From the NCBI RefSeq assembly GCF_000003815.2, contig NC_049983.1, positions 13,956,240 through 14,020,239 on the forward strand: a stretch of 64,000 bases of DNA, given 5' to 3'. Origin of the DNA: Branchiostoma floridae. Its lineage: Eukaryota; Chordata; Leptocardii; Amphioxiformes; Branchiostomatidae. Shown in pieces: positions 1 to 64,000 of this stretch (its first letter is position 1; every line of letters begins with the position of its first letter). A model generated the notes under the pieces. That model saw only the letters and a program-made list of their open reading frames with translations, was not told where the DNA came from and did not search any database. The position numbers were made by a program, and so were the translations under genes.

Positions 1-115
1 TTCTAATGTGTGAATCCGGTATATAAATTTCCAATCAAGCAGCCCTCACAGAATGCATTCAATTCATTCGATGGAAGCAGTGTGATACAAAATACAGCCT
101 CATGTGATACATATA

Positions 116-317
116 GAATACAACACTGTGTATTCCGTATCACCCGAGGTACCAGCCCGACCGCGGGTCGGATTGCCCGACGGCCGAAGGCCGGAGGGTG
201 ATCCGATCCGCGGGAGGACTGGGACCGAGGGTGGTCCGACCCGCGGAAGGCCGGAGGGTGATCCAACCCGCGGGAGGGCTGGGACCGAGGGTGATGCGGA
301 ATACACCGTGTTGTATT
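116..317. mobile_element. Short TIR element with 60-bp internal repeat
   Basis: The ends are imperfect inverted repeats of about 29 bp (116-144 against 289-317, two mismatches), both carrying the AATACAACAC motif. The GC-rich interior holds an exact-spacing 60-bp direct repeat (units starting at 189 and 249, core GGCCGGAGGGTGATCC). This is the layout of a non-autonomous DNA transposon (MITE). No transposase is present and I could not define a target-site duplication. Confidence 0.6.
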
Positions 318-330
318 TTATTTATGTCCT

Positions 331-686
331 ACCCGCCTGAGAAAACCACTGTTTTGATGCGAAATGCGCCAGAAGTTGAACAAATTTGTTGCCCTCGAAA
401 AAAAAGCGTTGCAACAGTAATGTTCCAACGTCCGAATCAGGTATTCGAACTTTCGATGGCGCCGTACTAGGCCCACTCGAAACAGTTCGATTTATTCGAA
501 TGGAGCCCGTGTGATAAGCCCGGGCCGTACGGAAAGTTATCAGCCGGTCCGGAACACCCGTATCGAACATTTTCGCATCACAGGTATGACATAAAGCAAG
601 TTATCACCAGTCTGGCACATCCATATTAAACATTATAGCACTCCAGGTATGACATCAACTATAAGTTGAATGTTTTGTTACATACA
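331..686. other. Intergenic or intronic stretch, nothing recognised
   Basis: AT-rich sequence with short GC-rich patches. The open frames across it lack splice context and codon bias, and I see no RNA gene. Confidence 0.5.
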
Positions 687-1992
687 AAGGGCTCCAAATA
701 CGTTTTTCTGTCTGCTTGCACTGGTACAGTTTACTTTTGCAGGGCTCGAAATACCACATGCATATGCAAGTTTGTGCAAGTAAAATTGGTGTGGTGCAAG
801 TAAGTTTAGACCAAACTTGCACCAGTGCAAGTTACTTTTGTCCTCTAATACCTGACATTAGAAAAAGCTTACACACACCGAGAATATTGTCATTGTCTGT
901 CATTGAAACGTAAAAGAAAATAACACTGAATAAAAAAAAAAGCCTAAATTTGTTATTTCTAAATTTGGTTAGACATCCAGGGAAACTATTTTTTTTAGAC
1001 AAATCCATCTCTACAATGCTAATGATTCCTATGGTGCTGTTCCTTTCCTTTATTCCTTTATTCCGATACCCTTTAGCCCTATTTAGGGCTAGTCTACCAG
1101 GGTTCATATGAAACAATGAAACATACATAAACAAACGCAAATATATACACAAACATACATGTATATATACAAACAGAGCAGTCTTACCTTGATTTGCATA
1201 TGAGTTACATTTGCATACTAAGTAGTGACTTTAAAATGTTCAACTGGTTTTTCCAGTTATATGTATTGTATTGAGTTGTTCTACCACTTCATTCTGGAGA
1301 GGCTTAAGACTAGTTACTGTGATGGATGTCACTCGAAGAGTCCAGAAGAAATCTATGGATCTTATCGAGTTGTAGACATTGAATTGTCTTTAATTGAGGC
1401 TAAATTCACAGTTTTTATGAAACAGTTTGTACAATTTCAAACCAAAACTAAGATACGCTACGGAAAAACAAATATCCAAACATGTGGTCTTTACCGGTAT
1501 GTATCCCCATTTACTCACGTACATTTGCAAATATTCAGAAGAGGAGATAAGGGGTTAACAGTTCACTATTTTGGGTTGTGCAAGTAAGTTTCTTTTGGTG
1601 CAAGTTACCTTTGGCTTAATTTGCACAGGTGCAAGTTGACTGAAAAGTGTATTTCGAGCCCTGCTTTTGAAATTACCTGCACCAGAGAAATGTTACCTGC
1701 ACCAGTCAGATATATCCCAAAAGTGGATAAAACAACTTTTTGAACATGCTTTATATACCTGTTTACTAATAAAGTAGAAATGGGATTACTGCCTTGCATA
1801 TAAACAAAATAACAAGTTACCGTTCCATATACTCACAATGATTAGAAACTACATGTATCAGTAATCATCATCACACAATAATGCACAGTGCATAACCTGG
1901 TGCAGGTGTGTGCAGGTAGAGATCAGAAGTACCTACACAGCCCAACTTTTACCTGCACTAACCTGCATATGCAGGTGGTATTTTGAGGTTTG
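687..1992. mobile_element. Outer CAGGGCTCGAAA-type TIR element, disrupted
   Basis: The left end (687, degenerate AAGGGCTCCAAATAC) and right end (1978-1992, GTATTTTGAGGTTTG) are decayed versions of the CAGGGCTCGAAATAC terminus seen intact elsewhere here. Subterminal TGCAGGT/ACCTGCA motifs on both sides match the element at 6964. A second copy of the same family is inserted at 740-1663. No clear outer target-site duplication remains. Confidence 0.55.
740..1663. mobile_element. Inner TIR element nested in a same-family copy
   Basis: Perfect 15-bp TIRs: CAGGGCTCGAAATAC at 740-754 and its reverse complement at 1649-1663. CTTTTG directly flanks both ends (734-739 and 1664-1669), so this is a 6-bp target-site duplication. 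Removing the element and one CTTTTG restores the alignment of the outer copy with its relative at 4463. The 924-bp interior has no transposase-like frame, so it is non-autonomous. The CAG...CTG ends suggest a hAT-like origin, which is an inference. Confidence 0.72.
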
Positions 1993-2717
1993 ACTGTACA
2001 TGCTGTATCCCCCCTTCTTTCACTTCACTTAAAGAATCATCATTTTTTTCTCATTTACTCTTATTCTTTTTATTTACAGATGTCTCTCTCTACTACATTT
2101 TGCACTCCCTAGATATCTAATGGGGGCATCTACAATATTTACATATTGATAACATCTGTAAGACATTTGCATGTAAGATACATGGCGATTGGTAAGTAGG
2201 AATTTTTGGGATGAAAACAGGTTTTTCCAGCAAGTCAATGATGGACTGGCTTTCTATCACCTATCTGTATCTATATAGCCGGTATAACCGCCGTTCGGCG
2301 TAACACACCAGCTTCGCAGGCACGCGGTGCGGCAGCAGCTGGTTATAAACATGTCCTAAATACTGTTGTAACCACTAGTAGTACATAAAGCTTTCTTCAA
2401 CAGAAAAAATTAAATGTGTGGATCAAACCAACTATCAGTAAAAAGTACTCTATACGCAGAGGCTTGGCTTCAGTTGGTTTTGTACTTCTGTTTAGGCCTG
2501 TTTCGTTATAATTACCTACCTTAGAAAAACCTGCCGACCCTAGACTTTTTTTGGGTGGGCAGTGGAGTCACATAGCTTCCAGTCAGAATTTTTATTCAGC
2601 CAGCTTCTTATTGAAGTAAAAACAGTTGCTTGTCCTATCTAATGAAGGATAAATGTATGAATTATGCACAAAATTAAAGTTTGGCATTGACAAACAAGTG
2701 AACTGAAAGAACATCAT
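1993..2717. other. Non-coding, with a GC-rich repeat fragment
   Basis: AT-rich sequence with one GC-rich island at about 2275-2345 (ACCGCCGTTCGGCG and a CAGCAGCTGG box). It looks like a fragment of a dispersed repeat, but I cannot name it. No gene is seen. Confidence 0.35.
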
Positions 2718-3083
2718 CAGGCCTCGAAATACTTTTTTCAGCCAGGTTGCGCAGGCGGCAACCCGAATCAAAAACCAACTTGCGCCATCAGCATTTCAGA
2801 TTGCGCCACTTCCAAGTTGTTACTATCTCCAAATTTGCTACTTATCCATTATCTGTAAAAGCAGTTCATTTCAGTTGAAGAAATATAGCAAAAAAAAGAT
2901 GCAGGGCAAATTAAGTGCACTTTTCTCAATAAACGTCCAATTTATCAATCTTTTGAAAATAAAGACTGCAACAAAAACAATATCTGAAAGAACCGTGAAA
3001 AAATCACAACCTTTCTGAGCATCTCTCGCACGGAGAAAACTACTGTCGCGGCGAGGGTGCGCAAGTGGTTAATTCGAGCCCTG
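2718..3083. mobile_element. CAGGGCTCGAA-type TIR element, 366 bp
   Basis: The left terminus CAGGCCTCGAAATAC (2718) and right terminus ending TTCGAGCCCTG (3083) are inverted repeats. ATCAT flanks both sides directly (2713-2717 and 3084-3088), a 5-bp target-site duplication. The interior carries TTGCGCCA/TGCGCAA motifs instead of the TGCAGGT motifs of the other copies, so it is a distinct subfamily. There is no transposase frame. Confidence 0.7.
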
Positions 3084-4462
3084 ATCATGCGAGTACTGTC
3101 ATCTTGCTCTTGAATATTAATGAGTCGCCTTACATGGCGCCTTTTGACAACACAAAGGCATTTCTCTGATGGGCTGACGGTTAGTAGCCACGCCCCTAAT
3201 ACCCGTTTTCTGCGTCTGAAAAGGCAGGGGTGACATTGTAAGGCATTGCCGCGACAGTCAACCCTGTGTGGGGGGGTGGTTAAATCCTGTAGTTTAGCAG
3301 CACTTTTTATTTTTGCTGGATTTTTCTTTTTTTTTGCGAGTGTTAATTTTGGGGTCACCAGAGGATGTCATCCATAAAATTAAGTCAGTGTGGCCTAACC
3401 ATAGAACAACTGACAACACGCATGCTGAAAGTGGCAGAGGAATCACGCAACATCTGCTTGGTAATATCCAATTATTGCAACGCCTAAAACGTATACCAGG
3501 AAAAAGTTTGTACTAGCTTGTTTTTCATAACACTGGCACTGGCCAATGCAATGCGCTAGCAAGCCAGAGTCAAACATCTGCTTAGGGAACATGCATCATC
3601 GCGCAACTGAGTACAGACGACATGCCAAACTATATACGAATGCAGCAAACGGAACATAGAGATCTTGGTGCGAACACTCAAGACAAATGATAGGCCGACT
3701 ACAATAGTATACAGTTACAGAGTAATAAAAATCCTGAATCCACAGGCATTAGCTGAGTCAGCAGGCATTATTCTTGTAGTAATTAATGCACATTACTATT
3801 TCTAGGAAATAACATTTCAGGTATCTAAAATGACTTACTTTTGTAAAGACCGGTCAACAGTACCATTTCAGGGGTACCTAAGCCCTTACACAAATTTTCC
3901 CGAAATTACTATGCGATAAGGGACAAATGTTATTAAAAATACGCAAGACTATTATGAAAAATGCATTAACTTTGATAAAGCACTATCATATACAAACCTT
4001 ATGAAAAATGAAATCTTTTTATGCAAATCAGTATTGAGAGATGCTACTCAGTGTTTCTACCCATGATATTTTTTACAGCGTTAAAAAGTGGAAATATTCT
4101 GGATAAGGCAATCTGTATGATACTGACATCTACTGCATTGTATTCTCACATTCACATCATAATTTCATACTTCTAAGGGTCTAAGGGTAAGGGGGCCTTA
4201 TTCAGATTATGTCCACTTTCAATGACCTAATATTGCTTAGGTTGACTTTAAAGCTAAAGCAGTAGGCTCGTCCTCATTGAAATGTCAAAAATGCTGTCGC
4301 CTGACTTTACGACTTGATATTGAGCAAATTATAGACAGCATGACTGGTCCCTTTGTTTTTCTACAACCCCTGTAATGTTTAACAAAAGATGCACCACGAC
4401 ATTCATATTGGTTCATGGCTTTGAAGGTTAAATAAATATAGCCTCGGGTTGGATTTCAACCC
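3084..4462. other. Intergenic or intronic stretch, nothing recognised
   Basis: No frame with splice sites or conserved motifs. Short runs of T and A only. Confidence 0.5.
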
Positions 4463-4640
4463 CAGGGCTCGAAATACTTTTTTTCTGCATACCTGCACTG
4501 GTGCAGGTAACATTGAAAATTACCTGCACCAGACAAATTTTACCTGCACCATTCTGAATTTAGGAAGTATGGATCATACTAAAATTGTTCAGGAAACATT
4601 GCTATTTTTTCTGTGGGAGGCTGTGTGAGGAGGTTTATGC
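4463..4640 (+). mobile_element. Truncated CAGGGCTCGAAA-type element
   Basis: Begins with the intact CAGGGCTCGAAATAC terminus and continues with TGCAGGT repeats. It then follows, in reverse orientation, the right half of the 6964-7291 element (shared GGATCATACTAAAATTG), but no matching far terminus is seen. It is probably a one-ended relic; the right limit is approximate. Confidence 0.5.
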
Positions 4641-5259
4641 ATGTTGCCAAATTCGACAACAAACGTTACCACCATGAGTTTGATAACTGCCCTGTAATGC
4701 ATTATTACCTTCGCCTACCAATAGGACCGAAAATAATAAGTTGACATTATTTTGGCTATGGTTCAAAGAGGAATTTTCCTAAACAACCCAGCTCAAACAA
4801 CCAGGTAATTTTCAGTGAAAATAAAGTTATTTATTTTTTTATCAAAGTGATCAGAGTGAGTATCGAATAGACATATATAATAGCCCATGAGCTATTCTTT
4901 TGTTTATTTCTTATGCACAACATCGTCTTCTCCTGTTGCCACAGCTCAATGCTGCTATCTTTTATCTCCAAGTTCCTGTGACTCGTGCAGTGGTTTTCCA
5001 ATTTGCACAAAATTCGTATAATTTTACAAAAAATTACTTTAATATGCAACATTTTTGAGAATCCTGATTTGCATTATCAGTATTCAATTATGTACATCAT
5101 AACTTAAACTATCTACAAACTAAAAACTAGAGTTCCACGAACACATACCTTTGCCAAATAAACCAGGTTTGTTATGTAGAATGATGTCTGTAGACATAAA
5201 TGTGTTACTCATTACATTTTATTTTATATGCCCGGAGTTGGTTCATAACATTTCGCCAT
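4641..5259. other. Intergenic or intronic stretch, nothing recognised
   Basis: AT-rich, with no supported coding frame or RNA gene. Confidence 0.45.
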
Positions 5260-6125
5260 TGCTTATACAAATTAGATCCCTATTTACATAATGATATTAA
5301 ATTGTATCAAGCATTACTTAAGCTATCAGCATACCAAAAATCATGATGATCCTTTCATCCCTTCTTGACTTATTCTCTTTCAAAGTTGGAAACTAAACCG
5401 GCTCCTGCAGTTCAAGAAAAGATGTTACTGGACCCAAACATACACCTCTTAGTCTCTGCCATCTTTCTCAGTTCCATATGTGTCAAGTTTGAAAGTCCTA
5501 TCACGGAATGCAGTGGATTTATCAACTTTCTGCATTAATTATGCAAATTGTTGATTTATATAATTAGTATCTCATTATGTAAGTTTTTACTTAGGATATC
5601 TACATACCAAAAATCATGACGATCCGTCAACATGTTCATATTTTGCCATTAATTATGCAAATGAGATCATCATCTGCATAATTAATATGTATAAATATTT
5701 CTTTCCTTCTCAGCTACAAATGTGACAAGTTTGAAAGTCCTATAAAGGAATGCAGTGGATTTACAAACTTTCCTCATTAATTATGCAAATTAGCTGTCGA
5801 TTTGCATAATTTGAATTCCATCATGTAAGTCTTCCCATTGGCTATCTACATACCAAAAATCATGACGATCCGTCAACACGTTTATATATTCTCATTAATC
5901 ATGCAAATGAGGTCGTCATTTGCATAATTAATATGGATTGATTTTTCTCTCTTTCTCAGCTATATATGTGACAAGTTTGAAAGTCGTATTATGAAATGTA
6001 GCGGATTTATAAACTTTCCTCATTAATTATGCAAATTAGTTGCTGATTTGCATAATTAGTATTCCATCATGTACATTGTTACTTGGGCTATCTACATACC
6101 AAAAATCGTAACGATCCATCAACAC
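5260..6125. repeat. 246-bp tandem repeat, 3-4 copies
   Basis: The phrase CTACATACCAAAAATC recurs at 5600, 5846 and 6092, exactly 246 bp apart, with a more diverged copy at about 5328. Each unit also carries ATTATGCAAAT and GTGACAAGTTTGAAAGT blocks. Period and order are regular, so this is a true tandem array. It runs directly into the dispersed repeat at 6125-6860. Confidence 0.75.
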
Positions 6126-6860
6126 GTTCTCGAGTTATTCTCGTCCAAAGTTTGAAAGGAAATCGGCGACTGCAGTTCCAAACAAGCCACTAGGGGGTCC
6201 AAACCTACCGCACTTACTCTCTGCCCCAAGGGCTATCCACCACTCAAATATCATAACCACAGCATGTCCAGAACACGAGATATCAAAAATTGAGGTTCTG
6301 CTGCAGTACCTTAGCAAGCCGCTAGGGGGCCCATTATCGAACTTGACCTTCATTTTCCCGACCCCTACCCACCTACCAAATATTATCTGGATCCATTCAA
6401 GGCTTCTCGAGTTATGCTGTTAACAGACACACAGACACACACACAGACAGACTCACAAGCCCAAAACATAACCTTAGCCATTCTGGCAAAGGTAATTATG
6501 ACGATCCATCAAATTCTGAAACAAGATTAGACCCTGCAGTTCTGAAAAAAGCCACTAAAAGGGCCCAAACCTACACCACTTTTCTCTACCCCAGAAGATA
6601 TCCATCACTCAAAAATAGCACAACCACTGCATATTCAGAACACAAGATATCAAAACTGAAAGTTCCGCTGCAATACCCAGGAAAGCTGCTAGGAAGCTAA
6701 TTATTGAACTTGACCTTTATTTTCTTGACCCCATTCCTCCTAATAAATATCATAAGGACCCATCAAACACCTCGAGTTATGCTGTTGACAGACAGACACA
6801 CAGACATGCAAATAGCACCAAAACATTCCTATTGACAAGGGTACTCATGAAAGTAAAGAC
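6125..6860. repeat. Duplicated dispersed repeat with CA-rich tails
   Basis: Two diverged copies in direct orientation (about 6125-6495 and 6496-6850). Both contain CTCGAGTTATGCTGTT followed by an ACAGACACACAGACA-type tail, and both contain GCTAGG-rich blocks. This looks like an abundant interspersed family whose internal part has amplified into the 246-bp array upstream. I cannot assign it to a named class. Confidence 0.6.
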
Positions 6861-6963
6861 ATTTGACAGAAATTGGCCATGGGCCCTAATTCCCAGCTGG
6901 CTGAATAAAAGTGAATGATGCTGAAGTTCACTATGTTTACATTATCTCATCTGTATATACAGC

Positions 6964-7291
6964 CAGGGCTCGAAATACCACCTGCATATGCAGGTTAGTG
7001 CAGGTAAAATTGGAGCTGTGCAGGCATTTCAGGTGTCTACCTGCACCTAATCTGCACTGGTCCATGTACTGGGTTTTATACATAAATCATAAATGTCATA
7101 TGATGTACTACAATGTAGGATTATGTGGTTATTAGCTGTATTAAATGTTAGGACGAGGAAATGTTACCACCTATAAAGTTGAAAAGAAAAAAATAGCAAT
7201 TTTAGTATGATCCAAAATTTCTAAATTGAGAAGGTGCAGGTAAAATTTGTCTGGTGCGGGTAACTTTAAAAAAAAAGTATTTCAAGCCGTG
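6964..7291. mobile_element. CAGGGCTCGAAA-type TIR element, 328 bp
   Basis: Left end CAGGGCTCGAAATAC and right end GTATTTCAAGCCGTG are near-perfect inverted repeats. ACAGC immediately flanks both sides (6959-6963 and 7292-7296), a 5-bp target-site duplication. Subterminal TGCAGGT motifs are shared with the copies at 687, 740 and 4463. It is non-autonomous. Confidence 0.75.
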
Positions 7292-7777
7292 ACAGCACTT
7301 CAGACAGTGACAAAGCCAGATACAGCAAAAATCCATCTGGTTCTCATTAACTGGGGTTGGTGCTTTTAACCTTTGCCTCGTAAACTCTGCCTAGGTGTCT
7401 ACAAACCAACTCTATTACTAGGATTCCAATTACTATTAGTATTAGGGGATAGAAGTCTTGCGTCTGAGAACAAATGAAACCCAAGTAAGGTTGTACATAA
7501 TTTTGATAACTAACTTGTGTATTTCTCATTAACAACCCCATTCAGCTATTTTGATGACTGTTCCACTTAACCACTTATGTGGTAATACAGTGCAAAGTGG
7601 CCAAAGAATTTTTATCATTCAAATATAGAAGAGCTGCTAATGTAAGAATCAAAACTGCAATGCTGTCAGATATATCATATTTTTACTTTGCTAAATGCTA
7701 CAAATACAAGTTGCATTAACTGCAAGCAAGCACAGTTACTAACATTATAGTTGCACTTGCACTTGCAAATGATAATA

Positions 7778-7970
7778 CTGTAAATGCAGAAATGTTCGCG
7801 GTGGATTAATGTTCCCAGTTTAAACCACCGCAAACTTAAACTTAAAACCACCGCAAACATTTTTCTATTATGGTATTAGACTGCAGTTACGCAAACTTAA
7901 ATCTACCGCGAAAAGTCCTTTTTCCCGCTACCGCGAAATTAAATACCAGCGAACTTAAATGCATTTACAG
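7778..7970. mobile_element. CTGTAAATGCA MITE (TA target), copy 1
   Basis: Termini CTGTAAATGCA and TGCATTTACAG are perfect inverts flanked by TA on each side (7776-7777, 7971-7972). That suggests a mariner/Tc-like target choice. Internal blocks such as CCGCGAAATTAAA and ACCACCGCAAAC match the copy at 43111-43333. No coding capacity. Confidence 0.75.
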
Positions 7971-8197
7971 TAATTGATATAATGTATACAATAAGAGCAG
8001 AGCCAGCAGACTAACACAGTACTAAGACTAACTCCAACGGTTCAAATTGCAAATACATTTCCCCTTTAATTTTTAGAGGACGACCGGGTATATCTTCTAC
8101 CAGAGTCCTAATTGGGCAGAGAACTCAAAACTCAAAAGAGATATCAAAGCCCCATCATTTGGATGGTATTGAGTTTCTGTCCATTTGATCACAGCAT

Positions 8198-8796
8198 CAG
8201 GGGTGCATAAGCATTTGCACGAACCCTATGAAATCCGTACGGATATTATGTGATACACACGAATCACTATGCGAAAACGCACGAATATTATGAAAATTGC
8301 ACGAATCACTATGCAAAAACGCACGAATATTGTGACATTCGCACGAATCACTATGGATTCACACGAACCTTATGAGATNNNNNNNNNNNNNNNNNNNNNN
8401 NNNNNNNNNNNNNNNNNNNNNNNNNNNNNNNNNNNNNNNNNNNNNNNNNNNNNNNNNNNNNNNNNNNNNNNNNNNNNNACTGTTTTGCTTCATTTCGGCC
8501 TGTTACATTGTATTTTCCGCCGCACGCCGATCGAAGCCGCCATCTTGAAAATCTCGCTCCGTCTGTCACGTGACCCCGGCAGTGGTTGTGCAATTTCGCA
8601 TAAGGTTTGTGCAAATCTCATAAGGTTCGTGTGCATCACATAGTGATTCGTGCGAATTTCATAATATTCGTGCGTTTTTGCATAGTGATTCGTGCGAATT
8701 TCATAATATTCGTGCGTTTTCGCATAGTGATTCGTGTGTATCACATAATATTCGTACGAATTTCATAGGGTTCGTGCAAATGCTTAGGCACCCCTG
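8198..8796. mobile_element. Large palindromic TIR element around an N gap
   Basis: The outer ends CAGGGGTGCATAAGC (8198) and GCTTAGGCACCCCTG (to 8796) are inverted repeats. AGCAT flanks both (8193-8197, 8797-8801). The arms extend about 180-200 bp and are built from an internal unit of about 42 bp alternating CACGAATCACTATGC and CACGAATATTATG. The centre contains GCCGCCATCTTG at 8536 and 100 N (8379-8478), so the element is incomplete in the assembly. The frames drawn across it are repeat artefacts. Confidence 0.75.
8379..8478. other. Assembly gap (100 N)
   Basis: A run of exactly 100 N inside the left arm/centre of the palindromic element. A long inverted repeat is a plausible reason for the assembly break. 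Confidence 0.95.
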
Positions 8797-8970
8797 AGCA
8801 TTCCAACTCACAGTCAGAATGTACATGAATGATAAACCCTATTGAATTTGTACTAAATTACATATACAATTGTACACACAATACCTTACCTGCTATTATA
8901 AATATATTGCTAAGTAGGATTTCACATATCAATTCTGGACCTTTCATTCTTGACCTATATTGGGTAGACT

Positions 8971-9426
8971 TCTAGATCCCGTTTACACTAAAAAAAGTGA
9001 GTTTAACATCGAAATGGATCAGAAGTTTAATTCTATCAAACTAGATAACTGCATTCAGACTCGTTTTTAGACAATTGGATTAAACCCAAACTTGCAATCA
9101 TGACCACCCCGAATTGGGACGATCCAAAATGTTGCTAAAGATGACCGCATCATTTTGAAGCGGGTGGCAACATCGATTTTTCATGGTAACTGGCAGAAAA
9201 TAACAGTAAAATCGGCCATATTGGGTTAGGTTTTGACTCGATTACAGTCGGCAAGATACTGAAGACCATGGCGCTCATGAGGTCATACAGGTCATTGGGA
9301 TACTCATAGTCTACTATAATGGGGGTCACACTACAAAAATTGATTACAATCGTGTCATGCTAATCAGATTTAATGTTTAATCCAATTCATTTTTTGAGTG
9401 TGAATGGGGTCCTTTACAGGTCTAGA
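8971..9426. mobile_element. Possible TIR element
   Basis: TCTAGA occurs at both ends. The adjoining sequences (GATCCCGTTTACACT on the left; the complement of AGTGTGAATGGGGTCC on the right) are imperfect inverted repeats followed by an A/T run. I see no target-site duplication or coding frame. The call rests on the ends alone. Confidence 0.4.
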
Positions 9427-10562
9427 CTGGTGTCAACAACTTGTCAATACCAGAAACCAGTGCTGTGACACTCACAAATACATAAATTGTAGAACTTGGG
9501 CACCAAAGGGATGAGCTTTTGTGGATGTGAAAATTTTGCACATGGAAAACTAATGCATGAAAATATCACTATATCATATACATGTATGCACATTAGCTGA
9601 TTCCCAAGGGATTCAAAAACTTTTTGCAGTTTTAGAAACTTGAAAGCAAAATGGAATTAAGTATCATATTGTTGCATTCTAGAGAATCTTTTTCTATCAA
9701 TATTTTCAAGTGTTCTTTAAATGTTGAGTTTTCACTTGCAAAAAAGTTTCAAATTTTGTGTGAGACCATCTGGTTGAGAAAATAGAGAAAAGCCTCAAGT
9801 TGTTACAAATTACAATGTAAAACTTTACACTAGTGACTTTTCAATGTATTCTTATCAAATTTGAGTAATTTTGAAATGTTCACGATATGCAAATAAGCCT
9901 ATTCCCAAGGGACATAAAAATCAAGAGTTCTTAGATTAAAAAAATAAGGTGACAGAAAATTATACCGCGCAAATTTTTCACATGCAGAAAAAACATTTCT
10001 GCATCAAAACTGCAAGTATTCTAAATTTTAAACCCTCCATTCAGACACAGGGAAACACCTGCAACACTCAAAGTCTCACATGACCGAAGAATGATGAAAT
10101 GTCTAGCCAATTACATTGGCTCTATATAAAAATGTATAAATTATCTGTCCTCCTACACACATGCAATATCAACAAAGACAGGTCCTATTGACATGCTAGC
10201 CTGTCAATAAGAACCTTTACTTGCTATTGACATGCTAAGCATGTCAATAAGAACCCCCCTGCTATTTGAAGGCTATAAAGAACCCCCCCCCCCCGACTAT
10301 TCACAGGTAAGTCTGAGCCTGCAGTAAATATTTAACACTATAGTACAAAGACTGATAAAGTTAATTGCATCTTGAAATTGAATGTTATTCATAGTCAATC
10401 TTTTTTTCCGATAAAACATTAATTCAACTCTCGATCATTCACAACTTCCAGATAAATTTTATGTAACGCGTTACAAGAAATTTGCATAAAAACAACACCA
10501 CCTCAGACACACCTCACAAAATATCAACAAACATTCGTCAAGTCTGCATAGATAAGTCTTAC
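9427..10562. other. Non-coding, small palindromes only
   Basis: Probably the first intron of the minus-strand gene at 10563-11004. The only structure seen is a 25-bp palindrome at 10225-10249 (TATTGACATGC, TAA, GCATGTCAATA). A weaker version of it lies 48 bp upstream, and a C run follows at 10281-10294. Confidence 0.5.
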
Positions 10563-11004
10563 CTTTCTGTACCGATCTCTTCCTTGGAATGGTGAAGCTC
10601 TTCATAGCCTCGAAAATCCTGGCAGGGTCTTCTTGTGGTACGGTCGGAGTTTCTCCCTCTTCTTCAAACAACGTTTCCTCCTCGCCCTCCCCCATGCTTC
10701 CTTCGTCCTCCATGTTGTTTTCCGACTGCCGCGAAGTGTCAGAATCGACGCTCGTGTTTTCCCCACTGTCATGGTTTCCTTTATCACCCGTCCCATCCTT
10801 ATCGTTCCCTGAACTATCACTGTCCTGGTCATGTCGTGGTAAGGACAGCTTCTCGAATAAGTTAGCCATTTTTGGCCAATCTTCTGTGATCACCTCATAT
10901 TTTTTCTCACCTGCATGCTTGCAGAAGACGGCCGTCCAATGTGGACCAATCGCCACGCTCCTAATGAAATTCAAGTCACGCACAGGGCGAAACGTATACC
11001 GCAC
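10563..11004 (-). CDS. First coding exon of an unrecognised acidic protein
   Basis: The open frame starts at the ATG at 11002-11004 (minus) and reads 147 codons plus one base. It ends at a good donor (AAAG, then GTAAGA on the minus strand). The N-terminal 60 residues look folded (MRYTFRPVRDLNFIRS..., ...WPKMANLFEKLSLPRH). Residues 61-125 are a low-complexity Ser/Asp/Glu/Gly tract. A short conserved-looking stretch follows (DPARIFEAMKSFTIPRKR). Codon choice and the donor make it a credible exon. I do not recognise the family and saw no second exon at lower coordinates, so the gene may extend left through the repeat-rich DNA. The antisense frame at 10589-11089 is a shadow. Confidence 0.6.
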
Positions 11005-11240
11005 GTTGATTGGACAAGATGAAAACGGTCAAGGGTCAAATCCTTACAGTTCAAAGGTTACCTTCTGTAAAAGTGGCGGAAAGTTATAAATTTTGAGTAT
11101 TTTTGAGTTTTTGAAGGCTTGGTCGCCGCTGTCACAGCCGCCGCTGGAAAGGCTGTTTCTGTTGCCCATGAACGGGTTGCGCATGGATGTTTGGAAACAC
11201 TCACGATTGCACTAACAAGGTAATAACTAAGATAAGCTTT
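11005..11240. promoter_or_regulatory. GC-richer upstream region of the minus-strand gene
   Basis: The sequence upstream of the minus-strand start is locally GC-rich, with a CTGTCACAGCCGCCGCTGG patch at 11130-11148. It includes a possible plus-strand donor (ACAAG, GTAATA at 11219). It may be a bidirectional TATA-less promoter. This rests on composition and position only. Confidence 0.3.
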
Positions 11241-11710
11241 TTATCTTATATTTTGCCAACTTCAAAGTTATTTTTATGACGTAATGCTGCATGCATTATT
11301 TCCTCTGTACGCAGCTCAGCTACGTAATTTTATCATCATGTATATGATGTAGGTTGTATCGATAAGTGGTATTTAATTAAGCCACTTTTCTCCTGAAATC
11401 GCAGAACCCACAAATTTTAGAAAATGTGGGCCTTTTCGTCTCCCTCTGCTTCCAAAAAAAGAAGTCAAACCCAACCTGTTTAGAAATAGCCAACACTAGT
11501 ATTAGATGAGAATATTGTTTATGACTGTCCATTTTCACTATGTGTATACCATGTACTTGCAATTAGCCCTCGGGCACGAACTTGCAAATAAACTTCTTCT
11601 ATTTAATGCAAAATTTTGTTTGATATCTAACATTATGAAGGTCATAGAGACTATTTGACCTTTAATCATTAGTAAATATTTGATTTTTAGTGATCAGCAA
11701 AAAATATATG
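11241..11710. other. Intergenic, nothing recognised
   Basis: AT-rich; no supported gene or RNA. Confidence 0.45.
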
Positions 11711-11952
11711 CTCTTTTGCAGAATTCACTACGCATGTGCAGGTGACAGGAATTTTTTAGTAATATATCAAAGATGAAGGTCCCATAAACGTAACATTATG
11801 CCATTTTGATGGCACCATCAGTTCTGGACAGTGTTGCGCAAATCGAAACAATGGTCAAGACAAGACTGTTTACATCTGACAGGCCTTCACCTTTGACATA
11901 TTACCCAGGATTCCTGTCGCCTGCACATGTGTAGTGAACTCTGCAAAAGAGC
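11711..11952. mobile_element. MITE with long TIRs
   Basis: The left arm begins GCTCTTTTGCAGAATTCAC and the right arm is its near reverse complement, ending CTCTGCAAAAGAGC. Arm similarity extends about 70 bp (through the GTGCAGGTGACAGGAAT block) around a central spacer of about 100 bp. There is no open frame and no obvious target-site duplication. Confidence 0.65.
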
Positions 11953-13012
11953 TTGCCGGTATTCGCACTGGTGTACTGTATTAGTAGTTTTCTTTTCAAG
12001 AAAATCATGACAAGAATATACTCACTCACAGGTGATAATTACTATACAACATGCTGAAGAGACACAACCTGATGTGTGTTACAGGTGACATGGGTAGGTG
12101 TCTCACTTCTAATATTACTACTTAACCCAATGATTACTTTGTGAAACTAAAGCATGTAATCGTATAGTCTATAGAATATCCTTTGAATGTTTGAGTTTGA
12201 AAACAATGAAATGGCAATTATAAAAGTTGCATATTGAAAAGAAACTTATAGTAACCTTTGATGATTATGTTTTCCTGTTCCTTTAATAGGTGTGCTTGTG
12301 CATGTACATTGTATTAGTATTGTCATTAAAGTACAGGAAAAGTAACAGTAGCTTTGGAGGGCAGAAAAAATATGAAGCCATAGAATAGCTTATCCAATGA
12401 CAGTAGTTTTTTAAAAACAAGGTTTATGACAAAACCCTGGACATCAAGAATGATAAATGTCAGCAGTGAGTTATGTATGTTGTCATTGTGCTCGAAACTT
12501 TATGTCTTCAATAGGACTTCATCAGTTCATAAAAAAATTCCTGACCTTATTGGCTTTAATTTTTCATCGGTATTGACCTGCCCTCCAGGCTTTGCTGCTT
12601 TTCCTAACAACCAATGATGGAGTTCGTTGCCAGCAACAGACTAATGGCCATTGAGCCACCTGGTGGTAAGAATACTGCTTTACTTATCTTTCTCATCCAA
12701 TCTGAACATTCTTTCAATTGGGGATATTATAAGGTGTCTCAATGTGAGCACTTTTTCAGAACATATACAATCTGCAAACATCAAGTTTTTTTTGTAAATC
12801 AATTATTGTCCAGAGACTGCTAAATAAACTTGAAGTCACTTTCATTCAAACGGAGCACTCAGAATACTCTATTTCTTTCATATGATATTGTGGATTTCAT
12901 ATTATGTAGGTCAAAGGTCAGAGTTAGAGCTGTACATGTGTATCATCTATATATGAAGTGGGAGGGTATGTATGGTGGACACAATCACTGATGCCTTTAG
13001 TTCTATAAAAAT
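11953..13012. other. Sparse region, only weak exon-like pieces
   Basis: A short frame at 12614-12664 (MMEFVASNRLMAIEPPG, then GTAAGA) and another ending at a GTGAGT donor near 12467 look mildly exon-like. Their reading phases do not join to the candidate exon at 13013, so I do not call them. Confidence 0.3.
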
Positions 13013-13938
13013 ATGGCAAGGGATTTGGCAAACTTAAACAGGACAGAAGATATTCAGGAAGCCATTCGATGGTTGGTGGATCTGAGGGACATAGCAGGAA
13101 CTGCAAGTAGGACACGTTTGAATATCTGTTTATTGATTTTTTTGGATACATGTATTTGTTGCCCCAGAAGCTGGGTAGTTTGTTGTACATGTAATAACAT
13201 TTATGACTTTATCTATGCTAACATCTACTTGTTTTCTTTGTTTGTATGGAACAGAATAGTTAGGCAACATTTTTTGTGTGCTCAGTAACGGTGTTAGCTT
13301 GAAACCATGTCTTATATCTAGATGTTTTCCTGCTACAGTAAGGTCTATAGCAACAAATAAGTGCAATAAAATGGAATGCAATTAAAAGTCAGTCTTCCAA
13401 TGTACTTAACATAATCGTATAATCGTTATTGTCAGTTATGTATAAGGGAATTTCTTCCCATGTAACCTGCAGTGCTATATTTATAAGTACATGTATATGA
13501 AACATTCTACCTACTTCTTCTCTGGTGGTATATTGCAAACAAATATGGTACATTATTTACCACCAACAAGCCGAAGAATCAGAACAAAAGCTAATGTACC
13601 CTGTAATACTGTGTGTTACAGTATTTTGTACAATGCTCCTCCATGTGATAAGTCAAATGTTTTGTCAATACCACAGATTATTACTGTATCATGTTATCAT
13701 CATGCACATAGAGGTCAACTATGTCAAAACTGCTTTAGTATTCTATATCGTACAAATATTCTTTGCATCTGGCTGTAGTAGTGTATTATAGTACTATTAG
13801 TAGACTGTATCACAGTCAGGATCTCTTAATGCATGTGCGTAGATGAAAAGTGTAGTCCAGATTGCTATGGAAACTATGCTGCTGCACCAGAGTGAACATG
13901 TGAGAAATGCTGGCACTCTTCCTGCTGATGTCATGATG
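13013..13938 (+). CDS. Candidate two-exon fragment of an unrecognised gene
   Basis: Exon A (13013-13106) starts at an ATG and encodes MARDLANLNRTEDIQEAIRW followed by LVDLRDIAGTA, ending at a weak GTAGGA donor in phase 1. Exon B (13856-13938) begins after TAG in the matching phase. It encodes a helical, coding-like stretch (IAMETMLLHQSEHVRNAG, then TLPADVMM) and ends at a good GTAAGC donor. Phases agree across the proposed junction. Exon B's acceptor lacks a good pyrimidine tract, and later exons are unclear. I do not recognise the protein. Confidence 0.3.
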
Positions 13939-14945
13939 GTAAGCTGAGTATCGGGATTCTCAAATTAACTAGACTTAATATTTTGATGTCATATTGTTAT
14001 TCTTTGTTTTGATATGATTTTAGGAAGGAGGATAATCTGATATGTAGTAACATGATCTATATAATAGAACCTGTTAATGTTATGGTACATGAATGGAAAA
14101 TTGAACACATTACACATGCATACAGCTGGTTGGGATATACATGTATGTGACTCTTTAAGCCCTGTATTTCCCCAGCCTATTATTATTATTAGTCTTTTCA
14201 TACATAATCTAATAATGTAACAATAATTATTGTATTAGTTTGCACAAATGAGAAGCAGCATCACATTTCTGAAATTATATTATTAATTTTGTATTACATT
14301 TGTCTCACTGTACATGGAATATGCTGAATATGTACCTGTTATTCCTTTACATGCAAAACCTGCACCTTCCAATTCCCCCTTTTTTCAGCCCTGTGATCAT
14401 ATCATCCCCAAAGTAACCAGACCAGTGTTTTCATATATCACCTGGGTCATTTTGTTAGCTGTTGAGTTTAAGTTGCTGAGCTTGCATTAGATAGACAGTG
14501 ATCACAAGCTCAGAATGTGGAAATTTGGTGTCTTTGCCAGCATGAGCTTTTAACAGTGCTGAATCTTCATAAATGAATTGGTAGCACTAGGTTAACTTTT
14601 GTGAAAAAATTCTCAGTTGCTTGCTGCCCTTTCCTTTCTTTTGTAGGGAATGGTAACATTTAGAACTGTATTCTTGTTGTAGGTTAAGAGATCTTTTATT
14701 TTCCTCTATCATTAACTGTGTAATGTTTGTATTAAAGACCTATGCACTAGAACCTTAAGAAAATTGTGACATTCAGGAACCCAGTACCCACCTATTGCAA
14801 ATTTACTCAAGGTCACTAGGGGGCATTGCTCCAAAATACAGTAGTCTGATTTTTGCAGTTTGCCCTAGAGAGCTTGTTGACCTTCATTCTTCCATGGCCC
14901 TTTGGCCTTAGACAAAATGTCAGATCATACTACTGATTTAAACAC
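13939..14945. other. Non-coding, nothing recognised
   Basis: AT-rich, consistent with intron or intergenic DNA. No supported element. Confidence 0.45.
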
Positions 14946-14950
14946 AAGAG

Positions 14951-15106
14951 ATGTTTGCAGCCCTGACTGTATTTCTTGAAGTTCTACTTGTCGGCATCTC
15001 TATTGCTTTTGTCATCCTGAGTTTTCACTGGTATTTCATGGTTGTCTACAAGCTTGATAATGCAGGATGGGCCCGTGCCCCACATGCACAACAGAAGAAT
15101 GGAACA
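14951..15106 (+). CDS. Candidate exon encoding a membrane span
   Basis: The frame begins at the ATG at 14951, or after an in-frame acceptor just before it. It encodes one strongly hydrophobic segment (VFLEVLLVGISIAFVILSF) followed by HWYFMVVYKLDNAGWARAP, and ends at a GTTTGT donor. Codon choice is coding-like. It could belong to the fragmentary gene at 13 kb or to a separate one. Unrecognised. Confidence 0.3.
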
Positions 15107-16000
15107 GGTTTGTTATGGTTTTATTCCTGGATGCATACCAGTATATGATACCTTGGCACTAGCACAATCAAGGTTTTAAAGTTGCTAGCACTCAGATCAA
15201 GTTGCCAGTTAGTTTTTTAGATTTTGCAAATCTAGAGTGATAGACAATATCTTTGCAAATATGGATGGTTGATTGCACATGTACAGGATTGATTGTCAAT
15301 TTGTGTACAATTTTCACTCTAGATCTTTTTTTAGAATGTTTGACCTTAGGTCCAGGGCTATACCATGGATCGGTTTTAAGGGGACAAAATGTTCCAAAAT
15401 TACATAGAGATATGATCTTTAACTGTTTTGTGAACATTTTCTTTTGTCATCCTAAAGTCTTTTGCCACAGAAGTTGATAATATTGTTTCTTTGTAAGGTT
15501 ATAATTCTTTGATGATTACATGATTGCACTGTCCCTCTATGAAAGTGAGACACTACATTGTTTTCAAGCCACAAATGGCTTTACGACTTGATGGACAGGA
15601 TGCTGACCTAATGTTTCTGGGTATGTGTCACTTTACTTTTTGTACAAGTCTATAGAACAAGTTTGTACAAATATACAGTAGCTCATAAAGTCCATGAGCT
15701 TCCTGCACACGGAGCTTTTATTACTATAAATACTGGTTTACATACAATCCAAACTGACATAATTCCATAGTTGTATTAAAAATAGCCGTATGGAGGTTAT
15801 GAGGTCTCCAAACAATTCAACAGCCTATGATCTACAAAAGGGATACTACATGTATATGTAGGCACTACAAATTACATAACATTTAACACATGTGGTGTGT
15901 TATATACCACCATCAGTACCACCATAAACTTTTAAACCTCCTTGATGAAACACAATGTACAATGTTGATATTCCCTGCAGTTGAAATGGTACAGTCCACT
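15107..16000. other. Mostly non-coding
   Basis: One short exon-like frame at 15574-15620 (MALRLDGQDADLMFL, then GTATGT) is too small to call. The rest shows no gene. Confidence 0.35.
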
Positions 16001-16070
16001 TCTCAGCCAATCACAGGCTGTGTTTTGCCAGCTGGCCTTTTAAGAGCATTTTCAAGATGGCTGCCTGACA
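16000..16070 (+). promoter_or_regulatory. CCAAT/YY1 promoter-like patch
   Basis: A CCAAT box in forward orientation (AGCCAATCAC, about 16004) is followed about 50 bp later by CAAGATGGCTGCC (about 16054). That is a YY1-type core often found at transcription starts. The ORF at 16592 lies about 530 bp downstream. The inference is from motif spacing only. Confidence 0.4.
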
Positions 16071-16591
16071 GACATTTTTACTTCGGCTTGCTGAAAATCT
16101 TCTGATATATTTCCCCTGCTTTGCTGGTCCATCATTTATACAACAGGAGTTCACTCTTGGAAGGATAGGAGTTGGAGATAGGAGAGTGTCGACTGCAGTA
16201 CAGCCAGTAGGTACCAGGGACAGAAGAGAAACAGGATCACATCTGCCTGGACACAGCAGTAGCTACCTCCACTTCTAGAAGCTTCTTCCCACCCACCAAG
16301 AAGAAAGCAGTCAAAATCTACAGCCTTTCTGAGTGGATTGTGAACTCACAGCTTGTCCAACTCAGTTCAACTTTATGCATGTTGGTTTAAAGTGTGGCAT
16401 TTATTCCTGGGGCTGGGAATATTGATTTGACCTTGATAAAGTGCCGCACTACATGTTCTGGAGATATTCTCTTCTTAAGTTCTTTTACCTTGTCATTGAA
16501 GATTGTCTCAACTTGACACTGACTTCACGGTAGCACGGAAGTACGGAAGGATAATTTGCAGCTTGTCTTGTTATCATCCTTACACAATCAA

Positions 16592-16814
16592 GATGCTGGA
16601 GAGCCTTTTCCAGTCCACAGTGTGGTACTACATCTCCCTGCTGTCTGTGATCATCCCAGTGGTGTACCTGTTATACCTCTTCACAGCCATAACCTTAGAG
16701 TACACCAACACTCGCATGAACCGCCAGTGGAACCAGTGGAAAAGGATGTTCCCAGAAAAACTTAAGGAAAGCCCGAAGGAAAATTCCTGTGGAGAGTTTG
16801 ACAAGCTAGACTGA
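16592..16814 (+). CDS. Candidate single-pass membrane microprotein, 73 aa
   Basis: ATG at 16592 in a good context (AAGATGC), stop TGA at 16812-16814. The product has a short N-terminus (MLESLFQSTVWYY), one hydrophobic span (ISLLSVIIPVVYLLYLF) and a basic, polar C-tail (MNRQWNQWKRMFPEKLKES). Third positions are strongly C/G-rich compared with the surrounding AT-rich DNA, as expected of real coding sequence. A CCAAT/YY1 patch lies upstream. The architecture resembles small integral membrane proteins (SMIM-type). I cannot assign a family. The longer frame from 16503 is less likely to be the true start. Confidence 0.5.
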
Positions 16815-19800
16815 CAGCTGCTTTTGTGCAATTGAAGAGAGTTTTTACATTATATACTTCCATATGTGTAAATTTGTTCCTACCAGGATGTCAGTATTTT
16901 ATCCGTAACAAGGCAAAACTGCATGTTGTGCTCATTGATATTGAGGCAATTAGAATAATGATTCTACCTTGTTTTGAAGGTTTATCCAAGGATACATAAA
17001 GAAATTTAGATTATACCCTGCATCAAATTAGTATGCCGATTGTTACACATAGAAGCAGGCAAGAATATTGTATAAGGGCATCAAATACATACATTGTATT
17101 GTCCCAGTGACTGTTTGGCATGCTGCCAAACCTCTAGATAGGGGCATGTACAAGATACTAGTAGCCATGTACATGTAGCCATTAAAGGCTCCCATTCCCC
17201 TGTATCTTTACCAACCATGTGGCTCCAGCCCACCTTACCAGAGGATGTACAGGTAGAACGACTAAGACGATTTACGGCATCAATTGGTGACTATGCTAGA
17301 GGTAGGTTCAAGCCTTATCCAGGAACTTTCTGTATTTCTGTTTGATTTGCAGGAAGAAAAATATGCATGCACTTATTTATACTGGAAACTGAAGTCTCTC
17401 CAGGAAACTTGATGATCTTACGGTTGATATTTTTCGTATGTAAATGCATCACTGTGTGTAGATTGGAAAAATAATTACATTCTTATGCACACAAACTGGT
17501 TTCAGGCAAAGTTGCACATCGTTGCTATGTAGAAACTGTCATAAGCTACAGTGTGCTAAGTTGAGAATTCACATGTATTGTGTAGTAAATATTTGTTGCA
17601 AAGGTTGAAGCAATAAACATTATTTCAGAATCTTTCTAGTTACCCATGTTGTTGACTTGGCCTTCTCCCAATATGCAATCTGATCAGGACGTCCAGATTA
17701 GGATACATCTGAGTCTGTCAATCATCCTTGCTGATCATCAGCTGTGCAGAGGGAAGAATTTCAACATTGCTGCCCTTTCCCAGTTGCATCATTTGTTTTT
17801 ATCCTTCTTTAAGTAATACCAAAAATATGCACAAGACATGTTTATTTTCCTAATGTTAATTTTAGTTTTGCTAGATTTTTGTGCAGTAAATTTATACAAG
17901 TAGCATGAAAGATTAGCCTAATTTACTGTAGATTCTAAGTAATATTAGTCTGGTCCCATGCTACATGCCTGTGACATAAGGGATGAAGACCAAATATCGA
18001 GATGAAATATCATACTGACAGTGGCACGGGGCATGCACATGCATACATTTGCATATTGACATCTTTGTTGATGCCCAAGCTAGGTGGTAGGAGCTCCTTG
18101 GTGGTATCAAGGCTAGCAAAGCCTTGTTTACATGGAGAATTTTCTGGAGCAAATCTTTGGGTTCCTCCCTCGTGGTGATCTCTACCTGAGAAGGGGGAGG
18201 GGCTGTGATCTGGACACAGACGTTGGTTGGTACTACATGTATATGTATTATACTTACTAGACATTTATATGCAGAAGTATGTGTATCTGTACATGTATAT
18301 GGCTATTCCACTATCGATACATTTTACACACAGTCAGTTGAATGTACTATTCAAGAGTTAAAAATACATTTAATTCCTTTATTCAAGGAGATCTTGTCTC
18401 ACCAATAGCATTCCTGTAGACAGGTTTTAACCATATCTTTCAAATATGAAAATAAATCATCTGTCTTAATTCATTGTTATATTCTTGGTCAAGGTACTGA
18501 GGACAAGGTCTTTTGAAATAACTTATGATTTTATATTTAGTGCAAGACGAAATTCGTACTTGTTGTGGGTAGTTTTACTTATAAGTTGTGTACAGTATAT
18601 ATTTAGAAACTGACCTTGGCACTGTTTGCCTGGAGATGGTTAGCCAACTGCCATAAAAGTATGTCTTCATCTCTGGTGTAAACATTTGAATAGACGATCA
18701 TGTTTCTTTACACCAGCCAGGGATTTTTTTCTGTTTACTGTTGTGCTGACAAAGTTGACTCATTCTCTCACCCGTTAGCAAAGTCAGGATGACTTTGTTC
18801 TTTCACACATCTTGTTTGGTGCGAGCACTGGCTGTCCCAGGTTTGTATTATATATGCTTGTTTTCTAGATGATCCTAGATCCTAGTTCATTGTTGGTGGA
18901 AATGTTGGGTCTATAGTGTTGAAGTGATATCTACTTGATAACATGCTGAAGTTGGTTGTGGGTGAATAAGCCATCTACCCCCATGTGGAAACTGTTTTTT
19001 CTACTAGGAGTAGACAACAGGATATGTGAAATTTTTATCCATCAACAAATGCTTGATACAATGTAGTTATTTTAGAGGATTCAACCCTTTGGCAGATACT
19101 TAATTCAGTGAATTGTTCCCAGTTTTGTCCATCTGAGAGCAAAACAGTTCATTGATCGACTGGCATTGATGATTCTTTCTTTTTATTAACCATAACCATA
19201 ACAGAAATCGCCCAAGGGTCTGAGGGTGCCTTGGAGCAAGTCAAAAGGTTTTTTTTGCTCAGGGCTCGTGATATGCAGTTTTGACATAAATCAGTAGAGG
19301 GAGCTTCAGAGTAAAGCTGTTCCAAACGCGTTGATATTTTCAAGCAGATATTTGGAAAAAGTGTTGTAACGTTCTTGCTTTCCCATCATCTCTGACAGCC
19401 ATTCACAAATTGTCTTGTTGCACCTCCTTGTGATCATGCCACTTCTGCAAATAGCCATGGGTAATATTTTACAAGCGATGTTTACACTGGGTGTCCGAGT
19501 GCTTTCAGACCTCTTTCAGGGTTGCCGGCGGACTTACTGTGGTACGTGCTCCAGACGATTGGCAATCAATAGCCGTTAGACATGTATCTGTTGATTTTTG
19601 GTGGAATGGCTGCACAAGCTGGCAGCATTAAAGAAAACGTTACGATCTTACATCAAACATCTTTTTTTAGAAGCTTTGAGATCAGGCCAGCTCCATTGAC
19701 CTTAAGAGTCCCGAAGGGGCCAGGGCCGGGACTTTTTTTCAAAGGGACTTTGGTCAGTGTAAGGCTGCAAGCTATCAAAAAGTCATCAAACATTGCATCA

Positions 19801-20425
19801 GCCGCCCGGTGTTTTTCTCTCTTCTTTTCTTTAGAGATAACGTTATAGAAAAGTTATAACCTTGATTATTTTATTATTAAATCATTGTCTGACACGATGA
19901 TTTTGTAAGAAAGGAGTAGTTTTTATTCAACAGCTCAAAAAGTAGTGTTAAACATCAAAATTCCAAAAAAAAGTTACATTTGAAATGTTGTTAAGTTAAG
20001 TAGAATGGTCAAACAAAGTGTATTTCATGGACACATCACGTAAAGTTGTTGCGCCAAGGCACTTTTGGACAGACGATTTGATTACATTTTTAAGGTAACG
20101 TGTTAATAAACTTCCTTACATTACGTTAGTTTTGTTATTACACTACTCTTCCTTTTCGAAGAGGGGGAGTAACTTTGAGAAGTGCGTCCATTCAAGTTGG
20201 GTATTCTGCAGAAAGGGATCAATTTCTGGATCTCGCAACTATCCACTACCCCTTTTGTAAAGTGGACGATGCTCTTTAAGGACGTTGACCTTTGCTCTGT
20301 TACGACATGGAATTTTCCAACATGCGGTGCGGACGGGGGCGCACGGCGTCCGGCTAGACGTCTAGACGTGCGCGAGCTGTCAGAGTGGAAAGTTAGAATA
20401 TAAATATACTGTCCGAATATATTCC
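16815..20425. other. Mostly non-coding region upstream of the ASB gene
   Basis: One exon-like frame at 17209-17291 (MWLQPTLPEDVQVERLRRF...GDYAR, then GTAGGT) may be the first exon of an unknown plus-strand gene. Nothing downstream could be joined to it. The remainder up to the ASB start, including a CpG-richer patch at about 20320-20390 that is probably the ASB promoter, shows no gene or repeat I can define. Confidence 0.35.
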
Positions 20426-23400
20426 ATGACGGCTGTCATCGCTGGAGATATGGGACCAGACCAAGATGTCTGCGATCGGGACACGTCTCCGAAGATGTTA
20501 ACATGTCTCATAGACGCTCCGGATGATTTGTACTTAAAGAAACGAAATCACTTCCGGTGTTATCAAGGTAACAACTTAAGAGTTAGAGTAGAGTAGAGTA
20601 GAGTCTTCGGTTAGGTAGGAGTCTTGCTCCAGTTGAAACCGCTCCTCATTCTGTTCGGTCAGCATAACGTTAAATCTTTATCAAAGCTTAGAAGATAGTC
20701 GTTGTGTTAAATCGTATTGAAGAAGTTGGCGCCAGTTCGGAGGCATTGAAAAACCTGTTTCTTTTTTTCTTGGTGTGCCGGCAACGTTGTACTGTAGTAA
20801 CGTTAGTAGTAACGTTATGTTGATATAACCATTGAAGGACGTTAACGTTATATCTTCATTTCACAGCTACGAAATGTTGCATCATCAAGGATCTTGACCT
20901 TTGACATACTATATACACGCTAACGTTGTATAGTAAACGTGCGTTTTAAGACACTTCGATATGACGATAACCATTAAAATGCGAGGTGAACTGCACTGTC
21001 AACTTGAAATCACTTGCTTTTATTAGCCCCGGTGACTGCATGTTTGTAGGGTTTCTTTGTCTTCCTTGCAGTCATGTACATTAACCCTAAAAACGGCAAA
21101 CGTGAAATACAGTAGGGAAGAGAAACCCGGGTCTGACTAAATACCGCAAACCAGCGCAAACCAGCGCAAACCAGCGCAAACGGGTCTATTATGCAGTATT
21201 CATGGGACAATGGCCTTGTTTAATGCTCTAAATACACTGTCTGTGCAATGAGAGATTAAAAAACACGGCAAATTATAAGTTTTTACCAGTTTTTTTTTAG
21301 TTATTCCGCTTGTTTCAAGTTCGAAAGGATTTCTGGCCGCCATCTTGGATCATCCGTGTTAGGGGTCTAGATGGGGAAATTGTCGTTAACCTTATTTACT
21401 TAGAAAGTACCTTCATGGCTTGGCGCAGGCGCTTTTGACAGCTATAACATGTCAAAAATCCACGGTGGCATGATTCCAATGCCCATCACTCGTCTACGCG
21501 TACGGCTAGCACTCGCTTTCACGGGGGGCTGGAGCCGGGCATGCCGCCGCGGATTTTTGACATTTTTTAGCTAGGGTTGGGGTTGACTCGACACTCGCGC
21601 TTCGCGCTCGGTCTCGCAACCCATAACCCTAGCTAAAAAATGTCAAAAACCGCGGCTACGTCATCAGAGCTATCGCTCTTCATCTCCCTAATTTTGAAGA
21701 TAATCTCATTCACTTTTGACTCAAAAGATAGTGCCAAAGTGCAATTTTCCCATCCAGACCCCTAACACGGAAGATCCAAGATGGCGGCCAGAAATCCCTT
21801 CGAACTTGAAACAAGCGGAATAACTATTAAAAAAAGGGGTAAATACTTATAATTTGCCGTGTTTTTTATTAAATATCGCACAGACAATGTGCTTATAGTG
21901 TATTTAGAGCGTCAAACAAGGCCATTGTCCCATGAATACTGCATAATAGACTCGTTTGCGCTGGTTTGCGCTGGTTTGCACTCGTTTGCGGTGTTTAGGC
22001 ATACCGGAGAAACCCTACAGACAGTCGGCGGCTGCTCTTGTGCTTGGGTCGACCCCATTTGGACTGTAAGGTTTGTCTCCAAGTAGATGTTGGGAGGGAA
22101 TATTGTGACTTATTTTCTGTTTTAAAGGGGCTTGTTTTCTGACCCACAAACTCTATCCACTCGAGTGGTATCAGAAATGCCAACTTTCCCAAATCTAGTT
22201 CATTGAAATGAGGCCCCTGGTGACCTCAAAGTCACACTATACTTTGTCGTGTAATGGGGACATCTAACATTGCACTTTACTATAATAAACCAAAGGTTTT
22301 ATCAGTTATACAAAGCAAGATTTGAAGATCTTCTTTCAAGCTTCTGTGAATATTTAAGGCAAAGAGGTTAACATCCATTGGCATAATACCGGCAGGTTTA
22401 CTGCAATTTCTCAAGCAATACTAATTTGGCAAATGATCAACGCATCATTTTCTCCAGTTACATGTTGCTGTTACAGCTTACCTTTGCCACTTCTACCGTG
22501 TATCTTTTTTTTGTCTCTCTTGTCCTGCTAAAAACATAATATCGTAATTGGAACACACCGCGGAATTGCACGGAGAACGGGCGCGTGGTTGGAAGGGGGT
22601 GCAATAATACTGGCAGAACGAAACTCGGCACAATTAACTGCCGCTATGTAACTTTATACATCCTCTGTTGTTCCTTCCTTTCCTGTTAGTTGCACAAAAC
22701 AAAAATCTGCGTGAGCAGACCGAAAGTCATGAGAAAATGGGCGTGTACTATCAAGAACTTTCATTTAATTTTGGTCCGTCACAACCGTTATGACGTAAAA
22801 CTTTACTGCTGGTGTAGCATTAAAAATGGCGGGAAAATGACGGCGTACGTTCAATTTGACCCATTCAGCCGTAGATCCGGGCGATAATGCAACGGTTCTT
22901 CACACTGTTACACGAGTTGTTGGTCACCAAAAGAAATTCAAGATTGCTGTTGAATCATGCTCATCTTGTGCCGTGAGCACGTGTGATTATTATCTACAAA
23001 TCTTGCGATGAACGTGATAGTGTGTTCGTCCCACGACGAGCTCGCCTGCCCCGAAAATGACCTGAAAACTTTTGGCCTTGTTGTCTTCGAATACACTGTT
23101 ATCGAAGCCTTTTTGAAAATGTGTGAAATACGTGGGTGTCTGAAGTGTGCATACCTCGGAAATTACTGTTGCTGCGCTAGTGGATCACCGAAAATTTATC
23201 GTCTATGTCATTTGCCGGTATAAGTATTACTGCCGGTATTATGCCAATGGATGTTATATATATAAACTCCTTGTTAAAGGTAGTTAAAAATAGACATCTT
23301 AGCTACGGCCGCGTGGCGCGTTGGTACACCCGATCCCTCGATCTCGGAAGTGGACCCTTCCAGCCGAACGCCATATCGAACAAATAGAACCCCCTATTCT

Positions 23401-26400
23401 ATTTAGAATACTCGGTCAAAACCAGCCCTAGTGGGACAGGAATGGGCAAAGAAAAATGCTATGCCTTTTTTTGTTGAAGGCTATGCCGACCGAGTATTGT
23501 TGTTTTGGGAAGGGTAGGCGCTACATAGCATTACTTCCTTCCTGGACAGAATGCGCATGTAAAGCAATGTTCGCAGAAGAGACGGGACTCCGCACTAGCG
23601 GACTTTGTAGTAGGGTCTTATATTTGACACGTGGTACAAGCTCCCTCTCCGCGAGTGACCGAGCTACTTTCTTCTTAATTTGGTTTTTCTCCTGAGTATG
23701 TATGCACATGCCATGCATGCAACAAACGCGGTAGAAAACCTGTCACATATATACGTACCCAGCTTTACACCTGCATCGACTGCATGTCAAAAACCAGGCA
23801 CTCCTGCCCACTAACAAGGTAATATTATGGAGCGCCTCCCGCTTCTGCTTTGACTGAAATTATATCGCCCTTACCGCAACTATATACGCCCCCTCCTCAA
23901 ACGACTACTCAGTGGATGTAGCCTTTCACAAAGAATGCATAGCATTTTTCTGTCGCCTGTTCTGAGAGGATTTTAAGGCCCCAAAAGCTAAACCTAAGTC
24001 AGTCGGTATCCTCAGCCTAATAGCGGCGGCGGCCATGTTTTTGCAACTCGCGCCGTTTTTGACCGAGGTTTTGAAATAGAACCCGAGATCAAACAGGGGG
24101 CGGGCCTTTTGGTGTTCGGCTGGAAGGGTCCATTAAGCAACGCGCGGTCCGGACAGTGCTTGGATGGGGGACCAACCAAGGACGTCCGGATTGCTGTAGC
24201 CTCAAGAAGCTTTCCACGAAATCGTCTTCCGGGAGGGACGTAAAACGGGGGTCCCGTGCTCGAGGAGGTGCCTCGACCACATTATTCAGCCTCATTACTC
24301 AGCACATTGGGTACCTGCCTATGACACTGGCTGCAAATACACCCGATATTATTATTATTAACTTAAGTGAGTCCAATTTTTGTGTTGGAAATTACAGTTC
24401 AACTATTTCAAGGTAGACATTTTAAGTTAATACTGCATAAATCTGCAGAAATATTGATAGTTCAGGTAGTGTATAGCTCTGGCTTTAAATTTTTTCAGTT
24501 CCACTCATTGTTTGGAAGCCCATGTTGTTGAATGTCCACATTAATATTCTAAGTTTCCAGTCATGAAGCTAAGATTTTGGGGACAATTTTTTTTCATTTC
24601 AACCAGCAAGTTTCTGTCCCGGGACGGAGAGACAGGTTCTGGAGACATCATATGGAAAGAGGGGTCATGTGTACAGTGTACAGTACTTACAAAAATAATT
24701 AAGTTCAACAATACTACTGTCTAGCTTCTTAGCTAGTGTAAGGATCTCGTTAGGAAACAAAGTCCTTGGACATGACATTACCTTGTTCCTGATAGGAAAT
24801 TATTGCAGAGTTTTCCACTTTGCAATTGAGGTCATTGTTAAGTCATCACACAGAAATCGTATGCTTCCTCTTCTTTTTCATCACTGTGGTTGTTGCAAAG
24901 ATACTCAGCAGGTTATTGCCCAGGGTGAAACTTTCTTCCTAGGCAAACTCACTTCCACAGCAAACTTGCTGTCCTGGTATTAGATAAACCTTGAAAGTAA
25001 AAGCCAAGTCTGCTCAAAGTCAGCAAAGGAGGCTAGTTATCACTGTGTTATACAGTGTGAACTCTAGTGACTTATGTTGACATTGTTGTTCTCAGGGTCA
25101 TGGGCTGACCGCTCACCTCTGCACGACGCTGCGTGTTACGGCCGTGTCCTGGCGCTGAAGACCCTGCTGGACCAGGGAGCGTGTGCTAACCTCAGCACCA
25201 TTGACTCGGTCACTCCGCTACACGAGGCATGTTTGGGCGGACATGCAGTCTGTGCCAAAATGCTCATCTCTGCAGGAGCTCAGGTAAGGATGGACGGGTT
25301 GAAATTTTTGTCCCAACCAAATTTCTGTCCTGTCTACCTGTGCTTAATGTTTATGTACTAGGGGTGGGTACTAGTACCGGTACAGAAAATTCAGGTCCAA
25401 AGCAAAGGATCAGGTCCAGGTCCGGACCTGAACCTGGACCTAATTCAGTATGACTCATACCAATGGTCCATTTCACTACAAAGAAATCTGTTTGGTGGAG
25501 TATTAGACTTACAATGGCATTTTAAAATCATACAATGCTAACTGCACCTGTATGATTGGCTGTAAAACTTGGTAGAAATGACTATAAACTCTACTCTATT
25601 TCACTCTTGTTATTTTCTTCCACCTGCAAGCGCCAAAATGTGTGAATGTCTGATAAAATAATCTGTTAATTTTCTTATCGGTCCAACATCCGGTCCAATA
25701 AGTAAAACCGGTTTTGTACCGGTACGCTGTACAGATACCCAGCCCTGTTATATACAGTTTCATGCTTTGTTGCCACTTGTATGAATATACATTCTTGGAA
25801 ACTTGGAATGTCAAAATATGTACAATTGTATTCTGCTGTAGGTAAATGCCAGAAACATAGACGGCAGTACGCCGCTGTGTGATGCGTGCTCACGTGGAAG
25901 TGTTTCCTGTATCAACCTGCTGCTGTCTCACGGTGCTGAAGTCAACCCGAGTCTCATCACTGCATCACCACTACATGAGGCTGTGCTCAGAGGTATTAAG
26001 CCTCTGCAATTCAGAGAGAGAAAAGAGAAGAAGAAATAATACTTACAATTTAGAGAGAGAAATAGAGAGGAAATATTAAATACTTGTAGAAGTCTAAATG
26101 CAGAGTACATATCTATTGAGTACAATCATGTACATGTACATTTTGTACTTGGAATTGCATCATAAAATAGACAAGTCTTTGGTCTTCTGTGCCATATGAA
26201 GGGTTTAAACAAGACAGACTTGTAAGTTAACGTTATTTGATTTTGACCACATGTACTTTGTTAGAGAGATTTCAGTGCTGCACAAGCACTTAAGATGTGG
26301 AGTTGATTGTAAAAACAAACTTGGCAACACAATTACCTCTACATGTCCAAGGGAAGGTTCGTCTGTACATGTGTTTCAATTTTGCTGGATATTTTCTTGT

Positions 26401-27740
26401 ACAGGACACCAGGAATGTGTAGACATCCTCATAGAGAATGGCGCCAGGATAGAGCACACCGACTGTCACCATGGTACACCTCTACATGTAGCATGTGTCA
26501 GGGGTCACGTGGATTGTGCCAAGTCTCTTCTTCTAGCAGGTACGTTTTGGATCAAAATAACCAATTAAATCATGCTTATAGCGGCTTGCCCAACTCTGGC
26601 TGCACCACTGTTCAGAACAGCCTTTTTTAGCCACAAACACTGTTTGCCTCGATAAAAGCCATACTGGTTTGATTATATGTACATGTATGACATTGTCTGG
26701 CTCTGAGCACCCCAAGACAAAACAATTTGATGAATGCATGGACATCATCACACATGTAATTAAATCAGTATGGATGGCTTAACTGCAGAAACATATGTAA
26801 ATGAACATAAAGGGTAAATTTACTGTGCAAAGATTTCTGGGTATAATGTACCTGCTTGCATCTATATACCTGCAAGACAATTGTTGAATGTCTCTTTATC
26901 AAATATCAATTGTAACTTATTGTTTATCTTTGTTAACTGCCAAGTAGCAGATAATCACACGCATGGATCTTTCTCCTACTAGGTGCTAACCCCAATGCCA
27001 CAAAGAACCATGAAACTCCACTGCACTATGCAGCACAGAATAACTACACTGCTGTGATCCAAGTCCTAGTGGAACATGGTGCCAATATCACAGCACTGAA
27101 TCAGAATGGCAAGAGAGCTCTTCACCTTACTGCAGAGGACAGTGAAGCCAGACAACTTCTGTTTTATGTTGAAGGTAAGACTGTGCAACAGTGCCACCTA
27201 GTGAGCCTGTGTCAAAGTGCAGTTGCCATGGGCTACATAATGATTGTGCAATGTTACCCTTGTAATCTGTATATGCTATCCTATTTCTGTCAGAGAAAAA
27301 GATTTTTGATGGCAATGGGCGGAGGCATAAGCAGTCGCAAGGGACGTCCAGAGAAAAATTTGAAATTTTGACCATCTGAACTTCATTTCCTGCATTTGAG
27401 GGGCACATTTTGCTTGTATTTACTACGAGGGCCCATAAGGCCACTTTTTTTCCGATGGATAGCTAAAAAAAATTTAGATGGCCCTCCAAAAATTTTGGCC
27501 CTCCCCCAGGCCAAAAAATTTTTCAATGGCCCTTCCCCAGTGCACCAGCCCTCCCCGGTAAATGTCATCAAGTCCCTAACCTACATGACATGTATGTTCT
27601 CTGTCTGCCTAGGCCATGTAGAGAGCCTGAAGCAGCTGTGCAGACTGACCATCAGGCAGAGTGTTGGAGCAGGCAGGCTCGAGTATCTCAGCTCACTCAA
27701 GCTACCGGACCTCATGCTAAACTTTCTGTGTCACAGATAG
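20426..27740 (+). CDS. Ankyrin repeat and SOCS box protein (ASB5/9/11/13 group)
   Basis: Six exons join in frame: 20426-20567, 25096-25283, 25842-25992, 26405-26539, 26983-27174, 27613-27740 (TAG). All have GT/AG junctions and the product is 311 aa. After a 47-residue N-terminus come about six ankyrin repeats (SPLHDAACYGRVLALKTLL; TPLHEACLGGHAVCAKMLI; STPLCDACSRGSVSCINLL; SPLHEAVLRGHQECVDILI; TPLHVACVRGHVDCAKSLL; TPLHYAAQNNYTAVIQVLV). A C-terminal SOCS box follows (SLKQLCRLTIRQSVG... LKLPDLMLNFL). ASB proteins are substrate receptors of Cullin5-RING ubiquitin ligases. The SOCS box binds elongin B/C and the ankyrin repeats choose the substrate. ARNIDGSTPLCDAC is ASB13-like, while the first repeats are closer to ASB5/11, so this may represent the pre-duplication chordate gene. 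The length matches vertebrate relatives (about 280-330 aa). Confidence 0.93.
21137..21998. mobile_element. Foldback element with about 250-bp arms
   Basis: The arms 21137-21395 and 21740-21998 are long inverted repeats. Both start with CTAAAnACCGCAAAC and several copies of a 10-bp unit (GCGCAAACCA). Both contain CATGGGACAATGGCC, AACACGGCAAATTATAAG and GCCGCCATCTTGGATC. A second, inner palindrome sits between the arms (21556-21652, TTTTTGACATTTTTTAGC and complement). Weak similarity extends outwards to about 21110 and 22020. No transposase and no clear target-site duplication. Confidence 0.7.
23302..24361 (+). mobile_element. 5S-rRNA-derived SINE, split by an insertion
   Basis: The left part (23302-23350) resembles the 5' half of 5S rRNA (GCTACGGCC near the start, CCCGATC, then GATCTCGGAAG). 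The right part (24133-24361) resumes with TTAAGC and the 5S-like box GTGCTTGGATGGGGGACC. It continues with TTGCTGTAGCC, a unique body and an (ATT)n tail at 24347-24361. This is a SINE3-type layout with a 5S-derived head. It sits in sense in ASB intron 1. It is not a 5S gene, because the sequence is diverged and continues past the 5S end. Confidence 0.7.
23351..24132. mobile_element. TIR element inserted inside the SINE
   Basis: Termini TGGACCCTTCCAGCCGAAC (23351) and its exact reverse complement ending at 24132. Further in, TTCTATTT...CTCGGTCAAAA recurs on both sides, giving a longer imperfect TIR. The SINE reads continuously (GAAG then TTAAGC) when the element is removed, with no target-site duplication visible. 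It is non-autonomous and contains GCGGCGGCCATG near 24024. Confidence 0.7.
24480..24655. repeat. Dispersed repeat shared with 56518-56706
   Basis: Shares the phrase CATTGTTTGGAAGCCCATG and a CTGGAGACA end with the copy in TSR1 intron 18. A diverged short element; limits approximate. Confidence 0.45.
25359..25747. mobile_element. TIR element in ASB intron 2
   Basis: The left end TAGGGGTGGGTACTAGTACC and right end (complement CAGGGCTGGGTATCTGTAC) are imperfect inverts with an internal GTACCGGTAC palindrome on both sides. Non-coding; no target-site duplication resolved. Confidence 0.5.
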
Positions 27741-28993
27741 CCAGTATAGTACACTGAAATACCCATTAAGAATACATTTGTATATACTAGTACCTGTAAC
27801 AAGTCATGTACAAGATAGAATCGGATGTTTTTCCACCTTGGGCCACAGCAAGTAAATTTTATGAATGACATCCTCAGTAGACCCCAAGTTGAATGTGGGC
27901 AGGTGAAAAAAAGTTGACAAAAGAAGCAAGATGTTTTCAAATTTAGACACCATATAGATAGACTTGACTTGAAGCAATGGGACATGGTATCACAATCAAC
28001 AAGAAATTGCTGTATTCAATAATACAGTGACACTGAGTGATGTCAGCAGTAAACTTATTCTTGTTTTTCTTTTTTTCGAAATCATGCAAAAATCAATACA
28101 TGTGTATCCATAAAATTACTTGCTGTGGCTCTAGGTAATATGACACACACCCATGTTGAGGTGATGATGCAAAATATATTACATGTAGTTGCAATTCTGA
28201 GGGTATATTGGATAACTCACTCTGTAGTAGAAGTTAAAATCAATGTACCTTTCAGCAAAATTGATGAAAAAGCCACTGTTGGAAGTGCTTGTAATTAAGC
28301 CAGAAATGCTGTCTAAAAATGAAGAGCATTTCGATGCAGTGCTGATGGTCTTATCATGTTGTTTTGTTTTATATGTCAATACCTCAGTTTTCAGAGCCGT
28401 CTAGGAAGTATACATGTATGTAACAGTTATGTGTGTGTGATGTATCTTGATAGCCAGTGCAAAAAGTTACAAAATGTTCATTAAACCTAATTATTTGTGA
28501 CAAATATAGATTATTTGCAAATTTTCTTGAAATATTGCTGTAATATGTTGTGAAGAAGATCATATGCTTAAGATTTTAGGTGCTGAAACACAGCAACGAG
28601 CAAAGTTTTATACCTGTAACCTGGGTTTGTGTTGGGTCTTACACCATGGTTGAACTGGACCCAATTTGAATAACTGCCAAACATTATCTTGAATAGATAA
28701 GACATGTTGTAATTGATAAAAAAGTTTATGTCCAGGTAGGATACTTGCCACATTTCTTAGTGTAAACAGAAGCCACCCTAGCCCTTCTTTGTACATGTAG
28801 TGATGTACATATTGCAGCACACCATGTGGTGCTATGGCAGTGAGATTTAGAGCAGGAACATTTCTTTTTGTTTTGAAGTTTATACTTTTGCCAGTATGAA
28901 AAACAATAGATTTACAGAATGTACATGCAAGCCATATTAAGCTCATAATATTATTGATCACTCTATCATAAAGGAAAGTAAACAGTGTTGTGG
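27741..28993. other. ASB 3' flank, no gene
   Basis: Probably 3' UTR followed by intergenic DNA. A possible ATTAAA polyadenylation signal lies at 28480-28485. The 144-aa minus frame at 28608-29042 has no splice or domain support. Confidence 0.45.
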
Positions 28994-29177
28994 TAGTCTC
29001 CAAGCAGACCCAACGGTGCCTTAGAGATACATGTAGTATCAAAGCTGGCCAGGGACTTAGTACGGCACCCGTGCCCGTTTGACTCCCTTAGCCGGCTATC
29101 TCCCTTTGGCCGGCTATATTCCTTTGCCAGCTTTAATATATTATCTCTAAGGCACCGATGGGTCTGCTTGGAGACTA
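28994..29177. mobile_element. MITE with 9-bp target-site duplication
   Basis: TIRs of about 36 bp start TAGTCTCCAAGCAGACCC (28994) and end with the complement at 29177. GTGTTGTGG flanks both sides exactly (28985-28993, 29178-29186). A 9-bp duplication is typical of Mutator-like (MULE) transposition, which is the inference here. The interior has no frame. Confidence 0.78.
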
Positions 29178-29186
29178 GTGTTGTGG

Positions 29187-29975
29187 GGGATATTGTGGCT
29201 TAGGTCATTCTTTTCTATGCCTTACATACATTTTTATTACACAAACGTTGTTATGGAATTAAATATCATTGAATGGTAATTGGTTAACACATACGCATCT
29301 ATCAATAGTAAACGGTATCACGCTGCAATAATTTAAGCAACAAGACCTAAAACATATTCTGATATCATTCAATGTTTCCCGACGTTGAAGGTTGCCATAC
29401 GTACACGTATAAGTTCTGAACTGATAAACGTCACATGATTCATCACTTGAGTGAGTTCCCATCGCGTCATATCCTTATCGGAAGGCCCTTATCTGGAAAC
29501 ATGCCAAAAGTGCGATAAAGAATAATTTATTACTGATATAAACTGTAGTTTTGACGAAATTCTCATGAAGAATTTTGTCTTAAGCAATGTATATATAGTA
29601 AGAAAATGCTCCTGCGAATTTTTTATTCCAATAGCCCAATGAAGATTACAGACGTTTCACCAACATCAACTTATTGACATATCTTAATGTACACGTCTCA
29701 TACATGGCGTATCTATCTGTAACTAGGACCTGGGAAGGATGGGGAGAACAAAACCAAAGGTCCTACCCACAGGTCTTCCTGACAACACAATCGAGAAATA
29801 TTGAACATGGAAACATTTGAAACTTGCTGAGTCATTTTTACGTTTATTGCTAGTGCGCACGTGGTTACCTTGACCTAATATCTGATAATATTGGTATCCA
29901 ATGAGCACAAATTGATTTAACAACTTCAAAATCCGTTGTCATAGCCTGGGCCTGGCCTTATCAATGATGTCCCCA
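29187..29975. other. Intergenic, upstream of amylase gene 1
   Basis: No gene or repeat defined; proximal promoter elements other than the TATA box are not identifiable by eye. Confidence 0.45.
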
Positions 29976-29981
29976 GTCTTG

Positions 29982-29989
29982 TATAAATA
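29982..29989 (+). promoter_or_regulatory. TATA box of amylase gene 1
   Basis: TATAAATA lies about 30 bp upstream of a predicted start near 30012. A non-coding 5' exon follows and ends at 30059 (GAAAG, GTGAAC). It splices to the acceptor at 30418, ten bases before the ATG. Confidence 0.7.
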
Positions 29990-30427
29990 GACCCCCGCGT
30001 TTGTAAGCCGGCAGCAGTTGAAGACTAGCTGTTCACGTGGAAAAGCCTTGGTCAGAAAGGTGAACACAGTTTCTTTATTTCTATGAAAACATATGGTTCA
30101 ACAATATAATATAAAATTTGTACATGTACATATTCGTTTTCAAGCACAAAAAATACTTTTCATTAGGCGAAGGCTGCGAATATGCTGACAATTTACACCA
30201 CTTGCCGATCTCCTGGTAGACTGATCGTGGAAAAATTTTCGGCAAGTTTTGTCCTCACAACTTTTTATTTGCAATAAGCTATTAGGAACATATTCTCAGA
30301 CCAAGTCATCAAACATTTTGGGGTTTGACTCACTGTATATATTGGGAGGCTTTATTGGAGACAGCAGATACTACCTTAAGAACTATGATCGCACTGATTA
30401 TGTTGCTGATTTCCCCAGATTATTACT

Positions 30428-34839
<4,412 letters not shown>

Positions 34840-34877
34840 ATCTAGAATGGAGATCATGTTTAAATACACTCTGGGGT

Positions 34878-34883
34878 AATAAA
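34878..34883 (+). terminator. Polyadenylation signal of amylase gene 1
   Basis: AATAAA 38 bp after the stop codon. Confidence 0.6.
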
Positions 34884-36105
34884 TCCATTCTTATTGCAAA
34901 GAAAAAAATAAAAGAAATTGGTATGATTAACTAGTTGCAGAATGTTTTTATTTCCCTGTTTCACCTTCCTTGATCGCATCGATAGCCTTACTGTTGTCAA
35001 ATGTTTTTTTCACTTACTAACTCACTCACTCGCTCAGTCACTCACTACCAATGTCTCCTGTACGGAATGGCACGTTTCAGACACGTGCACATTATCGTCT
35101 GACCTTCTTAGAACAGTCACATGCTTCAGCACCTGCAGGATTTCTCACCACGTCATAAAAACATCGGAAGACTCTGTCGAATATTCATATTTACCCACAA
35201 ATTTTACAGAGATAAAATGACATTTATGTAACACTAATGTTTACAAGTTAACCCATTACTTACCACAGTAATCGATTTATGGTAAATTGTATTAATCGAC
35301 GAAAAGCATATTTTCGCGATACACAAAGGTCGGTTTTCTGTCCAAGACACCTTCGCCCTTTTGTTCCTAGGCGATATCTTTGTTTTACAACAAATTTCCC
35401 AACTTACATTTTCACTTCTTTTTAAAGAAAGCCCAGTCTCTTGAATAATATTTTCATTGCTTTAACGTTGCTTTCTATATGCATGTTATGTCATGACGTT
35501 AGCACAAAGTACACAGCGAAATGACCTGAAGGACGAAATGATCTGCAGGACGTTAGGTGCGCACGCGTAGCCTCATTCATTGACTCCTTGAGTGCGGCAA
35601 AGCTTCCTTTCACAGCATAGAGTACCTTAGCCCATATGCATGTTGAATATCGCGGCGCTCCCCAAAAATAAACGCCGCCACCCCAGAGTCTACGAGGGAG
35701 GCTAGCGCACGCACATGTGTCACAGATGCACATGTTGTCGTTTTTTTCGTTAATTCAAATGTAGGGCCAATTGGTTGTCGGATCATTAGTGGCGATCCCA
35801 TGGCCAAATAGAGTAAGGGATAGATGAGAGCTAAATAGACAATAGTAGAAATAGTGATGATGCACTCAAGTTTACAAGTCTTATGTTGACTCGACCTTGT
35901 TCGTCGTTTACTTGACTTGTGGCACTCCAGTTAACTTAAAAGGACATGTGACCATAAGTTGATGACATTGCTACAAATATAGACTGGAAGTTAACATACA
36001 ATTAACATATTCAAACAACGTCTACCAATCGGAACCGCCAGAACTTGAAGGACTACGTGCGTTGTCACCCCCATTTTGGTCGGCCTTATCTTTTGTTTCC
36101 TCCAA
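34884..36105. other. Intergenic between the amylase genes
   Basis: A short CTCACT-rich run at about 35015-35045 and otherwise unique AT-rich sequence. No gene is supported. Confidence 0.5.
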
Positions 36106-36111
36106 AATTGG

Positions 36112-36119
36112 TATAAAAG
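36112..36119 (+). promoter_or_regulatory. TATA box of amylase gene 2
   Basis: TATAAAAG about 30 bp upstream of a predicted start near 36142. The 5' UTR exon ends at 36185 (GCCAG, GTGAGC) and joins the acceptor at 36538, again about ten bases before the ATG. Promoter layout mirrors copy 1. Confidence 0.7.
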
Positions 36120-36547
36120 AACGTCTCGCTCGTATGAGCCTCTCTGACTGACCGCAGTTCATTTGGCCGAGACTTTGGTAGCCAGGTGAGCGAATGTTTA
36201 TATATATGGTAGAAACCTGACCCTGATGTACAACGCTTTTGTCGCGTTATGGCGAGAAAATATTCTATGACCTTTTCGTAACAGAATAAAGGTGTCTTTT
36301 TGGGTAGTATAACACTTAAAAGAACATTTGAATTCATTGACAACGTTTACTTGATTTTAGAGTCTTTGTTTTCTATCTTGATCGAAAGTTCCTAACCAGC
36401 TGTTAAACATTGTCTTCACAATTTTACTGACGATCACGTATTTCGTTTTACATAGAACATTTGTCTCTTCACTTTTGAAGAGAACCCTTTTGGGTTTCGA
36501 CGTTATAGTATTACCAATGATACCGCAACTTTACACAGAACATCAAC

Positions 36548-41122
<4,575 letters not shown>

Positions 41123-41196
41123 AATTACATGGTCCCGAATAACAATGCATTTGCATCACAAATGATTGCAACGCATGAGTCTCAGTCTTGAAGTAA

Positions 41197-41202
41197 AATA
41201 AA
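41197..41202 (+). terminator. Polyadenylation signal of amylase gene 2
   Basis: AATAAA about 75 bp after the stop codon. Confidence 0.6.
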
Positions 41203-41663
41203 TCATGGACATGAAATCGTCATAGCATGTCTCTCTGTGTGTGCGTGTTTGCTTGAAGCTTTACAATGTCATTTACACTACTTGATTGATAACTAATGAA
41301 TTAATTGATAATCAATAAATAACTATGAACATATATATAATTGATAAATACTCAATCTATTCAATAGATTAATACTATTAATCAATTTGGAAGAGTGTCC
41401 CTATCACTGGAGACTGCAATCTATAAATGAAGACGAGGCTCAAGTTAACAGATATGGCTGTTCGAAGTGAAAAGTGTATTCTAACATGTAGGCTAATCTT
41501 GAAGCTGTCAGCTGAAAACCGTTGTCAAATATCGAGGTTTGTAAGTGAGATATGAGAATTTAAAGTTTGACCCCATGGCCAAGTAACACTAAAGTTTATA
41601 TAGGGTAGTGACAAGTGTAGGGCAACTTTGGTATCATTCGAAAAGTCTCTTCGCACGTACTTT

Positions 41664-42066
41664 GTTGGCGAGGTATATTCAAAGTTGAAAACTCATATCT
41701 TGTGAAGAAAACAGTTTTGAAAACGGTTTTCAGATTACAAATTCTTACCAAACGATATTTTTGATGATACAATTTACAAAGTTTCACCTACTATAACACA
41801 CTTTAGCCACGACTAACCCTAACCCTAACCTTAACCCTAACCTAACCCTAACCCTAACCCCAACCCTAACCCCAACCCCAACCCCAACCCCAACCCCAAC
41901 CCCAACCCTAACCCTAACCCTAACCCCAACCCCAACCCTAACCCTAACCCTAACCTCAACCCTAACCCTAACCCTAACCTTTTTGCATGGTCAGTTTGGC
42001 GGCGCTTGAACCCTCATATCTCGAGAAGAAAACACAAGGCTTGAAAACGGTTTTCAGATTACAACT
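41664..42066. repeat. Telomere-like array flanked by direct repeats
   Basis: 41813-41980 is a degenerate (CCCTAA)n array with many CCCCAA variants. Flanking it in direct orientation are related segments (about 41664-41742 and 41996-42066) that share CTCATATCT and GAAAACGGTTTTCAGATTAC. The array is interstitial, because genes continue on both sides. Confidence 0.8.
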
Positions 42067-42345
42067 ACTAAACTACCCGAAAGACGTCGACCTTTTCAAT
42101 GATAGTAACATTGTGATGGAGGAAAGGTCCCTCTACTTTTTCTGTAGCCATAGGCGTGACGAAATCACCTTTTTTTTAACGGAATCTTCACACCAGCGTA
42201 TTGAGATGGACGAAACGACATACTTGCCAAATGTATGCATAAATACGAGTTTTATCCAGTAACTAATGCTTAAAAGTTAAAGTTAATTCTGCTGACATAA
42301 TTTTTGTAGATGCTAAATGAGTTGTCATATCAGGGCGTTTTCAGC

Positions 42346-42472
42346 TACTCTCCAAACAGAGGTTGGTGGAAAAAATCGTCACCTTTCCACCAACGTCGGT
42401 CGATAAAAAACGGATGAAAGGAAAAGGTCACGAAACTCACGATTTTTTCCACCAACCTCTGCTTGGAGAGTA
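42346..42472. mobile_element. MITE just upstream of TSR1
   Basis: TIRs of about 34 bp (TACTCTCCAAACAGAGGTTG to the complement ending at 42472) around a spacer of about 60 bp. TTTTCAGC occurs next to the left end (42338-42345) and six bases beyond the right end (42479-42486), possibly a displaced target-site duplication. The right end is only 88 bp before the TSR1 ATG. Confidence 0.65.
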
Positions 42473-42560
42473 TAAAACTTTTCAGCACCAAGAGCCGAGA
42501 GATCCTGCAGTAATCAATCAAACCGTTAGAGGGCGCTGTTTTAATATTGAGCAATCCATC

Positions 42561-45500
42561 ATGGCACCCATGGAACACAGACATCGCCCCGGTCCGCTGA
42601 AACAGGACAACAAATCTCACAAAACCGGGCGTCACCGCACCAAGGGGCAGATAGACAAGGAGTATAAAGGTAAAAATAATTTCCCTAAGTGTCTATTAGT
42701 CTAATATCTTTCACAAGATAGCGTTTGTTGGAGTGTAGGAGGTGTTGCTGCAAGTGCGGGCACGTGGATGTGGGAGGGGGGCATGTCTAGCCAAGCAAAA
42801 ATATAGTTATCCATCAAATCATCTAATATCATGGCACCCAATTATAAATTCTCGTGGGGAACCGTAACTTGTACAATTGAAGAGTAGACATCTAAGAGTA
42901 CAATACATTATGGATTTCTCGTGTGGTATGAAGAGAGCAAATCATACCTTATGAAATTTTAACGTTATAAATAACGTTATCAGCCCCACCTTCACACTTT
43001 TTTGTTAGTAAAAGAAATCAATAAACGTTGAGGGTAACCTCATAAGATTGGCTCTCTTTGAGCTTGATTAGAAGCACTGCAGTGTGTTGTTGATCCCCAG
43101 TATATGTATACTGTAAATGCAGAAACTTTCGTGGTGGTTTAATGTTCGCGGTTTTTCGCTGCGAACTTAAAACCACTTAACAGTTACTGCGAAATTAAAA
43201 CCACTGCAAACGTTTTTCCATGGCAGTAAGAGACTACAGTGCATGGTGCTTCCGCGAGCCTACAAGCGCAGCAAAAAGTTCTTTTTCCCACTTCCGCGAA
43301 ATTAAATCCCCACGAACTTAAATGCATTTACAGTATACAGTATCCTCTCCCTCCCTCTCTACACAAACGTAAAGGGCCACCACATCAAAACAAAACAAAA
43401 AGCGACCACCTCGTCTTTAACCAAAGTAACCATGACCCAAATCCGCGTCAGAGCCTCCAGCCAAATGAAGTTGACACGTATGTGGAAGAAGAAGATACGA
43501 GCGATTGTGATGATGTCACAGTGATAGCAGTAGGCAAAAAGCAGGCGTTTGGCAAAATATTGATTTACATATTAACCAGTAATTTCATCTGCTAATATAA
43601 AATATCAATTTTTAATCCAATATTTTCTGCATTTTTATTACGAAGTACCCAGCATTTGGGAATGAGTATGAACACGGATACTATCACCCAACTAGTGTGA
43701 TTGTGTGGCACAAGGGCAGTTGGATAATGCCCTATGCACCATTCCGAAATAACTTCCATATACATGATACCAGTCATTTTTAATGACACTAATCATATGT
43801 CAGTCTAGCTGTATACATCTTCTATAAGTATAACCAGGAAATGCAATTACTACTTAATGCTGACTTTTCTGTACTTGCAGGTCGTGTACCAGTAAAGGCA
43901 GGGACAAAAAGAGTGAAACGGGAGAAGACCAAGGCAGACAAGAGACATCATGTGAGTTTCAGTACCTGAAATCAACTTACTAGTACATCAATAGAACAGT
44001 TATTTTGGTGTAGCTACTGTGGCACATAGTACAAATGGGGGTTTGCATGCCACTTTTCTACAAGGTAAAGCAAGCTATTTTGATTTCTCGGAGTTCGTAT
44101 GGAAAGCCGTCTTATTCATATAATTCCTACTGCAGTGAGTAAGTGACCAATTTTTTTTTGGCCTTCTTTTAATTTAGTATAATACTAAGTAATGTAGGGC
44201 CTTCTGAATTCAGCATGTTGTCATCAGGACCTCCTCTGCAGAATTGCCACGTAATATTGTATATTCACCCCTCTGCAAAGGTTGTATCATATTCATATTT
44301 CTATCACAAGTTGTAACCAATAAAGAATCTCTGCATGACATACTAGTAATATCCAGCATGTGGAGAGTTAGCAGAAATTTTGTTATTGTTTACTGTTTTT
44401 GATGCATTGTTTTGTGCTTTATTTTTCCTTACCCATTGCAGGCAATGCAAAAGCGTCAGAAAAGTAGGGAAGAGGTATTCATGCAGAAAAGAACTCTGGG
44501 AGGAGCCACAGGGCCACCACATACTGTGGTAAGTGTATACCACTATGAAACAAGGTATGCTCATGAAAAATAGCTATTTTGACCATTAGGGTACACCAAT
44601 TTAATTTGTTGGTTCCCAGTTTCGCATTCAGTGGAAACGGGGTGTAAGTTCATTCACAAGAGAAATGAATGTTTTGAACAGTTTGCAAGGCTGTAATTTG
44701 AGTTTTCTGTCTATCCATCCATCCAGGTGATTGTCCCCCTGTGTGATGATGTGAGTTCTGAGGAGGCGTTAACAGAGCTGCTGGGGTGTGATGACACAGC
44801 AGTGGTGTACACAACACAAGACAACAAGATTGTCAACATGTCCGTACCACGACATAAACACAGATTCACCTTCCTCACTCCCCCCAGGAACAACATTGGA
44901 GCAATACTGGATGCTGCTAAGGTTGGATTTCAATTCAAGCTGAACTCTTTGTGCTTAGCCTGAGTACAGTTTTTTGAAAAATATGCAGATAATATTAGCA
45001 TTATTTCCTTTGTAAAGATATAAAGATGTTGGTCTTCCATGATACCATATGGAGATGTTTTTATGATGAAACGCAATAAATTCAGAAAAAAAAGAGGAAA
45101 TGGTGATTTTACAACAACAGCTGTCACTAACTCTTCTTTGCTGCTTATCACATGTCCAATACATTTCAGTGCCAGTATTGCCTCACTAGTTGAAAAGTTA
45201 ATCTTTAGCGCAATGAAGTAACCGTGAAGATAGACTTACACATGACAGAGAGTTCACACAGAGCATTGCCAGAGAGCTGGGTATTGAAAACTTATCTATT
45301 AGGAAGACAACCAGGCTTGGAAGCATAAGCCCAGGCAAAAATCGTCTACTACTGGTTACATTGTATGATACATCAGATAGATACCATCTGTTAAAGGAAG
45401 CCAAGCTCCTGAACCACAGTGAACAATATTCCAACATCTTCATAGCACCTGACTTGTCACGCAAAGAAAGAGAAACAAGTCGGAGACAGCGGGAAGAACG

Positions 45501-48500
45501 ACGTCAGAGTAAAACCAACCACATAGGGGGTAACAACACGCATCTTATGTGACAACGTGAAGAGGTTGGGCTGAATATCACACATGACGACAAACAAGAT
45601 AACACACATGATGGCAATAGTGATAATACACATGATGACATAGGAAATAACGCACATGGCGGGGGACAACCGTGGAAAAGTAAAGCAGGTCCATTAAAAG
45701 TGCTGTACACCAACACAGACCAATTCCCAAACAAGAGGGAGGAACTCAGGTTCATGGTGGCCAGCGATCCAGTGGACTTGATCGCCCTGACCGAGGTTAT
45801 CCCCAAGGCACAGATAAATCCGTTAAAGATATGTACACTAGATATGGAAGGCTACGAGGCCTTTACAAACTTCAACCCGGATGAAAGAAACCTTGGGAAG
45901 AGTGGCACAAGGGGTATTGTCATTTTTGTAAAGAAGTCACTGAACTTGAGTGTACAGGAACTGGACTTTAGTGCAGCCGGATTTCATGAGCAGTTATTTC
46001 TGAAATGTGAACTAGGCAACAAAGAATCACTCATTGTGGGGTGTATATATAGAAGCCCAACCTCTGATCCAACAGACAGTACGACCAGATTATGTGAACT
46101 TTTGTCAAATGTTTGTAAAGAGAAGGCTAAGCACATGGTAATAATGGGAGACTTTAATCTAAAGGAAATTGACTGGGAAGGGAGGACTACAGTTGATGGC
46201 GCACACCCCCATTGCCAGCATTTCCTGGATTGTCTTGATGACAATTTTCTAACCCAGCATGTTGAAGAACCCACCCGACACAGGGTCAACCAGACCCCAT
46301 CCGTACTTGACTTAATCATCACAAATGAACAGCATACAGTTGGGGAACTGCAGTACCTGCCAGGGCTAGGGAAAGGTGACCACTGCTGTCTGAACTTCGT
46401 CATAAACTGCAGTAGGGAGAAACCTCCTAGACCGGAGGCAAGGCGTAATTATAACAAGGGCAATTACCAGAAGGCCAAAGAGGACCTGGGTGGGATTGAC
46501 TGGGATACTGAGATAAGTCACATGGAGGTCTCTCAGGCATGGACAAGGTTCTGCGAACTACTCAATAAGGTGGTGGATGAGTGTATCCCATTGACTAGAG
46601 GAGTCCAAAGACCTAATAAGCTTTACTTGAACAAGCAAGCAATGGAAGTAAAAAACAAGAAAAGGAAGATGTGGTCAAAATGGAAAAGCTCTGGTAGTCT
46701 TGCAGACTTCAGAAGGTATGCAGCAGTAAGAAACTCACTTAGAAGTCTAACACGACAGCTGTGCAGTGAATACGAGCACAGGCTGGTGAGGGATCTTAAG
46801 GACAATCCCAAAAACTTCTGGAGGTACACGAAGTCCCGTCTCAGTACAAGGCCCAAAATAGGTAGTCTGGTCAAACCAGATGGTTCAATGGCACTGACAG
46901 ACTTAGACAAAGCGGAGGTCCTGAACAACTTCTTTGCTAGTGTATTCACGGACGAGAATACATCTAGCATACCCAGAGCTAACGCCAAAACAGTGACTTC
47001 AGTTCTTGACAATTTCGAGATAAGTAGGGAAACTGTAGAAAGGAAGTTATCAGAACTCAACCCAACAAAGTCAGCTGGACCAGACGGTCTTCACTCAAGA
47101 CTTCTGAAGGAACTCGCAAGTGAGCTGTCGTACCCAGTATCAGTTATTTTCAAGAAGTCGCTGGAGGCGGGATGCGTACCAGCCGACTGGAAGACAGCAC
47201 ATATAACTCCGATCCACAAGAAGGGTAGCAGACAAGACCCAGGAAACTACAGACCTGTAAGCTTAACCTCCGTGGTTGTCAAGACACTTGAGTCCATCAT
47301 TAGAGATGCACTCGTCGACCATCTTATGGCAAACGAGTTATTTACAGACGCTCAACATGGGTTCGTACCCAAAAGATCTTGTACCACTCAGCTACTGGTA
47401 GTCATGAACGATTGGTCACAGTGTCTAGAGAGGGGGGAACCAGTGGACAGCATCTACTTAGACTTCAAAAAAGCTTTTGATTCAGTTCCCCACAAGAGGT
47501 TACTCGTCAAGCTGCACTCATATGGGATAAGGGGCCATACACTTAAGTGGATACAGGACTTTCTCAGCAACAGGAGGCAGAAAGTAGTTATCAATGGAGC
47601 GCACTCCTCCTGGCGTAACGTCAAGAGTGGAATCCCGCAGGGAAGTGTTCTGGGTCCTACGTTATTTGTTGTTTTTATAAACGACCTGCCGGAGGTTGTG
47701 ACCAGTGCAGTGAAGATCTTTGCTGACGATAGCAAAATCTACAGACCGATCCTATGCAAGGAGGATCAGGAAGCGCTTCAGCGTGACCTCCAAGCTGTGG
47801 AAAAGTGGTCGGAGGTGTGGCAACTCCCCTTCAACGCTGGGAAATGCAAAGTACTCCACTTGGGAAGAGGCAACCAAAGAGCAGAGTACAGACTGGGTGG
47901 GCTAATTCTGGAAGAAACCAAAGTCGAGAAAGACCTCGGGGTGTCTGTCGACGAGCAGTTAAAGTTCCACGTTAACACCACAGTCTCAGCGCAAAAGGCA
48001 AACCAAATATTAGGCTTGGTAAAAAGAACCTTCAGTAACTTGGATGAAGTAACAGTGCCCCTCCTCTACAAATCGATGGTTCGCCCCCATTTAGAGTATG
48101 CGAACGCTGTTTGGGGGCCGCATTTCAAAGTCGACCAGAACACTGTGGAAAAAGTACAACGTAGAGCAACAAGGCTGGTCCCAACACTCAAGTCCTTTCC
48201 GTATAGTGTTAGGCTGGAGAGTTTGAAGCTACCATCACTCCACTATAGAAGAGCCAGAGGGGATATGATACAAGTCTTTAAGTTCCTCACGGGAAGGGAG
48301 AGGGTTAGTGCACAGAGTTTCTTCACCGAGAGTCAACATCAATCAACTAGAGGGCATCGCTTCAAACTTACGGTGCCACTGGCAAAGTCCTTGGTACGTC
48401 GCCAGTCGTTTGCGGTTCGAGTAGTACAAAATTGGAACTCGCTGCCGGCTGAGGTCGTAGAGGCAGAGTCTGTTAACGCGTTTAAAACGAGGTTGGACTT

Positions 48501-51500
48501 ATGTTGGAGTAAGAAGAGATACCACGATCGTCAGGAGGGTGACTACACAGGCGCAGCCTACTTCACCTAGACATCATCAAGGTATCATCAAGGTAGCTGT
48601 TTGGCTACCAGTTTTCCATGCGTTATAGGGTTAGGCAGCAAGGAGAAGCTTAGATATACCTTTATAGAGGAAAATGTTTCTATACATGTTCTAAAGAAAA
48701 AGCGAGACAGGTAAGATATTTAGAGATGATAAGTTTCTCTCAAACTAAACAACGAAACTAAATATGTCTTCTCATCCCAAGAGGACAGTCTGAGACTAAT
48801 AAGACATTTCTGTTTTGTTGCCCACAGGCTGCTGATACCCTGTTGTTACTTCTCTCCCCGACCCGAGCAACTGATGAGTTAGGGGAGCACTGTCTGACCT
48901 GCCTGTTTGCACAAGGACTCCCTACACCTGTCTTAGTCACACGGGTCTGTTTGTAGCCTCTTTAAAAAAAGCATAAAAGCACAGTCACATTCGTCATAGG
49001 CTTTTCGAGCAGGCTGTGACAGAACAGTCCAACAAGGATCTATAACAGCTTTTCCTAACAATACATCTAAATGTTGTTTGACATATGCACAGTGTCCAAG
49101 AATGCATACATATACTATAGTACCCTCAGTTTTTTTAAGAATGATGACCCCAATTCATTATAGTTTGCTTAACATTTGTCATACGATACCATTTAATGCT
49201 GTACTTAGGACACTTTTAGAACTCTGTAATGTAAGGCAGTACCATAAGATACCAAAGGATAACATTGTGTGATATTGCAACTTAGGTATTTTCTTACCAT
49301 TGCGATAGATATAGAGAAGTTTTGTTTACATACTTGTGTGTTACTCCACAGGGAATTAATAACTTGCCTGTGAAGAAGAGAAATGATGCTAAGAGAAGTG
49401 TTAACAAGGCCATGGAGAGAAGATTTCCTGACGAAAAAGTTCACACACTAGATTCTCAACAGGTAAGGTAACGAAGAAATGAAGGAAAAAGCAAATCAAA
49501 TCAAGATTTTACACATATATTATTCAGAATGAGGCCAAATGTTATTTTCAGAAACACAGTCTTGAGGCTAATATAATGTAGTACATACAAAGATGTTGAA
49601 TTTGACTTTGTAGAATGGAAACAACCAGACCTGACTGGTGTACAGATAGGAGTTTTTCATCTGATCTTTCACAACTTTGGCTTGCCAGGATGCAGCTTTG
49701 GTACTGAGACATGTGACCAATCAGAAGCAGCGTAGACTGAAGCTGCGTGACCACCGGCCGTACCTGCTGGCTCAGAATGTCAGTTACCAAGAGGAAGAGG
49801 AGGTATGCTGGAGTGGAAAAAATAGTATATAACTACACAGTAATAATCAAGAAAAAGCTTCAGAATGTAGTGTAATTGCTATGGCTTCAGCTAACCATCT
49901 AGTTAAAAGTTGACAGTCCATTTGTAACAGATACTTAGGGGTGGCGCCCATCTCCATTTCTGTGACCTTGGGCCACGCATTTGTGCAAGCCACTACGGCA
50001 GGGGCCTAGTCCACTGGTAGTGATGTGTGTTTAACATACTCTTCCTCATTAGTGCTGAGTGCTAAGCAGACAAAGCAGCATGTACAATTTTTAAAGTCTT
50101 TGATGTGACTAGGCCGGGGATCAAACTCCATACCTACTAGTATCGAATACAAGACGAAACCCACTTGGCCATCCAATTAGAATCTGTTGAAATTATATAT
50201 ATTAGAGAACTAACAGAAGTCTTGCAAAAGATTCTATATGTATATGTTGACATACATGGTTACTTTAAAAAATAAAAATAATTTTTTTTATACATTTGTT
50301 CCCCTCTACAGTCCCCTACACATGGGACACTGAAGCTGACAGGCTACTTGAGAGGCTGCCCCCTCTCTGTGAATGGACTGGTCCATCTTCCTGGTTATGG
50401 TGACTTCCAGATGACCCAGATTGACCTTACCCCTGACCCTCACCCCTTGCAGAAACAGACAGACAAGAAGAAGCAAAAAGATGCCATGGTACATACAGAT
50501 AGGTGTTGGCTCAGATGTAGCAACCAGCGGTGTGTGTACATTATACACTGATGTATGAATAGACAACATTACTAGCCTGAGGGCCATCCTCCATAGTGAC
50601 TGCTGGCTCAATCCTTTACTTGGTAACAGGGCTCGAAGTTAACTATGTCCCGATGTCCCGGGGCCACTAAAATTTAGGCCGGGACAACTGAAAAATCTTT
50701 TTGGGACACTTTTGGGACAATAGGAAAATAATCAACGAATCAACATCGGACATTATGTCCGATCTCCCCGCGGCAGGCTTTTAGCTAGCAATGCGTACAG
50801 CCGTACAATATACGGCCTTCGCTAAAAAAATCGCAAAATGTACGCCCTGTTTTTTGGATATACGCCTTTGGTACGCCCTTATTTTCCCCCGGAAACTTCG
50901 CTCAAAGTTCAAAATTCGCCGATTCCGGACGCACCGAGCCGCCATTTTGGGTGATTCTACCTCAAGTCTCGCGCAATCTCGCACTCACTCACATCTCGCG
51001 AATTGCGAGAGTCGCACCCGATTGGCCATTTCGGCGTGACATAGCACGCCCAGGCGCCATTATTGGTGGAATATCTGATATCCCCGCTGTTTTTGCGGGA
51101 AAAATCACGCAGGAAAGCGTAAAAACTTTGATTTGTTTACGAAAACTCGTCGAATGCCTGAAGTCATTGGTGATAAGTACATGTATAGGATTGTTTTGGA
51201 GGTTTTTTTTGCTTGTTTGTCAGTGGAATGTGGGAAAAACAACAGCTAATGTGACGATGACATACTGGGGAGGGGGGCGGTGTCGGCATTGAATTCTTAG
51301 AAAATGTTGAACGGAGGTCGCGATTTTTTCACGGTAACTTGAGATAGTACTTTTGTTGCAGTCTTTATTTCTAAAATATTGATAAATGGATGTTGTTTGT
51401 TGAGAAAATTTCGCTTAATTTGCCCTTGGAACACATCTTTTCTGCTATATATTTTCAATGAATTAAATGTTTGTACACATTTTTCTGTACTGTGTAAAGT

Positions 51501-54500
51501 TAAAACAGTGATGTTACAGGCTACAAGTAACTTTTCAGTGCATTTATTTTCAGCTATGTTCTTAACAGGGTAGATACACAAAAGAAATATAAGATGTACC
51601 TGGCAGTCCTGGCTACACTTTCTCCTCTGTTGGTTTGCAGATTTTCTTGTAGACTTCTTTAGCTTGCTGTTGTTATATATGTAACAGTCAAGTTTCACCT
51701 TTAGGAGTAAGGTTAATTTACTCTCCCTGATTGTATGTATTAACTCATGAAACATTATATTGTAAGGAATCAGTGTTATATTACTTGAAAATTACCTCAT
51801 GTATTCTTTAAGCCATACCCACCTCAAATCAAGAACACATACCTCCCATTCTCAGGACAAAAGTAGTGTTGCAGCAAAGACAAAAATTTGGCTATATTCT
51901 ACTTCAAAATGCAGGAAATAGCATTTCAGAGGCTTTAAATTTCAAAATTTACCGGGGGAGGATACCCCCGGACCCCCCTACAATGCTCGTGCCTTCGGCG
52001 CTCGTTGCGCGGCTCCGCCGCTGAGTGCGGAGAGTACAACACATTACAGATGTACACCCTAAAAAAAATTCCTAGCTAAAAGCCTGCCTCGCGGTTGTCA
52101 GGTGTGCGTACTCTGACTTACAGTTGTTGTAATACATAATTTCTGAAAATAGGGTTGGGACAGTCCATCCTCACTTCGGGACAGTTGAAATTTATTTTTG
52201 GGACAATGCTGGGACAGTAGGGAAAAAAGGTAATTTTGAGGCCTGGGTAACCACAGAGTTAGCAAGCGAAAGGACTGACCCAGTGACCACTGCGGAGGAC
52301 GGTACTCAGGCTACAACATTACTGCTATCAGTACTGTAAGAGCCAGTTCTAGAGTGCTGCAGTTCGTCAACAAGATTAACTGTACAAATCACTGTGGAAT
52401 GGTTTAACTCATGGAAAAATGTTTTTTTCTTGCTTTGGTGTCTTTAGACAGCCATTTATAGAAAACACCTCTCTTTTATTGGTGACATGTTTATTTACAG
52501 TTACTTTAGTATTTTGTTTATGGTAAAACCAAATGTTTTCCATGCCTACTGTAGGACACAGAGTCCCCATCCTCCACATGTATGGAGCAGGATGTGCAGG
52601 TCCTCGCCAGGGCTGACCCCAGCAGACAGGAGTCCCTGCAGGCTGAGGTGGTGCCTGACCCCATGGAGGGGGAACAGACATGGCCCACAGAGGAGGAGAT
52701 CAGGGAAGCTGAGGGTACGGCTGCGCCATCTTCCATTTCTTTAGTATCTCTTTCCTTCTTTCTTTCTTTTCTCCTTTCCTTCTTTTTCTCTAGCTTTGTA
52801 CCATTCTTTCTTTCTTTTTCTTCCTTAGTATCAGTCCATCTTTTTTTACTTTCATCCTCTCATCCCATCCTTGTTTATCAGCTTCATGTTAACATTCCAC
52901 TCCACACCTGCCCATGATGTAACTTAGTTAGCTATGAGAGTCTGTGATTTCAGCTCTTGCCAGTATCATTACCTGAGGCAGCTTTCTGGTCTACATGAAT
53001 TTGATCTGCCTTGCACTTGTACATGAGATCCCACGTTCCCTGTAACTTGTTGACCTTGAACCCTACAGCTGCCTTGAAAGAGAAGATCAAGACGGTGAAG
53101 AAAGTTCCCAAGGGAACCTCAGACTACCAGGCTGCCTGGATTGTGGATAGTGAAGATGAGGGAGACAATGCAGAGGTAGGGTCATGTATGAAGGGACATC
53201 TCATCTTGTTATGATAACAGCATTTATGGTATCTCAAGTACAATTATCAGTCGATAAGATATCAAGTTTTTATTCGTGTTCACACAAACATTTTACACCT
53301 GCCCATGATGTAACTTAGTTAGCTATGAGAGTTTGTGATTTCAACTCTTGCCAGTATCATTTCCTGAGGCAGGTTTCAGGTCTACTTTGATCTATGTATT
53401 CCCATGCTTGTTAATGATCGCTTTATGATTCTTTCAGCTTGTATAGTTTCTGCTATCCTTTCTGTGGATATGATAGATGACTTGGAAAAGAAGTTTGAGA
53501 TTTGATTTTGATGAAAAATCTATACAGGAGGAGTCAGACTCAGACTCAGATGATGATGCCATGATGGAGGCTGTGGAAGAAGAGGAAGATGAAGAGGAGG
53601 CTGGGAGTATTGCTGCTACTGAGGACTATGAGGAGGTGAGTGAGGGAGAAAAGAAAATACAGGGATAGGGGGTAGGTAGGAAATCCAGGAATGATGGTAT
53701 CTTGTAGTCATAACATTTTTTGCATTCAATGCTGAGCTATCCAGAAACTACATGTAAAATCAAATCTGTAAAGTGACCACCTCTACCTATGGATACCCTG
53801 GCCAATGTGACAACTCTTTGGTTGCCCCATAGATAATTCTTCCCATTCACAGGAGCATTAAGAATCCACCTGCCCACATATATAGAGCAGATTTCATTGG
53901 TCTCTTGAGTGGTCTTCTTGGTCTGAGTTTTGACTGTCCATGATATTACTGCTTACATTATTTGATGCCTTAGAAAACTGTTGTAAATTTAAATGTGTTA
54001 AGGCGAATGCCATCAACAAATGCTGTCGATAGCAACAAAAACTGGTAGAAGCTCTGGATGTGTTAGTGTTTGTGATTCCCATTGACACATTTGACACCAT
54101 GACTGTAATGCTGTACCAGATGAGCCTGGCTGGAGAAGACAGAGATGCCAAGTACGATGCAGGGTTTGATGCTGAGGAGGAGGAGGAGATGCTGCAGAAG
54201 TACAAGGACGAGCGGCAGGACCAGATGTTCCCAGATGAGGTGGACACGCCCATGGACGCCTTAGCTAGGATCAGGTTCCAGAAGTAAGCTTTAAGAACTT
54301 AATGGGAAACATTTAGCCTAAATGTTTTTGTTTTATGATTACCACTTTATCACATTGTGTATTGTGTAAAGCTTCTGATGGCAATCATTCCATTTGTCTT
54401 AATATAAAGCCACCTGCCCATGATGTAACTTAGTTAGCTATGAGAGTCTGTGATTTCAGCTCTTGCCAGTATCATTCACTGAGGCAGGTTTTAGGTCTAC

Positions 54501-57500
54501 TATTATTTAGTATGACAGTTTTGTTACAGTCCACTCAGCCAATCTGTGCTCTTATCACATACAGTCATTTTGGTCGTTTTTGTTGCTGTATGAAGTTATT
54601 TCTCTGTTAAATATACATTGTTTGCAGTAGTATGCTTTAAGTGTAGATGCTTTTCTATTCGCCAATACAGAAACCATTTATCTTTCACTTTGATAGGTAC
54701 AGAGGCCTGAAGAGTTTCCGTACGTCCCCCTGGGACCCCAAGGAGAACCTTCCGCTAGACTTCGCCAGGATTTTCCAGTTTGAAAGCTTTAAGCGGACAG
54801 CCAAACGGGTCCTGACTGCAGACAGAGATGACACTGATGCTGCCATGGTAGGGCATGTCATATCATTTTAAATTGCGTCGATGTAGATTAGACATCCAGG
54901 TAATTATAAAAAGATACACCAAAAAGCAGTTACTCAAGCAGCTGGATTCCAAAATCATACCCAGTCGCTTGAGTAACTGCTTCTTGGTGCATTTCACGTT
55001 GTGAAATGTATGTTTTTTGTAGATGTAAAATTTTTGACCTGTTTGGATGTTTGGTTTTACAATCCTGTATTTTCCTCTGTCCGTCACAGCCTGGCTGGTA
55101 CATCACTATTCATGTAGCAAATGTGCCAAAGACATTCATAGGTGAGTCCAAACATTTCCGATGAAAATCTTGGATGATGGGAAGTTATTAAACTGCCTCA
55201 TACTGTGGTTTTATTACATGAAATAATGTGTATTTCTTAGAATTGGCTAAATGCAGCTTTATTACACAATTCATTACCATGTTGTACAGCATAGGGTTGT
55301 TTTAAAACCATGAAACTTAACTTTCCCCATTGTTGTTTTAGAGAGCTACAGCCCCTCCCACCCCCTGGTTGTGTATGGTCTACTGCAGCATGAACAGAAG
55401 GTGGGCACATGTTACAGGTTCTGCTTATATCGTTTATGTTAAATGACATTTGTTTTCTGATCGCACAGTTGTTTGGTTGAACTTACTGTTTAAAATCTCC
55501 TGCAGATGTCAGTGGTGCACTTCCTTGTCAAGAGGCATTCTGGGAACACAGAGCCAATCAAGTCTAAGGTAAGGCATGTTATTTATGTTTTAGCAAGGAA
55601 AGTACATTTCCATGTTTAATATATATGAATGAATGAATGAAGAAGACCTTTATTGTACAGTTTTGCCCAACCGAGCTAAGTATAGGTCACAACAAGTCAA
55701 GATATATACATATAAAAGTATCACAAATCTAGTCTAACACAAAAGTTCAGCTTCTTCTTGCTTCTTGGTAATGGTGAAAATGTAGGACTGTATGGGTTTA
55801 GCTATTGTTGGTTTGTCAAAACGCATGAGAAATATAAACTTGTCAGTTCTACTCATGTGTCTAAAATGAGGGAATCTACATAAAGTTGTAAATCGTAAGA
55901 AGGTTTTTAGCTGTTACAGATATTTCTCCTGTGCAATATCTAATGAAAGGCAACAACACAGGGTTTTGTTTATTTTGTCTTATTTCTGTCTTTATGTTCC
56001 CAATAGGAGAGAATGATCTTCCATGTGGGTTACCGCAGGTTTGCAGCCTGTCCTGTTTACTCCCAACACACTCTGGGCAACAAACACAAGGTATGAACTA
56101 TTCTCTTAGCTCATGTGTGCATGTTAACGATATGAACCTAGTGTGTAGAAACTACATTTAAGCTTAGAATGAAAGCTTGTCTGTGTTAGTATGTTTAAGA
56201 CTGAAAGTTTACTTAAGAAGTAATGTACAGTTGTTGTCTTTTTACCTCATTAAATTTGATAGTAATCTTATCTTACAGATCATTGAAAGCCAGTCAATGC
56301 TGTACAAAACCAAATCTACTTAAAGTCTTGTTGATGTTACACTCTGATAAAGGGAGACTTTCTGTGTATGTTTCAGTTTGAGCGTTTCCTGCGGAGTGAG
56401 GGGACGTCCGTTGCCACGGTGTACGCGCCCATCATGTTCCCTCCTGCCTCCGTCCTCATGTTTAAGGAGTACCCTGATGGTAGGAGACTTCGTCTGTATT
56501 CTGGATACAAATCATGACAGGGCTGTCTCCAGTTTTAGATTTCTGCCCTAATCATTGTTTGGGAGCCCATGTTGTTGATTTTCCTCATTAAACATGTCAA
56601 TTTAAGCTTATGAAAATAGATTTTCAACTGTTTCATGTTAGATTTTGAGGATGGATGGGATAATATTTTTTCTTTCCCAACAAGCAAATTTCCTGGAGAC
56701 AGCATTTGTACCTACCCCAGAAGTTTAGTTTTTTACAATTTGTAAAACAACTCTGGGTCAATGCCAGCTCTAAAGAGTATACTTTTTCGCCTCACATCTG
56801 TCCATTGCAAACTCCTGCCATAGCTTGTTTTGGCATAATTTGGTTTGGTTTAAATGTATTCTTTATCATCTTAAGATGATGGAATGGCCAATCCTTTGGT
56901 AAATCCCAGCTGAACAAAACTCTGACAAAGTATTGAATGCTGGCTAGAATCTTGTGACAACCCTAGCTGTGCAGTGTTGTAAAGCATTTCCGATAAAGCA
57001 ACACTCTTGTCCAAAGATAGTATATTGTACATGTATGTTGAAGTTGAAGTTCTAACACCCAGTGTTATGACATGTCCTGACCTGTTGAAGGTTCCCAGTC
57101 TCTGGTGGCGACAGGTTCCCTCCTGAGTGTTAACCCAGACCGTGTGGTCGCCAAGCGGATCGTACTGAGCGGCCATCCCTTCAAGATCAACAGGAGGCTG
57201 GCAGTGGTTAGATACATGTTCTTCAACAGAGGTAAGTTTCACAATCAACATCAAAACTACATGAAGTTTATCATCAACTTCCGTGCAGAGTTTGTGTGTT
57301 AGGCACTAGTAGTGTACTGTTTTAGATGGATGAAAGGTAATGGCAATTTTTTATTAAATGACAAGTCAATTATTTTTCTGCCATGATGACACAGTTAAAA
57401 GGAACAGGAAATTCAAACTGCACTTTAGTTTATGGGTAAAAGATTTTTTTCTTGAAGCTACTGGTACAAATGCTGTCACTTCTACTCTATATGGCACTCT

Positions 57501-58018
57501 TTCCTTTATGTCCTCTGTTTGTAAATGTCTGTACATGTTTCTTCTTCTGCTTCCCAGAGGATATCATGTGGTTTAAGCCAGTGGAGTTGAGGACCAAGTG
57601 GGGAAGAAGAGGGCATATCAAAGAGCCTATTGGTGAGTAACATTACAGATCTTATTTTATAATAGAGAGAACCCAACATGCTTAATGATAAGAGTAGGGG
57701 AGACATAGTCTGCATGGTTATAAACACAAGCCATGGCCAAGTACTAATGAAAAATGAACAAGCATCATGCTGTGTATCATGCTGAGTTCACCTACTGTAC
57801 CTTTTTCCTTGACTTTACTTTTGATCCCGTTTTTTCTAGGTACTCATGGGCACATGAAGTGCTTTTTTGACGGCCAGTTGAAGTCCCAGGACACTGTGCT
57901 GATGAACCTGTACAAACGTGTGTACCCCAAGTGGACCTATGACCCAGAGGTCAACATGCCTCCACCTGAGCAACCTCTGACCTCAGAGGTCACCAGTGTG
58001 GAGGAAGAAATGGGATAA
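42561..58018 (+). CDS. TSR1: TSR1 pre-rRNA-processing / ribosome maturation factor (808 aa)
   Basis: Twenty-one exons join in frame: 42561-42669, 43881-43951, 44442-44528, 44727-44921, 48828-48944, 49352-49462, 49689-49802, 50312-50488, 52555-52714, 53069-53175, 53528-53635, 54120-54283, 54697-54847, 55090-55141, 55342-55400, 55506-55568, 56007-56090, 56377-56479, 57091-57231, 57558-57632, 57840-58018. All junctions are GT/AG. Human TSR1 is 804 aa. Diagnostic stretches are [14 protein letters not shown] (N-terminus), [78 protein letters not shown] and THGHMK near the C-terminus. The order is a basic N-tail, a GTPase-like core, an AARP2CN domain (about 230-315), an acidic linker (about 410-475) and a RIBIOP_C/DUF663 region (about 490-790). 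TSR1 is a catalytically inactive GTPase relative of BMS1 that escorts pre-40S particles in nucleus and cytoplasm. Confidence 0.96.
43111..43333. mobile_element. CTGTAAATGCA MITE (TA target), copy 2
   Basis: Same family as 7778-7970. Perfect CTGTAAATGCA/TGCATTTACAG ends, TA on both sides (43109-43110, 43334-43335) and shared CCGCGAAATTAAAT blocks. Lies in TSR1 intron 1. Confidence 0.75.
45208..45552 (+). pseudogene. ORF1 fragment of the LINE
   Basis: Open without a start from about 45208 to the TGA at 45550. The sequence [15 protein letters not shown]...[16 protein letters not shown] resembles the C-terminal domain of non-LTR ORF1 proteins, which bind RNA. The N-terminal part is missing. The TGA is in the same reading frame as ORF2. 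Confidence 0.6.
45553..48570 (+). CDS. LINE ORF2: endonuclease and reverse transcriptase
   Basis: The frame is open from directly after the ORF1 stop to TAG at 48568-48570. 956 codons follow a GTG at 45700, and no upstream in-frame ATG is obvious. An AP-type endonuclease occupies the first 240 residues counted from 45700 (LTEVIP, CIYRSP, GDFN near 150, LDLIIT, GDHCCL). A reverse transcriptase spans about 490-745 ([44 protein letters not shown] near 672). A C-terminal region follows ([16 protein letters not shown]). No frameshift or stop interrupts it, so the copy is young or was recently active. The protein would make cDNA by target-primed reverse transcription. The family is CR1/jockey-like by motif style; exact clade not determined. 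Confidence 0.85.
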   Translation, partial: QREEVGLNITHDDKQDNTHDGNSDNTHDDIGNNAHGGGQPWKSKAGPLKVLYTNTDQFPNKREELRFMVASDPVDLIALTEVIPKAQINPLKICTLDMEGYEAFTNFNPDERNLGKSGTRGIVIFVKKSLNLSVQELDFSAAGFHEQLFLKCELGNKESLIVGCIYRSPTSDPTDSTTRLCELLSNVCKEKAKHMVIMGDFNLKEIDWEGRTTVDGAHPHCQHFLDCLDDNFLTQHVEEPTRHRVNQTPSVLDLIITNEQHTVGELQYLPGLGKGDHCCLNFVINCSREKPPRPEARRNYNKGNYQKAKEDLGGIDWDTEISHMEVSQAWTRFCELLNKVVDECIPLTRGVQRPNKLYLNKQAMEVKNKKRKMWSKWKSSGSLADFRRYAAVRNSLRSLTRQLCSEYEHRLVRDLKDNPKNFWRYTKSRLSTRPKIGSLVKPDGSMALTDLDKAEVLNNFFASVFTDENTSSIPRANAKTVTSVLDNFEISRETVERKLSELNPTKSAGPDGLHSRLLKELASELSYPVSVIFKKSLEAGCVPADWKTAHITPIHKKGSRQDPGNYRPVSLTSVVVKTLESIIRDALVDHLMANELFTDAQHGFVPKRSCTTQLLVVMNDWSQCLERGEPVDSIYLDFKKAFDSVPHKRLLVKLHSYGIRGHTLKWIQDFLSNRRQKVVINGAHSSWRNVKSGIPQGSVLGPTLFVVFINDLPEVVTSAVKIFADDSKIYRPILCKEDQEALQRDLQAVEKWSEVWQLPFNAGKCKVLHLGRGNQRAEYRLGGLILEETKVEKDLGVSVDEQLKFHVNTTVSAQKANQILGLVKRTFSNLDEVTVPLLYKSMVRPHLEYANAVWGPHFKVDQNTVEKVQRRATRLVPTLKSFPYSVRLESLKLPSLHYRRARGDMIQVFKFLTGRERVSAQSFFTESQHQSTRGHRFKLTVPLAKSLVRRQSFAVRVVQNWNSLPAEVVEAESVNAFKTRLDLCWSKKRYHDRQEGDYTGAAYFT
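48598..48827. other. Rest of TSR1 intron 4 after the LINE
   Basis: Short non-coding remainder up to exon 5; nothing recognised. Confidence 0.5.
50627..52245. mobile_element. 1.6-kb CAGGGCTCGAA-type TIR element in TSR1 intron 8
   Basis: Left end CAGGGCTCGAAGTTAAC and right end (complement CAGGCCTCAAAATTACC) are inverted repeats with GGGACA-rich subterminal blocks. GGTAA flanks directly on both sides (50622-50626, 52246-52250), a 5-bp target-site duplication. A deeper inverted pair (GCAGGCTTTTAGCTAG at about 50773 and its complement at about 52072) lies inside. It contains GCCGCCATTTTGG at 50938. The open frames inside (up to 152 aa) lack transposase motifs, so it appears non-autonomous. Confidence 0.72.
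52738..52835. repeat. Polypyrimidine (CTTT)n tract
   Basis: A nearly pure C/T run on the plus strand starting 24 bp after the exon 9 donor of TSR1. Simple repeat; could adopt triplex structure. Confidence 0.7.
52906..52983 (+). ncRNA. Box C/D snoRNA candidate, TSR1 intron 9
   Basis: A terminal stem CTGCC (52908-52912)/GGCAG (52977-52981) encloses a C box-like ATGATGT (52914-52920) and a D box CTGA (52973-52976) directly next to the 3' stem. A degenerate C' box (GTGATTT) lies between. Box order, spacing and length (about 74-78 nt) fit a C/D snoRNA that guides 2'-O-methylation. Two near-identical copies lie in introns 10 and 12. Human TSR1 introns host SNORD91A/B, which supports the position. 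The rRNA target is not resolved by eye. Confidence 0.72.
53297..53374 (+). ncRNA. Box C/D snoRNA candidate, TSR1 intron 10
   Basis: Second copy. A 7-bp terminal stem ACCTGCC (53297-53303)/GGCAGGT (53368-53374), C box-like ATGATGT, D box CTGA (53364-53367). The internal guide-like blocks (ACTTAGTTAGCTATGAGAG and CTCTTGCCAGTATCATT) are identical to copy 1. Upstream flanks are diverged. Confidence 0.75.
54412..54489 (+). ncRNA. Box C/D snoRNA candidate, TSR1 intron 12
   Basis: Third copy with stem ACCTGCC (54412-54418)/GGCAGGT (54483-54489), C box-like ATGATGT and D box CTGA (54479-54482). It differs from the others only in the few bases just before the D box. Confidence 0.75.
54915..54996. repeat. 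Hairpin repeat in TSR1 intron 13
   Basis: Arms CACCAAAAAGCAGTTACTC and its near complement ending CTTCTTGGTGCA enclose a loop of about 25 bases. Probably a fragment of a dispersed repeat. Confidence 0.5.
55620..55900 (-). repeat. Probable LINE 3'-end fragment, reverse orientation
   Basis: Starts with (GAAT)n followed by GAAGACCTTTATTGTAC, which on the minus strand reads as a repeat body ending in an (ATTC)n tail. Limits are approximate. Lies in TSR1 intron 16. Confidence 0.4.
56518..56706. mobile_element. Short TIR repeat in TSR1 intron 18
   Basis: Left CAGGGCTGTCTCCAG and right CTGGAGACAGC are inverts. The interior shares CATTGTTTGGGAGCCCATG with the copy at 24480. Non-coding. Confidence 0.5.
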
Positions 58019-58691
58019 GGAAGTCAGACGTGTCAAAAGTCATATTTTTGACCTCCAGTTTTCAATCTTTAATCAGACAAAAATGTTTCTAATTGTGTTC
58101 CTATACCTAGACAAAGAGTATACATGCATGTTCATGTATGATGATGATAATGACATCAAAGGTCAAAAGATGTCCCCTACGTGAAACACTTGGTTCAGAA
58201 ATAGCATGATGTACTAAAAGAGTATTTGAAAGAAACATGTATATCAGAGAGCAATAAGAGGAGCAATATTGTAATAGGAAAAGAATGAATGTGATTGTCC
58301 ATATTCTTGATGCAGTTAAATCATGGAGCTTACTTGATGTGTAAGGCTATGTAAGGATATTATATCTCAGTCTATAGTGGATGAACTAACACCATGATTG
58401 GAACATTTCAAGAGATAGAAGAGTTGGTCAACTTTGGTGGTAAATCCACAGAAACAAAGTATTAACCAATGTTAGTGTTAATATTAACTTACTAACCAAC
58501 TTGTAATTGGTTCCTTATATAAGATATTGCTTGTGATGAAACTGGTTTCCAGTTGATGTTAAGAATTAGAAAGCTAAGATCTGTAGGTATGACCACAAGG
58601 TTCTGGTTAATATTAACTCGCTAACCTACCCGCTTCTGTGGGGCAACAAAATCAACGTCTTCCATTTTGCTCGCACACCAGACATGTTGAG

Positions 58692-58705
58692 GTTGCCTAG
58701 GCAAC
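58692..58705. promoter_or_regulatory. Perfect RFX X-box palindrome
   Basis: GTTGCCTAGGCAAC is a full palindromic X-box. A second half-site GTTGCCATGG follows at 58707. It lies 0.7 kb after the TSR1 stop. Function not shown. Confidence 0.5.
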
Positions 58706-59198
58706 TGTTGCCATGGATGCATGCTCCTGGTTGTGTGAGTTAAGAGTGTTACACTTGACAAAGTTAGTCAAGACTTTAAGGGGTTGGAAGGGGAGAAGGG
58801 TTGTACATATGGGTATATAGAGATAGGAATCAGGATAGGGGAGGATAAGTGATGAGGTTAGTTGACCAATGTTGTTAGAAATACAGTATCAGAATGCGAG
58901 GTAGTAGTGGAATCTTCATCATTACCAAGTACTGTAGGAAATGATGATCATGAACTGATAATTTTTCAGTGAGACTTGAATATATTAAGTCCCATATTTG
59001 GACAATTTTTAAAAATTTTTATTTTGTTAGTATATAATTTGGGAGTATTCAAAGGGGGGAGATGTTCGGTGGTTGTTCAAAATGGCGCGTAAGAGACGGT
59101 GATGGGCGAAGAGCTGGTTCTGGGACGTCCTGGTTCTCTCAGTTTGTTCGAGATCTGGGGTTCTCTCTCTAGTTCTCGCCAGATCTCGCAGTGGTCAT

Positions 59199-59234
59199 CA
59201 CGTGGTTTGCCCACAATTCCCACGTATGACGTCA
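59199..59234. promoter_or_regulatory. E-box and CRE cluster
   Basis: CACGTG at 59199-59204 and TGACGTCA at 59227-59234, inside a GC-richer patch (59060-59250). AT-rich direct repeats (AATTTTTATTTT) border the patch. Confidence 0.4.
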
Positions 59235-60144
59235 TCTCGTCATACGCCCATCACAATTTTTTTAAATTTTTATTTTATTCACTGTTTTGCCCTACCAGCA
59301 TTGATGCTGGTTTCAGTGATTGATAAAAAAAAACTTTATTGGCTCTGACAACAGGAAGAAGTGTTACTGACTGTACTTTAGATTCATGTGCCACAGTACA
59401 AATTGCCAAACTGCAAATAATTCCATTCAGTAGATCTGTGGTATATTTTATGACCTGTATGCTGTAGCTATTACAAATGGGATGTCCTTCCTACAACAAG
59501 ATAGGCATAAGCATGTGGTTAGCCTTGTAGCTAAGTTGTAAACACCATTGGTATTGTTTCAGTTGCTGATGTTTCATCATTTTATCAGTTGATATATTCT
59601 TGAAATATGCAGCATTCCCACATCGACTAGTTTTTGCAAATGTGTAACTACATGTATGATATTATATTTTGAAATTGAAGTCAAGAAAGGGAATATCACA
59701 GAATAGTTTCCATGCCACTTGAGGATCATCTCTTTGTTGAAATGCAAGTATTGAGGGAAAAAAAACAGACAAAACATACTGTACAGAAGTGAAAACTTGT
59801 CATTAACATACAGAAGAAACTGTTTGACAATGTATCTTGTAAGAAGTTTTGTTGTGGCAGTAGATATGTAGTAATTATTAAACTGTGCATTGAATGTAAG
59901 ACGTTCAGATAGAATTTTGCAATGACTTCTGTACCAATGAAGAAGGGATAGGTTTATATAAGGGCAGTCATCTGCGTTTGCATTGTCCATTTGTATAAAA
60001 AGCAAAACTGTGCACCACTGTTGTTGGTTTCTTTTCTCATGATTTTCTTGGTTAAGTTGTTCATGGTACATATTGTGCTACAGAACTAAACGCATGTATC
60101 AACTCTTCATGTCCAATTTGCCATATTTCCATATACATGTATAT

Positions 60145-60197
60145 TGATAATACCAAGGAGCTTTTATCAGTCTGATAAAAGCTCCTTGATAATACCA
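60145..60197. repeat. 31-bp hairpin between 11-bp direct repeats
   Basis: TGATAATACCA at 60145-60155 and 60187-60197 flanks a hairpin with 14-bp perfect arms (AGGAGCTTTTATCA, loop GTC, TGATAAAAGCTCCT). Confidence 0.7.
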
Positions 60198-62147
60198 ACT
60201 CATGATTCTACCTGGTGCAATGATACTGCCACATTAAAAAAATCATTGTTGCAGAGGCCTTCTCAAATTGAATTGAACTCCTAAATATCTAACGTGTATA
60301 AACTTTAGGACTGCTGCATTGCACATCTCATTTTAAATTAATGAATTTTGAATTCCTGTATTTTTTCTCATGTTGTGATCTGGCATCTGGGGGAATTATA
60401 GGGAGTTAATCTTTTGTCGGCCTGATTAATAATGAATTGATTTGAGAAACATTTTTCGATCAGTTAGAGATGCAGCTATTACTAGCTATACTTTGCAACA
60501 TACGACAACAAAAACATCATGTTCGCATAATTATAATCTTCCCATTTATTCATTGAAAATAGTATCAACTGTTCTCAAAAATAGTGAGCATCCACAGATC
60601 TGTACAACACATAAAGAGAATAGATCTCATCCGTAGACGTTCCTGCGAAACGTCTACTGTGCAACATCTACTGATGGTACACTTTATAAGTATCTTTGAC
60701 AACATCATATCATTGTTTTAAATTTCTTGAATATTGGAACATATAACAAGGCCTTTTTCATCTTTTTATAATTTTTCTAACACCAATCTGGGATTGTGAG
60801 ATAAAATCCTCAATCTTAGATTGGCATTTTTTTTCTTATCATATCTTTCTGTTATAACATAACATTAAAATATTCACCAATGCACTTCAAATTTCTACTT
60901 AACAGAACACTGCATTTTTCTTTCCACTGCCATCATATAGAAACTTTAAAGCATAAGATTTTAAGACCTATAACAGATACATGATATTAACATGAATGTT
61001 AACATTTAAAAAAAAAACATGTCAATGGATCATCAACAAGGTAGAATGATCAAGTAACAAGCTTGGAATTATCTTCCTGGCTCAGAAATCATTAAACATA
61101 AAATATGCCAAGTGTATGAAGCACAAGCATTCATTCTACTGCGTTACATATTCATGTTCATACCGTTTAACATAAACAAAATGTATTATACAAATCAATT
61201 TGGTCTTGGAACAACATAGGCAAGTATAAAGTTCAAGAACATTGCAAGCAGTGCATCACTGCATAAAGCCGAGTTTTCGCACCTGTAGAAATGCTTTGCC
61301 CAACACAAAAGGCAACATTAATTTCCAAGTAATAACCTCTCTTCCCTTCATTTTTATACGGCTCTTTGGGGCTTTTTCCAAAATTGATCCACTTACCACA
61401 GAAAATATGAAACTCTACCAGAACATCGTTTGCTTCTCTTAATGCTAGTTTCCATTAAGAAATAAAAGAGAAAAACCTAACACAGCATTGGCACCAGACA
61501 ACAGTCACCCGTTGCTCAACCTTAGTATTTGAGGGTTGACAGGTTCAAAAGCCAAACATATAGAAATAAAGGATGACAGATAAATGAAGTCTACTGTGCC
61601 TGGCTTGTAAGTTTTGTCATATGAACAACAATGTATGTTAGTACAAAACTGTCCAAATCATTAGTAATACACCTCTAAACTTTTAGGGCATGTCAAGCTG
61701 CAGCAATCTGCTGCAGTCTGTACTACAAATCTTCTTGTCAAATATCATATACAAAAAGTTTTACTATAGATAGAAAATCCTGATTAATAGTAATTTGTAT
61801 TCTTTCTGTTATGAAGTCAATAGTATGGAAGTCCTTGGAAAAGGAATTCCATTTTCTTTCTGGTGTAACATAACATTCCATACAGAATTCACTTTGTCTT
61901 CACAGGTAACACTGCTCAATAGAACCATATATAATATAGCTGCTTGACAATGGCAGGAGGAATCCACAGTGTCTTAACCAGAGCAAAGCATGTCCTGACT
62001 GCACTATCTACATATATATCTAAATCTTTCCCATTATGCTAAATCCTGGTACTTAACACCACAAAGTATACAAAACTTTCCCATGAAACATAATGACTTG
62101 AACAACACACAATGTTGTACAATAGAGCTGTGTGTTTTGACCTTAAT

Positions 62148-63620
62148 TTAAGGGGACATAGCGTGGCCATGTTGGGGACTGACATTCTGCCAGTTGTGGC
62201 TATGTCTGTACACAGTGTGGGGGAGGTCCGGAGACCTGGACATGCCTTCTGGACAGGCGACGTTTCTCGTGCTCAGGTTGAGGGGATCGTTTGACGCCAC
62301 CTGGTGATGGTTTCGCATGTGGGAGCTGGGATTGGGGTGCTGGTGCTGTTCCTCCCTGGGGGTCGTTGTGGGGGATTCGTCAGACGAGGTGTGGGGAGAG
62401 AGCGGCTGGTATGGGGTCATGACTGGGATCCCGCTGATGCGTCTGCCACCAGAGCTGGCCATGCTGGTTGGCGGATACACCCCCGGGTACATGGGAGCGG
62501 GGAACATCATAGGGGAGGGGCAGACCCATGTCTGTCCAGGCTGACCCNNNNNNNNNNNNNNNNNNNNNNNNNNNNNNNNNNNNNNNNNNNNNNNNNNNNN
62601 NNNNNNNNNNNNNNNNNNNNNNNNNNNNNNNNNNNNNNNNNNNNNNNTGGGGATGAAGGGGGCAGGTGGAAAGCAGAGTAGGGGAGTGGTGTGTGGGGCG
62701 GCTGGGAATCACGCGAGGGACTTCTGTCACGTGGGGGCTCGCTCATGGGGGACCGGCGCGATTCCTCTACGGCAGCCTGATGCGACTGATGAGCTGTCTG
62801 TGGTGATGGTGTCTGTTGGGAGGCGTCAGTCATGTGAGGAGGGTGTTGGGGTGGCTGTGGCTCCTCAGGCATTGGTCTGTCCTGGGGCATCTAAAATGAT
62901 ATACATAGACTTCAGATTAAAAGAAGAACACACTGGAAACTTGAATAAACACAGCATCACAATAAGCAATATCTTCTTGCTCATAGACCAGTCTACCACT
63001 TTTAAAAATGCAAGCACTGTCATAAGTTCGAAAATGCTATTTCTATCCATCTGCTCCTTTACTTGTGTGATCTCACCTGTTGTTCTGGCTGTGGTGAGAT
63101 GCTCTCCCGAACCAATCCGCTAGGAGTCTCTTCTGTGTCAGGGAAGCCCTGATAAGGAGACAAGCGTTGGCAGTGTCTCCGGAGATGGGACTCAATTTTC
63201 TCACAGCTAACGCCATCAACAGGACTCTGAAAATAGACAGATCAGAAATTTAAACCAACGAGATAAAATGTGAACAAAGTGTAACAAACAGTTGCGATGC
63301 CATGCACAAGTTCTTTTCTCTGAACCAAGCAACGTTTAAAAAAAAATCACCATTGTCCAAAAAAAATTCCAGTACAAAAAAACACAGGCAGGTTCACACT
63401 GGGTTGTGTTAATGCCACATTTCTGACTAACGTTACATACCTGTGACATATATCTGATCGCTTCGCCAAGGCATTCCCGGTACCCGGCTAGGAAGTCCCC
63501 CTGGCGGATGACCGGTGTTGCTGCAGGAGGAGTCTTGCCCTGCTCGTACGCCTGCACCTGTTTCTGCAGGTGCTTCATGTGCATCAGGGTGAGCTCGAGG
63601 ATCTCGGCTTTTCCACAGGA
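62148..63620 (-). CDS. bHLH-Orange transcriptional repressor, 3' part (clockwork orange/BHLHE40-like)
   Basis: Minus-strand exons with matching phases: 63441-63620, 63077-63226, 62148-62890 (stop TAA). The first encodes bHLH helix 2 (KAEILELTLMHMKHLQKQV), a linker and an Orange domain (GYRECLGEAIRYMSQ). The second reads SPVDGVSCEKIESHLRRHCQ. The last is Pro/Ser/His-rich and contains PLNLS, an exact CtBP-binding motif, 50 residues before the end. No C-terminal WRPW or YRPW is present, which argues against Hes and Hey. The helix-Orange sequence is nearest in style to clockwork orange and BHLHE40/41. These proteins bind E-boxes and repress, often in the clock. The basic region and helix 1 lie to the right, beyond 63620 or in the terminal gap. 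100 N (62548-62647) interrupt the last exon, so about 34 residues and the frame across it are unknown. Confidence 0.8.
62548..62647. other. Assembly gap (100 N) inside the bHLH last exon
   Basis: Exactly 100 N. The reading frame changes across it, so the true gap length is probably not 100. Confidence 0.95.
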
Positions 63621-63945
63621 CTGCATAACAAAAGAAGAAATACAGGTTAAGTAGGCTAATTCGGTTTAGTACCGATACGTCTAGAAGAACGTGCGCCAAG
63701 ATTGATACTGTGGTATTGCGGTACTCTCCAAGTCAGAGGTTATGCCTTGTTAAAAGTCATCTTGACAATGAACAAAGAACATAAACAACACCACGCCATC
63801 CCCTCCCAATATCATCATCAGGTGCGCCGACAATCGTTCGACAGGAAAATTGCCTGACACAGTAGGTTTTGGGATAGTCGAAGCCCTACCCGTGCCTTCA
63901 AGGTACGACTTCTTTCATTTCTCACCTTTGTACATATTTTTACTC
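63621..63945 (-). other. Intron of the bHLH gene
   Basis: AT-rich. ACTCTCCAAGTCAGAGG at 63722 resembles the TIR at 42346 but no partner is seen. A possible minus donor (CAAAG, GTGAGA) lies near 63925, next to the gap. Confidence 0.4.
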
Positions 63946-64000
63946 NNNNNNNNNNNNNNNNNNNNNNNNNNNNNNNNNNNNNNNNNNNNNNNNNNNNNNN
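63946..64000. other. Assembly gap at window end
   Basis: N from 63946 to the end of the window. The 5' exons of the bHLH gene are probably beyond it. Confidence 0.95.

Follow-up and report, generated by a model that had tools for sequence, protein, structure and literature searches.

Three closely related box C/D snoRNA candidates in introns of the amphioxus TSR1 gene

A stretch of 64,000 nucleotides of Branchiostoma floridae DNA was analysed, and is referred to here as the window. TSR1 is present in it as a complete gene, on the + strand at 42561–58018, modelled as 21 exons separated by GT-AG introns and encoding a product of 808 amino acids. The exon ends of the model were picked by reading and the frame stays open throughout. 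Comparison of the product with the human TSR1 chain in the PDB gave an E-value of 1.5e-291 over residues 7–803, and the Pfam domains Tsr1_G-like, AARP2CN and RIBIOP_C were identified within it. Three introns of the model, intron 9 (52715–53068), intron 10 (53176–53527) and intron 12 (54284–54696), each carry one copy of a short element on the sense strand, named copies 1, 2 and 3 respectively, with 83, 151 and 205 nt between the copy and the 3' splice site. An initial annotation of the DNA had named TSR1 and these three introns as the host, and the gene model and protein match bear this out.

Several other features were observed in and around the gene. Intron 4 contains, at 45553–48570, an open frame of 1005 codons that resembles a non-LTR retrotransposon and has domains for endonuclease and reverse transcriptase. 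Intron 13 holds an almost perfect hairpin, about 90 nt long, at 54905–54996, which gave several weak Rfam miRNA and sRNA matches and is probably a short inverted-repeat element. CCCTAA-like, telomere-like repeats are found at 41812–41980, between TSR1 and an amylase-like gene that was named by reading.

Copy 1 occupies 52905–52985 and is closed by a terminal stem of 5 bp, formed between 52908–52912 and 52977–52981. The letters of box C (ATGATGT, 52914–52920), of the D guide region (CAGCTCTTGCCAGTATCATTAC, 52951–52972) and of box D (CTGA, 52973–52976) were read directly. The motifs ATGA (52934–52937) and GTGATTT (52944–52950) can be read as putative D' and C' boxes, both imperfect, where the D' box is placed by its kink-turn geometry with GTGATTT, and the putative D' guide, AACTTAGTTAGCT (52921–52933), is in turn placed from this D' box. 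Copy 2 lies at 53296–53376 with box C at 53305–53311 and box D at 53364–53367, and copy 3 at 54411–54491 with box C at 54420–54426 and box D at 54479–54482. Both are on the + strand with terminal stems of 7 bp, and their boxes, also read directly, are again ATGATGT and CTGA, so that all three copies have both boxes and the stem.

Alignment of the copies over 81 nt revealed only five variable columns (38, 49, 67, 68 and 78), which agrees with the earlier description of three near-identical copies with a terminal stem, a C box and a D box. The length of 74–78 nt given in that description was not reproduced, the shared block being 81–104 nt instead. A repeat search of the window gave a single family of three copies, whose reference copy is 90% and 92% identical to the other two over 99 nt. 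Immediately 5' of the D box the copies differ, with AC, TC and CA at columns 67 and 68, so a D duplex common to all of them should begin at the third base upstream.

The geometry of the C and D boxes was read using the pairing rules of the kink-turn. The boxes fit this motif with an unpaired C, an A-U pair of the C box, tandem G-A pairs, a U-U pair and a G-C pair, set on the stem of 5–7 bp. The C box ends in T where A had been expected, as was remarked at the outset; the T is indeed present, but it is not unusual, since a C box ending in U is also found in 5 of 10 different C/D consensus sequences from Rfam (a sample already biased towards likeness), and the position is outside the kink-turn motif. 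At the internal boxes, the canonical C-G pair would be replaced by one between the A of D' and a U of C'. The predicted fold has a hairpin across the internal part instead. Within this hairpin columns 38 and 49 pair as C-G in copies 1 and 3 but as U-A in copy 2, where the predicted pair probability is 0.25 and a neighbouring register is preferred; in the others it is 0.87. Because the covariation is a single event and copy 2 favours the other register, it is suggestive only.

The frequency with which such an arrangement arises by chance was measured using a rule that requires a C box followed 50–94 nt later by a D box, closed by a terminal stem of 5 bp or more. Three candidates were counted in the TSR1 gene, compared to a mean of 0.037 and a maximum of 1 in 300 dinucleotide shuffles, and the + strand of the window contained three compared to a mean of 0.13 in 60 shuffles. 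The - strand of the window contained none by the same rule. A looser C-to-D distance rule gave one extra candidate at 58849, which is probably due to chance. Box C/D snoRNAs usually fold weakly, and predicted folding energy gives weak support to the snoRNA reading: z values of the 81-nt pieces were -0.75, -1.89 and -2.00, and +0.32, -1.53 and -1.01 when flanks were included.

No Rfam family reached its cut-off anywhere in the window. Single-copy scans of copies 2 and 3 at E-values up to 10 gave sub-threshold matches mostly to C/D families: 20 of 21 for copy 2, including 19 on the + strand, and 12 of 13 for copy 3, including 11 on the + strand. As these matches are nearly all C/D and none is at cut-off, the class is clear and the family is not. 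SNORD70, SNORD72, SNORD47 and SNORD24, which are among the best sub-threshold matches of copy 2, resemble the copies in their C and D boxes, terminal stem, length and U-ending C box; they differ in their guide blocks, and the scores were 19.5–23.7 bits compared to cut-offs of 41–50. Copy 3 shares the C box AUGAUGU and an AACUUAG-like first guide with Caenorhabditis ceN103, but the match has low significance at 18.3 bits against a cut-off of 55. The boxes, the stem, the excess over shuffles and a host gene that serves ribosome biogenesis support the assignment of the three intronic sense elements to box C/D, as far as sequence can indicate it, and they are very probably the snoRNAs that the initial annotation took them for. 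No title announcing a lancelet snoRNA catalogue was found in the portion of the amphioxus and snoRNA literature covered, which included parts of PMC2728532 and PMC4284660.

When copy 1 was used as a DNA query against the whole 513-Mb genome, three places were found, all of them in TSR1, with identities of 100, 96 and 95% (over 81 nt, 96% for copy 3 and 95% for copy 2). Counts from this search are lower bounds, as diverged copies can be missed. Many copies outside TSR1 had been named beforehand as evidence against the snoRNA reading, and with this bound on the count the three places leave that reading standing. The 15-nt core of the D guide occurred at four places in the genome, namely the three copies and one place on C4 (L040) with no C box, D box or Rfam match, while the reversed control of the core occurred at one. 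A search of the window for an 18-nt core, allowing 3 mismatches, gave no further copies, and the next match to a covariance model reached only 11.6 bits (E 1.6).

Introns 9, 10 and 12 share one block of 90–104 nt with 91–94.5% identity by BLAST. Its abrupt 5' edge coincides with the 5' terminal stem, and on the other side it runs to a shared GGTCTAC just 3' of the stem; the remainder of the three introns gave no mutual match at BLAST E-values up to 1. The simplest account of this pattern would be an intragenic duplication followed by decay of all but the snoRNA; gene conversion among the three introns would give a similar picture. Intragenic duplication is described as the main route of expansion for chicken snoRNAs in the part of PMC2653536 consulted.

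Targets were searched for by pairing both guide regions in the +5 register and comparing the best duplexes with those of shuffled guides. The amphioxus targets were taken from the same genome, the 18S from positions 431–2246 of locus L024 and a 3' fragment of 28S from positions 4610–5092 of L031 with flanks. Of the genome patterns for 28S, one matched nothing and another matched one fragment. The amphioxus 28S covered by the pairing test is one 3' piece, most of the molecule being absent. Human 18S, 5.8S, 28S core and snRNAs were used as working sequences, leaving out the 28S expansion segments. The working 18S measured 1869 nt and agreed with 18 of 18 methylated bases in the portion of the PMC5597630 list consulted, and both working rRNAs matched real eukaryote-like contigs in conserved parts.

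The genome searches also gave information on the rDNA itself. The 18S pattern was found at nine places (L017–L025), four of them without mismatch and five that have the same single base change. Three places of the changed type were read and matched the working human 18S at 86.6–86.7% and 79.3% (two pieces), versus about 88%, and two that were read further downstream had no 28S. Since they are more diverged and two are without a downstream 28S, the places read are probably rDNA pseudogenes. Thirteen contigs filed under bacterial genomes (L001–L013) carry eukaryote-like rDNA, which is assembly contamination.

None of the rRNA duplexes stood clearly above chance. On amphioxus 18S the best duplexes of the three D guides were equalled by 360, 466 and 373 of 500 shuffles, and those of seven D' placements by 138–220 of 500, the value of 138 belonging to the box ATGA. 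On the amphioxus 28S 3' fragment the corresponding values were 388, 298 and 452 of 500 for the D guides and 242–296 of 500 for three D' placements. The working human 18S, 5.8S and 28S core gave 246, 300 and 170 of 300 for the D guides and 96–188 of 300 for the D' placements, and the working human snRNAs gave 256, 277 and 260 of 300 for the D guides. Seven D' placements on copy 1 were equalled by 14–154 of 300 shuffles on the snRNAs. The lowest two values, 14 and 31 of 300, came from U4 duplexes at AGTC and TCTG, motifs that are not D'-like, and these duplexes were set aside on account of the number of placements tried.

The power of the pairing test was measured with 10 control guides from Rfam consensus sequences, which were equalled by 0, 0 and 2 of 300 shuffles in three cases, by 43 in one, and by at least 123 and up to 256 in the other six. 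A single control guide on amphioxus 18S was equalled by 1 of 300 shuffles. With three of ten controls at 0–2 of 300 and most of the amphioxus 28S absent, missed targets are to be expected. Complementarity to rRNA at the +5 position had been proposed as a check on the snoRNA reading; nothing significant emerged, which leans against that reading, at the low power of the test and with the 28S represented by its 3' piece.

We consider it very likely that these elements are box C/D snoRNA genes encoded in introns, paralogous to one another through duplication inside TSR1. Of this explanation, what has been observed is the anatomy of the sequences, their copy number, their host and their excess over shuffled controls; expression, processing, snoRNP assembly and guide function are predicted. 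Duplication within the gene would have produced the three paralogues, and exonucleases that trim back each debranched intron would most likely set the snoRNA free. It would be protected from trimming by a snoRNP of 15.5K, NOP56, NOP58 and fibrillarin built on the C/D kink-turn, and the two conserved internal blocks would be candidate guides for 2'-O-methylation. The copies look like a new orphan box C/D snoRNA family, located in this genome at three sites within TSR1.

The sharp 5' boundary of the shared block could also be produced by a mobile or dispersed repeat whose C/D-like ends are accidental. This is highly improbable and was rejected on the genome search, which, with its counts as lower bounds, found no place outside TSR1, and the boxes and stem are kept in every copy. 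A closer comparison is with vertebrates, because the introns of human TSR1 carry SNORD91A and SNORD91B, which we take to be the snoRNAs also named HBII-296. The human pair guide Gm4618 of 28S (old number 4588) according to the part of PMC5597630 consulted, and in the part of PMC2653536 consulted the chicken relatives of HBII-296a/b/c occupy TSR1 introns 8 and 11 and have a 14-nt 5' antisense element. The amphioxus copies resemble them in box C/D class, in host and in the occupation of more than one intron, and could be SNORD91 orthologues that have remained in this host from the chordate ancestor onwards while their sequence drifted, with the 28S target kept or changed. They differ in that no SNORD91 model match was seen and the guide for 28S Gm4618 is missing. 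SNORD91 was absent from the 21 and 13 sub-threshold Rfam matches of copies 2 and 3, with the model assumed to be present in the library. The amphioxus 28S piece keeps the stretch that holds the SNORD91 target, yet the longest match of its antisense in the TSR1 gene was a single one of 10 nt at 52527, outside the copies, and inside them there was none of 9 nt. A pattern of C box plus 12-nt SNORD91 guide matched 19 places in the genome compared to 8 for the reversed control, and none of the 8 of these 19 loci that were inspected had a D box with a stem of more than 3 bp. Orthology by sequence found no support in the Rfam lists or in the guides, and drifted orthologues are unlikely. The TSR1 gene analysed here, read at the level of its sequence, is without sign of SNORD91. 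The initial annotation had proposed, as one of two explanations, a chordate-conserved TSR1-SNORD91 unit expanded to three in this lineage, which these results do not support; its alternative, a different snoRNA recruited to the same host, fits best given the absence of the SNORD91 guide and Rfam match.

The best lead to a target for the orphan family is a pairing over 9 bp between the D' element and GCTAACTAG in amphioxus 18S, comprising eight Watson-Crick pairs and one G-U pair without interruption. With ATGA as the D' box, the target at D'+5 would be the A equal to human A1401. The duplex is not significant, being only the second-best of its register (8.3 compared to 8.6), and the best itself was reached by 138 of the 500 shuffled guides. 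The human 18S methylation list in PMC5597630 includes 1383, 1391 and 1442, and 1401 is absent from the part covered. Methylation of this A by the D' element is accordingly a doubtful proposal, which we hold to be improbable. The lack of a significant rRNA or snRNA target is consistent with orphan snoRNAs acting on some other RNA, or on the splicing or stability of the host transcript. Against this stand the absent 28S and the few controls recovered by the pairing test, and the guides paired with TSR1 itself no better than shuffles (97 and 92 of 100), on which basis autoregulation through such pairing was set aside; action on another RNA or on the host is possible but somewhat unlikely. Slightly more credit, still tentative, is given to a broader reading in which the family is an orphan of the lancelet lineage, unrelated to SNORD91, that guides either a modification absent from vertebrates, possibly at the 18S A1401 position, or a target other than rRNA.

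If the copies are such a lancelet-lineage orphan, TSR1 would have kept its role as a snoRNA host while the passenger was replaced. Such a change of snoRNA in the TSR1 of an invertebrate chordate would mean that a host gene can persist after its passenger has gone, and the set of three copies provides a clean case for asking which parts of a snoRNA are constrained.
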